In this document: positions 1 through 61,940 of the stretch, piece by piece
How the letters are laid out: every line of letters starts with the position of its first letter
How positions within the stretch are numbered: the first letter of the stretch is position 1
Source of the DNA: Bacteroidales bacterium
Lineage (GTDB): Bacteria; Bacteroidota; Bacteroidia; Bacteroidales; UBA932
DNA length: 61,940 bases
NCBI GenBank assembly: GCA_017428325.1
Contig: JAFRRA010000003.1
Span: 1-61,940, forward strand
Direction of reading: 5' to 3'
Notes under the pieces: generated by a model
What the model was told of the DNA's origin: nothing
Seen by the model: only the letters and a program-made list of their open reading frames with translations
The model's database searches: none
Translations under genes and position numbers: made by a program

Positions 1-1466
1 CCGATGCAGAAGTGGGAGAAGATGTGGGAGAGAACATCCTGGGAGGAGATTTCTCCGATTATGCTGCCAAGGTCGTCGGTAGCTTCCCTGAGATCCTGGG
101 CTAACAGGTCTGTAGGAAGTTTGGAGCTAATACCTTGGATTACTCTTTCTATCGATGACTGAGCGTCCTTGAGGGCCTGATAATGGCGGAGATTGGTGAC
201 GTAGGTCTTGCCCTGGAGGTTGGAAAGGAAGCCCTTTCCGAGTTTCTTTAGAGTGTCACCGATTATTGTTTTTGATACTTCCCTGTCTTTCTTGAGAGAA
301 AGGGCGTGGATAGTTACATCGCTGATCTTTAGCTTCTTGCAGATAGATTTGATAGCGGATTCAATCTCTTCTTTTGTAGCCTTTACCTTATCCAGTTTGT
401 TGGCAAGGATAATGAGTTTCTGGCGTTTTCTGTCTGTTTTCCCGGCGATAGTTTTTATGGAAGGGGAAAAGGAATCTTCCCTTGTGCAGTCCAGCATGAG
501 GATGACCACAGAACTTTCCATGAGTTTTTGCCAGGTGCGCTCAATTCCCATTATCTCAATAGTCTGGGTGGTGTTCCTTATGCCGGCGGTGTCTATGAAA
601 CGGAAGAGAGTGCCGCCGATGTTGACGGTGTCTTCTATGGTGTCACGGGTTGTGCCCTGGATAGGGGAAACGATGGCCCTTTCTTCGCCGATAATGAGGT
701 TAAGCAGTGTGCTCTTGCCCGTGTTGACGGCTCCCACAATGGCAACCGGAATGCCGTTCTTGATGGCGTTGCCAAGTGAGAATGAATCCGCCAATGCCTT
801 GATTTTCGTGTGAGTTGCAGTGAGCAGGGATTTTAACTTGCTTCGGTCTGCAAACTCCACATCTTCCTCGCTGAAATCAAGTTCAAGCTCCATAAGGGAG
901 CAAAGGTTGAGAAGGGATTCCCGGAGGTCTCTGAGTTCCTGGGAGAAGCCGCCTCTCATCTGGTTCATGGCGATGGAGTGGGATGCCTCGGTCTCAGATG
1001 CAATGAGATCTGCAACAGCCTCTGCCTGTGCAAGATCCATCTTGCCGTTTAGGAAAGCGCGCTTGGTGAATTCCCCTGCCTCTGCGATGCGGAGAGGGGA
1101 AGAGATTGTCTTGTTCTTGAAAAGCGCTTTGGCCGATTCAATGAGCATCATCTGTATTTTGCCCATAATGAAGGAGGAAGCGTGGCAGTAGATTTCCACG
1201 CAGTTTTCTCCGGTGTAGGAGTTGGGAGCGCGGAAAGGAACAGCCAGCACTTCGTCGATATCTGAAATGCGTGCAAAGCGCATCTTATAGGAATCCGTGG
1301 ATTTGAGGGTAGGGCGCTTCCCCCTTGTGTGGGATGCTATTGCCAAGATGGAATCCGCAATGGTTATCACATCCGGTCCTGAAAGACGGATGATGCCTAC
1401 AGCTCCACTGCCTGGAATGGTTGCGGGAGCTACGATGTTTTCTGCCTTGTCCGTTATATGTGTCAT
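1..1466 (-). CDS. mnmE: tRNA uridine-5-carboxymethylaminomethyl modification GTPase MnmE (3' end cut by window)
   Basis: MnmE works with MnmG to modify the wobble uridine of certain tRNAs. The minus-strand reading starts at ATG 1466, overlapping the ettA stop by 4 bases (ATGA). The N-terminal tetrahydrofolate-binding part begins THITDKAENIVAPATIPGSG. The inserted G domain shows a P-loop (GAVNTGKST, with V where the family usually has P), TTRDT, DTAGIR and NKLD. The last visible residues are FCIG, so only the terminal Lys of the usual FCIGK motif and the stop codon are missing. The Cys of this motif is catalytically important in the family. About 489 residues are present, slightly longer than many homologues. 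Identification is secure. The 4-base overlap implies co-transcription with ettA. Confidence 0.96.
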   Translation of the reverse strand, partial: MTHITDKAENIVAPATIPGSGAVGIIRLSGPDVITIADSILAIASHTRGKRPTLKSTDSYKMRFARISDIDEVLAVPFRAPNSYTGENCVEIYCHASSFIMGKIQMMLIESAKALFKNKTISSPLRIAEAGEFTKRAFLNGKMDLAQAEAVADLIASETEASHSIAMNQMRGGFSQELRDLRESLLNLCSLMELELDFSEEDVEFADRSKLKSLLTATHTKIKALADSFSLGNAIKNGIPVAIVGAVNTGKSTLLNLIIGEERAIVSPIQGTTRDTIEDTVNIGGTLFRFIDTAGIRNTTQTIEIMGIERTWQKLMESSVVILMLDCTREDSFSPSIKTIAGKTDRKRQKLIILANKLDKVKATKEEIESAIKSICKKLKISDVTIHALSLKKDREVSKTIIGDTLKKLGKGFLSNLQGKTYVTNLRHYQALKDAQSSIERVIQGISSKLPTDLLAQDLREATDDLGSIIGEISSQDVLSHIFSHFCI

Positions 1467-3139
1467 TCCATCAGCTTTTTATACTTGAAGCGCTTAGGCT
1501 CTGCGTTTCCAAGTCTCATCTTGCGGTTTTCCTCGTATTCCTGGTAGTTGCCCTCGAAGAACACAACCTGGCTGTCTCCCTCGAAAGCGAGGATGTGGGT
1601 TGCAATCCTGTCAAGGAACCAGCGGTCGTGGCTGACAACAACCACGCAGCCGGCAAAGCTGTCCAGACCTTCCTCAAGGGCGCGGATGGTGTTGACATCC
1701 ACGTCGTTGGTAGGCTCGTCGAGAAGGAGGACGTTACCCTCGTCCTTGAGAGTCAGGGCCAGGTGGAGGCGGTTTCTCTCTCCACCGGAGAGAATGCCGC
1801 AGAGCTTTTCCTGGTCCGCACCGCTGAAGTTGAAACGGGAAACCCATCCACGCGCGTTGATGTCCCTTCCGCCCAGGCGAACCCATTCGGAATCACCTGC
1901 AATAGTCTCATATACAGTCTTGTCCGGATCTATGCTCTTGTGCTGCTGATCCACGTAAGATATCTTAACGGTGTCTCCGATTTCTATGGTTCCGCTGTCC
2001 GGCTGCTCGATTCCCATAATCAGGCGGAACAGGGTGGTCTTGCCGGCTCCGTTAGGACCAATGACACCGACTATGCCTGCAGGTGGGAGACTGAACGTCA
2101 GATGCTCGAACAGAAGCTTGTCTCCAAATGATTTGCTCACATCGTGGAACTCAATGACCTTGTTTCCAAGATGAGGGCCGTTAGGAATGTAGATTTCCAG
2201 ATTTGCCTCTTTCTCTTTGGAATCCTGGGAAGCCAGTTTCTCATATGCACCCAGACGGGCTTTCTGCTTTGCCTGGCGGGCCTTAGGCGCCATACGCACC
2301 CACTCCAGCTCTCTCTGGAGAGTCTTTCTGCGCTTGCTCTCTGTCTTTTCCTCCATCTCCAGACGCTTGGTCTTCTGGTCCAGCCAGGAGGAGTAGTTGC
2401 CCTTCCAAGGGATTCCTTCTCCGCGGTCAAGCTCAAGGATCCATCCGGCCACGTTATCCAGGAAATAACGGTCGTGGGTAACGGCAATTACAGTTCCCTT
2501 ATATTGTCTCAGATGGGCTTCCAGCCAGAGAATACTTTCTGTATCAAGGTGATTGGTAGGCTCGTCGAGGAGAAGGACATCCGGCTGTCTTAGAAGCAGA
2601 CGGCACAGGGCAACCCTTCTTCTCTCTCCACCGGATAGGGTAGATACCTTGGCATCCGATGGGGGACACTGCAGGGCGTCCATAGCCCTTTCCAGCTTGG
2701 AATCTATCTCCCATCCGCCGCAATGCTCTATCTTCTCAGTAAGCTCTCCCTGGCGTTCCATCAGGCGGTTCATCTCGTCATCATCCATCGGCTCGCAGAA
2801 CTTGGCTGATATCTCGTTGAACTCGTTGAGAAGGTCCATTACCTCCTGGACTCCTTCCTGGACAACCTCTATTACGGTCTTGTCCTGATCCATCTGAGGT
2901 TCCTGCTCCAGATAGCCTACGCTGTATCCGGGAGCCCATACAACCTCTCCCTGATAGGATTTCTCCACGCCTGCGATAATCTTGAGCAGAGTGGATTTTC
3001 CGCTGCCGTTAAGGCCTATGATGCCAATCTTGGCTCCATAGAAGAACGACAGGTATATGTCCTTGAGAATTACTTTGTTATTGTGTGGCAGGATTTTGCC
3101 CACACCGTTCATCGAGAATATAATCTTTTCGTCTGCCAT
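1463..3139 (-). CDS. ettA: ABC-F translation factor EttA (energy-dependent translational throttle)
   Basis: EttA is a soluble ribosome-associated ATPase that gates the first elongation steps according to energy state. Two ABC domains are visible: Walker A GLNGSGKST and GPNGAGKTT, signatures LSGGERRR and LSGGERNR, Walker B LLLDEPTNHLD and LLLDEPTNDVD, with a charged linker between them. There are no membrane segments. I chose ATG 3139 (MADEKIIFSMNGVGK), giving 558 residues, the usual family length. A longer reading frame runs up through the terminator hairpin at 3171-3195 and is not credible. A possible -7-like sequence TATCTTTA lies between that hairpin and the start. mnmE follows with a 4-base overlap. 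Confidence 0.95.
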   Translation of the reverse strand: MADEKIIFSMNGVGKILPHNNKVILKDIYLSFFYGAKIGIIGLNGSGKSTLLKIIAGVEKSYQGEVVWAPGYSVGYLEQEPQMDQDKTVIEVVQEGVQEVMDLLNEFNEISAKFCEPMDDDEMNRLMERQGELTEKIEHCGGWEIDSKLERAMDALQCPPSDAKVSTLSGGERRRVALCRLLLRQPDVLLLDEPTNHLDTESILWLEAHLRQYKGTVIAVTHDRYFLDNVAGWILELDRGEGIPWKGNYSSWLDQKTKRLEMEEKTESKRRKTLQRELEWVRMAPKARQAKQKARLGAYEKLASQDSKEKEANLEIYIPNGPHLGNKVIEFHDVSKSFGDKLLFEHLTFSLPPAGIVGVIGPNGAGKTTLFRLIMGIEQPDSGTIEIGDTVKISYVDQQHKSIDPDKTVYETIAGDSEWVRLGGRDINARGWVSRFNFSGADQEKLCGILSGGERNRLHLALTLKDEGNVLLLDEPTNDVDVNTIRALEEGLDSFAGCVVVVSHDRWFLDRIATHILAFEGDSQVVFFEGNYQEYEENRKMRLGNAEPKRFKYKKLME

Positions 3140-3162
3140 ATATACTGTATTGCCTTGTAAAG

Positions 3163-3195
3163 ATAATAAAAAGGGATGACCTGAGGCCATCCCTT
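3163..3195 (-). terminator. Intrinsic terminator of the glycine-rich protein gene
   Basis: An 8-bp perfect stem (3171-3178 pairs with 3188-3195) is followed on the minus strand by TTTTTATTATC. It lies directly after the gene at 3218-3697 and before ettA, so it should end that transcript. Confidence 0.75.
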
Positions 3196-3217
3196 CTTTT
3201 CTGACAGGTTAACAATT

Positions 3218-3697
3218 CTACTTCTTGTCACCCATAAGGCTTCCGAGGATGCTGGTTGCAGCGCCGATGATGCTGCCCAGGCCTCCTCCTGCGTTTGCGT
3301 TGCCGCCGCCGGTGATTGAGAGCATGATGTCTTTCAGATCGATGTCACCGTCGCCGTCCTGGTCCTTGATGAAGCCCTTGAGGCCTCCCAAGATGTTAGG
3401 AATCAGGCCCGTGAGAGATTTTGCCAATCCTCCGCCAAGGTTCAGCTTGCTGAGAATGTTGGTGGAGAACAGACTTCCTGCCAAAGCGGTGATAGGGCTG
3501 CTGGCTGCGCTGGTCTTGCCTGTGAGAAGGTCTGTGATGAGGTCAGTTCCGCCCTGTTTTGCAGCGGTCTGGGTAAGGCTGCCGAGGATGGATTCGCCGA
3601 GGCCTCCGAGAACCTGGCTCTTAATGTCGGAAGGAATCTCGATTCCTCCGGTTGCAGAATTAACCTGCTTTGAAATCAAATCGCTGATTAAAGACAT
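3218..3697 (-). CDS. Glycine-rich hypothetical protein with EF-hand-like calcium loop
   Basis: A 159-residue protein, with no assigned function. It has no obvious signal peptide. The sequence is rich in Gly, Ser, Leu and Ile with repeated amphipathic stretches (GGLGESILGSL, NILGGLKGFI, GSIIGAATSILGSLMG). Near residues 111-122 is DQDGDGDIDLKD, a good match to a calcium-binding EF-hand or dockerin loop (DxDxDG plus a later acidic residue). A distant relation to DUF937-type proteins is possible but unproven. It is a single-gene unit with its own -7 box upstream (3726-3733) and a terminator downstream. The start ATG 3697 is the only sensible one. That it is a real gene is fairly certain. Confidence 0.8.
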   Translation of the reverse strand: MSLISDLISKQVNSATGGIEIPSDIKSQVLGGLGESILGSLTQTAAKQGGTDLITDLLTGKTSAASSPITALAGSLFSTNILSKLNLGGGLAKSLTGLIPNILGGLKGFIKDQDGDGDIDLKDIMLSITGGGNANAGGGLGSIIGAATSILGSLMGDKK

Positions 3698-3725
3698 AAT
3701 TATGTTTTTTTAAGATGAGTTTTCA

Positions 3726-3733
3726 CAAATTTA
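3726..3733 (-). promoter_or_regulatory. Bacteroidetes -7 promoter element
   Basis: TAAATTTG on the minus strand, ending 28 bases before ATG 3697. It matches the Bacteroidetes -7 consensus TAnnTTTG. No clear -33 TTTG at the ideal spacing. Confidence 0.55.
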
Positions 3734-3740
3734 ACAAAAA

Positions 3741-5201
3741 TTATTTGTTCCTTTCCAGCAGGACAACATTTTCCACGTGCTGGGTATGAGGGAACATATC
3801 CACAGGCTGCACCTTGAGTATTGTATAGTCCCGGCAGAGGACTTCCAGGTCTCTGGCCTGGCTGGCAGGGTTGCAGCTCACATATACGATGCGGTTAGGG
3901 GATGCCTTCAGAATCACCTGGGCTACAGAAGGATGGATGCCTGCTCTAGGAGGATCCAGGACTATGACATCAGGCTTCCGGTGCTTTTTGATGAAATTGT
4001 CATTGAGCACATCTTTCATGTCTCCGGCAAAGAATTCAGCGTTGGCAATGCCGTTGTCCCTTGCATTAATCCTTGCGTCGGCGACAGCTTCTTCCACATA
4101 TTCCACGCCTATGACTTTCTTGACCTTACGGGCAAGGAAAAGGGCGATTGTGCCTGTTCCCGTGTAGAGGTCATAGAGGACTTCATCTCCCTTGAGGGCG
4201 GCGAAATCCCTTACCACCGAGTAGAGGCGGTAGGCCTGGAGGGAATTTGTCTGGTAGAAAGACTTCGGTCCGATCCGGAAAGAAATGTCTTCCATTTTCT
4301 CCACGAGGAACTCGTTTCCCTGGATATGGTAGATAGGGCAGCCGTCGTAACTGTCGTTGGCCTTGCTGTTTACGGTAAGGTAGGCAGATGTGACCTGAGG
4401 GAATTCCGTGCAGATGGCCTTTACCATATTCCCGGCATCCTGCATCTGCTTTTTGGAAGGTTTCTCACCGATTCCGGAGGCTCCTATAACCAGGTTGATG
4501 CCGAACTGGCCGTCCTCGGTGGAACGGATTACAATGTTTCTGAGCAGTCCCGTATGGTTGTAGAGGTCGAAGAATCCCAGTCCGTGCTCAACAGCATATT
4601 TCCTGGCGAAGAGCCTTATGGCGTTGGACGGCTCTTTCTGAAGGCGGCATTCCTTGATATCCAAAACTTTGCTGAACATTCCCGGTATATGGAATCCTAG
4701 TCCGAGGAGTTCTTCCGGGGTAAAAACCTTTTCTGTTCCGTCCGGATTCAGCCTCTCGTCGTTGAACAGCCAGCGCCTGTCCGAAAATGTGAATTCCAGC
4801 TTGTTGCGGTAGTCCATCGTGCGCTCGGAGCCGAGAATGGGGGAGATAGGGGGGAGGGTCAGGTGTCCTATCCTGGTCAACTGGTCAATGACCTGCTGCT
4901 GCTTGAATTCCAGCTGCTTGTCATAAGGGAGAGCCTGCCAGGTGCAGCCTCCGCAAATTCCGTAATGAGGGCAGAACGGCTTCTGGCGGATCGGGGACTC
5001 CTTGACCAGCCTTATCGGATTTCCCTGCATGAAGCCCTTTCGGGAGCGTGTAATCTGCACGTCCACGATGTCTCCCGGAACGCATTTTGGCACGAACAGT
5101 ACCTTGCCGTCTATATGAGCAAGGCCATTGCCTTCAGCGGCAACGGCCTCAATGCTCACATTTTCAATTATTTGTCTATCTTTATTCCGTTTGCGGCTCA
5201 T
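3741..5201 (-). CDS. rlmD: 23S rRNA (uracil-C5)-methyltransferase RlmD family
   Basis: A SAM-dependent enzyme of the RlmD/TrmA family, forming 5-methyluridine in 23S rRNA. It has an N-terminal TRAM RNA-binding domain (about residues 10-65), then CPHYGICGGC (Cys 77, 83, 86), which with a later Cys should hold a [4Fe-4S] cluster. The C-terminal Rossmann methyltransferase shows DLYTGTGTIALFLA, VLDPPRAG and YVSCNPAS, the latter with the catalytic Cys. I start at ATG 5201 (MSRKRNKD), one base after the stop of the upstream hydrolase; a TTG start 15 bases earlier would overlap that gene. This gives 486 residues. The family is certain; the exact target uridine is inferred (RlmD versus RlmCD). Confidence 0.92.
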   Translation of the reverse strand: MSRKRNKDRQIIENVSIEAVAAEGNGLAHIDGKVLFVPKCVPGDIVDVQITRSRKGFMQGNPIRLVKESPIRQKPFCPHYGICGGCTWQALPYDKQLEFKQQQVIDQLTRIGHLTLPPISPILGSERTMDYRNKLEFTFSDRRWLFNDERLNPDGTEKVFTPEELLGLGFHIPGMFSKVLDIKECRLQKEPSNAIRLFARKYAVEHGLGFFDLYNHTGLLRNIVIRSTEDGQFGINLVIGASGIGEKPSKKQMQDAGNMVKAICTEFPQVTSAYLTVNSKANDSYDGCPIYHIQGNEFLVEKMEDISFRIGPKSFYQTNSLQAYRLYSVVRDFAALKGDEVLYDLYTGTGTIALFLARKVKKVIGVEYVEEAVADARINARDNGIANAEFFAGDMKDVLNDNFIKKHRKPDVIVLDPPRAGIHPSVAQVILKASPNRIVYVSCNPASQARDLEVLCRDYTILKVQPVDMFPHTQHVENVVLLERNK

Positions 5202-5202
5202 A

Positions 5203-5802
5203 CTAGAAAGCTGCAATCAGTTCCTTGTTGCTATAGGCGTCTGCGCCGTAGCATGTCTTCAGGTATGCGATACCGATCTTGTAGTCTTCCTCAGTGAAGG
5301 AATCGGTTGCCTCCTTTGCTACAACTACATTGTAACCAAGGCAATAAGCGTCTGCAGATGTGTGCCTTACGCACATATGGGCATGAAGTCCGGTCATAAT
5401 AACGGTCTTAACGCCAAGTTCTTTCAGAAGGATATCCAGATCAGTCTGGAAGAATCCGCTGTAGCGTCTCTTTGGAACCACATAATCCTTGTCGCAGAGC
5501 TTGAGTTCAGGAATAACCTCGGCACCCTTGGTTCCCTTGATAGCGTGGTCTCCCCAGAGTTTGAGCTCAAGGTCGATGCCCTTGATGTGGCAGTCGTTGC
5601 AGAAAATTACAGGAACACCTTTCTTGCGTGCTGCCTCGCAAAGCTTGGCGGTAGCAGGAACAATTGCTTTTGCACGGTCGCATCCCAGTGCGCCGGTAAC
5701 GAAATCGTTGAGCATATCCACAACAAGGATAGCCGGCTTGTCAAGTTTCAGTTTAGGAGCAGCGGCTTTCTTAGGAGCTGCTTTTTTAGTTGTCTTTGCC
5801 AT
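5203..5802 (-). CDS. Isochorismatase-family cysteine hydrolase (nicotinamidase-like)
   Basis: A 199-residue member of the isochorismatase/nicotinamidase superfamily, which hydrolyses amides or vinyl ethers. The first about 20 residues are a Lys/Ala-rich tail (KTTKKAAPKKAAAPKLK) not belonging to the fold. The fold starts at PAILVVDMLNDF with the catalytic Asp. The catalytic Lys is in VVPKRRYSGF and the nucleophile Cys in GLHAHMCVRHTSADA. The substrate cannot be told; nicotinamidase is one possibility. The stop is one base upstream of rlmD, so the two are probably co-transcribed. Confidence 0.88.
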   Translation of the reverse strand: MAKTTKKAAPKKAAAPKLKLDKPAILVVDMLNDFVTGALGCDRAKAIVPATAKLCEAARKKGVPVIFCNDCHIKGIDLELKLWGDHAIKGTKGAEVIPELKLCDKDYVVPKRRYSGFFQTDLDILLKELGVKTVIMTGLHAHMCVRHTSADAYCLGYNVVVAKEATDSFTEEDYKIGIAYLKTCYGADAYSNKELIAAF

Positions 5803-5879
5803 TTCAGTAAGATGTGTTAAATTTGTCAGACAATTTATATTATGTTAAATAGAAATATTCCTTCAATTGTTGGTTTACC

Positions 5880-7229
5880 CTATCTCAAAATTAATACCAA
5901 AGAGTCCGCATCAACTCGTTTTTTCAGGAATTCTCTCAATCTGTCAATTTCATTTGCCGGAATTTCTGATTTATCTTTCAGTATGATCTGAGCAGTTACA
6001 TAACTTGAAATGTCATTCGTGTCTTTTCCAGTTTCAATTGTCGGAGAGAGACTCAGAGTATTTATCTGAGGATACAGAGTTTGGAGCTCATCAATCATTT
6101 GCTTTGAAATAGTCTCATATCTTGTCAATTGGGAAATTCTCTCCTGTAGATTTGAAATCTCCGCGTTCTGACGTGTTATTGTCGCGTTCAGCTCGTCCTT
6201 GGTTGTGTTGAATGTGGATATAGACCCTTTAAGGGAAAGGATGCTGTCTGTAAGGTTACCCTGGATGATATTCAGAGTATAGTCCCCTAACCCGTATAGG
6301 GGCATCTTGTCTTTTGCCTCAGCGATCTTAGAATCCGGGATTTCTCTTCCTACAGCAGCCAGAGTAAGTACCTTTTGCTCCTTGTCTACGTTCTGTGAAA
6401 CAATCTGGCTTCCGGTATATCCCATCTCGTTACTTATGAAATGCTGAAGGTCTGATGCGAAGAAACTATCCCTTATGATATTGATCGTAAGTATTGCTGC
6501 AGGAATCATTGTGGCAAGGACAATAGCCATAAGGTAAACCCTGACCCGGCGGAAACTGCTGTCTTCCAGGGTTGCCACGTGGCGGAAACGCATAGCCCTT
6601 ACGCCCAGGTATGTTGCGAGTGCGATGAATACCGTATTGATGAAGTATAGGAAGAATGCTCCAAGGAAATACTTGAGGTTAAGGCTGGCGATTCCAAATC
6701 CTGCCGTGCACAAAGGAGGCATCAAAGCGGTTGCGATTGCAACTCCAGGCAGTATGTTTCCCTTGTCTTTTGAAGCTATGGCTACAATACCCGCAGCTCC
6801 GCCGAACAGAGCTATAAGCACGTCGTAAAGTGTTGGTGACGTTCTAGCAAGCAGTTCACTCTGAGCACCGTGATATGGCGTAAGAGTAAAGTAGACGGTG
6901 GCGGTTATAAGGCTTATGAGAGTTGCAACCGCATAGTTTTTCAGACTGGTCTTCAGAAGTTCAAAGTCGCTGGTTCCCACCGAGTAGCCCATACCTATTA
7001 TAGGACCCATAATCGGCGAAATGAGCATGGCGCCAATTATGACAGCGGTGGAGTTGACATTCAGGCCAAGTGAGGCCAGAAGAATGGCAAAAACCAACAC
7101 CCAGAGATAAGGGCCACGGAAAGTAATGCCGTCGTTTATTCTGTTGACGACGTCACTTTTATCCGTAAGAAAACCCTTCATTGAAAAGTATTTCATGATT
7201 CTGGAGCCGATGTTTTTGTTCTCTTCCAT
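5880..7229 (-). CDS. DUF389 family integral membrane protein
   Basis: A 449-residue protein. The N-terminal about 240 residues hold five or six membrane segments with the DUF389 signature stretches NSTAVIIGAMLISPIMGPI and LPGVAIATALMPPLCTAG, rich in Gly and Pro. The C-terminal part after about residue 250 is a soluble region with a predicted coiled coil (DELNATITRQNAEISNLQERI broken here for length) and a final alpha/beta-looking segment. The function of the family is unknown; a transport role has been guessed in the literature. Divergent from rarA, with 70 bases between the chosen starts. ATG 7229 is well placed. Confidence 0.88.
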   Translation of the reverse strand: MEENKNIGSRIMKYFSMKGFLTDKSDVVNRINDGITFRGPYLWVLVFAILLASLGLNVNSTAVIIGAMLISPIMGPIIGMGYSVGTSDFELLKTSLKNYAVATLISLITATVYFTLTPYHGAQSELLARTSPTLYDVLIALFGGAAGIVAIASKDKGNILPGVAIATALMPPLCTAGFGIASLNLKYFLGAFFLYFINTVFIALATYLGVRAMRFRHVATLEDSSFRRVRVYLMAIVLATMIPAAILTINIIRDSFFASDLQHFISNEMGYTGSQIVSQNVDKEQKVLTLAAVGREIPDSKIAEAKDKMPLYGLGDYTLNIIQGNLTDSILSLKGSISTFNTTKDELNATITRQNAEISNLQERISQLTRYETISKQMIDELQTLYPQINTLSLSPTIETGKDTNDISSYVTAQIILKDKSEIPANEIDRLREFLKKRVDADSLVLILR

Positions 7230-7270
7230 TATATGCGGTACAATCTTTCTTCAAAGATAGTCTTTTTGAT

Positions 7271-7278
7271 TAAATTTG
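7271..7278 (+). promoter_or_regulatory. -7 promoter element of rarA
   Basis: TAAATTTG, 21 bases before ATG 7300. The 17-base block around it (7264-7280) recurs exactly at 42826-42842 in front of the coiled-coil gene. Confidence 0.6.
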
Positions 7279-7299
7279 CGACGGACAAATAAACCGGCG

Positions 7300-8586
7300 A
7301 TGAATACAGACGTCAAGATACCGCTTGCGGAAAGGATAAGGCCTTCTTCCCTCGATGAATATGTGGGACAGGAACACCTTGTGGGCAAAGGCAGCGTGTT
7401 GCGCAATATGATAGAAAGCGGCAATCTGTCGTCTTTCATTCTCTGGGGGCCTCCAGGCGTAGGAAAGACCACGCTGGCGAACATCATATCCAAACAGCTG
7501 GACCGCAGTTTCTACACGCTTTCTGCCGTAAGTTCAGGTGTTAGGGATGTCAGAGAGGTAATCGCCAAGGCAAAGGACAAGAACCTTTTCAATTCCAAGA
7601 CCCCTATTTTATTCATCGACGAGATCCACCGCTTCAACAAAGGCCAGCAGGATGCGCTTCTCGGGGCAGTTGAGGACGGGACTATAATCCTTATAGGCGC
7701 GACTACCGAAAACCCTTCCTTTGAGGTGATCAGCCCGCTTCTGTCCCGTTGCCAGGTATTTGTCCTGAAGGAACTCAGCGTTGAGAATCTGGACACCTTG
7801 CTTGGCAGGGCGCTGGAGAAGGACCCCTACCTCTCCGCGAGGAAAATCACTGTCGCCGAGAAAGAAGCCCTCTTCCGCTACAGCGGCGGAGATGCCCGCA
7901 AACTCCTTAATGTCCTGGAGATTATTGTCGGCAGTTTCCCTGAGGGGGAGAGCATCGAGATTACAAATGTTATTGTAAAGGAGCGCCTCCAGGAGAATAT
8001 GGCCCTGTATGACAAGAACGGCGAGCAGCATTACGATATCATTTCCGCTTTCATTAAGAGTCTCAGGGGCTCGGATCCGAATGCGGCTGTTTATTGGCTT
8101 GCGCGTATGATTAAGGGCGGGGAGGATCCCCTCTTCATTGCCCGGCGTATGGTAATCCTCGCAGCAGAGGATATAGGACTTGCTAACCCTAATGCGCTGC
8201 TGCTGGCACAGAGCACATTTGCGGCTGTGCAGCAGATAGGTATGCCGGAAGGAAGGATTCCTTTGTCTGAATGCGCTATCTATTTGGCAACCAGCCCTAA
8301 GAGCAACTCAGCCTATATGGCTATAGATACTGCACTGGGCCTTGTCGAGCAAAGCGGAGACCTTAGTGTCCCTCTCCATCTGAGAAACGCCCCTACCCGT
8401 CTTATGAAGGAGCTGGGATATCATCAGGGTTACAAATACGCGCACGAGTATGAAGGCAATTTCGCAGACCTGGAATTCCTTCCTGAAGAAGTGTCTTCAA
8501 CCCGTATTTACGAACCTTCCGGCAACAAGCCGGAGGAGGAGATCAGAAGGCGCTTGAAATTGTTATGGGAGAAATACAAATACTGA
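7300..8586 (+). CDS. rarA: Replication-associated recombination protein A (RarA/MgsA)
   Basis: An AAA+ ATPase related to clamp loaders that acts at stalled replication forks. Walker A is GPPGVGKTTL, Walker B FIDEIHR, followed by a sensor 1 stretch (IGATTENPSFEV). The C-terminal tetramerisation region contains GGEDPLFIARRMVILAAEDIG and ends with LWEKYKY. I chose ATG 7300 (MNTDVKIPLAERIRP), giving 428 residues. The upstream extension begins with TTG inside the -7 promoter box at 7271-7278 and cannot be translated from that promoter. It is followed after 22 bases by kdsA, which has its own promoter box. Confidence 0.95.
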   Translation: MNTDVKIPLAERIRPSSLDEYVGQEHLVGKGSVLRNMIESGNLSSFILWGPPGVGKTTLANIISKQLDRSFYTLSAVSSGVRDVREVIAKAKDKNLFNSKTPILFIDEIHRFNKGQQDALLGAVEDGTIILIGATTENPSFEVISPLLSRCQVFVLKELSVENLDTLLGRALEKDPYLSARKITVAEKEALFRYSGGDARKLLNVLEIIVGSFPEGESIEITNVIVKERLQENMALYDKNGEQHYDIISAFIKSLRGSDPNAAVYWLARMIKGGEDPLFIARRMVILAAEDIGLANPNALLLAQSTFAAVQQIGMPEGRIPLSECAIYLATSPKSNSAYMAIDTALGLVEQSGDLSVPLHLRNAPTRLMKELGYHQGYKYAHEYEGNFADLEFLPEEVSSTRIYEPSGNKPEEEIRRRLKLLWEKYKY

Positions 8587-8596
8587 CCATTTTTTA

Positions 8597-8604
8597 TACA
8601 TTTG
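8597..8604 (+). promoter_or_regulatory. -7 promoter element immediately before kdsA
   Basis: TACATTTG, with only 4 bases between its last G and ATG 8609. Transcription from this element should begin at or next to the start codon, making kdsA a candidate leaderless mRNA. Confidence 0.5.
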
Positions 8605-8608
8605 CACG

Positions 8609-9436
8609 ATGAAAAATTTGGAACTGGTTACAGATTATAATAATGGTATGTTTTTCCTTATGGCCGGTCCTTGCGTTATCGAGGGCGAGGAAATAACCTG
8701 GTCAATAGCCAGAAGGCTTAAGGAAATCACTTCAAAGTATCAGATTCCTTTCATTTTCAAAGCATCATACAAAAAGGCAAACCGCTCCAAGATCACTTCC
8801 TTCACTGGTATCGGGGACAGGGAAGGCCTGGCTCTTTTACAGTCTATAAGGAAGGAAATGGGAGTTGCCATTGTCACCGATGTCCACAGTGTTGAGGAAG
8901 CGTCTATGGCGGCATCTTATGATATTGACATATTGCAGATTCCTGCATTCCTCTGCCGTCAGACAGAACTTCTGCAGGCTGCCGCGGCAACTGGCAAGTG
9001 GGTGAATATCAAGAAGGGACAGTTCCTGTCGCCAGAGGCTATGATTTTTGCAGTGCAGAAAGTCAAGGACAGTGGAAACCCTAATGTGATGCTTACGGAA
9101 AGAGGCAGCCAGTTCGGCTATGGGGATCTTGTGGTGGATTTCCGCAGCATACCAAAGATGCAGAAATTCGGATGTCCGGTAGTCCTGGACGTCACCCACT
9201 CTCTCCAGAAACCGAACCAGACGTCTGGAGTTACCGGAGGCGAGCCTGAGCTCATTCCACACATAGCGCGTGCCGGTATTGCAGCCGGTGCCGACGGACT
9301 TTTTATGGAGACGCATCCGGATCCTGCCAATGCCAAGAGCGATGGAGCCAACATGTTGAACCTGGCCCTTATGGACAGCCTCCTGGCACAGCTTGTTGAG
9401 CTAAGGAAGACTATGAACGCTATTAACAGTAAATAA
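8609..9436 (+). CDS. kdsA: 3-deoxy-8-phosphooctulonate (Kdo-8-P) synthase
   Basis: KdsA condenses phosphoenolpyruvate with arabinose 5-phosphate to give Kdo-8-phosphate, a committed step in Kdo synthesis for lipopolysaccharide. The 275-residue TIM barrel shows FFLMAGPCVIEGE, IFKASYKKANRSK, VTDVHS, IPAFLCRQTELL, NIKKGQF and the end segment GADGLFMETHPDP. The Cys in AGPC (residue 22) is the ligand typical of metal-dependent KdsA; the metal-free class has Asn there. Downstream is the NagB-like/PIG-L gene after 12 bases, so the two are likely co-transcribed. The phosphatase kdsC lies separately at 29.5 kb. Confidence 0.97.
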   Translation: MKNLELVTDYNNGMFFLMAGPCVIEGEEITWSIARRLKEITSKYQIPFIFKASYKKANRSKITSFTGIGDREGLALLQSIRKEMGVAIVTDVHSVEEASMAASYDIDILQIPAFLCRQTELLQAAAATGKWVNIKKGQFLSPEAMIFAVQKVKDSGNPNVMLTERGSQFGYGDLVVDFRSIPKMQKFGCPVVLDVTHSLQKPNQTSGVTGGEPELIPHIARAGIAAGADGLFMETHPDPANAKSDGANMLNLALMDSLLAQLVELRKTMNAINSK

Positions 9437-9448
9437 CTGATTTAAAAT

Positions 9449-11344
9449 ATGTTTTTGACATCTGATTTTTCAAAAAGGTACGAGAAGCTGCCTGTAAAGA
9501 TTTTCAATCAGCAGAAGGAGGCCTCAAAAGTTATCGTCAGGGATGTGATGGTACAGGCCAAGAAGAAGGCGGCAGAGGGAAAGAACCTGGTTCTGGCATT
9601 GGCCGCATCGTCTGCCTGCCTGCAGGTCTATGACGACTTTATCTCTGCGGTAAAGGAGAAGAAAATGAGCTTCAAGAATATTGAAGTATTCGGAATGGAC
9701 GACTATTATCCTTTGGACCGCAATGAATTGCAGAGCCACTACAGATTCTTGAAGGAATGTCTTCTGGACGATGTGGATATTCCTGCAAAGAACATCCATT
9801 TCATAGACAGTGCCAAGAGGGACAATATGGAGGAATACTGCCAGAACTACGAAAAGGAAATAGAGAAGTCTGGCGGAATAGATATCGTCATTACCGGCAA
9901 TATGGCAATGAACGAGCCTGGTTCCCCTTACAACTCCCGCACAAGGAAGATAAACCTTAACTTCACCACCAGGGTATCTGCCGCCAGTGAATTCTTCGGC
10001 GTGGATGATGTTCCTTACTACGCAATCACGATGGGTATTGCCACTATCCTGGAAGCCAAGAAGATATACTATCTTGCCTGGGGAGAGGGCAGCGCTCCGA
10101 AAATCAAGAAGATAGTTGAAGGAGAGGTTACCAAGATGGTCCCTGCCTCCTATCTCCAGGAGCACGGAAACGCCCACATCATAGTTGACAGGGCAGCAGC
10201 CGTAAACCTTACAAGAATAGAGACACCTTGGCTCACCGACAAGGTTACCTGGACGCCATATCTTATCCGCAAGTCAGTATTCTGGCTCTGCCTTAAGCTA
10301 AACAAGCCAATCCTCAAGCTCACGGACCGTGACTATAACGACAACGGAATGGCGGATCTTGTTACAGAGAAAGGTCCTGCAAGCCAGATAAATATAAAGG
10401 TTTTCAACGACCTTCAGCACACTATCAGCGGTTGGCCGGGAGGAAAGCCGAACACAGACGACTCCACTCGTCCTGAAAGGGCTCTGCCATTCCCTAAGAG
10501 GGTTGTGGTATTCTCCCCTCACCCGGATGACGATGTCATTTCAATGGGTGGTACCCTTGCACGTCTTGCCGAGCACGGACACGATATTCACGTGGCTTAC
10601 CAGACCAGCGGAAATATTGCTGTATTCGACCACGATGTTATCAGATATCTGGACTTCATCAGGGAGAGTGCGGACATATTCGACATAGATCCAAAGTATG
10701 CCGACGATCTGTTCAAGAAGATAGAAAAGGAATTGGCAAAGAAGCATCCTGGCCAGGCAGACCCTCTGATTGTCCGCAGGATAAAGACATATATCCGCCG
10801 TGGCGAGGCCCGCAGCGCCTGCCGTTATCTGGGCATCCCGGATGACCACGTGAACTTCCTCTCCCTTCCGTTCTACGAGACCGGTGGTGTAAAGAAGAAA
10901 CCTCTCGGAAAGAAAGATATAGATATAGTCAAGAAGCTACTCCAGAGAATCAAGCCTCACCAGATATTTGCAGCCGGAGACCTTTCGGATCCGCATGGCA
11001 CCCATAGGGTTTGCTTCGAGGCTGTTATCAAGGCCTGCGAGGAACTCAAGGACGAGCCTTGGTTCAAGGACTGCCGCATCTGGATGTACAGGGGTGCATG
11101 GCAGGAGTGGGATGTCGCCGAGGCTGAAATGGCAGTTCCGCTGAGTCCGGAGGAAGTAAAGATAAAGAGAAGCGCTATATTCCGTCACCAGTCACAGAAG
11201 GACTATCCTCTCTTTCCTGGTTCTGACTCAAGGGAATTCTGGCTCAGGGCCGAGGAGAGAAACCACAATACCGCCGTATTGTTCGACAAACTCGGAATGG
11301 CTGAGTACCAGGCGATAGAACTCTTTGTCAAATACAAGTGGTGA
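9449..11344 (+). CDS. NagB-like / PIG-L (LmbE) deacetylase fusion protein
   Basis: A 631-residue two-domain protein known in Bacteroidetes as a putative glucosamine-6-phosphate deaminase-like protein. Residues about 1-260 resemble NagB: FGMDDYYPL at the ring-opening Asp position and NEPGSPYNSRTRKINL at the substrate loop. The catalytic GxGxDGH of true NagB is replaced by IVITGNMAM, so the Asp and His are lost and deaminase activity is doubtful. Residues about 345-560 are a PIG-L deacetylase with the metal motif SPHPDDDVISMGG and a later DPHGTHR, both looking active. It may de-N-acetylate an amino sugar, using the NagB domain for binding. It lies between kdsA (12-base gap) and a CBM9-like gene (1-base overlap). 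Confidence 0.88.
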   Translation: MFLTSDFSKRYEKLPVKIFNQQKEASKVIVRDVMVQAKKKAAEGKNLVLALAASSACLQVYDDFISAVKEKKMSFKNIEVFGMDDYYPLDRNELQSHYRFLKECLLDDVDIPAKNIHFIDSAKRDNMEEYCQNYEKEIEKSGGIDIVITGNMAMNEPGSPYNSRTRKINLNFTTRVSAASEFFGVDDVPYYAITMGIATILEAKKIYYLAWGEGSAPKIKKIVEGEVTKMVPASYLQEHGNAHIIVDRAAAVNLTRIETPWLTDKVTWTPYLIRKSVFWLCLKLNKPILKLTDRDYNDNGMADLVTEKGPASQINIKVFNDLQHTISGWPGGKPNTDDSTRPERALPFPKRVVVFSPHPDDDVISMGGTLARLAEHGHDIHVAYQTSGNIAVFDHDVIRYLDFIRESADIFDIDPKYADDLFKKIEKELAKKHPGQADPLIVRRIKTYIRRGEARSACRYLGIPDDHVNFLSLPFYETGGVKKKPLGKKDIDIVKKLLQRIKPHQIFAAGDLSDPHGTHRVCFEAVIKACEELKDEPWFKDCRIWMYRGAWQEWDVAEAEMAVPLSPEEVKIKRSAIFRHQSQKDYPLFPGSDSREFWLRAEERNHNTAVLFDKLGMAEYQAIELFVKYKW

Positions 11345-12132
11345 TGAAATCAAGATTTATGAAAATGATGTTTCCTGCTTTGCTCGGCCTATTGCTGAGC
11401 GGGGCAGGAAATTTCTTATACGGACAGACAAGACCAAAACCAAAGATGGAAATGATCAAACTTGCCAAGATTGCCCATGTCAGCTTTAAGTGCCAGAATC
11501 CTTGTTGGAAGGAGGTTGAGGAAAAGTTCTCCTCCATTGTCTCCAATGATGTTGATGTTGTCAACTGGCCGGACAGGAACGGAGACTATTCCCCTAAGGC
11601 TTCATTCAAGATAATGTATTCGGATACATATCTTTACATAAGATATCAAGTGGAAGAGACCGAACTCAGGGCCACCTTCCCCACTGACGAGGGGGCACGT
11701 CCTTGGACAGATGACTGCATGGAGCTTTTTATCCTTCCGGACGAGGAAACCGGCGTTTACTACAACATCGAGATGAACTGCATCGGACGTGGCATTGTCG
11801 GCTATGGACCGTCAAAGCAGGGCAGAGAGCATTTCGGGAAGGAGCGTATGGACAGGATACTGCGTTACAGTTCTTTGGGTGGCGAGGCCTTCGGCACCAG
11901 GGTTGCCAACGACTCTGAGCCATTCAAATGGTATATGATAATTGCTGTTCCCCTTGATCTGATTCTTCAGGGAAAGGATGTTTCCACTCTCAGTGGAAGG
12001 ACTGCCCGCGGAAATGTCTTCAAATGCGGAGACGATATGCAGAACCGCCATTACCTTACCTGGAATCCTGTAGGAACAGAAAGGCCGGATTATCACCGTC
12101 CTGAATTCTTCGGGTATTTTGAATTCGAATAA
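11344..12132 (+). CDS. Exported CBM9-like (carbohydrate-binding family 9-like) protein
   Basis: A 262-residue secreted protein. It has an N-terminal signal peptide (FMKMMFPALLGLLLSG then AGNFLYGQ, probable cleavage after GQ). The mature part has the beta-sandwich pattern of CBM9-like domains: YSDTYLYIRYQVEE, ARPWTDDCMELFILPD, YYNIEMNCIGRG, and the end LTWNPVGTERPDYHRPEFFG. The ligand is probably a sugar, but this is inferred from the family. I use ATG 11344, which shares its A with the TGA stop of the preceding gene; GTG codons at 11338 and 11341 are alternatives, as is ATG 11359. It converges on tamL with two bases between stop codons. Confidence 0.8.
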   Translation: MKSRFMKMMFPALLGLLLSGAGNFLYGQTRPKPKMEMIKLAKIAHVSFKCQNPCWKEVEEKFSSIVSNDVDVVNWPDRNGDYSPKASFKIMYSDTYLYIRYQVEETELRATFPTDEGARPWTDDCMELFILPDEETGVYYNIEMNCIGRGIVGYGPSKQGREHFGKERMDRILRYSSLGGEAFGTRVANDSEPFKWYMIIAVPLDLILQGKDVSTLSGRTARGNVFKCGDDMQNRHYLTWNPVGTERPDYHRPEFFGYFEFE

Positions 12133-12134
12133 CG

Positions 12135-14465
12135 CTAGAAAGGATAGCCGATACCGAAACTTAGCTCAAAGTTATCCTTCTTGAACCATTCGCCCGGTCC
12201 CGTCCATTGAGATGTGGCCGGGTTATATGTTTTGAATCCAAGGTCCAGACGGATGATGGCGAAGTCCAGGTCAAGTCTAAGTCCAAGTCCCACATCCATA
12301 GCAAGATGCTTGTAGAAATCCTTTGTGCGGAACACTCCCTTTGGATCAACCTCCTCTCCCGTTTCCTTGTTCTTGCGGTCGAATGTCCAGATATTCCCCA
12401 AATCGGAAAAAACTGCGCCGTTCAGCATGGAGATGATCGGGAAGCGGTATTCCATATTGGCTTCCAGTTTAATGTCTCCCGTCTGGTTCGGAATACGGAA
12501 AGCACTGTCTCTAGGAGCGTAGCCAGGGCCAAGGGTCCTTGGCTGCCATCCTCTCATGTCGTAGGCTCCACCTCCCCAGAACATCTTTTCCAGAGGCAGC
12601 ATATTTGAGTTGCCATATGCCTTGCCTACTCCTCCCAATGTCCTGAATGCCAGCATATGGTTAGGGTTTCCCCCGAACTTTAATGTATATACGCCGCTGA
12701 GTTCCATCCTGAAATACTGTGAATACGGAGATTTCCATATCAGCCTTTCACCCCTGTCGTTTTTCTTCAGGGAAGAGTTGAGAAGACTTATTGCATTACC
12801 GGAAAGGTCAAGGCCGTATCTTACATACCAGAAGTTCTTTACCGGTTTAATTGAAGGGTCGGATATGTAATAGACGCTGGCCCCTACTCCAATGTCAAAG
12901 TGGTTGCTGAAGCTGTTTTTCAGATATGGGTCGCTGATCTTCCTGTAGAATGTGGAGTCAATGTCAAATATCCTTACAATGTTAGCCTGGATGGGAGCGA
13001 CTTTCCAGAAGAGCTTGCGCTTAATGTTCCAGTTGTAGTTGAAACTGCTGGAAAGAATGTTACGCGTGTATTCCGGACGGGTCTGGTAACTGTTGGAGAC
13101 GCTGATTTCCGTATGAGGTATTGTCCTGCCGCGGAACCATTTGCCAGGTGCAAACAGGAAGCGCGGGATGTCCAGAGTGGTGTTTATACCGATTTCCGTC
13201 GAGTGTACATCGCTGTGGAGCTTGAACTGGAAATCTCCCATCAGTCCGACAGTAAGCACCTCCGCTCCCCTGAACACGTTCTTGTGGAAATAGGATATCG
13301 CCGGGGATATACCCAAGAGTCCGTTCGCGTTTGTGCTTCCCTGAAGGTCTACTTTGAAACCCTGGACGTTGGAAGCCTGCAGAACGATGGAAGTCTGCAC
13401 CTTGGACGAGTCTTCCTCCTGTTGCTGGATATTAACGCTGGAGAAAAGGTTAAGACTGGAGAATCTGGAATATGTGGCTTCAACGATATCCTCGTCGTAC
13501 TGCTCGCCCGGTTTGATCAGATTTAGGCGGTTGAGCACTTTTTTCCTGACCAGATTTCCGGTCTGGGAGAAGCTTATTACCTTGATATTACCGTAAGGGA
13601 TAGTATCTATCTGGTTCCTCCATGCGATAAGAAGCGAGTCTCTCCTTGCCGTGGCGGCTGAATCCATTTCTGTCCTGGCAGTCCGCACCTGGGTGAAATT
13701 CCTTCTGGTGGAAACCAGCACATCGGAGAAAGAGAACACCTTGTGCGGCCTGGCATCCTTCGGGCTTCCGCTTCTCAGATAATCCCTTATCTCTATATCC
13801 AGATGGCTCTTGCCGTTATGTGCCAAGGTGTCTCCGGTGAAAAACAAAAAGCCTTTGTCGAACCCGTAATATCCTCTGTTTCTGAATATCTCGGCGAGTC
13901 TTTCAGACTCCTGCTCGAGAATGTCCTCGGATAGCCAGTCTCCCTGTTTTACCAGACTTCCGTCCCTGTGCTCTGACATTATATCATACATTTCCACATC
14001 AGGAATCGTGTATGTAATAGTGTCAATTATATACCGTTTTCCGGGAGTTACAGTATATGTGACCTTTGTCTTTTTGTTCTCAGTCTTTACGGAAGAAGTG
14101 ATCTTGGAATCATAAAAGCCCTTGAACTTCATGTGGTTGAGCATATTCTTCACAGAACTCTCGACCAGGTCCTCGTTGAAGATCAGAGGAGCTTTCCCCA
14201 TTTTCTCGGCGATTTTGTCCCAACCCTTTCCAGTGCCCTTGCCTGTATTGTAGAGTGCAACACCGAACTGGTAACCGAAAATTCCTTTCTTAGGTGTCTG
14301 CTTGATGTATTTGGCCAGGTCGCTTAGCTCGTCCGGTTTACTAGTAGTAAATACTATCTCATTGGCTGTGAGCAGACTCTGGCCTTCAGGAATGACTTTG
14401 GTCATACTGCAGGCGTGCAGAACGAGACAGAGCGTGCAGACAGATATAAGGGCTTTTACTTTCAT
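12135..14465 (-). CDS. tamL: Lipidated TamA-like outer membrane protein (TamL, BamA/TamA family)
   Basis: An Omp85-family barrel of about 776 residues. A lipoprotein signal ends LVLHAC, with the lipidated Cys at residue 19, the feature that separates Bacteroidetes TamL from ordinary TamA. POTRA-like repeats fill about residues 25-350 (RYIIDTITYTIPDVEMYD; NLVRKKVLNRLNLIKPGEQY). The C-terminal half is a beta barrel with GGAYDMRGWQPRTLGPG (the conserved RGW loop) and ends in Phe (FGIGYPF), as outer membrane proteins do. It should work with TamB in outer membrane assembly or lipid traffic; no tamB lies beside it. I chose ATG 14465 because the in-frame TTG at 14477 falls inside the likely -7 box. 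Confidence 0.88.
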   Translation of the reverse strand: MKVKALISVCTLCLVLHACSMTKVIPEGQSLLTANEIVFTTSKPDELSDLAKYIKQTPKKGIFGYQFGVALYNTGKGTGKGWDKIAEKMGKAPLIFNEDLVESSVKNMLNHMKFKGFYDSKITSSVKTENKKTKVTYTVTPGKRYIIDTITYTIPDVEMYDIMSEHRDGSLVKQGDWLSEDILEQESERLAEIFRNRGYYGFDKGFLFFTGDTLAHNGKSHLDIEIRDYLRSGSPKDARPHKVFSFSDVLVSTRRNFTQVRTARTEMDSAATARRDSLLIAWRNQIDTIPYGNIKVISFSQTGNLVRKKVLNRLNLIKPGEQYDEDIVEATYSRFSSLNLFSSVNIQQQEEDSSKVQTSIVLQASNVQGFKVDLQGSTNANGLLGISPAISYFHKNVFRGAEVLTVGLMGDFQFKLHSDVHSTEIGINTTLDIPRFLFAPGKWFRGRTIPHTEISVSNSYQTRPEYTRNILSSSFNYNWNIKRKLFWKVAPIQANIVRIFDIDSTFYRKISDPYLKNSFSNHFDIGVGASVYYISDPSIKPVKNFWYVRYGLDLSGNAISLLNSSLKKNDRGERLIWKSPYSQYFRMELSGVYTLKFGGNPNHMLAFRTLGGVGKAYGNSNMLPLEKMFWGGGAYDMRGWQPRTLGPGYAPRDSAFRIPNQTGDIKLEANMEYRFPIISMLNGAVFSDLGNIWTFDRKNKETGEEVDPKGVFRTKDFYKHLAMDVGLGLRLDLDFAIIRLDLGFKTYNPATSQWTGPGEWFKKDNFELSFGIGYPF

Positions 14466-14474
14466 AATCAATTT

Positions 14475-14482
14475 CAAAAATA
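14475..14482 (-). promoter_or_regulatory. Possible -7 element of tamL
   Basis: TATTTTTG on the minus strand, ending 9 bases before ATG 14465. It fits TAnnTTTG but the region is AT-rich, so chance is possible. Confidence 0.35.
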
Positions 14483-14514
14483 CTCAAAAACTGACAAATA
14501 AAGCCAATAATGAA

Positions 14515-14522
14515 TATATTTG
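14515..14522 (+). promoter_or_regulatory. -7 promoter element of the SpeA-family decarboxylase
   Basis: TATATTTG followed by C, an exact TAnnTTTG match. The predicted leader is about 65 bases and contains the hairpin at 14535-14553. Confidence 0.6.
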
Positions 14523-14534
14523 CACTGTAAAGCG

Positions 14535-14553
14535 AATCCGACTCACTCGGATT
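14535..14553 (+). promoter_or_regulatory. Hairpin in the 5' leader of the SpeA-family gene
   Basis: AATCCGA (14535-14541) pairs perfectly with TCGGATT (14547-14553) around a 5-base loop. No U-run follows, so it is not a terminator. It could stabilise the mRNA or take part in translational control; the function is unknown. Confidence 0.4.
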
Positions 14554-14592
14554 GCTTAAAAACAGACAAACTAACTTACTTGGATTTGCATT

Positions 14593-15993
14593 ATGAAGAA
14601 CAAGTACATCAATTTGGTCGAACAGACTTTTGACTGGCCGCAAGCCGAATTTAGGGTAGAAGACGGCAACCTTTTCTTCCACGATATTCCTATGATGGAC
14701 GTGATAGACCAGTATGGGACCCCTCTTAAAATCACTTATCTCCCTAAGATATCGAGCCAGATCCAGAGAGCAAAGAGAATGTTCAATGTGGCAATGGCCA
14801 AGGTAGATTACAAAGGCTCCTATCATTATTGCTACTGCACCAAGAGTTCCCATTTTGCATTTGTCCTTCAGGAGGCACTGAAGAACGACATCCATCTAGA
14901 GACATCATCTGCATTCGATTTCAATCTTGTGGATGCCCTTTATGATGAGGGAATTATAGACAAGAACATTGTGATAGTCTGCAACGGCTACAAGAGAGAC
15001 ACCTATATAGAGAACATTGCAGCCAAGTGCAACGACGGATGGAAGAACATCATTCCGATCCTGGACAACATGAGCGAATTCGATGATCTTGACAAGACTG
15101 TCAACGCTCCTACCAGCATAGGAATCCGCATAGCTTCCGAGGAGGAACCGAAGTTCGAGTTCTATACTTCCAGACTGGGTATAAGATATTCGGATATTGT
15201 TCCGTTCTACAAGACAAAGATTGCCAAGAGCAGCAAGTTTTCGCTGAAAATGCTGCATTTCTTTATCAATACCGGAATAAAGGACAACGCTTACTATTGG
15301 AACGAACTGTCCAAGTGCGTTAACGTTTACTGCGACCTGAAGGCTGTTTGCCCTGATTTGGATTCCCTGAATATCGGTGGAGGATTCCCTATCAAATCAT
15401 CTCTTGTGGATGATTATGATTACGAATACATGACTGAGGAAGTAATTTCCCAGATCAAGACCATTTGTAACCAGAGAGGTGTCGCCGAGCCTCAGATATT
15501 CTCAGAGTTTGGTAGCTTTACGGTTGGTGAAAGCGGAGCCACAATTTTCCAGGTACTTGACGTAAAGCAGCAGAACGACCGCGAGAGATGGTATATGATA
15601 GACAGTTCGTTCATGACTACGCTTCCTGATATCTGGGGTATCAAGAAGAGATTCATTATGCTTCCTATCAACAAGTGGGAAAATCAGTACCAGAGGGTAT
15701 TCCTCGGCGGACTTACTTGTGATTCAGAAGATTACTACAATGCGGAGGCTCATTCTAACGCCATCTTCCTCCCGATTACCGAGGGAAGAAAGGAGGAGGA
15801 GCCACTCTACATCGGTTTCTTCCACACCGGAGCTTACCAGGAATCGATTGCCGGTTACGGAGGAATCCAGCACTGTCTGATCCCAGCTCCCAAGCACGTC
15901 ATCATAGACAAGGACGCAACCGGAGACTATACCACAAAACTCTTCAGCAAGGAACAGAGTTACAAGAGCATGCTCAAGATACTCGGATACTAG
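14593..15993 (+). CDS. SpeA-family PLP-dependent decarboxylase (arginine decarboxylase-like)
   Basis: A fold-III PLP enzyme of 466 residues. The PLP Lys is expected in YCYCTKSSHF, and the glycine loop is LNIGGGFPIKSS. The C-terminal part matches biosynthetic arginine decarboxylase SpeA: SSFMTTLPDIWGI (SpeA has a QSxPDxW-type segment), LGGLTCDSEDYY (catalytic Cys-Asp) and GFFHTGAYQE. It is much shorter than classical SpeA (about 630 residues), lacking the helical insert and extra C-terminal region. The product would be agmatine for polyamine synthesis; a diaminopimelate or carboxynorspermidine substrate is less likely but not excluded. The SpoU methyltransferase starts two bases after its stop codon. 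Confidence 0.8.
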   Translation: MKNKYINLVEQTFDWPQAEFRVEDGNLFFHDIPMMDVIDQYGTPLKITYLPKISSQIQRAKRMFNVAMAKVDYKGSYHYCYCTKSSHFAFVLQEALKNDIHLETSSAFDFNLVDALYDEGIIDKNIVIVCNGYKRDTYIENIAAKCNDGWKNIIPILDNMSEFDDLDKTVNAPTSIGIRIASEEEPKFEFYTSRLGIRYSDIVPFYKTKIAKSSKFSLKMLHFFINTGIKDNAYYWNELSKCVNVYCDLKAVCPDLDSLNIGGGFPIKSSLVDDYDYEYMTEEVISQIKTICNQRGVAEPQIFSEFGSFTVGESGATIFQVLDVKQQNDRERWYMIDSSFMTTLPDIWGIKKRFIMLPINKWENQYQRVFLGGLTCDSEDYYNAEAHSNAIFLPITEGRKEEEPLYIGFFHTGAYQESIAGYGGIQHCLIPAPKHVIIDKDATGDYTTKLFSKEQSYKSMLKILGY

Positions 15994-15994
15994 T

Positions 15995-16750
15995 ATGGAT
16001 AGCCGTCTTACATCCGCTAAAATCAAGGAGATACGCTCTCTTCAGCAAAAGAAGTTCAGAGCGGAGTCCTCTTTATTTGTAGTAGAGGGCGAAAAGATGG
16101 TGGAAGAGGCACTTTCTTCCGGCTTCGAGGTGGAGAGCGTATGGAAAAGGGAAGAAATCGGAGAGGGAAACATGGCACGTATTTCCTCTCTTTCCTCACC
16201 TTCCCCTATCCTTGCTGTTCTGAAGCAGAAGAACCTTTCTTTCAGCGATATAAGTATTGAAAAGGGAGGCCTTTATCTCGTCCTTGACGGGGTGAAGGAT
16301 CCTGGAAACCTGGGCACAATGATCCGTCTTGCAGACTGGTTCGGTGTTTGCGCGGTTTTCTGTTCAGAGGATTGCGTTGAACTGTACAACCCAAAGACAG
16401 TGCAGGCCACAATGGGTGCAATCTTCAGAGTTAATGTATGTTACACTCCTCTGGATAAGGTTATCCGTATTGCGGAGGAAAAGGGAATTTCTGTTTTCGG
16501 AACATTCCTGGACGGAGAGGCTGTAGGAGATACTTTTTATAAATGTATTGGAGCTGGAGGCCTTGTAGTCCTGGGAAGCGAATCATTCGGCATTTCCAAA
16601 GAGGTTTCAGGTCTTATTCCCAAAGACAGGCACATACTGATTCCGTCTTACGATAAAAAGGGAAAAGTTCTGAAAGCCGGTCAGGGATCAGAGTCTTTGA
16701 ATGTGGCAACGGCCTGTGCCGCAATCCTTTCGCTTATAAGGGCCAGATAG
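15995..16750 (+). CDS. TrmH/SpoU family RNA 2'-O-methyltransferase
   Basis: A SPOUT-class methyltransferase of 251 residues. The N-terminal about 90 residues are the substrate-binding domain (QQKKFRAESSLFVVEGEKMV). The SAM-binding knot shows the three family motifs: DPGNLGTMIRLADWFG, LVVLGSESFGISKEV and SLNVATACAAIL. The target ribose (23S rRNA or tRNA) cannot be told. The start ATG 15995 comes one base after the TAG of the decarboxylase. It converges on an ABC-F gene with two bases between the stop codons. Confidence 0.93.
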   Translation: MDSRLTSAKIKEIRSLQQKKFRAESSLFVVEGEKMVEEALSSGFEVESVWKREEIGEGNMARISSLSSPSPILAVLKQKNLSFSDISIEKGGLYLVLDGVKDPGNLGTMIRLADWFGVCAVFCSEDCVELYNPKTVQATMGAIFRVNVCYTPLDKVIRIAEEKGISVFGTFLDGEAVGDTFYKCIGAGGLVVLGSESFGISKEVSGLIPKDRHILIPSYDKKGKVLKAGQGSESLNVATACAAILSLIRAR

Positions 16751-16752
16751 TC

Positions 16753-18657
16753 CTAGGAGGAGATTTCCATCCATTTTTCAAGTTTGGAATCTCGTTCATC
16801 CTTGAGGCGGGAGTATTCCTTCGAGAGCCTTTCAACTTCTTCCGCACTGACAGGTGTGGCGAGCGCCTGCTCAATATCTGCAATCTTGAAGTCCAGCTCA
16901 GCGATTTCGTTTTCCAGCTTTTCCACCTCTTTTCTGCGGCGCCTCTCCTCCTTGCTTTCCGCCCTGGCCTGTTGGGAGTCCTTGATCTGGACTGGCTTTT
17001 CTTCCGCTTTCTTCTCTTCCTTGACAGGAGCAGGTGCTGCAAGAAGGTCTTTCCTGAGGTGTTCAAGATAAGTTTCTATTCCTCCCAGATGCTCCTTAAC
17101 CTTTCTGTCCCTGAATTCGTAAGCCTTGTCTACCAGGCCGTTGAGGAAGTCTCGGTCGTGAGACACTATGATTAGTGTACCGTCATATTTCAGCAAAGCC
17201 TGCTTGAGGATTTCCTTGCTCTGGATGTCCATATGGTTTGTAGGCTCGTCAAGTGCCAGAAGATTGTACGGCTTAAGTATCAGCTTTGCCATTGCGAGGC
17301 GGGCCCTTTCCCCTCCGCTCAGTACCGCCACTTTCTTGTCCACATCCTCTCCCTTGAAGAGGAAAGCTCCGAGAAGGTCTCTCAGCTTCTGGCGGTATTC
17401 TCCCGGAGCCGCATTTTCCAGAGTTGAGTAAACGGTCTCGTTCTTGTCCAGAATATCTTCCTGATTTTGCGCATAGTAGCCTAAGGCGACATTGTAGCCG
17501 TGCTCTGCCTTACCTGCCAGCGGATCAAGTTCACCGATGACAACCCTCATCATCGTGGTCTTGCCCTCTCCGTTTCTTCCCACGAAGGCCACCTTCTCCC
17601 CTCTTTCTATAGTTACGTTTATCCTTGAGGCGACAGTGTGGCTTCCATATCCTATGGCCAGGTCTTCAGACCGGAAAACCACCTGACCGCTTCGCGGAGC
17701 AGGAGGAAACTTTACGGTCATAGCAGCCTTGTCCTCGAGGTCCACCTCGATCCTCTCCAGCTTGTCGAGCGCTTTGATACGGCTCTGGACCTGGTTGCTC
17801 TTAGTGGCCTTGTAGCGGAACCTCTCTATGAATTCCTCTGTTTTCTCAATCATCCTCTGCTGGTTCTCGTATGCAGACCGCTGCTGTTCCATCCTTTCCT
17901 TCCGGAGAATCTTGTACTGGGAGTAAGGAACCTTGTAATCGTGGATTTTCCCGAGCATTATCTCGATTGTGCGGCTTGTGGTGCTGTCCAGGAACTTACG
18001 GTCGTGAGATATGAGAAGTACGGATCCCTTGAATGATTTCAGGTAGTTCTCGAACCACTGGATGGATTCAATGTCCAGATGGTTTGTAGGCTCGTCAAGA
18101 AGAAGGCTGTCCGGCTTGGAAAGGAGAATCTTGGCAAGTTCTATCCTCATATTCCATCCCTGGCTTAGTTCCCTTGTCGGCCGGTTGAATTCTTCCGGCC
18201 TGAACCCAAGGCCAACCAGAACCTTCTCAGCCTGACTAGCCGGAGGCTCGCTTTCCATCATAGCCACACGGTCCTGGAGATTATTCAGTTCAACGATTAG
18301 ATTGTTGTATGCATTGGACTGATAATCTGTCCTTTCGGAGAGTTGTGCGGTTATCCTGTCAATCCTGTCGTGGAGAGAAAAAAGGCCGTCAAAGGCTTTC
18401 ATTGCCTCCTCCATAACAGTCTTGTCCTTGGCGTGGGACATCATCTGGGGAAGATAGCCTATCCTCTCCCCTCTTGTCTTTGTGATCGTCCCCGTTGTGG
18501 GTGACACTTCGCCGAGAATGAGTTTAAGAAGCGTGGATTTGCCTGCCCCGTTCTTTCCAACAAGGCCGATTTTCTCGTTGTCTCCGATATGTATACTGAT
18601 ATGGTCCAGGAGCGTGAAGGCTCCCCAGGAAAGTGTCAGGTCGTTGACAGTTATCAT
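16753..18657 (-). CDS. ABC-F family ATPase (YheS/ABCF3-like)
   Basis: A cytosolic tandem-ABC protein, expected to act on the ribosome. Domain 1 has Walker A GKNGAGKSTL, signature LSQGWNMR and Walker B LLLDEPTNHLD; domain 2 has GRNGEGKTTM, LSGGERAR and LALDEPTNHMD. A charged linker separates them, and a C-terminal Lys/Glu-rich coiled coil (residues about 530-634) follows. The layout suits YheS or Uup-type proteins rather than EttA. I chose ATG 18657 (MITVNDLTLSWG, 634 residues), which overlaps the tatC stop as ATGA; a longer frame would run into tatC. It is the last gene of the tatA-tatC unit. Confidence 0.92.
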   Translation of the reverse strand: MITVNDLTLSWGAFTLLDHISIHIGDNEKIGLVGKNGAGKSTLLKLILGEVSPTTGTITKTRGERIGYLPQMMSHAKDKTVMEEAMKAFDGLFSLHDRIDRITAQLSERTDYQSNAYNNLIVELNNLQDRVAMMESEPPASQAEKVLVGLGFRPEEFNRPTRELSQGWNMRIELAKILLSKPDSLLLDEPTNHLDIESIQWFENYLKSFKGSVLLISHDRKFLDSTTSRTIEIMLGKIHDYKVPYSQYKILRKERMEQQRSAYENQQRMIEKTEEFIERFRYKATKSNQVQSRIKALDKLERIEVDLEDKAAMTVKFPPAPRSGQVVFRSEDLAIGYGSHTVASRINVTIERGEKVAFVGRNGEGKTTMMRVVIGELDPLAGKAEHGYNVALGYYAQNQEDILDKNETVYSTLENAAPGEYRQKLRDLLGAFLFKGEDVDKKVAVLSGGERARLAMAKLILKPYNLLALDEPTNHMDIQSKEILKQALLKYDGTLIIVSHDRDFLNGLVDKAYEFRDRKVKEHLGGIETYLEHLRKDLLAAPAPVKEEKKAEEKPVQIKDSQQARAESKEERRRRKEVEKLENEIAELDFKIADIEQALATPVSAEEVERLSKEYSRLKDERDSKLEKWMEISS

Positions 18658-19436
18658 TTCTCCTCTACCTCCTTTTCCTCTTTCTTTTCCCGGCACATCA
18701 TAATGCTGACTTCATAAAGTCCGTATAGAGGAAGTCCAACGGCCATAAGAGTAAACGGGTCTCCGGTAGGAGTGATGATTGCGGCTATGATCAGCAGAAT
18801 CACGAAAGCGTGTCTGCGGTATTTCTTGAGCGTGTGCTTGTATATGAGGCCGAATTTTGAAAGCAGGGCGGCAACCGTAGGAAGCTCAAACACTGCACCC
18901 AAAATCAGAATCAGGGAAAAGAATGTGGAAATATATGACCTCAGGGATATCTGGTTTGCCACGTCATCCATAACCTGATATGTTCCCAGGAATCTTACTG
19001 TCAGCGGGAAAAGAAGGAAATAACCAACCAGGACACCAAGATAGAAGAACACGGCTGCAAACGAGAAAGCCCTGACCGCAGCCCGTTTTTCCTTGGGATA
19101 TAGGGCAGGACTGACAAATGTCCACAACTGATACAGAATAACTGGTGTGCAGACGATAAGGGCAAAATAGAAAGAGGTGCTGATGTGTATGAAGAATTGG
19201 GCCGGCAGGTCAATGTTTATGACATTCAGCTTGAATGGCCCCAAAGGCTCCTGGTGCATCATACCCAGGATACGGTCCACAAACCTGTACAGTACAAAGT
19301 TGTCGTCTGTGGGCGCGAATACAATGCCGAACATGAAATCCTTGAATATGAAGAACACTATGGCTGCCCCTAAAAGGATGAGAGCTGAACGGAAGAGTAC
19401 CTTCCTCAGCTCATCCAAATGCTCCCAGAATGTCAT
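18654..19436 (-). CDS. tatC: Sec-independent protein translocase TatC
   Basis: TatC is the multispanning receptor of the twin-arginine pathway that binds signal peptides of folded exported proteins. Six membrane segments are readable. Family signatures are TFWEHLDELRKVLFRS at the cytoplasmic N-terminus and PVILYQLWTFVSPALYPKEK. I use ATG 19436 (MTFWEHLDEL, 260 residues); a TTG 15 bases upstream is an alternative. The stop overlaps the ABC-F start. tatA lies 27 bases upstream. Only one TatA/B-type gene is present, as in minimal TatAC systems. Confidence 0.95.
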   Translation of the reverse strand: MTFWEHLDELRKVLFRSALILLGAAIVFFIFKDFMFGIVFAPTDDNFVLYRFVDRILGMMHQEPLGPFKLNVINIDLPAQFFIHISTSFYFALIVCTPVILYQLWTFVSPALYPKEKRAAVRAFSFAAVFFYLGVLVGYFLLFPLTVRFLGTYQVMDDVANQISLRSYISTFFSLILILGAVFELPTVAALLSKFGLIYKHTLKKYRRHAFVILLIIAAIITPTGDPFTLMAVGLPLYGLYEVSIMMCREKKEEKEVEEK

Positions 19437-19463
19437 GTTCTTCTCGGCCAAGGGGAAGAAATG

Positions 19464-19688
19464 TTAGTTCTCGATATCCTTCTTTATATCATTGAGGGTT
19501 GATTTGACTTCATCGTCCTTTATGTCATCTTCAACACCCTTCATTCCGTCTTTGAAGCTCTTTACACCTTTACCGATGCCTTTCATAAGCTCCGGAATTT
19601 TCCTTCCGCCGAAAAGAAGCAAGATAACGAAGGCGATAATCAGGATTTCTCCCCATCCGAAAGATCCGAATAATAGCAGGTTGTACAT
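19464..19688 (-). CDS. tatA: Sec-independent protein translocase TatA
   Basis: A 74-residue pore-forming Tat component. It has a short periplasmic N-terminus, one membrane helix ([19 protein letters not shown]), the hinge and amphipathic helix ([20 protein letters not shown]), and an acidic tail. The hinge Gly and Phe positions are conserved. It is first in a tatA-tatC-ABC-F unit with its own -7 box at 19720-19727. Confidence 0.95.
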
Positions 19689-19719
19689 AATATGATGTTT
19701 TTGAATTTTCCTAGTCGAA

Positions 19720-19727
19720 CAAATATA
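19720..19727 (-). promoter_or_regulatory. -7 promoter element of tatA
   Basis: TATATTTG on the minus strand, 31 bases before ATG 19688, an exact TAnnTTTG match. Confidence 0.6.
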
Positions 19728-19745
19728 ACTCTTTTTTCCCAGTTC

Positions 19746-20159
19746 TCAATCCTCAGGGAAGTATGCCTCTATTTTTTCCAGGAATGACTGCGGAACCCTT
19801 ACCGGTATTCTCTTGTCTGCGCTGATGAAGCCAACAATCACTGTTCCGTAGCATAACAGCTCGTCATTCTGGTTGAATATTTTCTGGTCAAAATACAGCT
19901 TTGCCTGAGGCTTTCTAGTCAGAGTTGTAACTACTTTAAGGGTATCCCCCATCCTGGAAGGCAGCTTGAAATGAATGTCCACGCTGACTACCGGGAACAT
20001 AATGTTCTCCTCTTCCATCTTCTCGATAGGAATACCGAGTTCCTTCATCATCCGGTTACGTCCGCATTCGAAGAAACGCACATAGTTGGAATGGTGGACG
20101 ATACCCATCTGGTCACATTCGTAATACCTTACATCGAGTTTACATTCAGAGGTATACAT
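19746..20159 (-). CDS. Acyl-CoA thioesterase, YbgC/4HBT hotdog family
   Basis: A single hotdog-fold protein of 137 residues from ATG 20159. The N-terminal segment LDVRYYECDQMGIVHHSNYVRFFE holds the catalytic Asp (DQMGIVHH) of the YbgC/FadM group. These enzymes hydrolyse short or medium acyl-CoA esters and some act with the Tol-Pal system; the substrate here is unknown. A start further up (20186) would overlap the calcium ATPase gene. With the chosen start the gap to that gene is four bases, so it is co-transcribed. Confidence 0.88.
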   Translation of the reverse strand: MYTSECKLDVRYYECDQMGIVHHSNYVRFFECGRNRMMKELGIPIEKMEEENIMFPVVSVDIHFKLPSRMGDTLKVVTTLTRKPQAKLYFDQKIFNQNDELLCYGTVIVGFISADKRIPVRVPQSFLEKIEAYFPED

Positions 20160-20163
20160 ATTA

Positions 20164-22707
20164 TTAAAGGTTTTTGCGGTTAACAATTCTGATCATCCAT
20201 CCCATAAACATTACCGTAGAAGTGGTTGCAATGAGAAGAATCCAGGCAAGGGCATTCAGTTTGACGGTTCTGAAGAGATCTCCCGGAACGAACTGGACAA
20301 TGATGATCTGGAGAATGAATATCAGCGATACCACAAGCAGGAAATTGCGGTTTTGCCCCAGTTTGTGGAACGGGCCGTTGTTTGTTTCCAGACATCTTGC
20401 GTTAAACAGGTTCCACATCTGCATCAGCACGAATCCAGTGAAGAAGCAGCATATAAAGACATCGTAGTTTTCGCTTCCTTCTCCAGGGCTTCTCATCATG
20501 TAAAGGAATGCGGCAAAGAACATGCCTACTCCAGCCAGCATAATCCTTTTCCACATCTCTTTTGTGATTATGGAATCGTTGAGTCCTCTCGGCTTTTCCT
20601 TCATAACTGCCGGATCCTTCGGTTCCGATGCCAATGCCAGGGCGGCCAGAGTGTCCATAATCAGGTTGATCCAGAGGATCTGGGTTATTGTAAGAGGATA
20701 TTCCTGATTCAGAAACAAAGGGCCGGCAATGGCTGTAAGAAGAGCGGCAACATTGACACTTAGCTGGAAGAAAATGAATCTCTGGATGTTGTGATAGATG
20801 CTCCTGCCCCATTCCACGGCGGTAACTACAGTGGAGATGGAATCATCCAGTATTATTATGTCGCTGCTTTCCTTTGCCACGGATGTTCCGCTGCCCATGC
20901 TAAGGCCAACGTTTGCGTAGTTGAGTGCCGGGGCATCGTTTGTCCCGTCTCCTGTTACAGCAACCACTTCGCCCATTTTCTCCAGAAGCTTTACCAGTCG
21001 GACCTTGTCTTCCGGACGGGCTCTGGACATAACCTTGATCTTTGGTATCCTTTTCAGGGCCTCCTCGTCCGAAAGGGCGGAGAATTCCGCTCCGGTTATG
21101 GAGTTTTCCTCTGGGGTGTCATCCTCTTTCCAGAGAGTGGCCTGCCTTGCTATCTCAATGGCTGTGAGAGAATTGTCTCCCGTAACTATTTTAATGGCAA
21201 TGCCGGCGCTTTCGCATTTTGCAATTGCTTCGGGAACATCATTCCTTACAGGGTCCTCGATGGCGGCAAAGCCGTCGTAAAGCAATTCTTCCCCTGGTTT
21301 TCCGTGGGCAAAGCAGATGCATCTCATACCCCTTTTCTGGAAGGACTGAATCCTTTCCAGTTCACTTTCCTTGCCCTCATATCCTTCGCAGAGAGAAAGA
21401 ATTGTTTCAGGAGAACCCTTCATAAGCAGACGTTCCCCATCCTCAGTCCTTATGGTGGTAGACATATACTTAAGGTTGGATGAGAACGGAATCCTTTCCA
21501 GTACCTCGTAACGGTTCCTTAAGGCCATATAATCATATCCAAGACCCTTCAGATAGAGAAGTGTAGCTCCTTCCGTAGGATTGCCAATGAAATTGTCCCC
21601 GTCCAGGAAAGCAGTGGAGTTTAGGCTAATTGCAATAGCAGTGTCCTCATTGTCTTTTAGGGTGCATTCCGCCACCTTCATCTTGTTCTGGGTAAGGGTG
21701 CCTGTCTTGTCAGTGCATATTACGGTGGAGGCACCCATTGTCTCGCAGGCGTGCATTTTCCTGACCAGCGCATTCTGCGCAGTCATTTTGCGCATGCTGT
21801 ATGCAAGAGCAAGGGATATGCTCATAGGAAGTCCCTCAGGCACAGCCATTACGATAAGCGTAACAGCCAGCATGAACATTGTTACAAGGTGGCTGATCCC
21901 TTCCGTAGAAGACAGGTCAAGACCGTTGTGGAGTTCATACACGAGAAGGGCAACGAATACAAGAATTGAAACCGTTATGCCCACCTTTCCTATCTGGGAC
22001 CCAAGCTTGGAAAGCTGCCGTGTAAGAGGAGTCTGGACCCCGGTGGTTTCCGCAGCGGCTCTGGCAGTCTTGCCTATTTCAGTGGAGTCTCCAACAGTTT
22101 CCACCAGCATCGTGCCTTCTCCCTCGCTTACGGTTGTGCCCCTGTAGACCTTGTTCGGGGAATAAGCTGTCTTGTATTCGGAAACCGGTTCCGCCTTCTT
22201 GTTTGAAGGCTTGCTTTCCCCGTTGAGGCTGGATTCGTTCACTTTCAGGTCAACTGCCTGGACTACAGTTCCGTCCGCAGGAACTTCATCGCCGAGATTG
22301 AGGATTATATAGTCCCCTGCCACCACTTCAGACTTTGGTATCAGCACAACAGAGCTTTCTCCGTTTTCCTTTTGGCGCAAGGCCTTTACAGGAGCTTCAT
22401 CGCTGATTTTGTTTAGGATATCGAATTCCTTTCCGGCTTTTCTCTCGTTAAGGAACGAGACCATTGTGGCCAGGATTATAGCGATTATTATACCTGCGCT
22501 TTCCAAAAGGGAACCCTTGCCGAAAACCAGAGTTATGGTCAGCGATATGGCAGCGGCAATGCTGAGGATTATGATTAGGGGGTCCTTGAATTTACCGAGA
22601 AACTGCAACAGCCAATGCTCCCTCCTTGGTGGAGTGAGCACATTGCTGCCGTACTTCTGCCGGCTTTCTTCTACCTGCCTGTTATTTAAGCCTCTGAAGG
22701 AGTTCAT
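20164..22707 (-). CDS. Calcium-translocating P-type ATPase (PMCA-like)
   Basis: A type IIB-like cation pump of about 847 residues. It has an N-terminal cation ATPase domain (NVLTPPRREHW), actuator motif SSLNGESKPS, M4 VPEGLPMSISLALA with the ion-binding PEGL, phosphorylation site CTDKTGTLTQNK, hinge VTGDGTNDAPAL and a six-helix C-terminal membrane block. There is no long C-terminal regulatory tail. Calcium is inferred from family resemblance. I chose ATG 22707; it overlaps the end of valS by 26 bases, so the two genes are translationally close. Confidence 0.92.
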   Translation of the reverse strand: MNSFRGLNNRQVEESRQKYGSNVLTPPRREHWLLQFLGKFKDPLIIILSIAAAISLTITLVFGKGSLLESAGIIIAIILATMVSFLNERKAGKEFDILNKISDEAPVKALRQKENGESSVVLIPKSEVVAGDYIILNLGDEVPADGTVVQAVDLKVNESSLNGESKPSNKKAEPVSEYKTAYSPNKVYRGTTVSEGEGTMLVETVGDSTEIGKTARAAAETTGVQTPLTRQLSKLGSQIGKVGITVSILVFVALLVYELHNGLDLSSTEGISHLVTMFMLAVTLIVMAVPEGLPMSISLALAYSMRKMTAQNALVRKMHACETMGASTVICTDKTGTLTQNKMKVAECTLKDNEDTAIAISLNSTAFLDGDNFIGNPTEGATLLYLKGLGYDYMALRNRYEVLERIPFSSNLKYMSTTIRTEDGERLLMKGSPETILSLCEGYEGKESELERIQSFQKRGMRCICFAHGKPGEELLYDGFAAIEDPVRNDVPEAIAKCESAGIAIKIVTGDNSLTAIEIARQATLWKEDDTPEENSITGAEFSALSDEEALKRIPKIKVMSRARPEDKVRLVKLLEKMGEVVAVTGDGTNDAPALNYANVGLSMGSGTSVAKESSDIIILDDSISTVVTAVEWGRSIYHNIQRFIFFQLSVNVAALLTAIAGPLFLNQEYPLTITQILWINLIMDTLAALALASEPKDPAVMKEKPRGLNDSIITKEMWKRIMLAGVGMFFAAFLYMMRSPGEGSENYDVFICCFFTGFVLMQMWNLFNARCLETNNGPFHKLGQNRNFLLVVSLIFILQIIIVQFVPGDLFRTVKLNALAWILLIATTSTVMFMGWMIRIVNRKNL

Positions 22708-25321
22708 CAAGTGCTTTCAGCTTTTCGAGAGCGTCGCTTTCCTTCTTCCTCTCAAGGTCAACGACAGCCTTAGGCGCGCTTGAGACAAACCTCTCGTTGG
22801 AGAGTTTCTTCCTTACTCCCGTTAGGAAACCCTCATAGCGTTTGATTTCAGCCTCGATCTTGGCCTTTTCAGCCTCAACGTCAACCTGGACCGGAACGAA
22901 GAACTCTGTTGTTCCTACCATAAAGTTAACTCCTGTCTGGTTGCTGTCGAAGGCCTCTGTTTCCTCTATCCTGGAGACATTCGCAAGCTTGGAGACCAGA
23001 GCTCCTATTTCAGACGCAACCTGCTTCTTTACAAATAATTCCACAGCCTGCTTAGGAGAAATCTGCTTGCTCTGGCGGATGTTCCTTATGTTTATTATGC
23101 AGCCTCTGGCAATCTCGAAATCTGAGATAGCCTGCTCGTTGACCGGGCCGTCTTTAGGCATCATCTGCCTCATTATGGTTTCCCCGTTCTGTCTCGGCGA
23201 CAGATTCTGCCACAGTTCCTCCGTAATGAACGGCATGAACGGATGCAGGAGCTTGAGAAGGCTGTCGAAGAACTGTACGCTCTTGTCGAATACTGTCTTG
23301 GAGATCTTTTCTCCGAAAGCAGGCTTAACTGCCTCAAGGTACCAGGCGCAGAATTCATCCCAGAAGAGCTTGTAGATGGTCATTGTGGCATCGCTGATCC
23401 TGAATTTGGAGAAGTGGTCATTAATTGTTGCAATGCTCTTGTTCAGAAGGCTTTCGAACCATTCTACAGCCTTTGTATCAGCCTGTGAAGGAACGGTGTT
23501 TGGATCAACTTCCCAGCCCTGGATAAGGCGGAAGGCGTTCCATATCTTGTTGCAGAAATTACGTCCCTGCTCTACCTGGCTCTCGTCAAAGAAGATGTCG
23601 TTTCCGGCGCTTGAGCAAAGAAGCATTCCCACCCTTACGGCATCCGCGCCATACTTCTTGATGAGAACAAGAGGATCAGGGGAATTGCCCAAAGTCTTGC
23701 TCATCTTCCTTCCGAGCTTGTCGCGGACTATACCTGTAAGATATACGTTGCTGAACGGCTCCTTTCCCTCGAACTCGTCTGCGGCCATTATCATCCTGGC
23801 TACCCAGAAGAAAAGGATATCCGGTGCTGTAATAAGGTCGTTTGTAGGGAAATAATATGCAAGTTCCTTGTTGGGTTCCCTGTCCGGGAAACCAGGTTTT
23901 TCAGGGTCAAATACGGATATCGGCCACAGCCAGGAGGAGAACCAGGTATCCAGCACGTCTTCATCCTGGCGAAGGTCCTCAATCTTGAGGCCAGGGTTCT
24001 TGGCAGCAGCTTCGGCAAATGCCTCTTCCTTAGTTGCTGCGACAAAACATTCTCCATCCGGAGTATAGTATGCAGGAATCTGCTGTCCCCACCAGAGTTG
24101 GCGGGAGATGCACCAGTCCCTTACGGTCTCCATCCAGTGGCGGTATGTGTTCGTGAAACGGTCCGGAATCAGCCTGACCTTTCCGTCCTCCACACTCTTG
24201 AGAGCCTTGGCGGCAAGGTCTTCCATCTTCAGGAACCACTGCAGGGATAGCTTAGGCTCGATAACAGCGTCTGTCCTTTCAGAATGGCCCACAGGAGAAT
24301 TGTAATCCTCGGTCTTCTCCAGATTGCCGGACTCTTCCAGCATCTTGACTATGTTCTTCCTTGCCTGGAACCTTTCCTGACCGACCAGGATCTGGGCCTT
24401 CTCGTTCAGGCATCCGTCATCGTCTATGATATCCAGGACCGGAAGCTTGTGCCTGAGGCCGATTTCATAGTCGTTGATATCGTGAGCCGGAGTAACCTTA
24501 AGACATCCGGTTCCGAAATCCATTGTGACATAATCATCCTCGATGATTGGAATTTCCTTGTTAATCAAAGGAATGAGGATTTTCTTGCCTCTGAGCCAGT
24601 GATATCTCTCGTCATTAGGGTTGATGCATACGGCAGCATCTGCCATTATGGTTTCAGGACGGGTTGTGGCTATCACGATATATTTGTCTGTTGCCTTTCC
24701 CCCATCGCTGATGAAATACCTCAGATAATAGAGCTTGCTCTTGGTATCCTTGTGGATCACCTCTTCATCGCTGACGGCGGTTTTTCCCACAGGATCCCAG
24801 TTCACCATTCTCACTCCCCTGTATATCAGCCCCTTCTTGTAGAAATACACGAATGTGTTGATAACAGCCTTGCTCAGAGCGGGCTCCATTGTAAAGCGGG
24901 TGCGGTCCCAGTCACAGGAAGCTCCAAGTTTCCTAAGCTGCTTGAGGATTATTCCTCCGTGCTCCTCTTTCCATTTCCAGGCCTCTTCCAGGAACTGTTC
25001 CCTGGACAGGGATGACTTCTCGATACCTTTTTCCTTCAGACGGGCAACAACCTTGGCCTCCGTTGCGATGGAGGCATGGTCTGTTCCAGGAACCCAGCAG
25101 GCATTCTTGCCGAGCATACGGGCCCTGCGGATCAGCACATCCTGAATGGTGTTGTTCATCATGTGTCCCATATGGAGGACTCCCGTCACGTTAGGCGGCG
25201 GAATCACTATGGAATAAGGCTCCCTTTCATCGGGCTCCGAATGAAATATCTTGTGTTCTAACCAGTAGGAATACCATTTGTCTTCCGTTAAGGAAGGATC
25301 GTACTTTGCAGGAATGTCCAT
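22682..25321 (-). CDS. valS: Valine-tRNA ligase
   Basis: A class I synthetase of 879 residues. HIGH-type motif: PPNVTGVLHMGHMM; KMSKS-type motif: RKMSKTLGNSPDP (Thr in place of the last Ser). It has a large editing insertion, an anticodon-binding domain, and a C-terminal Lys/Glu-rich coiled coil typical of ValRS. It is first of a valS / calcium ATPase / thioesterase unit. The leader begins at a strong hairpin (25343-25370) directly after the predicted transcription start. Confidence 0.97.
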   Translation of the reverse strand: MDIPAKYDPSLTEDKWYSYWLEHKIFHSEPDEREPYSIVIPPPNVTGVLHMGHMMNNTIQDVLIRRARMLGKNACWVPGTDHASIATEAKVVARLKEKGIEKSSLSREQFLEEAWKWKEEHGGIILKQLRKLGASCDWDRTRFTMEPALSKAVINTFVYFYKKGLIYRGVRMVNWDPVGKTAVSDEEVIHKDTKSKLYYLRYFISDGGKATDKYIVIATTRPETIMADAAVCINPNDERYHWLRGKKILIPLINKEIPIIEDDYVTMDFGTGCLKVTPAHDINDYEIGLRHKLPVLDIIDDDGCLNEKAQILVGQERFQARKNIVKMLEESGNLEKTEDYNSPVGHSERTDAVIEPKLSLQWFLKMEDLAAKALKSVEDGKVRLIPDRFTNTYRHWMETVRDWCISRQLWWGQQIPAYYTPDGECFVAATKEEAFAEAAAKNPGLKIEDLRQDEDVLDTWFSSWLWPISVFDPEKPGFPDREPNKELAYYFPTNDLITAPDILFFWVARMIMAADEFEGKEPFSNVYLTGIVRDKLGRKMSKTLGNSPDPLVLIKKYGADAVRVGMLLCSSAGNDIFFDESQVEQGRNFCNKIWNAFRLIQGWEVDPNTVPSQADTKAVEWFESLLNKSIATINDHFSKFRISDATMTIYKLFWDEFCAWYLEAVKPAFGEKISKTVFDKSVQFFDSLLKLLHPFMPFITEELWQNLSPRQNGETIMRQMMPKDGPVNEQAISDFEIARGCIINIRNIRQSKQISPKQAVELFVKKQVASEIGALVSKLANVSRIEETEAFDSNQTGVNFMVGTTEFFVPVQVDVEAEKAKIEAEIKRYEGFLTGVRKKLSNERFVSSAPKAVVDLERKKESDALEKLKALDELLQRLK

Positions 25322-25342
25322 TTTCTTCTTTTTATTGTGTAA

Positions 25343-25370
25343 CCGGAAACCTTTCCGCAGGTTTCACCGG
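25343..25370 (-). promoter_or_regulatory. Hairpin in the valS 5' leader
   Basis: On the minus strand CCGGTGAAACCT pairs with AGGTTTCCGG around a 6-base loop: an uninterrupted 7-bp AAACCT-type stem extended by CCGG/CCGG with a small bulge. It sits exactly where the transcript should begin, 22 bases before ATG 25321. It is too short to be a T-box. Confidence 0.55.
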
Positions 25371-25374
25371 GTGG

Positions 25375-25382
25375 CAAAGTTA
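25375..25382 (-). promoter_or_regulatory. -7 promoter element of valS
   Basis: TAACTTTG on the minus strand, followed by CC. It lies 12 bases from the opposite-strand element at 25394-25401, forming a divergent promoter pair. Confidence 0.6.
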
Positions 25383-25393
25383 ATAATTTTCAC

Positions 25394-25401
25394 TATATTT
25401 G
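25394..25401 (+). promoter_or_regulatory. -7 promoter element of the DUF3467-etf operon
   Basis: TATATTTG followed by CC, 30 bases before ATG 25432, an exact TAnnTTTG match. Confidence 0.6.
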
Positions 25402-25431
25402 CCCGATACATTTTTTCAAATTATAATAGGT

Positions 25432-25737
25432 ATGGCTGACAACAAGCAGTTGGACATAGAACTCAGCAGCGAAGTGGCTAAAGGTTCATACAGCAACCTT
25501 TCAATCATCACCCACTCTCCCAACGAGTTCGTGCTTGATTTTCTGAAGATACTGCCCGGTTTCCCCAAGGCGGTTGTTACAGAAAGGATTATAATGACTC
25601 CAGAGAACGCCAAGAGGCTCCGCGACGCCCTGGCAGACAATATCGGAAAGTTCGAGTCCCATTTCGGAGAGATAATTCTCCACAATCCCGAGCCTCAGGT
25701 TCCGGTGGGATTCAACCCGTCTTCAAACAAATCGTAA
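25432..25737 (+). CDS. DUF3467 domain protein
   Basis: A 101-residue cytosolic protein of the DUF3467 family. Typical segments are YSNLSIITHSPNEFVLDF, RIIMTPENAKRLRDALADNI and YESHFGEI-like SHFGEIIL. The function is unknown; the family fold suggests a small oligomeric beta protein. The start ATG 25432 is fixed by the promoter at 25394-25401, since upstream codons precede the likely transcript start. etfB follows after 18 bases, so it is probably part of the electron-transfer operon. Confidence 0.88.
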   Translation: MADNKQLDIELSSEVAKGSYSNLSIITHSPNEFVLDFLKILPGFPKAVVTERIIMTPENAKRLRDALADNIGKFESHFGEIILHNPEPQVPVGFNPSSNKS

Positions 25738-25755
25738 TTATTAGATTTTCAAGAT

Positions 25756-26637
25756 ATGAGCAAAGAATTTACAATTTTAGTCCTTGCCAAGCAGGTTCCT
25801 GACACCAGGAATGTGGGCAAGGATGCGATGACTCCGGAAGGGACCGTGAACAGGGCCGCCCTTCCTGCAATTTTCAACCCTGAAGACATGAACGCCCTGG
25901 AGCAGGCTCTCAGGATCAAGGACAAGTTTCCCGGATCCAAGGTACTGGTTCTGACCATGGGTCCTTTCAGAGCTGCAGAAGTTATCCGCGAAGGCTTGTT
26001 CCGCGGAACAGACGGAGGAATCCTCCTTACCGACCGCCGCTTTGCAGGTGCTGACACTTTGGCAACTTCATACGCTATTTCACAGGCTGTAAAGAAAATT
26101 AATCCTGATATAATTGTGGCCGGAAGACAGGCAATTGACGGTGACACCGCCCAGGTCGGACCTCAGGTCGCCGAGAAACTTGGATGGCCCCAGGTTACTT
26201 ACGCAGAGGAAATTCAGGATATGAATGATAACAGCGTGACCGTTCTCCGTCGTCTGGAAAGAGGCATCGAGGTTGTAAAGTCTACCCTGCCTTGTCTTAT
26301 CACTGTTCATGCGACAGCCGCTCCTTGCCGTCCGCGTAATGCCAAGATGCTGCTCAAGTACAAATACGCAAGGACAGCAAACGAGGAGAAAGATCCTATG
26401 AACGAAGGCAAATATGCAATTTCCACGGAGGAGAAACCATATCTCAGGATTACCGAGTGGACAGTTGACGATGTGGGGGGAGAGGAAAGCAGCTATGGCT
26501 TTGCCGGTTCCCCTACCAAGGTCAAGAAAGTTGAGAACATTGTCTTCAAGGCCAAGGAGAGCAAGGTTCTTACAGGCAGCGACGCTGACATAGACTCTCT
26601 CATCGGAGAACTGATGGCAAATCACGAAATTGGCTAA
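25756..26637 (+). CDS. etfB: Electron transfer flavoprotein subunit beta
   Basis: EtfB pairs with EtfA to pass electrons from acyl-CoA dehydrogenases to an acceptor. 293 residues. Typical stretches are ILVLAKQVPDT, NPEDMNALEQALRIKD, LLTDRRFAGADTLATSYA, GRQAIDGDTAQVGPQVAE and the AMP/FAD-binding region. It lies directly before etfA (19-base gap) and the acyl-CoA dehydrogenase. The order beta-alpha-dehydrogenase is common in Bacteroidetes. Whether this pair is an ordinary or bifurcating ETF cannot be decided by eye. Confidence 0.95.
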   Translation: MSKEFTILVLAKQVPDTRNVGKDAMTPEGTVNRAALPAIFNPEDMNALEQALRIKDKFPGSKVLVLTMGPFRAAEVIREGLFRGTDGGILLTDRRFAGADTLATSYAISQAVKKINPDIIVAGRQAIDGDTAQVGPQVAEKLGWPQVTYAEEIQDMNDNSVTVLRRLERGIEVVKSTLPCLITVHATAAPCRPRNAKMLLKYKYARTANEEKDPMNEGKYAISTEEKPYLRITEWTVDDVGGEESSYGFAGSPTKVKKVENIVFKAKESKVLTGSDADIDSLIGELMANHEIG

Positions 26638-26656
26638 CCTTTAGAATATTATCGAT

Positions 26657-27676
26657 ATGAACAATATAATAGTATATGCAGAAACCGATTCCGGAAAGAT
26701 CTGCGATGTTTCCCTGGAACTTCTGACCAAGGCCAGGACTCTGGCCGAAAGACTTGGCGTGGATGTTGAGGCCCTTCTTATCGGCAGCAACGTGGAAAAG
26801 CTTGTTCCTCAACTGTACGAGTATGGCGCAAAGGTGGTTCACTTGGCAGACGATCCTTGCCTTGAGTTCTTCCGCACGCTTCCATACGCCGCAATTACAC
26901 TGAGGGTTTTCAACACCGAGAAGCCTCAGATTGCTCTCTTCGGAGCAACAACAGTAGGAAGAGACCTGGCTCCTAGAGTGTCCAGCGCCTTGAAGAGCGG
27001 TCTTACTGCAGACTGCACCAGCCTTGAAATTGGAGACCACGACGATGTTAAGACCGGCAAGCACTACACCGATCTTCTATATCAGATCCGTCCGGCTTTC
27101 GGCGGTAACATCATCGCCACAATCGTAAACCCTGAGCATCGTCCACAGATGGCGACTGTCCGCGAGGGCGTCATGAAGAAAGAGCCACTGGCAACCCCAG
27201 TGGATGGTAGAATCAGGCGTATTGATGTCCAGACCGTTCTGGTTGACAGCGACTTTGCCGTTGAGATAATCAAGCGCGAGATTGAAGAGAGAAAGATAGA
27301 CATCAAGGGTGCCCAGATAATCGTCGACGGCGGTTACGGAGTGGGCAGCAAAGAGAATTTCTCCCTGATTTTTGACCTGGCCAAGACCCTTGGAGCCCAG
27401 GTCGGGGCATCCCGTGCCGCAGTGGACGCCGGCTTTGTAGAGAACGCAAGGCAGATCGGCCAGACAGGCGTTACCGTAAGGCCTAAGCTCATTATCTGCG
27501 TTGGAGTCAGCGGAGCCATCCAGCATACCGCCGGTATGGACCAGAGCAAGATTATCATCGCGATAAACAATGACCCTGCAGCCCCTATCCACAAGATTGC
27601 GGACTACTCCATCATCGGAGACCTTAATGAAGTTGTACCAAAGATGATCGCTTCCTACAAGAAGCAGAGCAAATAG
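26657..27676 (+). CDS. etfA: Electron transfer flavoprotein subunit alpha
   Basis: 339 residues. The C-terminal FAD domain has the family signature GVSGAIQHTAGMDQSK followed by IIAINNDPAAPIHKIADY and ends with the usual GD-rich helix (IIGDLNEVVPKMI). The middle shows GASRAAVDAGFV. It is co-transcribed between etfB and the acyl-CoA dehydrogenase; its stop overlaps the Shine-Dalgarno-like AGGAGG of the next gene. Confidence 0.96.
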   Translation: MNNIIVYAETDSGKICDVSLELLTKARTLAERLGVDVEALLIGSNVEKLVPQLYEYGAKVVHLADDPCLEFFRTLPYAAITLRVFNTEKPQIALFGATTVGRDLAPRVSSALKSGLTADCTSLEIGDHDDVKTGKHYTDLLYQIRPAFGGNIIATIVNPEHRPQMATVREGVMKKEPLATPVDGRIRRIDVQTVLVDSDFAVEIIKREIEERKIDIKGAQIIVDGGYGVGSKENFSLIFDLAKTLGAQVGASRAAVDAGFVENARQIGQTGVTVRPKLIICVGVSGAIQHTAGMDQSKIIIAINNDPAAPIHKIADYSIIGDLNEVVPKMIASYKKQSK

Positions 27677-27680
27677 GAGG
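27675..27680 (+). promoter_or_regulatory. Shine-Dalgarno-like AGGAGG before the acyl-CoA dehydrogenase
   Basis: A perfect AGGAGG, 7 bases before ATG 27688 and overlapping the etfA stop codon. Most starts in this window have no such sequence, in line with weak Shine-Dalgarno use in Bacteroidetes. Confidence 0.5.
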
Positions 27681-27687
27681 ACAGAAA

Positions 27688-29469
27688 ATGGCAAATTTTT
27701 ACAAAGATAACCAAGACCTCAAGTTCCAGCTTTCCAACCCTTTGATGGAAAGAATCGTTGAACTTAAAGAGAATAATTACGCCGATTACGGCAAATATGA
27801 CTATGCTCCGAAAGACTTGAAGGATGCTATCGATTCATACGACAAGGTGATGGATATCGTGGGCCAGATCTGCGGAGACATCATCGCTCCAAACGCCGAG
27901 CAGGTGGACATTGACGGTCCTGTCTGCAAGGACGGAAGGGTTACCTACGCCGAGGGCACGAAGAAGAATCAGGAGGCCCTGACCAAGGCCGGCGTTTACG
28001 GAATAGCCCTGCCGAGGAAGTATGACGGACTGAATTTCTCCATGGTTCCATACGTTATGGCAGCGGAACTTGTAGGAAGGGCAGATGCCGGTTATGCCAA
28101 TATCTGGGGACTCCAGGACTGCGCAGAGACCATCGCCGAGTTTGCAAGCGAGGAAATCAAGGAAGAATTCCTTCCTAGGATCAACAAGGGGGAAACCTGT
28201 TCTATGGACCTTACTGAGCCTGATGCAGGTTCTGACCTTCAGGCTGTTATGCTCAAGGCTACCTGGGACGAGGACAGGCAGATGTGGATGCTCAACGGAG
28301 TAAAGCGTTTCATCACCAACGGAGACGCAGACATCAAGCTCGTGCTTGCCAGAAGCGAGGAAGGGACATCTGACGCAAGAGGTCTTTCCTATTTTGTACA
28401 CGACAAGAAATGGGGTGGCGTTACCGTAAGAAGAATCGAGAACAAGCTCGGTATCCACGGTTCCCCTACCTGCGAACTCGTGTTCCGCAACGCTCCTGCC
28501 AAGATCGTGGGAGACCGCAAGATGGGTCTTATAAAATATGTGATGAGCCTTATGAACGGTGCCCGTCTGGGTGTCGGCGCACAGAGTGTAGGTATCAGCG
28601 AGGCCGCTTACCGCGAGGCCCTCAAGTATGCCAACGAGAGGGAGCAGTTCGGAAAGAAGATCATCGAGTTCCCTGCTGTATACGAGATGCTTGCAGTTAT
28701 GAAGGCCAAGCTCCAGGCCAGCCGTGCCATACTTTACGAGACCTCCCGCTGCGTGGATGTCTACAAGGCTCTCAACGCGCTTGTAACTCCTGAAAGGAAA
28801 CTTACTCCTGATGAAAGGAAAGAGAACAAGAAGTACTCCCGCTATGCGGATATGCTTACCCCGCTCCTGAAGATGACTTCATCCGAGTTCTGCAACCAGA
28901 ACGCCTACGATGCCATCCAGGTTCACGGCGGTAGTGGTTTCATGAAGGAATATCCTGTAGAGAGGCTCTACAGAGATGCAAGGATCACCACTATCTACGA
29001 GGGAACCTCACAGCTCCAGACAGTTGCCGCCATCCGTTATGTGACTAACGGATCATACCTTGAGATGATAAGAAACGAGTACGAGACTGTTGAAATCAAG
29101 GTCAGCGATGCAGTTGCAGCCGCCTGCCCTGATGCTCAGGCAAGACTTGAAAAGGTAAAGGCCCGTCTGGTCAAGATGACGGAGCAGTACGAGAAGACTG
29201 TCGCCCTTATGGAGGGCAAGCCTGTAGATTACATTGATTTCCAGGCACGCAAGATGTGCGAGATGGCAGCTTTCATCATCGAGAGCTATCTTCTTCTGAT
29301 AGACTCCCTCAGATGCGAGAGGTTCATTGATTCAGCCGAGGTATTCTCCGAGAGAGCCCAGGCATGGAACAATGAGCGCCATTCTTATATCTATAACTGC
29401 GACAGCGAGAGCATCCTTCCTCTCTGCCAGAATGTGAAGGGCGACCTTGACTCCGTATACCAGGACTAA
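27688..29469 (+). CDS. Acyl-CoA dehydrogenase
   Basis: A flavin dehydrogenase of 593 residues that oxidises acyl-CoA and gives electrons to the ETF encoded just upstream. Visible features: N-terminal helical domain, flavin/substrate segment CSMDLTEPDAGSDLQAV, KRFITNGDAD, the helix domain LGVGAQSVGISEAAYREAL, QVHGGSGFMKEYPVER and the catalytic-region DARITTIYEGTSQLQ. It is longer than a basic dehydrogenase (about 380), with a C-terminal extension as in the FadE/DMSP-lyase-like group. The acyl chain length it prefers is unknown. kdsC starts immediately at its stop codon. Confidence 0.94.
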   Translation: MANFYKDNQDLKFQLSNPLMERIVELKENNYADYGKYDYAPKDLKDAIDSYDKVMDIVGQICGDIIAPNAEQVDIDGPVCKDGRVTYAEGTKKNQEALTKAGVYGIALPRKYDGLNFSMVPYVMAAELVGRADAGYANIWGLQDCAETIAEFASEEIKEEFLPRINKGETCSMDLTEPDAGSDLQAVMLKATWDEDRQMWMLNGVKRFITNGDADIKLVLARSEEGTSDARGLSYFVHDKKWGGVTVRRIENKLGIHGSPTCELVFRNAPAKIVGDRKMGLIKYVMSLMNGARLGVGAQSVGISEAAYREALKYANEREQFGKKIIEFPAVYEMLAVMKAKLQASRAILYETSRCVDVYKALNALVTPERKLTPDERKENKKYSRYADMLTPLLKMTSSEFCNQNAYDAIQVHGGSGFMKEYPVERLYRDARITTIYEGTSQLQTVAAIRYVTNGSYLEMIRNEYETVEIKVSDAVAAACPDAQARLEKVKARLVKMTEQYEKTVALMEGKPVDYIDFQARKMCEMAAFIIESYLLLIDSLRCERFIDSAEVFSERAQAWNNERHSYIYNCDSESILPLCQNVKGDLDSVYQD

Positions 29470-30054
29470 ATGACAACTATGACTAATTATAAGGTCAAGC
29501 TCAAGAATATCAAGGCCTTTGCCTTTGATGTGGACGGCGTTCTTACGGACGGCAGCATCATATGCATGCCGGAAACCGGAGACCTGGTCCGCACTTTCAA
29601 CGCAAAGGACGGCCTGGGAATGAGGCTTGCCTATATGAGCGGATATACTCTGGCCATCCTTACGGGCGGCCAGAGCGATTCCATTCTGAAGCGCTTCTAT
29701 CCTGTTCTTGCCCACGAAGTTATCCAGAATGTTCAGGACAAGGCTCCTGTGTTTGAGGATTTCTGCAAGCGCCATAATCTCTACGCAAGCGAGGTTGCGT
29801 ATGTCGGTGACGACCTTCCGGATATTCCTGTACTTAAGATCTGCGGACTTGCCGTATGTCCTTCAGATGCTGTGGCTGAAGTGAAATCCGTCTGCGATTT
29901 CGTTTCCCAGTTCCCTGGAGGAAGAGGCTGTGTCAGAGACCTTATAGAACAAGTCCTGAAGGCTCAGGGCAAATGGACTCTCGACGCTTCCGCCTATCAG
30001 GCCTGGAGGCGCGCAATTGACAAAGAGTACTTTAAGATTTACAACAAGAGATAA
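29470..30054 (+). CDS. kdsC: HAD-family Kdo-8-phosphate phosphatase (KdsC)
   Basis: KdsC removes phosphate from Kdo-8-P made by KdsA. It has 194 residues with the capless HAD-IIIA layout: motif I FAFDVDGVLTDGSI, motif II LAILTGG, and motif IV YVGDDLPDIPVL. The C-terminal tail beyond residue 165 is longer than in the basic enzyme. The start ATG 29470 directly follows the TAA of the dehydrogenase; ATG 29479 is an alternative. maf follows one base later. The kdsC-maf pairing supports KdsC over other HAD phosphatases. Confidence 0.88.
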   Translation: MTTMTNYKVKLKNIKAFAFDVDGVLTDGSIICMPETGDLVRTFNAKDGLGMRLAYMSGYTLAILTGGQSDSILKRFYPVLAHEVIQNVQDKAPVFEDFCKRHNLYASEVAYVGDDLPDIPVLKICGLAVCPSDAVAEVKSVCDFVSQFPGGRGCVRDLIEQVLKAQGKWTLDASAYQAWRRAIDKEYFKIYNKR

Positions 30055-30055
30055 A

Positions 30056-30649
30056 ATGCAGTCTCCCCTTTCAAAGCATCTTGAAGGAAGAAGATTGATC
30101 CTGGCATCCGGTTCCCCGAGAAGACGTGAGCTTCTTGGGGAACTTGGCCTGGAGTTCACCCTAGGCCAAGTGGCAGATTATGACGAATCTTATCCGGCAA
30201 CTCTTAAAGTCCCGGAAATCCCGGCCTACATCGCTGAGCAGAAATCAAGGCATTTCAAGGACAAGCTGAAAAAGGGAGATATCCTCATTACTTCCGATAC
30301 CATCGTAACAATAGACGGAGAGATTCTAGGCAAGCCAAAGGACAAGGCAGATGCAGTCAAGATGCTGAAGGAACTTTCCGGCAGAACGCATCAGGTCTAT
30401 ACCGGTCTCTGCCTTAGAAGCAAAGACAAAACCATCACTCTTTCAGATGGTTGTGATGTCACATTCGATATTCTCAGCGATGAGGACATTGAATACTATG
30501 TTGATGAATTCAAGCCATACGACAAGGCCGGTGCCTACGCTATCCAGGAATGGATAGGCCTTGCCTGCATCAAGGAAATCAAGGGCAGTGTATATACAGT
30601 CATCGGTCTGCCCGTCCAGAAACTCTACAAGGCCCTGCTAACTTTTTAA
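30056..30649 (+). CDS. maf: Maf family nucleoside triphosphate pyrophosphatase
   Basis: 197 residues. Family motifs: [14 protein letters not shown] at the N-terminus, [31 protein letters not shown] and [10 protein letters not shown]. The pattern fits the YhdE (dTTP/UTP pyrophosphatase) branch, a house-cleaning enzyme for noncanonical nucleotides. I start at ATG 30056 because the longer frame overlaps kdsC. The stop TAA shares TTAA (30646-30649) with the recQ stop on the other strand. Confidence 0.93.
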
Positions 30650-32559
30650 TTGAGATAGATGCCGTCGTCACCGGCGGTGATGATGCCGCGGTCAGCCATA
30701 TCGCGGAGTACTGTTATGTATCTTTCCTGGAGTGCAGGAGATACAGCCTTCTTGAAAGAGAGGAAACTGATCCTTTTCCCCTCGGACCCGTTGAGAAGAG
30801 AAACGATTTCCTCTTCTATTTTTCTGTCTGACAGCTTCTTGCGTGAAATGCAGATGTCGCACACCCCACAGTCTGAAGAAACGGGCTGTGAGAAATACTC
30901 GATCATATAACGGCTGCGGCAATTGGCTTTCTGGGTGGCGTAGCCTATCATGGCCTCGATTCTCTTTTCCATCTGCTCCTTGCGCTGGGCATAGCGCTTT
31001 GGACTGATATAGAGGTTGTTCTCGGTCAGTCGCTCACACTTGAAGATCATCATCGGAGTCTTGATTTGAGGAATGTAGCGGATTACCTTTTGGCGGGATA
31101 GAGCCATAAGTTTCTCCCTCACATTCTGGGGAGTGTCCATTGTAATCCTTGCAATATATTCCTCGTCAATCCTGACCATCTGGGAGAAAAGGCCCGTATA
31201 GGTTCTCATCAGGCTTTTGACGAAATCGTCCATTACGCTGCTTCCCATCTGGATGCTGTATAGTTCGTCCCTGGCAACAAGGAACATTATCCTGGACGGG
31301 TTGTCAATCTCATCGGTGAGTTCCCAATAGCCTTCCTGCTCAAGGTATTTTATTGCGTAGTAAGCGCTTACGGCATTGAGGCCGTAGGCCCTTGCAAACT
31401 CCATGAGGTTGAACTTGCGGATTGAGTTTTCCCCGTCGCCATAGGCTATCTGGAGATGGTTGAAAACATATTGATATACCTTGGCCATATATTCCGTAGA
31501 TGGGAAATTCACCGACACCAGCTGTCTGGTTTTCCTTATATCCGAGCCGTCGAAAAGAAGGACGGCCCATGCCGGAAGACCGTCTCTTCCGGCCCTGCCG
31601 GCTTCCTGGAAATAGGCTTCCAGTGAGTCAGGCATGTCTATATGGACAACTATCCTTACATCCGCCTTGTCTATGCCCATACCGAAGGCGTTGGTTGAGA
31701 CAATGATCTTTGTCTTGCCCTTCTTCCACTCTTCCTGGCGGAGATTTCTTTCCTCCTTGCCGAGACCGGCGTGGTAGAAATCTGCTGAAATGCCTGATTC
31801 CTTGAGGAATGCCGCAACTTCTTCACAACGTTTCCTTTCGCGGCAATAGACAATGCCAGAGCCTTCTCCCAGAGACTTCTGATATGTGGAGCTGATAGCC
31901 AGCATAGAACCCAGCTTGTCTTCCCCTTCCTTAACTATATATGCAATGTTCTTTCTGGAAAAATCAGTGGCGATTACATTCTTTTCACGGAAGCCCAGCT
32001 TGTCCATTATGTCTTCGGAGACTTCCTTTGTGGCTGTTGCGGTAAGGGCAACAACCGGAACGTCCTTTCCGATTATTTCCCTGACCTTTATTATTTCCAG
32101 GTATGAAGGCCTGAAATCGTACCCCCATTGGGAAATGCAATGCGCCTCGTCCACAACCAGATAGGAAACCTTCATCTCGGCGACCCTGGACTTGAAGTCG
32201 TAGGTTGAAAGCCTCTCGGGAGAAACGTACAGGAACTTGTAGTTTCCGTAAACGGCGTTGTCCAGGGTAATTCCAATTGCCCTTGGAGACATTCCGGAAT
32301 GGACGGCAAGAGCCGCTATTCCCTTGGCCCTGAGTGTTTCCACCTGGTCTTTCATAAGGGCGATCAGCGGGCTTACCACAAGGCAGATACCTTCTTTTGC
32401 AATGGCCGGAACCTGGAAGCAGATGGACTTTCCTCCACCTGTCGGCATCAGGGCAAGGGTATCCCTTCCCTCTGCGATGCTCTGTATAACATTTTCCTGA
32501 GCTGGCCGGAAGGAATCATATCCCCAATATTGCTGAAGTATCTCCCTGAACTGTTCCAT
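30646..32559 (-). CDS. recQ: ATP-dependent DNA helicase RecQ
   Basis: A superfamily 2 helicase of 637 residues. Motifs: GYDSFRPAQ (motif 0), [14 protein letters not shown] (Walker A), [12 protein letters not shown] (Ia), [17 protein letters not shown] (Walker B plus the aromatic-rich loop), ALTATAT (III) and [23 protein letters not shown] to AGRAGRDG (V-VI). The RQC zinc site is reduced to CRSRYM and CGVCDIC. The C-terminus is a short helical segment, with no HRDC domain seen. Upstream, an unknown membrane protein's stop abuts its start (TAAATG), so they are co-transcribed. Confidence 0.95.
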
Positions 32560-33741
32560 TTATCTGGCAAGGTGCAATGAGGCGCCTTCGGTTGTCGTGA
32601 TTTCCAGCTTTTTGCCTGACGGGTCAAGGTTGGTCGAGCAGCTGATCCTTTCACCCGGAAAAACTTCCGACTTCATTCTCCTGACCATTTCGTCAGATGT
32701 AAGGTCTCTAATTATGGAGTTGACGGAATCTTTCATTTCCGGCTTATAGGTAATGGAACTGTCGTTTGCAACGAGAGAGAAGGATTCAGGGGCGAAATGG
32801 AGAATCAGGGAGTCTTTAACTATCTCCCATCTTCCCCAACGTTTTGAGTCAAGGCTGATCTTCCCGTAGAATATGGAGCTTGTCACCATGTAACTGCATA
32901 CACAGGTAAGGGTATTGTCCGGGTTGAAATACATCTCGATGGATGTGTCATCGCCTGATACTGACACCCATTTGCCGGCTATAGTCTTCCCTGTCGCCCT
33001 GCGGACCTCTCCAAGAGTCTTTTCAGCGAATTCCTTGAGGTCCTTATCTGTGACATTGGTAAGGAACTTGTTGGCCTCGTTCAGGCCTATACAGTTCTCA
33101 AGGACATAGTTCAGGAGATATTTGCGGTTCTCCAGATTATCCATATAGTATTTTGTCCTCTCATCGCCGAGCCACTTGCTGCAAAGGGCGTAAAAACTCT
33201 CATCCTCGAACAGAACATTGGAATTCATAAGAATCTGGTAGCTTTCCTCCTCGTTGATTGGCCTCTTGAAATAGACCCAGTTCTGAAGCTGGTCTTCCAG
33301 GATGGAGCGCAAGTGATAGCACTTCTGTACATTGCGGATAAATGACATGTCGCTCAGGGTATTCCAGGAATCCTGGCTGCTATTGAAGATGGACTCGTTG
33401 GATTTGTCGAACTGCAGGTGAGTGTCGAAGGTCGCTGATATAATATAATTCAGGAAACTTATCAGAGTGTCTCTGGAAACGGCCTTCAGGTTATCCTTAT
33501 GGTCCATGCTGTATCTGGTCGCTTCCCATCCGTTCTCCTCGTTCTTGAGAAGGTTTTTAATATTACTGATGGATTCGTCAATATCGTGGATTACCATCAT
33601 GGACATCTGGCGCCTCTTTTCCGCCTGGCGGTTCTTTTCCACCAGATGCGCCACACCAAAGGTCAGGATAATGGAAATAACTGTCGCCAGGATACTGATG
33701 AAAAGCTGCCTGGCCGTGTCTGAAAAATTGAATCTGCCCAT
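32560..33741 (-). CDS. Unknown membrane-anchored protein upstream of recQ
   Basis: A 393-residue protein with no recognised family. One membrane helix near the N-terminus (ARQLFISILATVISIILTF) is followed by a basic KNRQAEKRRQ stretch, placing the rest probably on the outer side or in the cytoplasm. A helical middle part (about 45-230) precedes a beta-rich C-terminal part (from about 255: GKWVSVSGDDTSIEMYFN; RWGRWEIVKDSLILHF) resembling small lipocalin-like or DUF-type beta sandwiches. I use ATG 33741, not the TTG at 33765, which lies inside the promoter box. It directly abuts recQ. Confidence 0.7.
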   Translation of the reverse strand: MGRFNFSDTARQLFISILATVISIILTFGVAHLVEKNRQAEKRRQMSMMVIHDIDESISNIKNLLKNEENGWEATRYSMDHKDNLKAVSRDTLISFLNYIISATFDTHLQFDKSNESIFNSSQDSWNTLSDMSFIRNVQKCYHLRSILEDQLQNWVYFKRPINEEESYQILMNSNVLFEDESFYALCSKWLGDERTKYYMDNLENRKYLLNYVLENCIGLNEANKFLTNVTDKDLKEFAEKTLGEVRRATGKTIAGKWVSVSGDDTSIEMYFNPDNTLTCVCSYMVTSSIFYGKISLDSKRWGRWEIVKDSLILHFAPESFSLVANDSSITYKPEMKDSVNSIIRDLTSDEMVRRMKSEVFPGERISCSTNLDPSGKKLEITTTEGASLHLAR

Positions 33742-33762
33742 AATTACATAATTCCTGTCTGG

Positions 33763-33770
33763 CAAAGTTA
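33763..33770 (-). promoter_or_regulatory. -7 promoter element of the membrane protein-recQ unit
   Basis: TAACTTTG on the minus strand, 21 bases before ATG 33741, in a divergent pair with the element at 33779-33786. Confidence 0.55.
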
Positions 33771-33778
33771 ATAATTAC

Positions 33779-33786
33779 TATCTTTA
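33779..33786 (+). promoter_or_regulatory. Possible -7 element of the lipoprotein gene
   Basis: TATCTTTA, a one-base variant of TAnnTTTG, 22 bases before ATG 33809. Confidence 0.35.
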
Positions 33787-33808
33787 CTACATCAATAAAT
33801 GGACTGAT

Positions 33809-34552
33809 ATGAAAAAGCTGTTTTTTATTCTTATAATGACGGCACTCGCAATTATCGGATGCCGTTCAAATTCAGATAATCAGAGTAATAACCAAGCCAC
33901 ACCGGAACCTGTTGCGGAAGTTACGGATACCGTAGCTGAGGTTGCCGCGCTCCTTCCTGAGATTACGGAGCCTGTTGCATATCAGGCTTGGCTGGAAATA
34001 GCCAAGAGCCATGGCTTAACCGGCAAATACCTCTGCCCTGAGAACAGCACGGTATCATATACGGCTGAGGCAGAGAATGATGAAGGTGCAGAGGGGTATA
34101 TGATTGATGATCAGGTTTTTTGCTATCCATATAATGACGGAGGTTTCTTTACGGTACACTCCCACGTTGAAGCTGCAGAAGGCCAAGGCGGGGAATTTGA
34201 ATATGGATTCTACACCTTCAAGGACGGTGTCCTGACCAAGATAGAAAACCCTCTTCCTGTTCCTGCATTCTCAGATTTGCTCAGCGATTCCAAGGATGCG
34301 CCTTTGCAGGATGATATGGTAGCCCTGCTTGAAAATCTGTTCAAGTCGCGTCCGGGAGACTTTATCGCCTATGAATTCTATCCTGGGGAAAACAAAGTCA
34401 TGGCATATCTCCATCCTCTTTCCTGGAGCAGAGATGTGGAGCCTGATGAAACGGGCCATTACAACTGGCTGGAACAGTTTTACGAAATGAGGGCAAATCC
34501 AGACAAAAACACCTATAGATGGAATGGTAAAGTGTTCGTCAAGACAGAATAA
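33809..34552 (+). CDS. Lipoprotein of unknown function
   Basis: A 247-residue lipoprotein: the signal MKKLFFILIMTALAIIGC has the lipobox at AIIGC (Cys 18). An acidic, Asn/Gln-rich spacer (residues 19-50) follows. The rest is acidic and mixed alpha/beta; the end YRWNGKVFVKTE has the W-x-G-x-x-F pattern seen in the last strand of many small Bacteroidetes lipoproteins. No known domain recognised. It is expected on the outer membrane or at the surface, but the sorting is unproven. A monocistronic unit before pckA. Confidence 0.75.
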   Translation: MKKLFFILIMTALAIIGCRSNSDNQSNNQATPEPVAEVTDTVAEVAALLPEITEPVAYQAWLEIAKSHGLTGKYLCPENSTVSYTAEAENDEGAEGYMIDDQVFCYPYNDGGFFTVHSHVEAAEGQGGEFEYGFYTFKDGVLTKIENPLPVPAFSDLLSDSKDAPLQDDMVALLENLFKSRPGDFIAYEFYPGENKVMAYLHPLSWSRDVEPDETGHYNWLEQFYEMRANPDKNTYRWNGKVFVKTE

Positions 34553-34556
34553 AGAT

Positions 34557-34564
34557 TATCTTTG
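34557..34564 (+). promoter_or_regulatory. -7 promoter element of pckA
   Basis: TATCTTTG followed by C, an exact TAnnTTTG match 37 bases before ATG 34602. The leader is AT-rich with no stable structure seen. Confidence 0.55.
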
Positions 34565-34601
34565 CGGCGGCAAAAAGTAATTAATTAATCAAATAATCGA
34601 T

Positions 34602-36206
34602 ATGGCACAGATAGATCTTTCAAAGTACGGTATTACCGGTGTTAAGGAAATTATCTACAATCCTTCATATGAGCTTCTTTTCAAGGAAGAAATGAAGCCT
34701 GAACTGACTGGTTACGACAAGGGACAGCTCACCGAGCTTGGAGCCGTTAACGTTATGACGGGAGTTTATACCGGAAGAAGCCCTAAGGACAAGTTCTGGG
34801 TAATGGACGAAAAGAGCAAGGACACCATCTGGTGGACCTCAGACGAATACAAGAACGACAACAAGCCTTGCAGCCAGGCCACCTGGGAGGAACTCAAGAA
34901 ACTTGCAAGAGAAGAGCTTTCCAACAAGAAGCTTTATGTTGTAGACGGATTCTGCGGCGCAAACGCAAATACAAGAATAAAGGTCAGGTTCATCATGGAA
35001 GTGGCCTGGCAGGCACATTTCGTGCGCAATATGTTTATCCGTCCTACAGAGGAGGAACTGGCTGCCTTCGGCGAACCTGACTTCGTTGTCCTTACCGCTT
35101 CCAAGGCTAAGGTTGAGAATTACAAGGAACTTGGCCTTAATTCCGAGACTGCTGTTGTATTCAATATTACCGAGAAGATGCAGGTTATCCTGAATACCTG
35201 GTACGGTGGCGAGATGAAGAAGGGTATGTTCTCCTATATGAACTATCTGCTTCCTCTTCAGGGCATTGCAGCAATGCACTGCTCCGCGAACACCAACGAG
35301 AAGGGCGAGACCGCAATATTCTTCGGACTCAGTGGAACCGGCAAGACCACCCTTTCTACAGACGAGAGAAGGGCACTCATCGGCGACGACGAGCACGGAT
35401 GGGACGACGACGGTATCTTCAACTTCGAGGGTGGCTGCTATGCAAAGGTTATCAACCTGGACCGCAACGCGGAGCCTGAAATCTACGGTGCCATCAAGAG
35501 AGACGCTCTCCTGGAGAACGTTACCGTAGATGAAAAGGGAATGATAGATTTCTCAGACAAGAGCGTTACCGAGAACACAAGGGTAAGCTACCCTATTTAC
35601 CACATTTCCAACATTGTGAAGCCTATCAGCAAGGCTCCTGCCGCAAAGAAGGTCATCTTCCTTTCAGCTGATGCTTTCGGAGTGCTTCCTCCAGTATCTA
35701 TCCTGACTCCTGAGCAGACCAAGTACTACTTCCTCTCAGGATTTACTGCAAAGCTGGCAGGAACTGAGCGTGGCATCACCGAGCCAACCCCTACTTTCTC
35801 CGCTTGCTTTGGAGCGGCATTCCTCTCACTGCATCCTACCAAATACGGCCAGGAGCTTGTAAAGAGGATGGAAAGCGTAGGAGCTAAGGCTTATCTGGTT
35901 AATACCGGATGGAACGGAACCGGAAAGAGAATTTCCATCAAGGATACCCGCGGAATCATTAACGCCATTCTGGACGGTTCTATTGACAAGGCCCCAACCA
36001 AGAAGATTCCTTACTTCAACTTTGAGGTTCCTACAGAACTTCCTGGAGTTGCTACAAACATCCTGGATCCTAGAGATACCTACACTTGCGCATGCCAGTG
36101 GGACGAGAAGGCAAAGGATCTTGCTTCCCGCTTCATCAAGAACTTTACCAAGTTCACCACAAATGATGAAGGCAAGGCACTTGTAGCGGCTGGACCACAG
36201 CTGTAA
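34602..36206 (+). CDS. pckA: ATP-dependent phosphoenolpyruvate carboxykinase
   Basis: PckA interconverts oxaloacetate + ATP with PEP + CO2 + ADP. In Bacteroidetes it often runs in the CO2-fixing direction towards succinate. 534 residues, the usual length. Motifs: [33 protein letters not shown] (kinase-1a P-loop), [21 protein letters not shown] (kinase-2 and metal site; written in part) and [13 protein letters not shown]. It is a stand-alone gene with its own promoter, probably strongly expressed: codon use is regular and the AT-rich leader is typical of high-expression Bacteroidetes genes. Confidence 0.97.
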
Positions 36207-36235
36207 TAAAGCAGACAATAACAACACAACCCTAT

Positions 36236-36886
36236 ATGAACAAGACTAGAATCTATGCTGTTGCACTGGCAGTGATGCTTTCCTGCATCGGCGCATTTGC
36301 CCAGACGGATGCCTTTTACTCTGAGGTCAAGGGCTTTATGACAGACAATCCAGGCGCTTATGACAAGATCGTTGCCTCTTACTTTGCCGGCGACGAGCTT
36401 TCAGTCGACGATTATACTATGCTATATTACGGCTACTCGTTAACCAATGACTATAAACCCGACTATTACAACAGGAGTGTGGATTCTCTGATAAAGAACC
36501 GTGAATATGAAAAGGCATATGCTGTTCTGAAAGAAGACCACAAGAATGATCCGACATCCCTTCAGACTCTTTTTGACCTGATGGGGATGGCATATGTACT
36601 GGAGAAAAGCCAGGAAGGCCAGCTTTACCAGAAACATTACATTAATCTGATGCTGGCTATTATCCAGGCTAACGGAGACGGATTAAGCCGTGACGGAGCA
36701 CTGAGAGTCAACAGGGTAACGGATGAATTCCAGCTGCTTAGCACCTATTTTAAGGCTGCAAGCATCGTAAGCAAGGAACTTTCAGACGACAATATTGACA
36801 AAGTGACGATAAAGGACAGTGACGGGAACATCAAGGATGTTTACTTTGACTTCTCCCGCTATATGGATCGTATTACTATAAAGTAA
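36236..36886 (+). CDS. Secreted DUF4919-like protein
   Basis: A 216-residue protein with a Sec signal peptide (VALAVMLSCIGAFAQ, cleavage after FAQ). The mature helical region fits DUF4919: DDYTMLYYGYSLTNDYKP (typical YYG segment), EKAYAVLKEDHKNDP (TPR-like) and GDGLSRDGALRVNRVTDEFQLL. The last strand contains KDVYFDFSRYMDR. The function is unknown. It converges on aqpZ and shares the hairpin terminator at 36916-36944. Confidence 0.78.
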   Translation: MNKTRIYAVALAVMLSCIGAFAQTDAFYSEVKGFMTDNPGAYDKIVASYFAGDELSVDDYTMLYYGYSLTNDYKPDYYNRSVDSLIKNREYEKAYAVLKEDHKNDPTSLQTLFDLMGMAYVLEKSQEGQLYQKHYINLMLAIIQANGDGLSRDGALRVNRVTDEFQLLSTYFKAASIVSKELSDDNIDKVTIKDSDGNIKDVYFDFSRYMDRITIK

Positions 36887-36915
36887 GACACTTGTCATAG
36901 GTTGTGTATAACAAT

Positions 36916-36944
36916 AAAGGGGATGGCAATGACCATCCCCTTTT
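36916..36944. terminator. Bidirectional intrinsic terminator between DUF4919 gene and aqpZ
   Basis: An 11-bp perfect stem (36916-36926 with 36933-36943), 6-base loop, followed by T-rich sequence on the plus strand and A-rich sequence giving a shorter U-run on the minus strand. It serves two convergent genes. Confidence 0.8.
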
Positions 36945-36966
36945 CCTTTCCGTTTAACGGGAAAGA

Positions 36967-37650
36967 TTACTTTTCCTCTTTCTTGCAGTTGCAGCCGAGG
37001 ATTCCCCAGATGCCAGCTGCCAGGATTGCTCCTACAAATGGACCTACAATGAAGATCCAGAGGTTGCTCAGAGCTGTTCCGCTCTGGAATACTGCAGGTG
37101 CAAGTGAACGGGCAGGGTTTACGGAAGTACCTGTGTAACGGATGCATACCAGATGAACCAGAACAAGGGACAGACCGATTGCAAGGCCTGCGAAATTGTT
37201 GGTTGCACCGTTGGTCTTTGATGTTGCACCCAGAACTACAAGAACGAATACGCAGGTGAAGATAATCTCTGCCAGCAGTCCGCCGAGCATTTCAACACCT
37301 GGCTGCAGATCGTTGGCTCCTGTTCCCGTGAGACCTGAATTAGTGGTCAGCAAATAAAGGAGAGCCGAGCCGATGAAAGCACCGATGCACTGGAAAACGA
37401 TGTAAAGGATTGTGTCCTTTGCATTCATCCTGCCGCTGAGGAAAACTCCCAGGGTAATTGCAGGATTGATGTGGCATCCGCTGATTCCGCCGATGGTGTA
37501 AGCCATAGCAACAACGGCAAGGCCGAATGCCAGAGCTGTTCCCACTACTGAAGCAGGGTTGTCAAGTGCGCAAGGAAGGCTGACAGCAACGCCGCAGCCC
37601 ATCAGAACCAGCACCATTGTGCCGAACATTTCTGCTAAATACTTCTTCAT
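36967..37650 (-). CDS. aqpZ: Aquaporin Z-type water channel
   Basis: A 227-residue MIP-family channel with six membrane helices and two NPA half-helices: HINPAITLG and SVNPARSLA. Selectivity-filter residues match the water-selective AqpZ class: His in LVLVHLVCI, Thr in YTGTSVNPAR and the Arg after the second NPA. The glycerol-channel Asp after the second NPA is absent. The C-terminal tail is short and basic (GCNCKKEEK). It is a single-gene unit with a -7 box at 37693-37700. Confidence 0.93.
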   Translation of the reverse strand: MKKYLAEMFGTMVLVLMGCGVAVSLPCALDNPASVVGTALAFGLAVVAMAYTIGGISGCHINPAITLGVFLSGRMNAKDTILYIVFQCIGAFIGSALLYLLTTNSGLTGTGANDLQPGVEMLGGLLAEIIFTCVFVLVVLGATSKTNGATNNFAGLAIGLSLVLVHLVCIRYTGTSVNPARSLAPAVFQSGTALSNLWIFIVGPFVGAILAAGIWGILGCNCKKEEK

Positions 37651-37692
37651 TTGATTGTAGATTTAAGTGGTTCTTTGATTATCGCGTTTATG

Positions 37693-37700
37693 CAAATTTA
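37693..37700 (-). promoter_or_regulatory. -7 promoter element of aqpZ
   Basis: TAAATTTG on the minus strand followed by C, an exact match, 42 bases before ATG 37650. Confidence 0.6.
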
Positions 37701-37713
37701 ATAAAAAATGTAC

Positions 37714-38517
37714 TTATAATGAATATAGAGGCGAGGCCTTTCCTCTAGGAAGATTTATCAGGAATACCTCATCCTTCCCGGCTCCGGCTTCATCCAGCGC
37801 TTTTCTGGCGCACTCCAAAGCAAGGGTCGGAGTATTGTTGTTGTCTGAAAGATGGCATAGGAAAACCTGCTGCATAAGTCCCTTGCGGCCAGAATATATG
37901 CGCTTGAGCGCAGCGGCAGACTCGCTGTTGCTGAGATGCCCGGCTCCACTTCTTATTCTGTACTTGAGAATCGGTGTATAGTCTCCCTCTTCCAGCATCT
38001 TGCTGTCATAATTGCTTTCAAGTATCAGGGTATCAGCCATTACTGCATAATTGAGGATATCGTCTGAGAATTTTCCGCAATCCGTGACAATTGTGATATT
38101 CCTTCCTCCCAATACTATGCTGTAGCCCACTGCATCCGTGGCGTCATGAGGAACTCTAAACGCCGTAACACTCACTCCGCAAATGTCTTGCGTAATGTCT
38201 GGCTCAAGAGTATGTACATTGCCTTTTAGCTTCCCGACCGTGCAGATATTCCTCATCAGCGCTTCCTTCAGCGGAGCCGTAGTATAGACAGGTTTTGAAT
38301 ATCTGGAAGAAATAACGCCAAGAGCCTTTATGTGGTCCGTATGGTCATGGGTCACAAGAATGAAGTCTACATCGCTGAGACTGAAACCATACTCAGACAG
38401 CTTCTTTGCACAGGTTCTTGGCCCCACTCCCGCATCAATCAGGAATGTGGTCTTGCCGTCCGTGAAGAAATAGCAATTTCCGCTGCTTCCGCTTGAAAGC
38501 GACAGGAAACTGACCAT
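37714..38517 (-). CDS. MBL-fold hydrolase, YycJ/WalJ family
   Basis: A metallo-beta-lactamase fold protein of 267 residues, starting [18 protein letters not shown]. The metal motif is VTHDHTDHIKALG (HxHxDH), with LILESNYD and HLSNSES later. WalJ-type proteins are thought to act on nucleic acids, with a link to cell-wall signalling in Firmicutes. The ATG at 38517 shares its A with the PNP stop codon (TAATG), so translation is coupled. The longer open frame runs through pnp and is an artefact. Confidence 0.9.
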   Translation of the reverse strand: MVSFLSLSSGSSGNCYFFTDGKTTFLIDAGVGPRTCAKKLSEYGFSLSDVDFILVTHDHTDHIKALGVISSRYSKPVYTTAPLKEALMRNICTVGKLKGNVHTLEPDITQDICGVSVTAFRVPHDATDAVGYSIVLGGRNITIVTDCGKFSDDILNYAVMADTLILESNYDSKMLEEGDYTPILKYRIRSGAGHLSNSESAAALKRIYSGRKGLMQQVFLCHLSDNNNTPTLALECARKALDEAGAGKDEVFLINLPRGKASPLYSL

Positions 38518-39344
38518 TACAAAGTGGCTATCAGTCCTGTAAACAAAGCAGTCATCTTGACAACAGCCGAATCTGCAGCCTTGATAACTTCCTGCTCGTC
38601 GTTTACGAAGTCTGCCTTTTCCGTATCGCCTGAGGCATTGGTAATTATGGACACGCCAAATACTTTCATTCCGCAATGACGCGCAACAATTACCTCAGGG
38701 ACAGTACTCATTGCCACTGCATCTCCGCCAATCAGCCTCATATAGCGGTATTCAGCCTTGGTCTCGTAAGAAGGTCCGCTTCCGGCAACATACACTCCAG
38801 TCATAAGCGTAAAGCCGTTTTCCATAGCAATCTTCTTGCCTCTTGAAATCAGTTCCTCGTCATATGGATGGCTCATATCGGGGAACCTTGTTCCGAAAGA
38901 CTCCATATTGACACCTATCAGAGGGTTAGGAAGAAGGTTGATATGGTCAACGATAGCCATGATGTCACCCACTCTGAAAGAAGGGTTCAGACCGCCGCAG
39001 GCACAGGAAGCCAGCAGATACTCTACTCCCAGAAGCTTCATCACCCTGATGCAGATGGTAACCTGGTCCATAGTGTATCCCTCGTAATAGTGGAATCTGC
39101 CCTGCATGCACATAACCTCCTTGCCGCCAAGCTTGCCGAATATAAGGTTACCCTTATGGCCTACGGCAGTAGATACCGGGAAGTTAGGAATCTCGCTGTA
39201 AGGAATGACAAAAGGATTCTCGATTTTGTCCGCAAGTGCTCCCAGACCGCTTCCCAGAATGATTCCTGCAATTGGCTTACGGTCACCGATCCTCATTTTC
39301 AGATAATCGGCAGACTGGAAAATTTTTTCTTCTCTTGGTATCAT
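38517..39344 (-). CDS. Purine-nucleoside phosphorylase (trimeric, 6-oxopurine type)
   Basis: A PNP of 275 residues that splits inosine/guanosine-type nucleosides with phosphate. Signatures: [13 protein letters not shown] (phosphate loop), [37 protein letters not shown] and [16 protein letters not shown] then SIITNASG. The Glu of SYET...E and the Asn of ITN are the 6-oxopurine-reading residues; methylthioadenosine phosphorylases have Asp in place of that Asn. It lies between a deaminase of the MTA/SAH type (11-base gap) and WalJ, implying a two-step deamination-phosphorolysis route. Confidence 0.94.
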
Positions 39345-39355
39345 ATCAATAGTTT

Positions 39356-40624
39356 TTAAATTGTTTGTCCCAGAATTCTGCCATACAGCCTACGGACATT
39401 GGTCAGGATTTCTTCCTCTCCTGCTATCTGCCTGTCCTCCATGACAATCCTTCCGTCACAGATAACGGTGGAAATACAATCCGAATGAGCTGAATAAACA
39501 AGATTTGCGTCAAAATTAATGTTTGGCGTAAATGCGTAGTTGCTGATATCGATGATGGAAAGGTCAGCAAGGGCTCCTTCCTTAATCAGGCCTCCGTCCA
39601 GGCCAAAGGCCTTGTATCCGTTACGGGTGGCGCTGGAAATCAGCTGTGGAAGCCTTACGGCAGAAGGATCTTTCCTCCAGGCTTTCTGCACCAGGGCCGT
39701 AATCTTCATCGTTTCCATCATATCCAGGTTGTTGTTGGAGGCCACGCCGTCTGTTCCGAGGCAGATGTTAGCTCCTGCATCCTCCAGCTCCTGGAACTTG
39801 AATTTGTAACCGGATGCCAGCTTGAGGTTGGAGTTGATGTTGTGGACAACATTGACGCGATGCATTCCCAGTGTGGCTATATCGTTGCCGTCCAGCCATA
39901 TGCAGTGGGCGGCAATTATGTCTTCAGAGAAAATTCCAAGATTCTCGAGATACTGGACCGGAGTGCAGGAATATTTTTCTATGCACTCTTCAAGTTCCTG
40001 TGAGGTCTCCGCGATGTGGATATGAATCTTAAGATTGTGCTTTCGGGCAAAATCAAAGGCCCACAGTATGTTTTCCTCGCTGACGGTATAAATGGAGTGA
40101 ACCCCTATCTCGAATATGCTGGTTGAACCCCATTTCAGGGAATCCTCGTAGGCTTTCTGGCAGTTCTCCCTCTGGAGAGCCATCTTTTCCTTGTCTCCGC
40201 AATCCAGGAAAACGAATGAATGCGCTCCCCTAAGACCCATCTCTGAAGTGGCCTTGACGGCTTCTCCCACACGGAAATACTGGTCGTTGTAGAATGTCGT
40301 ACCGGTCTTTATCATCTCCACGCAGGCCAGTTTGGTGCCCCAGTAAACGAGTTCGTCGTCCAGGCGGGTTTCCATCTCCCAGATTCCCGCAAGCCATTTA
40401 TGGAGTTTCTCATCCTCCTTGCTGCCGCGCATCATTGTCATGGCGGCGTGAGTGTGCATATTGGCAAAACCGGGAATGACCGCCTTCCCTCTTCCGTCCA
40501 GAACTGTGGCATCCGGATAAATATTGTCTATTCTGTCTGAAATCCTGGATATCCTGCTGCCCTCTATCAGAATGTCTGACTGTTTGCCGTCCAGATATAT
40601 ATCCTTGATCAGTATGCGTCCCAT
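39356..40624 (-). CDS. Amidohydrolase, MTA/SAH deaminase family
   Basis: A TIM-barrel amidohydrolase of 422 residues from ATG 40624 ([13 protein letters not shown]). Metal-binding motif [16 protein letters not shown], then [10 protein letters not shown] (third His), [13 protein letters not shown] (fourth His) and [14 protein letters not shown] (catalytic Asp). This set is typical of deaminases acting on 5'-methylthioadenosine and S-adenosylhomocysteine (MtaD type); guanine deaminase-like relatives cannot be ruled out. The longer frame begins at TTG 40639 and is unlikely. First of the unit with pnp and the WalJ gene. Confidence 0.85.
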
Positions 40625-40651
40625 CTGTATCTGTTTCAATTACATTTGAGT

Positions 40652-40659
40652 CAAATATA
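40652..40659 (-). promoter_or_regulatory. -7 promoter element of the deaminase-pnp unit
   Basis: TATATTTG on the minus strand, 27 bases before ATG 40624, one half of a divergent pair with 40681-40688. Confidence 0.6.
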
Positions 40660-40680
40660 CGAATTTATTTGCTCTTTTGC

Positions 40681-40688
40681 TAAATTTG
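40681..40688 (+). promoter_or_regulatory. -7 promoter element of the acyl-CoA synthetase-like gene
   Basis: TAAATTTG followed by T, 21 bases before ATG 40710. Confidence 0.55.
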
Positions 40689-40709
40689 TTGGACTAACGG
40701 AAACGGGAC

Positions 40710-42656
40710 ATGATTTCCAAAGAACTTATAAAACCACAAAGCATAGCGGTAATTGGCGCTTCCAACGATCTCCTCACTCCAGGAGGAAACCTTGTGAAGA
40801 ATTTGATAATGAGTAATTATCAGGGAAATATCTTCCCTGTGTCCGGCGGACCGGCAACTGTTCAGGGGCTTAAGGCCTATCCCGACCTGTCCGACATTCC
40901 GGATGTGGACATTGCCTTCATCGCGGAGGATGACGGAGACTGCCTTGGCACCATAGAGACCCTGTGCTCCAAGAAAAGCTGCAAGGCTGTAATTGTCTTC
41001 CCCGACAAGATTTCCAGCCCCGGCCTGACCCGGGAGCAGGCACTTGAAAAGACGAGGGAGATATGCTATACATTCTCTGTGACCCTGATTGGCCCTAACT
41101 CATCCGGAGTGGCCAATAGCAGTTACTGCGGAATCTACACAAATGCTGCCCTTAAGGAAGGTGGAAAGGTTGAGCTTATTTCATCTTCCAGGACCATGAT
41201 TTCCAATTTTGTGGAATCTGCGCCCAAGTACGGTCTGGACATTTCCGGAATAGTATCTGTGGGTTATTCCTCCCTGACTACGATCGAGGAGATTCTTGGC
41301 TGGATGGACGAGAACCGCGACAGCTACGCGTCATCCGTCAAGGTATTTGCAATCTACATCGAGAAAATAAGCGATTCCGAGGCTATGCTCCGCCATTGCC
41401 GCAGCCTCAGGGCCAAGGGAGTGGAAATCGTGGGAATGCTTGCCTCGCCGACAAAGGTTGTAGCCTCCCTTTTTGAAAAGTGTGGCATTATCAGGGCTTT
41501 CGGCAAGGATGAGCTTATGAACATAACCGCAATCCTTTCCAAGGGAAGGCCGGACGGCAACAGGGTGGCCATACTCACGCAGGCAGGTGGTCCTGCAGTC
41601 ATGCTCAGCGACCTTCTGCGCCAGAAAGGAGTTGAAGTGCCGCTTATGTTCTTTGAGGACTACAGTTTCGGAAAAACTGCCGGACAGATATCCTCACTGA
41701 TAGATGACTGTGACAAGGATACGGGAATAGACAGTATAGTCGTGATATTCGGACAGAAGGACATGAGCGATTCTTCCGAGGTCTCAAATGTCATCTTCAG
41801 GAAGGTCCGCCATACGGAAAAACCGGTTTACCCGTTATTCTCTTCCGAGCCGTCCTATAAAGAGTATGTGAAGGAATTCCACCGTCAGGGAGGCATCACT
41901 TTCAGGGATGAAGTGGTTTTCGGCAATTCCCTGGCCAAGGTGCTGACAAGTTCGCCGGTTTATGAGGCGGGCCCGTCACCGGCCATTGACAAGTATATTA
42001 TAAGCAGAGTAATTGAGGAAAGCCCGTCCGGCTGGCTGTCCCCTTTCGTAGTCCAGCAGATACTGGATGCCAGCGGAATCAACCGGATCAGCCAGAATGT
42101 GGCCCTGACCGAGGACGAGGCGGTAGAAGCGGCCATTTCCATCGGTTACCCTGTGGTTATGAAAGTAGTCGGACCTCTCCACAAGACGGAAGTCGACGGA
42201 GTCTCGCTGAATATCACGGATGAACATACCCTGCGTTCCGAATACCGCAGGATGAGCAATATTGACGGAGTAACGGGATTCATCCTGCAGCCAATGATAG
42301 ACGACAATGTGACTGAACTTGAAGTCAAGGCGGTAAGGCATCCTAGTTTCGCTCCGCTTGTCACCTGTTCGCTGGGTGGAATCTTTGCGGATGCGATGGA
42401 TGATATCAGCTATTGTCTCGCCCCTGTTTCCGTGGCCGAGGCAGACAAGATGATAGAATCGCTGAGGGCATACCCGATTATTCAGGGTTACAGGGAGCAG
42501 GAAGGAGTTAACCAGACAATGTTCAACGAAGTGATCAGGAGGGTATCTGCCCTTTGCCTTTCATTCCCTGAGATCGTGCAGCTGGAATTGAACCCTCTTT
42601 TCGGAAATGAGAGAGGAATAATGTCTGTGGGTGCCAGGATCAGAATTGAAAAATAG
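40710..42656 (+). CDS. Fused ADP-forming acyl-CoA synthetase-like protein
   Basis: A 648-residue protein in the layout of ADP-forming acetyl-CoA synthetases: CoA-binding Rossmann domain (KPQSIAVIGASNDLLTPGG), two succinyl-CoA-ligase-like domains (to about 450), and an ATP-grasp domain (from about 455: YPVVMKVVGPLHKTEVDGVS; CSLGGIFADAMDD; LRAYPIIQGYR). These enzymes turn acyl-CoA + ADP + Pi into acid + CoA + ATP. Where active homologues have the phosphohistidine in an SHTGxLAG-type loop, this protein reads MLASPTKVVASLFEKCG with no His. It may be an altered or regulatory member. A small membrane protein gene follows after 6 bases. Confidence 0.85.
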   Translation: MISKELIKPQSIAVIGASNDLLTPGGNLVKNLIMSNYQGNIFPVSGGPATVQGLKAYPDLSDIPDVDIAFIAEDDGDCLGTIETLCSKKSCKAVIVFPDKISSPGLTREQALEKTREICYTFSVTLIGPNSSGVANSSYCGIYTNAALKEGGKVELISSSRTMISNFVESAPKYGLDISGIVSVGYSSLTTIEEILGWMDENRDSYASSVKVFAIYIEKISDSEAMLRHCRSLRAKGVEIVGMLASPTKVVASLFEKCGIIRAFGKDELMNITAILSKGRPDGNRVAILTQAGGPAVMLSDLLRQKGVEVPLMFFEDYSFGKTAGQISSLIDDCDKDTGIDSIVVIFGQKDMSDSSEVSNVIFRKVRHTEKPVYPLFSSEPSYKEYVKEFHRQGGITFRDEVVFGNSLAKVLTSSPVYEAGPSPAIDKYIISRVIEESPSGWLSPFVVQQILDASGINRISQNVALTEDEAVEAAISIGYPVVMKVVGPLHKTEVDGVSLNITDEHTLRSEYRRMSNIDGVTGFILQPMIDDNVTELEVKAVRHPSFAPLVTCSLGGIFADAMDDISYCLAPVSVAEADKMIESLRAYPIIQGYREQEGVNQTMFNEVIRRVSALCLSFPEIVQLELNPLFGNERGIMSVGARIRIEK

Positions 42657-42662
42657 AAGAAG

Positions 42663-42821
42663 ATGAAAAAAATCGCTGCTTGGTGGAATGGACTGGATTC
42701 ATCTATGAAGGCATTGATTCTCATAGGATTGATTTGCATTATCGGGATTATCCTCAGATGGGATTATGTGTGGGAGGGAATCAAAAAAGGTTTCAATTTT
42801 TATGGAGGAGGCTCAGATTAG
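42663..42821 (+). CDS. Small single-pass membrane protein (52 residues)
   Basis: An open frame of 52 codons: starts MKKIAAWWNGLDSS, one clear membrane helix (ALILIGLICIIGIIL) and an aromatic/basic tail with FNFYGGGSD at the end. It begins 6 bases after the stop of the synthetase-like gene and ends 11 bases before the next promoter box, filling the gap well. The hydrophobic helix with Trp and charged borders argues for a real protein. I do not know the family. Possible roles are a membrane partner of the synthetase or an independent small protein. Confidence 0.6.
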   Translation: MKKIAAWWNGLDSSMKALILIGLICIIGIILRWDYVWEGIKKGFNFYGGGSD

Positions 42822-42832
42822 GGTATTTTGAT

Positions 42833-42840
42833 TAAATTTG
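42833..42840 (+). promoter_or_regulatory. -7 promoter element of the coiled-coil gene and zapA
   Basis: TAAATTTG followed by CG, 11 bases before ATG 42852. It lies in the 17-base block (42826-42842) also found before rarA at 7264-7280. Confidence 0.6.
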
Positions 42841-42851
42841 CGCGATAGAAT

Positions 42852-43151
42852 ATGGCCACGAGGAACGAAACGGAGAAGACTTTGGACCAGCTTGAGAAAT
42901 TGATACAGGAGCTGGTTCGCAGGTATGAGGTTGCCGCAAGGGACCGTTCGGATCTACTCGCTGAGCTTAACAAAACTAAAACTGAATTACAGAACGCTAA
43001 AAACAAGATAGGAGAACAGGAGAAGAGACTGGAGCATTATGAACTCAAGCAGGCATTCGTTTCCGCAGACGGGTCAGACAGGAAAGCCAGGAAGAAAATC
43101 GGAAAGATTGTCAAAGAGATAGATAAGTGCATTTCCCTGCTGAATGATTAG
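42852..43151 (+). CDS. Small coiled-coil protein upstream of zapA
   Basis: A 99-residue, highly charged helical protein. Heptad pattern from residue about 10 to 65 (LDQLEKLIQELVRRYEVAA; LLAELNKTKTELQNAKNK), then a basic tail (RKARKKIGKIVKEIDKCI). It has no signal or membrane segment. Such proteins are often found before zapA in Bacteroidetes. By analogy with E. coli ZapA-ZapB, it may link ZapA to another division component, but this is inference. zapA begins 2 bases after its stop. Confidence 0.75.
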   Translation: MATRNETEKTLDQLEKLIQELVRRYEVAARDRSDLLAELNKTKTELQNAKNKIGEQEKRLEHYELKQAFVSADGSDRKARKKIGKIVKEIDKCISLLND

Positions 43152-43153
43152 CT

Positions 43154-43459
43154 ATGGCACTCAAGAAGAGCAACATAGAGATTACAGTAACGATAGATAG
43201 CATTGAACTGACATATAAATGCTCTCCGTCAGAAGCAGAATTGCTTCAGAAGGCAGAAGAACTTATCAACAAGGAAATCAATTCCTTTAGAAACAATTTC
43301 CGCACACCGGACTATAACAAGATGCTTATCATACTTATGATCAAGTTTGTGATGGCGTCTTTAAGAAAGGAAAGCGATGCCGAAGATACAATGACATCGC
43401 TGAAGGAAATCAATTCTCAGCTTGCTGAATATCTCCATCTCAGCAAAACGAACGCTTAG
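43154..43459 (+). CDS. zapA: Cell division protein ZapA
   Basis: A 101-residue ZapA: an N-terminal beta/alpha globular part (IEITVTIDSIELTYKC, with EAELLQKAEELINKEINSF) and a C-terminal helix for dimer/tetramer contacts. It bundles FtsZ protofilaments at midcell. It is co-transcribed with the coiled-coil gene. The last G of its stop codon is the first base of the structured RNA stem that follows. Confidence 0.88.
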   Translation: MALKKSNIEITVTIDSIELTYKCSPSEAELLQKAEELINKEINSFRNNFRTPDYNKMLIILMIKFVMASLRKESDAEDTMTSLKEINSQLAEYLHLSKTNA

Positions 43460-43650
43460 CCGGCGGGAGGCTCTTTGCGAAAATCAACACTAAAAAAATC
43501 CCGGGCTCTAAAGGTCAGACAATGACAGGCCTAGGTTACCTTTAGGGGGATTCCGCAAGCGGGACGTTGGACGCCAGCGTCTGAGACAGGGCCCAAATCT
43601 TATCATTTAAGATTTTTCGAGAACAGCCCTCTCGTCGGCTTTTTTAATAT
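43459..43650 (+). ncRNA. ssrS: Structured non-coding RNA, candidate 6S RNA
   Basis: About 190 bases with strong secondary structure and no open frame. A 12-bp terminal stem closes the molecule (43459-43470 with 43628-43639, two G-U pairs), followed by TTTTTT, so the outer stem doubles as a terminator. Inside: CTAAAGGT (43508-43515) with ACCTTTAG (43538-43545), CCGC/GCGG (43553-43562), GACG/CGTC (43570-43581), AAATCTT/AAGATTT (43595-43615). Position after zapA is the same as for ssrS in gamma-proteobacteria, and length fits 6S. The internal branching is not obviously the canonical 6S bubble, so the identity is probable rather than proven. I recall that the Bacteroidales-1 motif was linked to 6S, but could not check. 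Confidence 0.65.
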
Positions 43651-43660
43651 ACATACCATT

Positions 43661-45196
43661 ATGGAACATATACTGATACCAATTGCAGCTTTTATTGCAG
43701 GATGTGTCCTCGGGTTCCTTATAGCTCGGCCTATCGTGCTTAAGGGAAAGAAATCAAAAATCCTGCAGGAGGCTGAGAAAGAAGGCGAGGATATCAAGAA
43801 AGAGAAGATATTCCAGGCCAAAGAGAAATTCCTTCAGCTCAAGACCGAGCACGAGCAGTACATAAACAACAAGAACAACGCTCTTAGAGAAACCGAGAAC
43901 CGCATCAAGCAGAAAGAGCTTCAGATCAACCAGCAGGCTTCCGAGATTGCAAGGAAAGAGAAGGAAACGGATGCCATACGCAACAATCTCCGCCTTCAGG
44001 CAGACATAGTCGCCAAGAAAAGCGAGGAGTACGAGAAGCTCCGTCAGCAGGAGATCATCAAGATCGAGAATATCGCCGGAATGAGCGCAGAAGATGCCAA
44101 GAAGCATCTTATGGAGGCAATGAAGGCAGAAGCGAGGACTGATGCCCAGTCCTATATCAACGATGTTATGGACGAGGCCAGGCTGAGCGCGTCCAAGGAG
44201 GCCAAGAGGATAGTTATCAACACTATTCAGAGAACAGCCCCTGAGGTTGCCATCGAGAACGCCGTTACGGTATTCAATATTGACAATGACGAGATAAAGG
44301 GAAGGATTATCGGCCGTGAGGGACGCAACATCCGTGCCCTGGAAGCAGCTACAGGTGTTGAAATCGTTGTAGACGACACACCGGAGGCCATCCTTCTCTC
44401 TGCATTTGATCCTGTAAGGAGGGAGGTTGCAAGACTTGCCCTTCACCAGCTGGTTGCAGACGGAAGGATCCACCCTGCAAGAATCGAGGAGGTTGTGGAA
44501 AAGGTCAAGAAGCAGCTTGAGGACGAGATTCTGGAAACTGGTAAGCGTACCTGCATCGACCTCGGAGTCCACGGACTTAACATTGAGCTCGTAAAGCTTG
44601 TCGGAAGGATGAAATACCGTTCTTCATACGGACAGAACCTTCTCCAGCACTCCAGGGAAGTTGCCAATATCTGCGCTACAATGGCCTCTGAGCTTGGCCT
44701 GAACGCCAAGGTTGCCAAGAGGGCCGGTCTGCTCCACGATATCGGAAAGGTTTGCGAGGAGGATCCTGAACTTCCACACGCAATGCTCGGTATGAAGATG
44801 GCCGAGAAGTTCAAGGAGAAGCCGGATGTCTGCAATGCAATTGGCGCGCACCACGAGGAAATAGAGATGACAAGCCTTATCTCCCCTCTCGTTATGGTCG
44901 CCGATGCCATTTCAGGCGCAAGGCCTGGAGCCAGAAGAGAGGTGATCGAGAGCTATATCAAGCGTCTGAAGGATATGGAAGACATTGCCCTCAGTTATCC
45001 TGGCGTTACCAAGACCTACGCAATCCAGGCAGGAAGGGAACTCAGGGTTATCGTCGGCAGCGAGCAGGTTTCCGACAAGGATATCGAGACTCTCTCCGCA
45101 GAGATAGCCAAGAGAATCCAGAACGAGATGACCTATCCGGGACAGGTGAAGATCACTGTCATCCGCGAATCCCGTTCAGTAGCATTTGCCAAGTAA
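43661..45196 (+). CDS. rny: Ribonuclease Y
   Basis: A membrane-anchored endoribonuclease of 511 residues that initiates mRNA decay. N-terminal membrane helix ([20 protein letters not shown]), a long coiled coil (about residues 25-190), a KH domain ([15 protein letters not shown]) and an HD domain ([22 protein letters not shown]). The C-terminus carries the conserved [20 protein letters not shown]. It starts 11 bases after the U-run of the structured RNA, so some read-through could feed it. Confidence 0.97.
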
Positions 45197-45204
45197 ATAA
45201 TCAG

Positions 45205-45329
45205 AAAAGTAGAGCAACAACCTAATCATTCGCCCTCGCTTCGCTCGTCCCGTCTTGCCAAGGCAAGACACCCGTTCATGATGGCCACGGGCGGCCACAG
45301 GCTCTGTGATTAGCTGTTGCTCTACTTTT
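45205..45329. repeat. Long palindromic element between rny and the symporter gene
   Basis: Arms AAAAGTAGAGCAACA-CTAATCA at 45205-45228 and 45307-45329 are inverted copies (15 bp perfect, then one bulge and 7 more). The 78 bases between contain a perfect GTCTTGCC/GGCAAGAC hairpin (45252-45269) and GC-rich repeats (CTCGCTTCGCTCG; CGGGCGGCC). The outer T-run lies on the plus side and the A-run on the minus side. It may act as a bidirectional terminator for the convergent rny and symporter genes, but its size and nested palindromes look more like a dispersed repeat (REP- or MITE-like) than a plain terminator. Confidence 0.7.
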
Positions 45330-46525
45330 TATTTTGTCTTATTACGCTTATTCAGGTTGGAATAGATTCTGTCAACGATCAGGGAGATGGCTCCGTCTCC
45401 GGTTACGTTGCAGGCCGTTCCAAAGCTGTCCATAGTGATATAAAGGGCTATCATAAGTGCCTGAAGCGTAGCGTCGAATCCAAGTATGGACTCAAGCACA
45501 GCCAAGGCAGCCATGATCGCTCCTCCCGGAACGCCCGGAGCGGCAACCATCGTGATTCCCAGCATGAAGATAAAACCTGTGTAAAGCCCAATCCCTGTAG
45601 GAAGGCCCATCATATACATTATTGCAAATGCGCAGGCCACGATCTTCAGTGTACTGCCCGCCAGGTGTATGGTTGCGCAAAGCGGAACCGTGAAGGAAGA
45701 CACTCCGTTGTCCACACCGTTCTTTCTGGTCTGGGCCAGGGTTACAGGAATGGTGGCGGCGGAAGACTGTGTTCCCAGAGCCGTCATATAGGCCGGAAGC
45801 ATATTCCAGAGGCACCTGAACGGATTCTTCCGTGAAATGGCCCCAGCCACAAGGAACTGGAATATAAGCCATACAATATGCATCGCGAATATTACCAGAA
45901 TCACCTTCAGGAAGAGCTTCAGGACTGAGGCTACCTGACCTTCCATACTCAGGATCAGGAAGATACCGAAAATGAAGAATGGCAGCAGCGGAATAATCAC
46001 GTTCTTGATAATCAGGTTGATTATGTCCCTGAATTCTCCCAGTACCTTAATGATAGTCTCCGATTTGGAATAAGCGGCACCAAGACCCAGCACAAATGCC
46101 AGGATCAGAGAAGTCATTACTCCAAAGACAGGAGGCATATCTATCGAGAAAAACGGCTTGATGCCGCCAGAATCGTTAAGGGCGGCAAGAGCAAATCCAG
46201 GATCCTTCACAAGAATGGATGGATAGGCTGCCTCGCATGTAAAATAGGAGAAATATCCTGCCATTATCGTGGATACATATGCCAGGATAACAGTCAAAAG
46301 CAAAAGCCTGCCTGCACCTTTCCCCATCTCGGCGATGCCCGGAGCCACGAGTCCCAGAATAAGCAGAGGAATGATGAATCCCAGGAAGTTGCTGAAAAGA
46401 GAATTAAATGTTGCTACGGCCTTGGCGGCCCACTCGGGGAAAAACAGGGAGCAGAGGATACCAAGCCCTATCGCGATTATAACCTTTGGCAAAAGGCCGA
46501 GTCTGAACTTCTTCTTTTCTTCCAT
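45329..46525 (-). CDS. Dicarboxylate/amino acid:cation symporter (DAACS family)
   Basis: A 398-residue carrier with about eight membrane helices. The reentrant loop carries the serine-rich motif ALGTQSSAATIPVTL, and helix 7/8 the MDSFGTACNVTGD segment (NMDGT-like), typical of the glutamate/aspartate/C4-dicarboxylate family. The substrate is not certain; serine/threonine carriers of the SstT type are related. Its stop codon lies at the edge of the palindromic element. It begins 9 bases after the cydB stop, so it is likely in the cyd unit. Confidence 0.88.
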   Translation of the reverse strand: MEEKKKFRLGLLPKVIIAIGLGILCSLFFPEWAAKAVATFNSLFSNFLGFIIPLLILGLVAPGIAEMGKGAGRLLLLTVILAYVSTIMAGYFSYFTCEAAYPSILVKDPGFALAALNDSGGIKPFFSIDMPPVFGVMTSLILAFVLGLGAAYSKSETIIKVLGEFRDIINLIIKNVIIPLLPFFIFGIFLILSMEGQVASVLKLFLKVILVIFAMHIVWLIFQFLVAGAISRKNPFRCLWNMLPAYMTALGTQSSAATIPVTLAQTRKNGVDNGVSSFTVPLCATIHLAGSTLKIVACAFAIMYMMGLPTGIGLYTGFIFMLGITMVAAPGVPGGAIMAALAVLESILGFDATLQALMIALYITMDSFGTACNVTGDGAISLIVDRIYSNLNKRNKTK

Positions 46526-46534
46526 AAAGGCAAT

Positions 46535-47674
46535 TTACTTTGCAGTCATCTTCTTCCACACATAGCCGATATACAGGATTACAAACGGCACGGCTAGTGA
46601 AACCCAGGCCATTGTCTTGAGAGTATACAGGCTGGAAGAACTGTTATACAGGGTGAGTGAACTCTGTATGTCGTTCAGGGAATGGAAGTAAGCCAGATCT
46701 CCCCAACCGATGCAGAGCAGCAGTCCGGCTACTGCCAGGAAGACTCCGAGTCCTGTTACATAGAATGCGCTCTTGCCCTTGAATATCGCACGGAAAAGAC
46801 CGGCAAGGACAAGCACTACACCGATCAGGAAGACGGCTGTAATCCAAGGGAATTTCAACAGATTATGAAGGTATGCGTACGGCTCTCCCATTAGCGGGCC
46901 GTCTACTCCGTTGAAAAGAGGAGAAGAAACATCCACCCTGTAGCCTGTCTGCAATAACATGCAGACGACGAAAGCGACAAAGAACAAAACAAAGCCTACT
47001 CCGGTTACTTTCAGCTTGCTCTGGCAGCGTGAAGCGATGTCTGAAGCAGTGTCCCCTTCCATCTTTGAGGTCTGGTTATATACATACAGGAGTCCAAGTG
47101 TTCTGGCAGCCAGAAAGACAACAAGACCGAGCAGGAGGTTGAAAGGCTTGAATATCAACTCAAGGCCTCTGTAGTTATTGGACCAGTAAGAAACTATGTT
47201 GGAAGACGGGACAGTCAGGTTCATCTTGTCCATTGCGTAGTTTCCTCCGGAAATGAAAGTTGCAACCGCAACGCCAATGAGGATAGTTCCAACGATTCCG
47301 TTAAGCATCAGGAAAAGTTCGTAGGTCTTCTTGCCCAGCAGATTCTTTTCCTTGCTGCGGAATTCGTATGAGAACGATTGGATTACGAAGCTAAGCAAGA
47401 TTATTATCCAGAGCCAGTATGCTCCTCCGAAACTGGTGGAATAGAACAGCGGGAATGAAGCGAAGGCCGCTCCGCCAAAGGTAACCAGTGTGGTGAAAGT
47501 GAGTTCCCATTTGTGCCCGAGAATGCCCAGAAGGAGCTTTTTCTCGTCATCTCTTTTGGCCACTCCCCATAGCAGGGACTGTCCGCCCTGAACGAACATC
47601 AGGAACACCAGGGCCGCTCCAAGAATGGAAACGATTGCCCACCAGTAAAGCTGAAGAAAATGATATGTTGTCAT
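46535..47674 (-). CDS. cydB: Cytochrome bd oxidase subunit II
   Basis: The CydB subunit, 379 residues with about nine membrane segments. N-terminal YHFLQLYWWAIVSILGA and LLWGVAKRDDEKKLLL, then GGAAFASFPLFYSTSF; the C-terminal half shows FPWITAVFLIGVVLVLAGLF. It pairs with CydA. The gap to cydA (28 bases) and 9 bases to the symporter suggest one unit. In anaerobes the bd oxidase scavenges traces of oxygen and allows nanaerobic respiration. Confidence 0.95.
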   Translation of the reverse strand: MTTYHFLQLYWWAIVSILGAALVFLMFVQGGQSLLWGVAKRDDEKKLLLGILGHKWELTFTTLVTFGGAAFASFPLFYSTSFGGAYWLWIIILLSFVIQSFSYEFRSKEKNLLGKKTYELFLMLNGIVGTILIGVAVATFISGGNYAMDKMNLTVPSSNIVSYWSNNYRGLELIFKPFNLLLGLVVFLAARTLGLLYVYNQTSKMEGDTASDIASRCQSKLKVTGVGFVLFFVAFVVCMLLQTGYRVDVSSPLFNGVDGPLMGEPYAYLHNLLKFPWITAVFLIGVVLVLAGLFRAIFKGKSAFYVTGLGVFLAVAGLLLCIGWGDLAYFHSLNDIQSSLTLYNSSSSLYTLKTMAWVSLAVPFVILYIGYVWKKMTAK

Positions 47675-47701
47675 AATGATATCCGTTTTAATCGTTTACA
47701 A

Positions 47702-49276
47702 TCAGTTCCATTTAATTCCGTCAGGACCTTTCTTTATCTGGTTGAAGGCAATCTTCAACTCAGCGATCAGGAGTGTGGTGAACAGCACCGCGAAGATTAT
47801 GAAGGTCGTCCACACGTTAGAGGATGAGACTCCGGAAACGGAAGCCCCTATCGGCAGCAGATCCTGGATTGTCCAAGGCTGTCTTCCGACTTCAGCCACA
47901 ACCCAACCGGCCTCGGCGCAGATATAGACCAGCGGAACAGACAGTATCGCGAAGAAAATGAACCATTTCTTCTTTTCCAGAATTTTCTTTTTCATTAGCC
48001 ACCAGCAAACTATCAGGAAGAGAATGAAATAACCTCCCAGCATCACCATAATCCTGAACGAGTAGAACGTAACAGGCACGTTAGGGATACTATCCTCTGG
48101 ATTCTTCAGGTATCCATAGCCGAAATATTCGAAGTTCTCGTCCAGATAGACTTTAGCCTGAGATAATATCTGGTTCCTCTTCGCGGTATCCGGATCGTCC
48201 TTGTACTGGGCATAAAGAGACAGCGCACGACGGGCCATATTTCCCCTGTCCACCTTCTCCTGGAATGACAGTGCCGTCTTCTCTTCGCCGTTGGCGTCCT
48301 TGTATTTATAACCTCCCTCGATTATATCCGATATTCCCGGTACAAAGCTGTTGAAGTCTCCGTTTGCAATGAACGACAGGACTTTAGGGAAGGAGATATT
48401 GAAAAGGTATGGATTCTCGTCATTATCATAGGTCTTCTTAGGGTTCAGCACTGCGAATCCCACGAACGGGGTTCCGTTTTCTCCGCGATAAAGGCCCTCC
48501 ATTGCAGCGAGTTTCATTGGCTGGGTCCTGGTTACAGTCACCGCTGATGTGTGTCCTGTAACCATCAGCATAAAGATTGCGAACAGTCCGAAGACAGTGG
48601 CATACTTGATGCTTCGCAGAGAAAACTCCCTGTTCCTCTGTTTCTTAAGATACCAGCAGGATATTGCAATCACTACGATTGCAGCAACAAGGAATCCGCT
48701 CATTACGCTGTGGGAGAATTTGCTTAGCGTAGTCGGAGAGAACACAATAGACCAGAAGTCAACCATTTCGTTTCTGGCTGTCAGAGGGTTGAATTCCACT
48801 CCAACCGGATTCTGCATCCAGCCGTTAGCCGTCAGGATCCAGTATGCTGAAAGGTTTGCCCCTATCGCCGTGAGCCAGGTGCTAAGCAGATGGAATCCCT
48901 TGCTTACCTTGTCCCAGCCGAAGTACATTACGGCAAAGAAGGTGCTTTCAAGGAAGAACGCGAAGATTCCCTCGATGGCCAGCGGGGCACCGAAAATGTC
49001 TCCCACAAACCAGGAATAGTTGCTCCAGTTTGTTCCGAACTCGAACTCCAGAATTATTCCCGTGGCTACACCGCAGGCAAAGTTTATTGCAAAGATCCTG
49101 CTCCAGAACCGGGTAAGTTTCTTCCAGGATTCATCGCCACAGCGGTAATACTTAGTCTCGAAGATTGCTATAAGTATGCCCAGGCCCAGTGTCAGTGGCA
49201 CAAACAGCCAGTGGTACATGGCAGTGAGTGCAAACTGCAGCCTGGAGGCATCTGCAAGTGATGAAGTCAATAACAT
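47702..49276 (-). CDS. cydA: Cytochrome bd oxidase subunit I
   Basis: CydA, 524 residues, carries hemes b558, b595 and d and oxidises quinol to reduce oxygen to water. Seen: FALTAMYHWLFVPLTLG (proximal His), FGTNWSNYSWFVGDIFG (the conserved GTNW), FSHSVMSGFLVA (His ligand), QPMKLAAMEGLY, a Q-loop between two membrane segments, SFRIMVMLG (Met ligand of b558) and AGWVVAEVGRQPW. The Q-loop is moderate in length. It follows the small DUF4492 gene with one base between. Confidence 0.96.
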   Translation of the reverse strand: MLLTSSLADASRLQFALTAMYHWLFVPLTLGLGILIAIFETKYYRCGDESWKKLTRFWSRIFAINFACGVATGIILEFEFGTNWSNYSWFVGDIFGAPLAIEGIFAFFLESTFFAVMYFGWDKVSKGFHLLSTWLTAIGANLSAYWILTANGWMQNPVGVEFNPLTARNEMVDFWSIVFSPTTLSKFSHSVMSGFLVAAIVVIAISCWYLKKQRNREFSLRSIKYATVFGLFAIFMLMVTGHTSAVTVTRTQPMKLAAMEGLYRGENGTPFVGFAVLNPKKTYDNDENPYLFNISFPKVLSFIANGDFNSFVPGISDIIEGGYKYKDANGEEKTALSFQEKVDRGNMARRALSLYAQYKDDPDTAKRNQILSQAKVYLDENFEYFGYGYLKNPEDSIPNVPVTFYSFRIMVMLGGYFILFLIVCWWLMKKKILEKKKWFIFFAILSVPLVYICAEAGWVVAEVGRQPWTIQDLLPIGASVSGVSSSNVWTTFIIFAVLFTTLLIAELKIAFNQIKKGPDGIKWN

Positions 49277-49277
49277 A

Positions 49278-49487
49278 TCAAGGTTGTTTAGTCAGGTTTT
49301 CAATAACGTGCTCCGCCTTTTCGGCATCCGTGTCATATCTGGAAAGTTCCGGGCGGAAGAAGAACACCCTCAGAATAAGGAATATTATCGCGAGTTTAAT
49401 GAGAATTATCAGCCAAAGGGTCTTTCCGACTTCCATGTTCCTGAAGCCGTCGCGATAAAAAACATATACCCTTTTAAATATGTTCAC
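49278..49487 (-). CDS. DUF4492 small membrane protein of the cyd locus
   Basis: A 69-residue protein: basic N-terminus NIFKRVYVFYRDGFRNM, one membrane helix (LWLIILIKLAIIFLILRVFFF) and a charged tail. It fits the DUF4492 family, which is usually placed directly before cydA in Bacteroidetes; a role in bd oxidase assembly is possible but unproven. The start is GTG 49487; the next ATG is at codon 18 and would delete the conserved N-terminus. The -7 box TATATTTG ends only 4 bases upstream, so the mRNA may be leaderless. Confidence 0.85.
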   Translation of the reverse strand: MNIFKRVYVFYRDGFRNMEVGKTLWLIILIKLAIIFLILRVFFFRPELSRYDTDAEKAEHVIENLTKQP

Positions 49488-49491
49488 ATTC

Positions 49492-49499
49492 CAAATATA
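49492..49499 (-). promoter_or_regulatory. -7 promoter element of the DUF4492-cydAB unit
   Basis: TATATTTG on the minus strand with 4 bases (GAAT) to GTG 49487, the same spacing as at kdsA. Confidence 0.5.
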
Positions 49500-49501
49500 A
49501 C

Positions 49502-49531
49502 AAAAAACCGGACAGGAGACAACCCGTCCGG
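49502..49531 (-). terminator. Intrinsic terminator of the PepSY-like lipoprotein gene
   Basis: GTCCGG (49526-49531) and CCGGAC (49508-49513) form a 6-bp GC-rich stem, followed on the minus strand by TTTTTT (49502-49507). It sits between the lipoprotein gene and the cyd promoter. Confidence 0.75.
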
Positions 49532-49558
49532 CTTTAAAATCAGATACCGCAAGATTAA

Positions 49559-49993
49559 CTAGTCGTCTATGTCAAAAAGATTGCCGCTCTTGTCAAACTT
49601 AAGTTCCAGGTCATTGGAAAGCTCAATCTTGTGCCCGTAACGTTCCTTGTCAATCTTGACTATTACAGAACCGGCATAATTTGTCTGCACATAGTTTGCA
49701 ATCATAGCCGGAACCAATACTTCAGGCACTGCTGACATCTGGCAGTCTACCTTGTCCCAGTCGCCCCTCTTGGTAAAGTCAATCTGAGTTCCATCGTTGA
49801 GCCTTACTTCATACTTGTAGCTCAATCCCTCATAGTCCTTCTTTGCATAAGAAATTGGACTGTCCGGGAAATTGGCCTTGATGAATGTCTGTGCCTCAAC
49901 AGGCAGCTCGGTATTAGGAATTATCTTGTCGCCGCATCCTGAAGCAATGAACAGGCATATTGCAAATGCCCAGATAAGATTTAACCGTTTCAT
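49559..49993 (-). CDS. PepSY-like (DUF2874) lipoprotein
   Basis: A 144-residue lipoprotein with signal ending FIASGC (Cys 20). The mature part has two related half-repeats: LPVEAQTFIKANFPDSPISY with YKYEVRLNDGTQIDFTKRGDWDKVD, and VLVPAMIANYVQTNYAGSVIV with HKIELSNDLELKFDKSGNLFDID. This helix-then-strands pattern, with W at the end of the first unit, is the PepSY-like/DUF2874 fold common in Bacteroidetes lipoproteins. The function is unknown. It is monocistronic, divergent from the ferredoxin gene. Confidence 0.85.
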   Translation of the reverse strand: MKRLNLIWAFAICLFIASGCGDKIIPNTELPVEAQTFIKANFPDSPISYAKKDYEGLSYKYEVRLNDGTQIDFTKRGDWDKVDCQMSAVPEVLVPAMIANYVQTNYAGSVIVKIDKERYGHKIELSNDLELKFDKSGNLFDIDD

Positions 49994-50018
49994 TATAAAT
50001 TCTATTATTAGAGTTATG

Positions 50019-50026
50019 CAAATATA
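50019..50026 (-). promoter_or_regulatory. -7 promoter element of the PepSY-like gene
   Basis: TATATTTG followed by C on the minus strand, 25 bases before ATG 49993; divergent pair with 50051-50058. Confidence 0.6.
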
Positions 50027-50050
50027 GTTTATTTGGAATAAACTTTGCTT

Positions 50051-50058
50051 TATATTTG
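50051..50058 (+). promoter_or_regulatory. -7 promoter element of the Tat ferredoxin gene
   Basis: TATATTTG followed by C, 22 bases before ATG 50081. Confidence 0.6.
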
Positions 50059-50080
50059 CATATAGTAAAATGACTTTAAA

Positions 50081-50506
50081 ATGAAAGACAACAATTTCGA
50101 TAGAGGAAGAAGAGACGCATTGAAGGCTGCCGGCCTGTTTGTGGCTGCAGTCGTGGGATCAAGCGTAATCAATAAGATGGGTGCAGTTTCAAGGCTCGGC
50201 GATATCGCTGAGAGTGGACAGCAACAGCAAAGAATAATCCGCAAGGCAGTTTATGTTCCTAAAAACTGCAAGATTCACAAGCAGATAGCCGCAAAAGTTA
50301 AGAATCCAGAGCAGTGCAATCTCTGCGTGGATGTCTGCCCTAAGAAATGCATTTCAGCAGTAGAAGTCAAAGGCGGAAAAGGCCTCAAGGAGCCAAAACT
50401 CGAGGAGGCAACCTGCATAGGCTGCGGAAGGTGCTGGAGAGTCTGCCCTGAAGAGCCAAAGGCCTGGGAAATCTGGGACCGCACCAACAACCAGAAACTC
50501 AGATAG
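50081..50506 (+). CDS. Tat-exported ferredoxin-like iron-sulfur protein
   Basis: A 141-residue protein with a twin-arginine signal (GRRDALKAAGLFVAAVVGS), so it should be exported folded by TatAC, whose genes are at 18.7-19.7 kb. The mature part has two Cys clusters: CNLCVDVCPKKC and CIGCGRCWRVCP. The second is a standard [4Fe-4S] CxxCxxCxxxCP motif; the first has spacing CxxCxxxCxxxC. It is small, with no other domain. It may serve as an electron carrier in a periplasmic complex; the partner is not in the window. It converges on a lipoprotein gene 20 bases away. Confidence 0.85.
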   Translation: MKDNNFDRGRRDALKAAGLFVAAVVGSSVINKMGAVSRLGDIAESGQQQQRIIRKAVYVPKNCKIHKQIAAKVKNPEQCNLCVDVCPKKCISAVEVKGGKGLKEPKLEEATCIGCGRCWRVCPEEPKAWEIWDRTNNQKLR

Positions 50507-50526
50507 ATATAGATAGGGTTTCGCTG

Positions 50527-51081
50527 CTATTCGTCGTAACCGACGTAATGCTCGTCGATTTTTTCCAGATTGTCAATCTTGAAAGTGTCTCCGTCCTGGA
50601 CGAGAGTCAGCTTTATGGTATAATGATACTCTTTGTTTTCGCCTTGATCGTGGATGCATGACACTAAATAAGCATCACCCTCAGGTTTAATGGTGCGTGT
50701 CTTTAATCCACCGGTATCTCCACCGCCCTCATAGCAGAACAGCCAGGAAGCCATGCATTCGCCATCGCAGTCATAATCGTATGAGTCCATAAGCCACTGC
50801 TTCATACCAGGAGTTATGTGGCTCTTTATATACTCTTCATTGAATCCACCTTCATCATAATCCTGATCATAGACTTTGTAGAATTCCTCAAGGAAAGCCA
50901 CGCCGGCAGCAGCCTTTGCCGAATCGATGATAACAGTTTCAGGGGCTTCATTTGCCTGTGCGTTCTCGGTTGTCTGGTCAGAACCCTTTGGTTCTTCTGT
51001 TGTGCTGGTTTTGTTTGACTTGCAGGCAAAGCAGACAAATGCGCTCAATGCCAATACTGAAATGAGTTTAACGGTTTTCAT
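50527..51081 (-). CDS. DUF3828-like lipoprotein
   Basis: A 184-residue lipoprotein with signal ending AFVCFAC (Cys 20) and a Thr/Ser/Glu-rich linker. The mature region looks like DUF3828: EEFYKVYDQDYDEGGFNEEYIKSHITPGM with a later YHYTIKLTLVQDGDTFKIDNLEKI. It contains a Cys pair and acidic stretch (YDYDCDGECMASW), possibly a disulfide or metal site. The gene at 56256 codes for a protein of similar plan. The start lies 8 bases after the folD stop, so it may be in the folD-ffh-lysA transcript. Confidence 0.78.
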   Translation of the reverse strand: MKTVKLISVLALSAFVCFACKSNKTSTTEEPKGSDQTTENAQANEAPETVIIDSAKAAAGVAFLEEFYKVYDQDYDEGGFNEEYIKSHITPGMKQWLMDSYDYDCDGECMASWLFCYEGGGDTGGLKTRTIKPEGDAYLVSCIHDQGENKEYHYTIKLTLVQDGDTFKIDNLEKIDEHYVGYDE

Positions 51082-51089
51082 GATTATGT

Positions 51090-51971
51090 TTATTTACGGT
51101 TTTTGTATGCTTTAAGTGTATTCTGCAGAAGAGAGGCTATTGTCATAGGGCCCACTCCACCCGGAACAGGAGTAATGTAGCTGCACTTTGGCGCAACTTT
51201 TTCAAAGTCAACGTCTCCCACCAGGCGGTAACCGCTCTTTCTGGTTGGATCTTCGATTGAATTGATTCCCACATCGATGATTACAGCGCCTTCCTTCACC
51301 ATATCTTCTTTCACGAAGAAAGGTATTCCGATTGCGGCAACTATAATGTCAGCCTCCCTTGTGTATTTTGCGATGTCTTTTGTGCGGCTGTGGCACATTG
51401 TAACGGTGCAGTCTCCCGGATAGCCCTTCCTGGAGAGAAGATTGGCCATTGGCCTACCCACGATGTTGCTTCTTCCGAGTACCACGCAGCTTTTGCCTTT
51501 GGTTTCTATCTTGTTCCTCTCCAGAAGAGTCATTATTCCCATTGGTGTTGCCGGGAGGAATGTATCCTGGCCCAGCATCATTTTACCGGCGGAAACAGGA
51601 TGGAATCCGTCTACGTCTTTCTCGGGAACTATAGTGGATATTACCTTGTTCTCGTCGATATGCTTAGGGAGAGGAAGCTGGACGATCAGGCCGTCTACAC
51701 CGCTGTCCACATTGATATTGCGTATAATCTGGAGAAGCTCCTCCTCTCTGGTTTCTTCAGGAAGGCGCTTTACTTCAGAGGTTAAGCCGGCATCAGCGCA
51801 GGCCTTTTCCTTGTTGGCTACATAGGTCATGCTGGCGGGATTGTTCCCTACCAGGATTGCAGTAAGAGAAGGTCTTCTGCCTCCGTTCTTCAGGATTTCT
51901 TCAACTTCCTGACGTATTTCGGCTCTGATTGCGGCACTCTCCGCCTTGCCGTCCAGTAACTTGTATTCCAT
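51090..51971 (-). CDS. folD: Bifunctional methylene-THF dehydrogenase/cyclohydrolase FolD
   Basis: 293 residues. FolD interconverts 5,10-methylene-THF and 10-formyl-THF. Signatures: VGNNPASMTYVANKEKACADAG (tetrahydrofolate site with catalytic Lys and Tyr), VQLPLPKHI, PEKDVDGFHP and VVLGRSNIVGRPMANLL (NADP-binding), then TPVPGGVGPMTIASLLQNT. The Cys often seen in PCTPxG is Ala (PATPMG). Its start lies one base after the ffh stop. Confidence 0.96.
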   Translation of the reverse strand: MEYKLLDGKAESAAIRAEIRQEVEEILKNGGRRPSLTAILVGNNPASMTYVANKEKACADAGLTSEVKRLPEETREEELLQIIRNINVDSGVDGLIVQLPLPKHIDENKVISTIVPEKDVDGFHPVSAGKMMLGQDTFLPATPMGIMTLLERNKIETKGKSCVVLGRSNIVGRPMANLLSRKGYPGDCTVTMCHSRTKDIAKYTREADIIVAAIGIPFFVKEDMVKEGAVIIDVGINSIEDPTRKSGYRLVGDVDFEKVAPKCSYITPVPGGVGPMTIASLLQNTLKAYKNRK

Positions 51972-51972
51972 A

Positions 51973-53313
51973 TTATCTGCCCATGTTTCTGAGGTTGCGC
52001 ATCTGTGCCATGCGGTTTCTTAGGCCACCGCCTGCAACATTCTTCATCACCTTCTTGGTCTGCTCAAACTGCTTTATGAGGCGGTTTACCTCGGCGATGC
52101 TTGTTCCACTGCCGCTAGCGATACGGTTACGGCGGCTTCCGTTAAGCACCTCCGGATGTTCCTTTTCAAACGGAGTCATTGACTGGATGATAGCCTCAAC
52201 GTTCTTGAACGAGCTGTTGTCCATATCCACATCCTTGATGGCCTTGCCCACACCAGGAATCATGCTTGCAAGATCCTTTATGTTACCCATCTTCTTGATC
52301 TGCTGGATCTGCTGGTAGAAATCGTTGAAGTCGAACTGGCTCTTGATGAGTTTCTTCTTAAGTTTGCGGGCCTCTTCCTCGTTTATCTGCTCCTGGGCCT
52401 TTTCAACCAGTGTTACTACGTCTCCCATTCCCAGGATTCTGTCCGCGATACGCTCAGGATGGAATACATCCAGGGTATCCAGTTTCTCGCCTGAAGAGAT
52501 GAACTTGATAGGCTTGTTCACAACGGCCTTGATACTGAGGGCGGCACCGCCTCTGGTATCACCGTCGAGCTTTGTCAGCACGACTCCGTCAAAGTCCAGG
52601 ACATCGTTGAAGGCCTTGGCCGTCTCGACTGCATCCTGACCGGTCATGGAGTCAACTACAAAAAGTATCTCGCTAGGATTGAGGGCTTTCTTGAGGTTAC
52701 CGATCTCGGCCATCATCTCCTGGTCTACGGCAAGTCGTCCGGCTGTATCCACAATCAGCACATCGTACTGCTTTGCCTTAGCCTCCTTTACCGCATTCTC
52801 GGCGATTTTGACAGGATTCTTTACGCCCTCCTCTGTATATACTGGAACTTCAATGGTTTCGGCCAATACCTTCAACTGGTCTATTGCGGCCGGACGGTAA
52901 ACGTCTCCGGCTACCAGCATCACCCTCTTTCCCCTCTTGTTCTTCAGCTGATTGGCAAGTTTTGCGGAGAATGTAGTCTTACCGGAGCCCTGAAGTCCTG
53001 AAACCAGGACAATGGCAGGATTGCCTTTCAGGCTGATATCCGTGGCGCTGCTTCCCATCAGTCTGGCGAGCTCGTCGTGCACGATCTTGACCATCATCTG
53101 GCCCGGCTTCACGCTCTTGATAACGTCCTGGCCAATGGCAACCTTCTTGACGTCATCGCAGAAGGACTTTGCCACCTTGTAGCTTACGTCGGCCTCTATG
53201 AGGGCCCTGCGGATGTCCTTGAGGGTCTCGGATATATTGACTTCAGTTATCCTTCCCTGCCCCTTAAGCAAGCGGAACGATTTGTCTAGTCTGTCTATTA
53301 GGTTTTCAAACAT
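51973..53313 (-). CDS. ffh: Signal recognition particle protein Ffh
   Basis: The SRP54 GTPase, 446 residues. N domain (FENLIDRLDKSFRLLKGQG), G domain with P-loop SGLQGSGKTTFSAKLA, DTAGR, TKLDGDTRGGAA, and a Met-rich M domain (GNIKDLASMIPGVGKAIKD; RRNRIASGSGTSIAEVNRLI; NMGR end). It directs membrane proteins with 4.5S RNA and FtsY. It lies 5 bases behind lysA and one base before folD, so a lysA-ffh-folD transcript is likely. Confidence 0.97.
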   Translation of the reverse strand: MFENLIDRLDKSFRLLKGQGRITEVNISETLKDIRRALIEADVSYKVAKSFCDDVKKVAIGQDVIKSVKPGQMMVKIVHDELARLMGSSATDISLKGNPAIVLVSGLQGSGKTTFSAKLANQLKNKRGKRVMLVAGDVYRPAAIDQLKVLAETIEVPVYTEEGVKNPVKIAENAVKEAKAKQYDVLIVDTAGRLAVDQEMMAEIGNLKKALNPSEILFVVDSMTGQDAVETAKAFNDVLDFDGVVLTKLDGDTRGGAALSIKAVVNKPIKFISSGEKLDTLDVFHPERIADRILGMGDVVTLVEKAQEQINEEEARKLKKKLIKSQFDFNDFYQQIQQIKKMGNIKDLASMIPGVGKAIKDVDMDNSSFKNVEAIIQSMTPFEKEHPEVLNGSRRNRIASGSGTSIAEVNRLIKQFEQTKKVMKNVAGGGLRNRMAQMRNLRNMGR

Positions 53314-53318
53314 AATCT

Positions 53319-54479
53319 TTATTTCATCAATTCATCTGAATAGTAGGCCTTTGCGAGGTCCTTCTGGTTGTAGCGCATAGCCATTACCTGGCCATATGCT
53401 CCGGCGGTGTTGAGGGATACGAGGTCTCCTCTCTTGGTTTCAGGCAGCCAGATTCCGTGTGCGAACTTGTCGCTGCTCTCGCATACAGGACCGACAACAT
53501 CGTATTTGGTCTTCTTGCCGGTTGAAGTGAGGTTTTCGATGTCGTGATGAGCCTGATACAGGGCAGGACGGATCAGGTCGTTCATTCCTGCATCCAGTAT
53601 CACGAACTTCATCTTCTGGCCTATCTTCACGTACAGCACCCTGGAAATCAGGTGGCCGCACTGTGCAACAATAGCCCTGCCCGGTTCAAAGTGAACCTTC
53701 TGCCCAGGCCTAACTATAAGGTTCTTGTTAATGAGTTCAAAGTAATCCTTGAAGTTTGCAATCGGATTCTGGTTCGGGTTCTGATAGTCTACTCCAAGTC
53801 CGCCGCCAAGGTTCAGGTTCTCTATCTTGATATTCCTCTCTATAAACCAGCTCTGGAGCTGCTCCACCATCCTGCAAAGCAGAGGGAATACGCTCATGTC
53901 CAGGATCTGGCTTCCAACATGAAAATGCAGTCCGATGAGCTTTATGTTCTTCAGGCCTTTGATAAGGTCAGTCACTGCCTGGAACTCCCAAGGGCTGATT
54001 CCGAACTTGTCTTCCTTTCTTCCGGTGGAAATGTATTTATGAGTATGCGCGTCAATGTCCGGGTTGACTCTCAGCGATATCCTGGCCTTTACACCCATTC
54101 CGGCAGCCAGATCGTTGATAATCTTTATTTCAGGCACGCTTTCGCAGTTGAAACTGTAGATTCCGGCCTTGAGCGCTGTCTTGATCTCGGCATCGCTCTT
54201 TCCGACACCGGCATAGACAATCTTGGACGGGGCGAAACCGTTCTTTATCGCGATCTTGACCTCGTTTCCACTCACGCAGTCAGCTCCGAGTCCTGCCTTC
54301 TGTATGGTCTGGAGAATCTTTGGCTCGGCATTGGCTTTGATGGCGTAATGCGCGTGATAGCCGTATTTCTTTGTGAATGAAGTGTAAATCTTCAGGGTCT
54401 CCTTCAGGAGATCCATGTCATAATAATAGAAAGGTGTACGGATGCTTCCGAATGCCTCGATTGCCTGTTTTGTTATCAT
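53319..54479 (-). CDS. lysA: Diaminopimelate decarboxylase
   Basis: A fold-III PLP enzyme of 386 residues giving lysine from meso-diaminopimelate. Features: YAIKANAEPKIL (PLP Lys), GLHFHVGSQI, NLGGGLGVDY, VHFEPGRAIVA, GPVCESSDKF (catalytic Cys) and NTAGAYG. The start ATG 54479 follows the -7 box at 54514-54521. It is first in the ffh-folD run, divergent from the deoxyhypusine synthase-like gene. Confidence 0.95.
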   Translation of the reverse strand: MITKQAIEAFGSIRTPFYYYDMDLLKETLKIYTSFTKKYGYHAHYAIKANAEPKILQTIQKAGLGADCVSGNEVKIAIKNGFAPSKIVYAGVGKSDAEIKTALKAGIYSFNCESVPEIKIINDLAAGMGVKARISLRVNPDIDAHTHKYISTGRKEDKFGISPWEFQAVTDLIKGLKNIKLIGLHFHVGSQILDMSVFPLLCRMVEQLQSWFIERNIKIENLNLGGGLGVDYQNPNQNPIANFKDYFELINKNLIVRPGQKVHFEPGRAIVAQCGHLISRVLYVKIGQKMKFVILDAGMNDLIRPALYQAHHDIENLTSTGKKTKYDVVGPVCESSDKFAHGIWLPETKRGDLVSLNTAGAYGQVMAMRYNQKDLAKAYYSDELMK

Positions 54480-54513
54480 CTGACTATAGTTTTTGTTCTT
54501 TTTCAGGAGGATG

Positions 54514-54521
54514 CAAATCTA
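54514..54521 (-). promoter_or_regulatory. -7 promoter element of lysA
   Basis: TAGATTTG followed by C on the minus strand, 34 bases before ATG 54479; divergent partner at 54535-54542. Confidence 0.6.
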
Positions 54522-54534
54522 ATCATTTTTTCAT

Positions 54535-54542
54535 TAAATTTG
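54535..54542 (+). promoter_or_regulatory. -7 promoter element of the deoxyhypusine synthase-like gene
   Basis: TAAATTTG followed by T, 53 bases before ATG 54596. The leader is AT-rich without obvious structure. Confidence 0.55.
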
Positions 54543-54595
54543 TATGATTTTAATATAGCTTGACAGTATCATTAATTATTTAAATATCTGAGATT

Positions 54596-55579
54596 ATGGC
54601 AAAAGGACCTATCACTCAATTCATTGATCATCATTACCGTCATTTTAACTCCGCAGCCATGGTGGATGCCATAAAGGCTTACGAGCAGCTTCTGGCAGAG
54701 GGTGGAAAGATGATGCTTGCTATGGCCGGCGCAATGAGTACGGCAGAACTTGGACTCTCTTTGGCAGAAATGATCCGCCAGGACAAGTTCGCTATAGTTT
54801 GCTGCTCCGCAAACAACCTCGAGGAGGACATTATGAATCTTGTGGCGCATTCACATTACAAGAGAGTGCCAAATTACAGAGACCTCACTCCTGAAATGGA
54901 GCAGGATCTGCTTGACCATCACCTGAACCGTGTCACCGATACCTGCATCCCTGAGGAAGAGGCATTCAGAAGGCTGGAAGACCATCTGGTTGACGCCTGG
55001 AAAGATTCTGCGGCAAAGGGCGAAAGGCTTTTCCCTTACGAGTTCATGTACAAGGTAATACGCAGCGGTGTCCTGGAGCAGTACTATGAGATAGATCCTA
55101 AGGACAGCTGGGTTCTGGCAGCCTGCGAGAAGAACATCCCTATCATTGTTCCTGCATGGGAGGATTCCACTACAGGAAACATCTTCACCGCTCACTGCAT
55201 CAGGGGAGAATTTGACGTTCATCTGGTTAAGGGCGGCATCGAGACCATGATGCACCTGGTTGACTGGTACAAGGCCAACAACCGTCCAGGAATCGACCGC
55301 GGAACAGGATTCTTCCAGATTGGTGGCGGTACCGCAGGAGACTTCCCTATCTGCTGCGTGCCTATGATGGAGCAGGATCTGCAGTGGCACGGAACAATGC
55401 TGTGGCAGTATTTCTGCCAGATTTCAGACTCCACCACCTCTTACGGTTCATATTCCGGAGCGGTTCCTAACGAGAAGATCACTTGGGGCAAGCTCTCTCC
55501 TGAGTGCCCTAAGTTCATCGTGGAAAGCGATGCAACAATTGTGGCTCCTCTGATGTTCGCCCACATACTCGGCTGGTAA
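54596..55579 (+). CDS. Deoxyhypusine synthase family protein (probable polyamine enzyme)
   Basis: A 327-residue member of the deoxyhypusine synthase (DHS) family. The Rossmann-like core is visible (MMLAMAGAMSTAELGLSLAE; FFQIGGGTAGDFPICCV), and the catalytic Lys region EKITWGKLSPECPKF aligns with the WGK of DHS, with the end SDATIVAPLMFAHIL. Bacteria have no hypusinated eIF5A, so the enzyme more probably moves an aminobutyl group between polyamines, as in homospermidine synthase-like relatives. The SpeA-family gene at 14.6 kb is in line with this. Two lipoprotein genes follow closely on the same strand. Confidence 0.85.
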   Translation: MAKGPITQFIDHHYRHFNSAAMVDAIKAYEQLLAEGGKMMLAMAGAMSTAELGLSLAEMIRQDKFAIVCCSANNLEEDIMNLVAHSHYKRVPNYRDLTPEMEQDLLDHHLNRVTDTCIPEEEAFRRLEDHLVDAWKDSAAKGERLFPYEFMYKVIRSGVLEQYYEIDPKDSWVLAACEKNIPIIVPAWEDSTTGNIFTAHCIRGEFDVHLVKGGIETMMHLVDWYKANNRPGIDRGTGFFQIGGGTAGDFPICCVPMMEQDLQWHGTMLWQYFCQISDSTTSYGSYSGAVPNEKITWGKLSPECPKFIVESDATIVAPLMFAHILGW

Positions 55580-55589
55580 ACTTGCTGCT

Positions 55590-56252
55590 ATGAAAATATT
55601 TAGATTTTCTATACTCCTTTTCTTCTCAGCGATAATATTATCCTGCGCCCAAAATGAGAGCAAAGTAGCGCAAAAGCAGGATGCACCGGTGGGATGCCGT
55701 TCATATCATGATGTTTACGGGCCTGTAAAGACTGTCCAGTATCTGTTTGAAGACGGAACGAAAAGCAGTCTCACTACCTTTGATGAGAACGGAATGGATA
55801 TCGATTTGCTCAAAAATGACAAGGAGTATCTTGAACTCAACCAAATGCCGGAATCCGAATCAACACTCACTTTTGAGGACGGCAAACTTGTCTCATTCGG
55901 ATTTGCGAGTTATATCCAGCTTAAATATAAAGGCAGGTTGATTGAGGAGGCTTATATTCATCCGAGTGACCTCGGGCCGGCATACTCTCCTACCTATTAC
56001 ATCTATGACGGCAACAATGACAGGATAGCCATGTTCTCCGCCCGTTTCGAACCAAACTATTCTGAAGATTTCAAGGAAAACCTGAAGACTGATCCTTATA
56101 TGTTATACTGCGATCCAAACCTACTTGTAACCAATGTGGAAAGGTACGAGATCCTGAAATGGGACGATCACGGCAACTGGATTGAAAGAAAGGTAGTTGA
56201 AAATGGCGGGCAGTCACATATTGATAAAAGAGAATTAACTTATTTTGAATAA
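55590..56252 (+). CDS. Lipoprotein of unknown function
   Basis: A 220-residue lipoprotein with signal ending AIILSC (Cys 19). The mature protein is beta-rich with repeated Y/F strands: GPVKTVQYLFEDGTKSSLTTF, YIQLKYKGRLIEEAYIHP, YYIYDGNNDRIAMFSAR and GNWIERKVVENGG. The repeats resemble the YD/RHS-like or WG-like strand pattern of Bacteroidetes surface lipoproteins. No function known. It starts 10 bases after the DHS-like stop and is followed 3 bases later by another lipoprotein. Confidence 0.72.
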   Translation: MKIFRFSILLFFSAIILSCAQNESKVAQKQDAPVGCRSYHDVYGPVKTVQYLFEDGTKSSLTTFDENGMDIDLLKNDKEYLELNQMPESESTLTFEDGKLVSFGFASYIQLKYKGRLIEEAYIHPSDLGPAYSPTYYIYDGNNDRIAMFSARFEPNYSEDFKENLKTDPYMLYCDPNLLVTNVERYEILKWDDHGNWIERKVVENGGQSHIDKRELTYFE

Positions 56253-56255
56253 ATC

Positions 56256-56798
56256 ATGAAAAAATTGATATTCCTGCTCTGTGCAGCACTGATGGTTGCA
56301 GTTTCCTCCTGCAACAACAATCCGAAAGAAGAAGGAAAGGTTATCGGGGAAGATTCCCTGGGTGTTGCAGCACCTATGGATCTCCAGACCCAGGAGTATA
56401 TCGAGGGCCGTGTATCAGACATGTACAATTATGCGCTTTCAAGTGTAATTGATGATGCCGACAAGAAGTTCTTTACCCCTGATTTCTATGCTCTCCAGGA
56501 AAAAGTCCTGGAAAAACAGAATGAAACCGGAGATCTCATTATCGACCACGACCATTGGGTTATGGGCCAGGACACCCACAATCCTAGCTTTGAATTCGTG
56601 AAGGCTGAAGAGATCGGACCTCACTATGCAAAGGCTTACGTGAAAGTCAAGGCTTTTGACGACCAGGAGCAACCGACTCTAGTCAGGCTTACTCTCCGCT
56701 ATAACGGAGATGACTGGATGGTAGACGACATTGAGGAAGAATACGAAGGCGTATTCTATTCTCATCGCAAAAACTACGAGGAAGCACTGGCAGAATAG
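56256..56798 (+). CDS. DUF3828-like lipoprotein
   Basis: A 180-residue lipoprotein with signal ending AVSSC (Cys 19) and an acidic linker. The mature region resembles DUF3828 in plan: IEGRVSDMYNYALS, KKFFTPDFYALQ, a middle HDHWVMGQDTHNP, and the last strands TLVRLTLRYNGDDWMVDDIEEEY. It is the second of two lipoproteins after the DHS-like gene; the gap to iorA is 130 bases, with a promoter there. The function is unknown. Confidence 0.75.
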   Translation: MKKLIFLLCAALMVAVSSCNNNPKEEGKVIGEDSLGVAAPMDLQTQEYIEGRVSDMYNYALSSVIDDADKKFFTPDFYALQEKVLEKQNETGDLIIDHDHWVMGQDTHNPSFEFVKAEEIGPHYAKAYVKVKAFDDQEQPTLVRLTLRYNGDDWMVDDIEEEYEGVFYSHRKNYEEALAE

Positions 56799-56857
56799 CA
56801 CTCCGCACTTTCATTTTGTAACATATTGAAACCTCTTTCTTAGTTTTGAAATAAAGT

Positions 56858-56888
56858 TTTGAAGATTCATAGGATTTTTGTAAATTCG
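56858..56888 (+). promoter_or_regulatory. Promoter of the iorA operon with -33 and -7 elements
   Basis: TTTG (56858-56861), 19 bases, then TAAATTCG (56881-56888), matching the Bacteroidetes layout TTTG-N19-TAnnTTTG except C for the second T. It is the best two-part promoter match in the window, 40 bases before ATG 56929. Confidence 0.6.
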
Positions 56889-56928
56889 TAGCGGATAAAC
56901 TGAATTATTTATTTGAATTTACAGAAAT

Positions 56929-58509
56929 ATGTCTGAAAAAACTTTGTTGCTGGGAGATGAGGCTCTGGCACTGGGAGCCCTGCATGCGGGGCTCTCTGGC
57001 GTTTATGCCTATCCCGGCACTCCTTCAACTGAAATAACGGAATACATCCAGGGCAGTCCTCTGGCCAGGGAAAGGAATGTTCACTGCCAGTGGAGCTGCA
57101 ATGAGAAAACCGCTATGGAAGCCGCTCTGGGAGCATCATACGCCGGCAAAAGGGCTATAGTCTGCATGAAGCACGTCGGAATGAACGTATGTGCAGACGC
57201 TTTTGTAAACTCGGGCGTTACCGGAGCCAGTGGCGGACTAGTTGTGGTTGCCTGCGACGATCCGTCAATGCACTCATCCCAGAATGAGCAGGATTCCAGA
57301 TTCTATGCAGAGTTCGCAATGGTGCCATGCTTTGAGCCTTCTTCACAACAGGAAGCCTACGATATGGTTAGGCTGGCATTTGACTATTCCGAGAAATACT
57401 GCACTCCTGTCCTGATGAGGTTGACCACCCGTATGGCTCACTCCCGTGCGGTTGTAACCACAGCCCCAATGAGAGAGGAGAATCCTCTGAAATTCCCTGA
57501 AGACCAGAAGCGCTGGGTGCTTCTTCCGGCAGTTGCCAGAAAGAGGAACGAGCAGATAATCAAGCAATACATCCAGTATGAGGAAGACACGGAAAAATGC
57601 AATGTAATTTCCGGGCCAAAGGCTCCGATGGGAGTGATAGCATGCGGAATCGGCTGGAATTACCTTATGGAAAACATTGAGGGAGAGCCTGACTTCCCTA
57701 CATTGAAGGTTACCCGCTATCCTGTTTCTAAAAAGCAGGTAAGGGAACTGGCCTCAATGTGTCAAAGTATTCTTGTCGTTGAAGAGGGACAGCCTCTTCT
57801 GGAAAAGGCTCTGAGAGGATATCTTCCTGTCTATAATGAAATTAAGGGAAGGCTTGACGGAACCCTTCCGCGAACTGGAGAACTTACTCCGGACGCTTTG
57901 AGAAAGGCACTTGGCTTGGAAGCAAAAGAAACCTGTGCAAAGAGCGATGTTGCTGTACCAAGACCTCCTGCACTGTGTATGGGCTGCGGACACAGGGATT
58001 TTTACACAGCTCTGAACTTGGTGGTCAAGGACTACCCTACCGCCCGTGTATTCAGCGATATAGGCTGCTACACGCTCGGCTATCTGGCACCATTCCACGC
58101 AATCAACAGTTGCGTAGATATGGGTGCATCCATAACAATGGCAATCGGTGCTTCTGAAAGCGGAGTCCATCCGTCAATTGCAGTTATTGGAGATTCCACT
58201 TTCACCCACAGCGGAATGACAGGACTACTGGATGCCGTAAATATGGGAGCAAACATAACAGTCTGCATCTCAGACAACCTGACTACCGGAATGACCGGCG
58301 GACAGGACAGTGCCGCGTTCGGAAGGATAGAGAACATCTGCCTCGGAATCGGTGTGCCTAAAGAGCATGTCCGTCTTATTATCCCGCTTCCAAAGAACTA
58401 CGAGGAGATGCAGAAGGTCATCAGGGAAGAAATCGAATATCGCGGAGTATCTGTAGTCGTATGCCGCAGAGAGTGTATCCAGACTGCAAAAAGACATCTT
58501 AAAAAATAG
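56929..58509 (+). CDS. iorA: Indolepyruvate:ferredoxin oxidoreductase subunit alpha (without ferredoxin domain)
   Basis: IorA oxidatively decarboxylates aryl- or branched 2-oxoacids to acyl-CoA, reducing ferredoxin. 526 residues. PYR-like domain with GVYAYPGTPSTEITEYI and HCQWSCNEKTAMEAALGAS; TPP domain with CMGCGHRDF, GDSTFTHSGMTGL and DNLTTGMTGGQ. The usual C-terminal 2x[4Fe-4S] domain of archaeal IorA is missing: the protein ends with CRRECIQTAKRHLKK. Electrons must go through a separate carrier. It is first in an operon with iorB, aminotransferase and CoA transferase. Confidence 0.93.
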   Translation: MSEKTLLLGDEALALGALHAGLSGVYAYPGTPSTEITEYIQGSPLARERNVHCQWSCNEKTAMEAALGASYAGKRAIVCMKHVGMNVCADAFVNSGVTGASGGLVVVACDDPSMHSSQNEQDSRFYAEFAMVPCFEPSSQQEAYDMVRLAFDYSEKYCTPVLMRLTTRMAHSRAVVTTAPMREENPLKFPEDQKRWVLLPAVARKRNEQIIKQYIQYEEDTEKCNVISGPKAPMGVIACGIGWNYLMENIEGEPDFPTLKVTRYPVSKKQVRELASMCQSILVVEEGQPLLEKALRGYLPVYNEIKGRLDGTLPRTGELTPDALRKALGLEAKETCAKSDVAVPRPPALCMGCGHRDFYTALNLVVKDYPTARVFSDIGCYTLGYLAPFHAINSCVDMGASITMAIGASESGVHPSIAVIGDSTFTHSGMTGLLDAVNMGANITVCISDNLTTGMTGGQDSAAFGRIENICLGIGVPKEHVRLIIPLPKNYEEMQKVIREEIEYRGVSVVVCRRECIQTAKRHLKK

Positions 58510-58518
58510 CGGAAGATT

Positions 58519-59100
58519 ATGAAGAAAGATATCATACTGTCAGGAGTCGGAGGCCAGGGAATACTTTCCATAGCCACCGTAATCGGCTGGGCCGCAATAA
58601 AGAACAAACTTTATCTTAAGCAAGCGGAGGTTCACGGAATGAGCCAGAGAGGTGGAGATGTACAGAGTAACCTGAGACTCTCCTCCGATCCTATATTCAG
58701 CGATCTAATCCCGCAGGGAGAATGCGAACTGATAATCTCCATGGAACCGATGGAAGCTCTCCGTTACCTCCCATATCTGAAAAAAGGCGGATGGATAATA
58801 ACCAACAGCGCTCCTTTCATAAACATCCCTTCCTATCCTGAAGTCTCTGCGATAGATGCGGACCTGAAGAAGGACGCTAATGTCATTTCCTTTGACTCTG
58901 ACCAGATTGCCAAGGATTGCGGAGCTCCGAGGTCCAGCAATATGGCACTTCTGGGAGCGGCGGCAAAGTACATAGAGATTCTGGATGTCGAGGCTCTGAA
59001 GGAAGGCATACGCAACGTCTTTGCCCGCAAGGGTGAGAAAATCGTTGAAGACAATCTGAAGGCTTTTGAAGCCGGATACGAAATAGCAGCTAAAAGGTAA
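58519..59100 (+). CDS. iorB: Indolepyruvate:ferredoxin oxidoreductase subunit beta
   Basis: The gamma-domain-like subunit, 193 residues. Features: IILSGVGGQGILSIATVIG, KQAEVHGMSQRGGDVQSNLRL and the segment SSNMALLGAAAKYIEI. It pairs with IorA, 9 bases downstream of its stop. The next gene, an aminotransferase, begins 4 bases after its own stop. Confidence 0.94.
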   Translation: MKKDIILSGVGGQGILSIATVIGWAAIKNKLYLKQAEVHGMSQRGGDVQSNLRLSSDPIFSDLIPQGECELIISMEPMEALRYLPYLKKGGWIITNSAPFINIPSYPEVSAIDADLKKDANVISFDSDQIAKDCGAPRSSNMALLGAAAKYIEILDVEALKEGIRNVFARKGEKIVEDNLKAFEAGYEIAAKR

Positions 59101-59104
59101 TATT

Positions 59105-60430
59105 ATGAAAAGGCCTATCGCAAAAGAAACGGTTGACGGGGTATTGGCCAAGATGGACATCTCCGATATTTCCCACGCCACTATAAGACAGTGCGTTGCA
59201 GTTGCAAACAAGCTGGAGGCTCTGGAGAATATGCGTTTCATTCATCTTGAAATCGGCGTTCCGGGAATCCTGGCCTGCCCTGTAGGGATCGAAGCCCAGA
59301 AGAAAGCTCTTGACAGCAACATCGCACACGAATATCCCCCTATCGGCGGTATTCCGGTGCTTAAACAGAACGCTTCCAAGTTTCTGAAGGCGTTTGCTGA
59401 TGTTGATATAGATCCTGAATGCATAGTTCCTACGGTTGGCTCCATGCAAGGTTCAATGAACCTCATTCTGGAATGCTCACAGCTAAATCCCGAAAAAGAT
59501 ACTATTCTCTATATCAATCCTGGATTTGCCCCTAATATGCTGCAGTCCAAGATAAACAATATCAAGACGGAAGCGTTTGACATCTACGATTTCAGGGCAG
59601 AGAAACTCCGCCCAAAACTTGAAGAGTACATGTCCAAGGGCAACATTGCCGCCGTTCTTTATTCCAACCCTAACAACCCAGCCTGGATCTGTCTCAGCGA
59701 AGACGAGCTTAAGACAATCGGAGAACTCGCAACCAAATACGATGTTGTTGTGCTTGAAGACCTTGCATATTTCTGCATGGACTTCCGCCAGGACCTTTCC
59801 AAGCCGGGAGAACCTCCTTTCCAGCCGACCGTTGCCAAATACACGGACAACTATGTAATTATGATGTCTTCTTCAAAGATATTCAGCTACGCCGGAGAAA
59901 GAATCGCTGCAGTGTGCTTCTCTCCTAAACTGTATTACAGGGATTATCCTGCTCTCAGGCAGAAATATGGTTTCGGAAGGATGGGAGACAATTTTGTCCT
60001 GACATATCTGTATGCCGCTTCTTCAGGCGTTTCACATTCAGCGCAATATGCTTACGCAGCCCTGCTTGGCGGAGCCGCAGAGGGAAAGATAGACTTCATC
60101 TCAGAGATGGCGAAATACGGCCAAAGGGCACACCGTTCCAAAGAAATCTTTGAAAAGCACGGATTCCACATCGTTTATGACAAGGATCTTGACCGCAAGG
60201 TTGGAGACGGTTTCTTCTACACCATCGGCTACGGAAACATGACCTGTTCCGAGCTTATGTATGACCTTGTAAGATGCGGTATAACAGCCATCTCCCTGGA
60301 CTCCACGGGAAGCCATCAGAACGGAATCAGAGCTTGCGTTTCCAGATTGAGTTCTGACGAGGACTTTGAGAACATGGACCAGAGGCTCGGGCTCTTTGAA
60401 CAAATCCAGAAAGAAAAGAACGCCCTATAA
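59105..60430 (+). CDS. Class I/II PLP-dependent aminotransferase
   Basis: A 441-residue fold-I aminotransferase. Seen: YPPIGGIPVLKQNASKFLKA, YSNPNNPAWICLSEDEL, EDLAYFCMDF (PLP Asp-Tyr region) and MMSSSKIFSYAGERIAAVCF with the PLP Lys. The Arg near the C-terminus (NGIRACVSRLS) is the carboxylate binder. Its place between iorB and a CoA transferase argues for an aromatic (or branched-chain) amino acid donor, giving the 2-oxoacid for IorAB. Substrate not proven. Confidence 0.9.
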   Translation: MKRPIAKETVDGVLAKMDISDISHATIRQCVAVANKLEALENMRFIHLEIGVPGILACPVGIEAQKKALDSNIAHEYPPIGGIPVLKQNASKFLKAFADVDIDPECIVPTVGSMQGSMNLILECSQLNPEKDTILYINPGFAPNMLQSKINNIKTEAFDIYDFRAEKLRPKLEEYMSKGNIAAVLYSNPNNPAWICLSEDELKTIGELATKYDVVVLEDLAYFCMDFRQDLSKPGEPPFQPTVAKYTDNYVIMMSSSKIFSYAGERIAAVCFSPKLYYRDYPALRQKYGFGRMGDNFVLTYLYAASSGVSHSAQYAYAALLGGAAEGKIDFISEMAKYGQRAHRSKEIFEKHGFHIVYDKDLDRKVGDGFFYTIGYGNMTCSELMYDLVRCGITAISLDSTGSHQNGIRACVSRLSSDEDFENMDQRLGLFEQIQKEKNAL

Positions 60431-60442
60431 AGAACGCCTGAT

Positions 60443-61747
60443 ATGGATAGTATCAAATATGTAACACCGGCCGAGGCCGTCAAATGTGTCAAAAGCGGAG
60501 ACGGCGTTTATTTCCAGGGAAGTACGGCCGTACCTGAAATCCTCCAGCAGGCCTTGGCTGACAGGGCTCCCGAGCTCCGCGATGTTAAAGTCTACAGCGC
60601 ATTCTGCATTCCGAGGGGTGTGGCTCCTTTCTGCAAGATGGAATGCAGGGAGGCTTTCATTGTCAGGAGTCTCTTCCTATGTGCCGACCAGAGAGCCTGG
60701 GTTGCCAGCGGAGACGGAAATATGATTCCTGCCTTCCTCGGAGAGATTCCTTTCCTGTTCCGCTCTAAGCAGTTGCCTGTTAACGTGGCGTTTATCAACT
60801 GCTCACTTCCTGATGAAAACGGCTATTGCAGCTACGGAATCTCAGCAGACCTTGCCGTTTCCGCGGTTGAGAGTGCAGACTATGTTGTGGCCCAGATCAA
60901 CAAGAGCATCCCTTATCTTTATGGAGGTGCACTCATCCACATTTCAAAGATTCACGCAGCAATTGAATGTGATATTCCTCCTGTTGCCATGGAATTCGGC
61001 GAGCCAACAGAAATAGAAAGAGCCATCGGTAACAACATTGCAGGCGAGATTCCAGACGGAGCAACTCTCCAGATCGGAGTTGGCGGAATTCCTAACGCCG
61101 TCCTCAACGCAATCAAACACCACAAGCATCTCGGACTCCATACTGAGGCTATGACAGATGGTGTGGTAAGGCTTATGGAAGAGGGAGTTATTGACAATAC
61201 CCTCAAGAAGTTCCGCCCTGGTAAAGGCGTTGCATCCCTTGCTCTTGGAAGCAAGCACATGTACGAGTTCCTCCACTACAACAAGGATGTGGAGTTCTAC
61301 GATGTTGCCCTTACCAACGACCCTCAGATAATCCGCCAGAACCCTAAGGTTATGGCAATCAATTCCGCCCTTGAGATTGACCTTACCGGCCAGATTTGCG
61401 CAGACAGTATCGGAGAGAAGATTTTCTCCAGTGTCGGTGGCCAGCACGACTTTATGTATGGCGGCGCTCTCAGCGAAGGCGGAAAGACTTTCATCGCCCT
61501 GCCATCTGCCACAAGCAAGGGAAAGAGCAAGATTGTCCCTACCCTTACTCCTGGTGCAGGCGTTGTAACCACCAGATTCCAGGCTCAGTACATCGCTACT
61601 GAATACGGAATTGCATACCTGAGGAACAAAGACCTAGCAGAAAGGGCCAAGGCTCTGATAGCCATTGCTCATCCAGCCGCAAGAGAAGAACTTGAAAAAG
61701 CAGCAGTCAAACGCTTCGGCTACAGCTTCCTGAGACTTAAACCATAA
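60443..61747 (+). CDS. Acetyl-CoA hydrolase/transferase family CoA transferase
   Basis: A 434-residue CoA transferase of the 4-hydroxybutyrate/succinate type (AbfT/Cat1-like). Seen: VYFQGSTAVPEILQQALAD, TLQIGVGGIPNAVLNAI, LHTEAMTDGVVRLMEEGVI, MYGGALSEGGKTFIALPS and the catalytic region YIATEYGIAYLRNKDLAERA with the Glu. It would move CoA from an acyl-CoA made by IorAB onto an acid such as acetate, releasing arylacetate. Last gene in the operon; a terminator follows at 61791. Confidence 0.92.
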   Translation: MDSIKYVTPAEAVKCVKSGDGVYFQGSTAVPEILQQALADRAPELRDVKVYSAFCIPRGVAPFCKMECREAFIVRSLFLCADQRAWVASGDGNMIPAFLGEIPFLFRSKQLPVNVAFINCSLPDENGYCSYGISADLAVSAVESADYVVAQINKSIPYLYGGALIHISKIHAAIECDIPPVAMEFGEPTEIERAIGNNIAGEIPDGATLQIGVGGIPNAVLNAIKHHKHLGLHTEAMTDGVVRLMEEGVIDNTLKKFRPGKGVASLALGSKHMYEFLHYNKDVEFYDVALTNDPQIIRQNPKVMAINSALEIDLTGQICADSIGEKIFSSVGGQHDFMYGGALSEGGKTFIALPSATSKGKSKIVPTLTPGAGVVTTRFQAQYIATEYGIAYLRNKDLAERAKALIAIAHPAAREELEKAAVKRFGYSFLRLKP

Positions 61748-61790
61748 GCAAGCGTTTATTATTCCACAGCAACCTATACTGAAACAACAC

Positions 61791-61824
61791 AGCAGCATCT
61801 GTATTCATACATTTGCTGCTTTTT
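61791..61824 (+). terminator. Intrinsic terminator of the iorAB operon
   Basis: AGCAGCA (61791-61797) pairs with TGCTGCT (61814-61820), followed by TTTTGTTG. It ends the iorA-iorB-aminotransferase-CoA transferase transcript. Confidence 0.65.
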
Positions 61825-61848
61825 GTTGCATTATCTTCTTGTGTTTAC

Positions 61849-61937
61849 TATATTTAGGCTTGAAAAAACATTCTGTATGAAACAATCTTATCATATCCTA
61901 TTATTTACCTTAGTATTCCTGGTTTTTACGATATAGA
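61849..61937 (+). other. Possible start of a short or broken exported gene
   Basis: A variant -7 element TATATTTA (61849-61856) is followed by ATG 61878 and the short reading MKQSYHILLFTLVFLVFTI, then TAG at 61935. The reading looks like a signal peptide but is cut by the stop after 19 codons. It may be a decayed gene, a tiny membrane peptide, or chance. The window ends here. Confidence 0.2.
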
Positions 61938-61940
61938 TAC

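Follow-up and report, generated by a model that had tools for sequence, protein, structure and literature searches.

A probable 6S RNA of divergent form between zapA and rny in a Bacteroidales bacterium

6S RNA, which regulates transcription globally, is built on a plan of a long closing stem, a central bubble, and an internal stem with an apical loop. In the gamma-proteobacteria its gene, ssrS, follows zapA, and in Escherichia coli ssrS and its downstream gene form a dicistronic transcript that is then processed, as described in one account (PMC7641849). Other reports describe two pRNA classes, seen by dRNA-seq, for the 6S RNA of Bacteroides thetaiotaomicron, an RNA other than the one analysed here (PMC7366714), and the detection of 6S RNA in Flavobacterium psychrophilum (PMC9723704). 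The Bacteroidales-1 RNA (RF01693) comes from the work of Weinberg et al. (2010; PMC2864571).

The window, that is, the whole stretch of DNA analysed, comprises 61,940 nt from a Bacteroidales bacterium (GTDB UBA932; assembly GCA_017428325.1, contig JAFRRA010000003.1, forward strand). On its forward strand, zapA (43154-43459; PF05164, E 1.4e-9) is followed by a putative 6S RNA gene of the 6S-Bacteroidales type in its zapA-rny form (43458-43645, from closing stem to U-run), assigned by a covariance model termed R1, by RF01693 and by covariation, and then by rny, the gene for RNase Y (43661-45196; PF12072 (RNase_Y_N), PF00013 (KH), PF01966 (HD) and TIGR03319). We regard this RNA, with a probability of roughly 0.88 and on the strength of sequence comparison, as the genome's 6S RNA in a divergent form. 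A small ORF (42852-43151, forward strand) precedes zapA; it matches no Pfam family at E 0.001 and is possibly a zapB-like gene or a counterpart of ZapB. In all 30 loci that were read, the window and 29 of the same genus, this ORF lies upstream of the RNA, and rny lies directly beyond the RNA.

That a structured RNA lies in the zapA-rny gap, as the original prediction proposed, is confirmed by both the folding energy and the homologues. The minimum free energy (MFE) fold of 43459-43650 reaches -69.3 kcal/mol; 200 dinucleotide shuffles average -52.4 +/- 4.4 (z -3.83), and not one of them is as stable. In this single-sequence fold the outer stem consists of 12 contiguous pairs, with a U-run (43641-43645) after it, just as had been claimed. 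Its 5' end falls within the TAG stop codon of zapA, an observation that stands for the window and fails as a conserved trait among the homologues: in four close relatives (L002-L005) the zapA stop lies 8-9 bases earlier, and at other loci tens of bases separate the stop from the stem or, in some, the stem extends back into zapA. In two same-genus loci (L098 and L101) the predicted zapA frame enters the 5' arm of the RNA, with an overlap of coding and RNA sequence. The absence of a reading frame holds for the sense strand, which has no independent ORF of at least 20 aa in the stretch and carries the end of zapA and a 23-aa ORF starting within zapA; on the antisense strand, ORFs of 20, 21, 32 and 72 aa touch it.

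Covariation among homologues, which the original prediction had called for, is present, and the stretch is a conserved, covarying RNA. The alignment on which this rests (A1) consists of 55 homologues from the same GTDB family as the window (f1), that is, 55 of the 65 loci of that family, the remaining 10, all of the same genus, being left out and used later as a test of R1. RNAalifold predicts 33 pairs from these 55 sequences, 26 of them with at least one both-sided change. In the 44-pair structure drawn from the same sequences, 93.2% of cells are standard pairs, and both-sided changes occur in 31 of the 44 pairs and in 280 cells, against 19.0 and 68.3 in shuffles, none of 500 equalling the real alignment. 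When the partners are slid by 1 to 3 columns, only 25-89 both-sided cells are left and pairing falls to 37-52%.

In the structure supported by covariation, three hairpin loops, two apical and one on the 3' bubble strand, sit on a rod of stacked short helices, so that the earlier count of at least four internal hairpins has to be lowered to three; this structure differs from the MFE fold in the pairing of the apical part. All parts of the RNA lie on the forward strand. The 5' strand of the closing stem, AGCCGGCG (43458-43465), pairs with its 3' strand, CGTCGGCT (43633-43640), which abuts the U-run; all eight pairs show both-sided changes in A1 and 95.4% of cells are paired. Next comes an inner closing domain, whose 5' side (43470-43482) pairs with 43615-43627 in helices with 87.7 and 96.4% of cells paired, both-sided changes in three of nine pairs giving it weak covariation support. 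By motif match, its 5' side includes a boxA-like motif, GCTCTTTG (43470-43477). The 5' bubble strand, ATCAACACTAAAAAAATCCC (43483-43502), is unpaired, and its start is strongly conserved, with invariant or near-invariant columns; a block resembling this start is also found in RF01693, RF01685 and the order-level RNAs, and the block around AAACUCAACA (AAAAUCAACA in the window) is among the best-conserved sequence across the RNA groups. An internal stem, P2, joins GGGC (43503-43506) with GCCC (43591-43594), with 96.4% of cells paired and both-sided changes in two of four pairs. The apical domain (43519-43580) is a helix of 43519-43531 with 43569-43580 (both-sided changes in six of eight pairs) bearing two hairpins, P5 (43539-43548; 92.5% of cells paired, two of three pairs with both-sided changes) and P6 (43551-43564; 95.6%, five of five). 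In RNAs of the 6S-Flavo family (L120-L131), the columns of the apical hairpins hold no letters in any of the 12 sequences. The 3' bubble strand carries a hairpin of its own (AATC...GATT, 43596-43614; 92.7% of cells paired, both-sided changes in two of four pairs). To judge from the sequence, the closing stem and the U-run, which lies 15 bases before rny, would form an intrinsic terminator; the sole call of a terminator scan is a local hairpin at 43618-43634, one found against 0.7 in shuffles.

The features of a 6S RNA are present in this structure: a long closing stem, an unpaired 5' bubble strand, a hairpin on the 3' strand and an internal stem, the internal helices spanning 43503 to 43594. 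The original prediction had contrasted the internal branching with the simple open-bubble form of 6S RNA; the contrast stands for the apical domain, to which the branching is confined, and not for the closing stem, the bubble and the internal stem, which are all there. The conserved loop sequences AGGCC and GUUGGA appear unusual for a 6S RNA and count against this identification.

How widely is this RNA found, and where? By DNA search, 34 of 36 other genomes of the genus contain the stretch; among 24 genomes of the same order the search gave a single match of 26 bases and nothing else. The position of rny was then used across 118 relatives, the window's own genome included: it was located in 116 of them, and 109 rny loci were examined, nine genomes being left out on account of an unusable rny place or of upstream DNA that was not taken. 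An iterated profile found zapA in 106 of the 109 loci, the other three contigs starting close before rny. The gap between zapA and rny measures 179-455 nt in 97 of the 106 loci and 94-122 nt in nine. All 97 long gaps hold the RNA, 55 through A1 and the other 42, without exception, through R1.

At the cut-offs of Rfam 15, no family matches anywhere in the window. When the threshold was opened to E 10 for 501 bases around the stretch, RF01693 (annotated 'Bacteroidales-1, 6S-Bacteroidales RNA suggested') was the only family to appear, which disposes of a better-scoring family of another kind; positions 1-179 of its 179 align with 43468-43646 at 16 bits (E 2.2), far below its cut-off of 60 bits. 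Of the two models named in the original prediction, RF01693 thus matches end to end and weakly, and RF00013 matches nothing in this genome. The RF01693 alignment alone is a hint and no more. The window RNA is further linked to 6S RNA by R1, built from the 55 family sequences alone, the row of the window RNA being part of this training set. Its single match in the window's own genome (G000:C2:43454-43653, 177.8 bits) makes the putative 6S RNA a single copy in an assembly that is 88.9% complete.

R1 was tested on 68 loci outside its training set (213 kb). At order level, every one of the 32 long-gap zapA-rny loci is matched (E 1.4e-20 to 4e-4). So are all nine over-cut-off RF01693 loci, each at the place given by Rfam (E 2e-11 to 0.011), as well as, at the sites marked by Rfam, 12 of 13 RF01685 loci (E 1e-10 to 7e-5); the 13th, at E 0.14, is an RF01685 hit below threshold that has no zapA or rny next to it. 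The 10 same-genus loci kept out of training are all matched as well. RF00013 itself has matches in 22 of 118 genomes taken phylum-wide, one of them over the cut-off, from three families of which one supplies 20, and R1 matches all 22 at the same spot (E 4.5e-6 to 0.014). The reach of R1 across the phylum is limited: under strict filters it finds 15 of 118 genomes, the window's own included, the other 14 matches being between zapA and rny in 11 cases and elsewhere in three. In a second alignment (A2) of 61 R1 matches outside the training set, the window included, 85.9% of cells pair and 612 are both-sided against 182.5 in shuffles, counts that lean towards R1 because the alignment is fitted to its structure and that include one spurious fragment row (L048:478-520), dropped from the between-group comparison.

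Position points the same way. RF01685 matches lie between zapA and rny at 12 of 13 loci, RF00013 matches in the phylum at 22 of 22, and in one relative of the same order (G040) a sub-cut-off RF01693 hit (37.5 bits, E 1.3e-4) lies in this gap. The window RNA belongs with 6S RNA on these two counts, a place shared by RF00013, RF01685 and the one sub-cut-off RF01693 hit, and a model, R1, shared by the three families. This homology and position support the view that it is a 6S RNA of Bacteroidales type, and the argument drawn from the gamma-proteobacterial order of zapA and ssrS was right and is now stronger. The zapA-rny gap is apparently the ancestral place of 6S RNA in the Bacteroidota. The genome's copies of three other structured RNAs are elsewhere and over cut-off, namely RNase P RNA (G000:C1:555193-555520), SRP RNA (G000:C1:582609-582708) and tmRNA (G000:C4:350188-350588).

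RF01693 exceeds its cut-off in nine of the 118 relatives, with the RNA elsewhere in the genome, and these nine are exactly the genomes with the short gap. Their gaps contain no full-length R1 match, and two fragments were found near the end (15.5 bits, E 0.038; 12.9 bits, E 0.15). In a tree of RNase Y, seven of the nine could be placed, and they fall on one side of a branch facing 28 long-gap rows (support 90/85; 92% of 200 bootstrap trees), together with one genome of unknown gap. Since the short-gap genomes that could be placed form one side of this branch, a single relocation suffices. No neighbour gene shared by the relocated RNAs was noticed by eye in the ORF listing. Three RNAs from another order of the same class (family f56; L142, L143 and L150) match R1 at 48-68 bits away from both zapA and rny, perhaps a second relocation.

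The relocated RNAs are distinguished by the motif TAnnTTTG, which we take to be the consensus of the Bacteroidota -7 promoter element. An exact copy lies within 80 nt upstream of eight of the nine relocated RF01693 RNAs (L031-L039; 0.57 on average in shuffles, which here and for the boxA-like counts preserve base content only), and the motif accompanies two of the three f56 RNAs away from rny. The corresponding counts are 0 of 32 for the order-level zapA-rny loci, 0 of 12 for the RF01685 loci and 3 of 55 for the family loci; near the RNA start in the family, 3 of 55 compare with 1.5 in shuffles, and TAnnTTT[AG] in 8 of 55 with 4.3. Judged by these motif matches, relocation is accompanied by the gain of a probable promoter. 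With one mismatch and no control, TAnnTTTG occurs at 8 of 32 order, 3 of 12 RF01685 and 29 of 55 family loci, so that weak promoters of their own are possible in some genomes.

The occurrence of homologues away from rny bears directly on a reading in which the stretch acts in cis on rny, serving chiefly as its 5' UTR (a leader or attenuator) whose stem and U-run would regulate RNase Y, and in which no free 6S RNA is made. Three observations would suit such a leader: the RNA stops some 15 bases short of the rny start, which leaves no space for a further promoter; no exact -7 motif occurs from zapA to rny in the window; and in 97 of 106 relatives the RNA stands between these two genes. Yet the RF01693 homologues keep the structure away from zapA and rny in nine genomes, three further R1 matches lie away from rny, the RNA has its own terminator-like stem and U-run at its end, and it is homologous to the RF00013 RNAs. 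A function as an rny leader only is rejected, as homologues occur away from rny, and a mainly cis-acting role is very improbable.

A different trans-acting structured RNA, one that does not bind RNA polymerase and shares its place and some motifs with 6S RNA by chance, is very improbable, given that R1 matches three 6S-labelled Rfam families at their own sites and that no other Rfam family appears in the stretch even at E 10; the highly conserved loop sequence and the low RF01693 and absent RF00013 scores of the window are what speak in its favour. That there is no functional RNA at all and that a zapA-rny terminator folds by chance, as two short-gap sequences resembling a plain terminator hairpin (L046 and L105) might suggest, is ruled out by the covariation and goes against the z of -3.8 and the long gap at 97 of 106 loci, the exceptions to which match the relocated RNAs.

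For the 6S RNA of the window, the only exact TAnnTTTG between 42501 and 43660 is TAAATTTG (42833-42840, forward strand), before the small ORF, a candidate operon promoter that is a motif match only, one of 19 exact matches on the forward strand of the whole window. From zapA to the RNA the window contains no exact copy. A sigma-70-type promoter scan gave one site against 1.7 expected, and a scan for Bacteroidota promoters gave a weak excess, 20% of 91 segments reaching at least 8 of 10 matches against 8% in shuffles that preserve base content only, six of the 97 long-gap loci being without an anchor. Expression within an operon of small ORF, zapA, 6S RNA and rny would be the likeliest arrangement. 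As rny starts 15 bases past the U-run, readthrough must feed it unless a promoter lies within the RNA gene.

A further element of these loci resembles boxA, which we take to be the site of NusB/S10 antitermination; the resemblance is one of likeness only. Of the 32 order-level loci, 25 have a copy of GTTCTTTGA with no more than one mismatch in the segment from zapA to the RNA (a mean of 0.3 in shuffles), and in 14 of the 32 the copy is exact (examples with an element of this type are L041, L108, L112 and L115). RF01685 loci have TTCTTT[GA] in 5 of 12 cases (0.1 in shuffles) and, one mismatch being allowed, the longer motif in two of the 12; the element is present at none of the nine relocated RNAs and at 2 of 22 RF00013 loci. 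Four related genomes provide seven leaders of 16S rRNA; GTTCTTTG occurs by pattern in two of them, and the other five show, by eye and with no control, variant forms (GTTCATTGA, GTTCGTTGA, GATCTTTGA); in the window's own assembly (G000, completeness 88.9%) no 16S rRNA gene was found, as is common in metagenome bins. The position of the element differs with the group: TTCTTT[GA] lies upstream of the RNA at 2 of 29 family, 0 of 36 genus and 19 of 29 order loci (three order loci being without an anchor), and CTCTTTG lies at the 5' arm of the RNA at 18 of 29, 33 of 36 and 1 of 29, respectively. The TTT of the embedded copy also pairs within the RNA, so that structure alone could explain this copy. 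It is possible, as a tentative suggestion, that in the Bacteroidota 6S RNA arose in a zapA-6S-rny operon in which it had no promoter of its own, in which boxA-like antitermination carries polymerase past the structured RNA and its terminal stem into rny, and in which 6S RNA levels are thereby coupled to those of RNase Y, and that one lineage of the order left this operon once and gained a promoter. A search for literature linking boxA with 6S RNA returned nothing relevant.

By homology with other 6S RNAs, the window RNA may bind RNA polymerase and serve as a template for pRNA. The closing stem, bubble and internal stem would mimic an open promoter, and the housekeeping holoenzyme would be held in the bubble as growth slows and so be kept off promoters. 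Release would follow from synthesis of a short pRNA by the polymerase on the 5' bubble strand (around 43470-43490), the template extending from that strand (43483-43502) back into the closing stem. A template with a start site would be expected to show conservation of the kind seen in the block around AAACUCAACA, a step that we infer. The closing stem and U-run would terminate transcription, readthrough would supply rny, and the mature 6S RNA would arise from the operon transcript by cleavage or by termination.

Three families that are listed separately, RF01693, RF01685 and RF00013, are linked here by one model. RF01693 reaches its cut-off in nine of 118 genomes, yet 97 of 106 loci hold the RNA in a long zapA-rny gap, from which a simple rule for annotation follows: look between zapA and rny. 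The neighbourhood of zapA and 6S RNA, known from the gamma-proteobacteria, suggests that this arrangement is old, and a passage from an operon place to a stand-alone promoter would offer a case in which the rewiring of a global regulator could be tested. The literature searched, which lay apart from the main 6S survey and in which rny was not a target, contained no link of the three families by one model; within the same scope it contained no shared zapA-rny place of 6S RNA, no relocation with promoter gain and no boxA-like element.

6S RNA is a known kind of RNA, and the window RNA is a divergent member that lies below every Rfam 15 cut-off. RF01693 is colinear with it from end to end, with a similar closing stem, 5' bubble block, GGCC and GGA elements and U-run, and with a similar 3' bubble strand (CUCAAAUC); unlike the window RNA, the RF01693 RNAs over cut-off lie apart from zapA and rny (nine of nine) and have a TAnnTTTG motif of their own (eight of nine). 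6S-Flavo (RF01685) occupies the zapA-rny place as in the window (12 of 13 loci) and is without the two apical hairpins of the window RNA in all 12 aligned sequences. As both apical hairpins are missing in the flavobacterial form, the apical domain is the variable module of this RNA. The same-phylum matches of 6S/SsrS (RF00013) fill the very slot of the window RNA, which differs from 6S/SsrS in its branched apical domain and in having rny, not ygfA, as its downstream gene.
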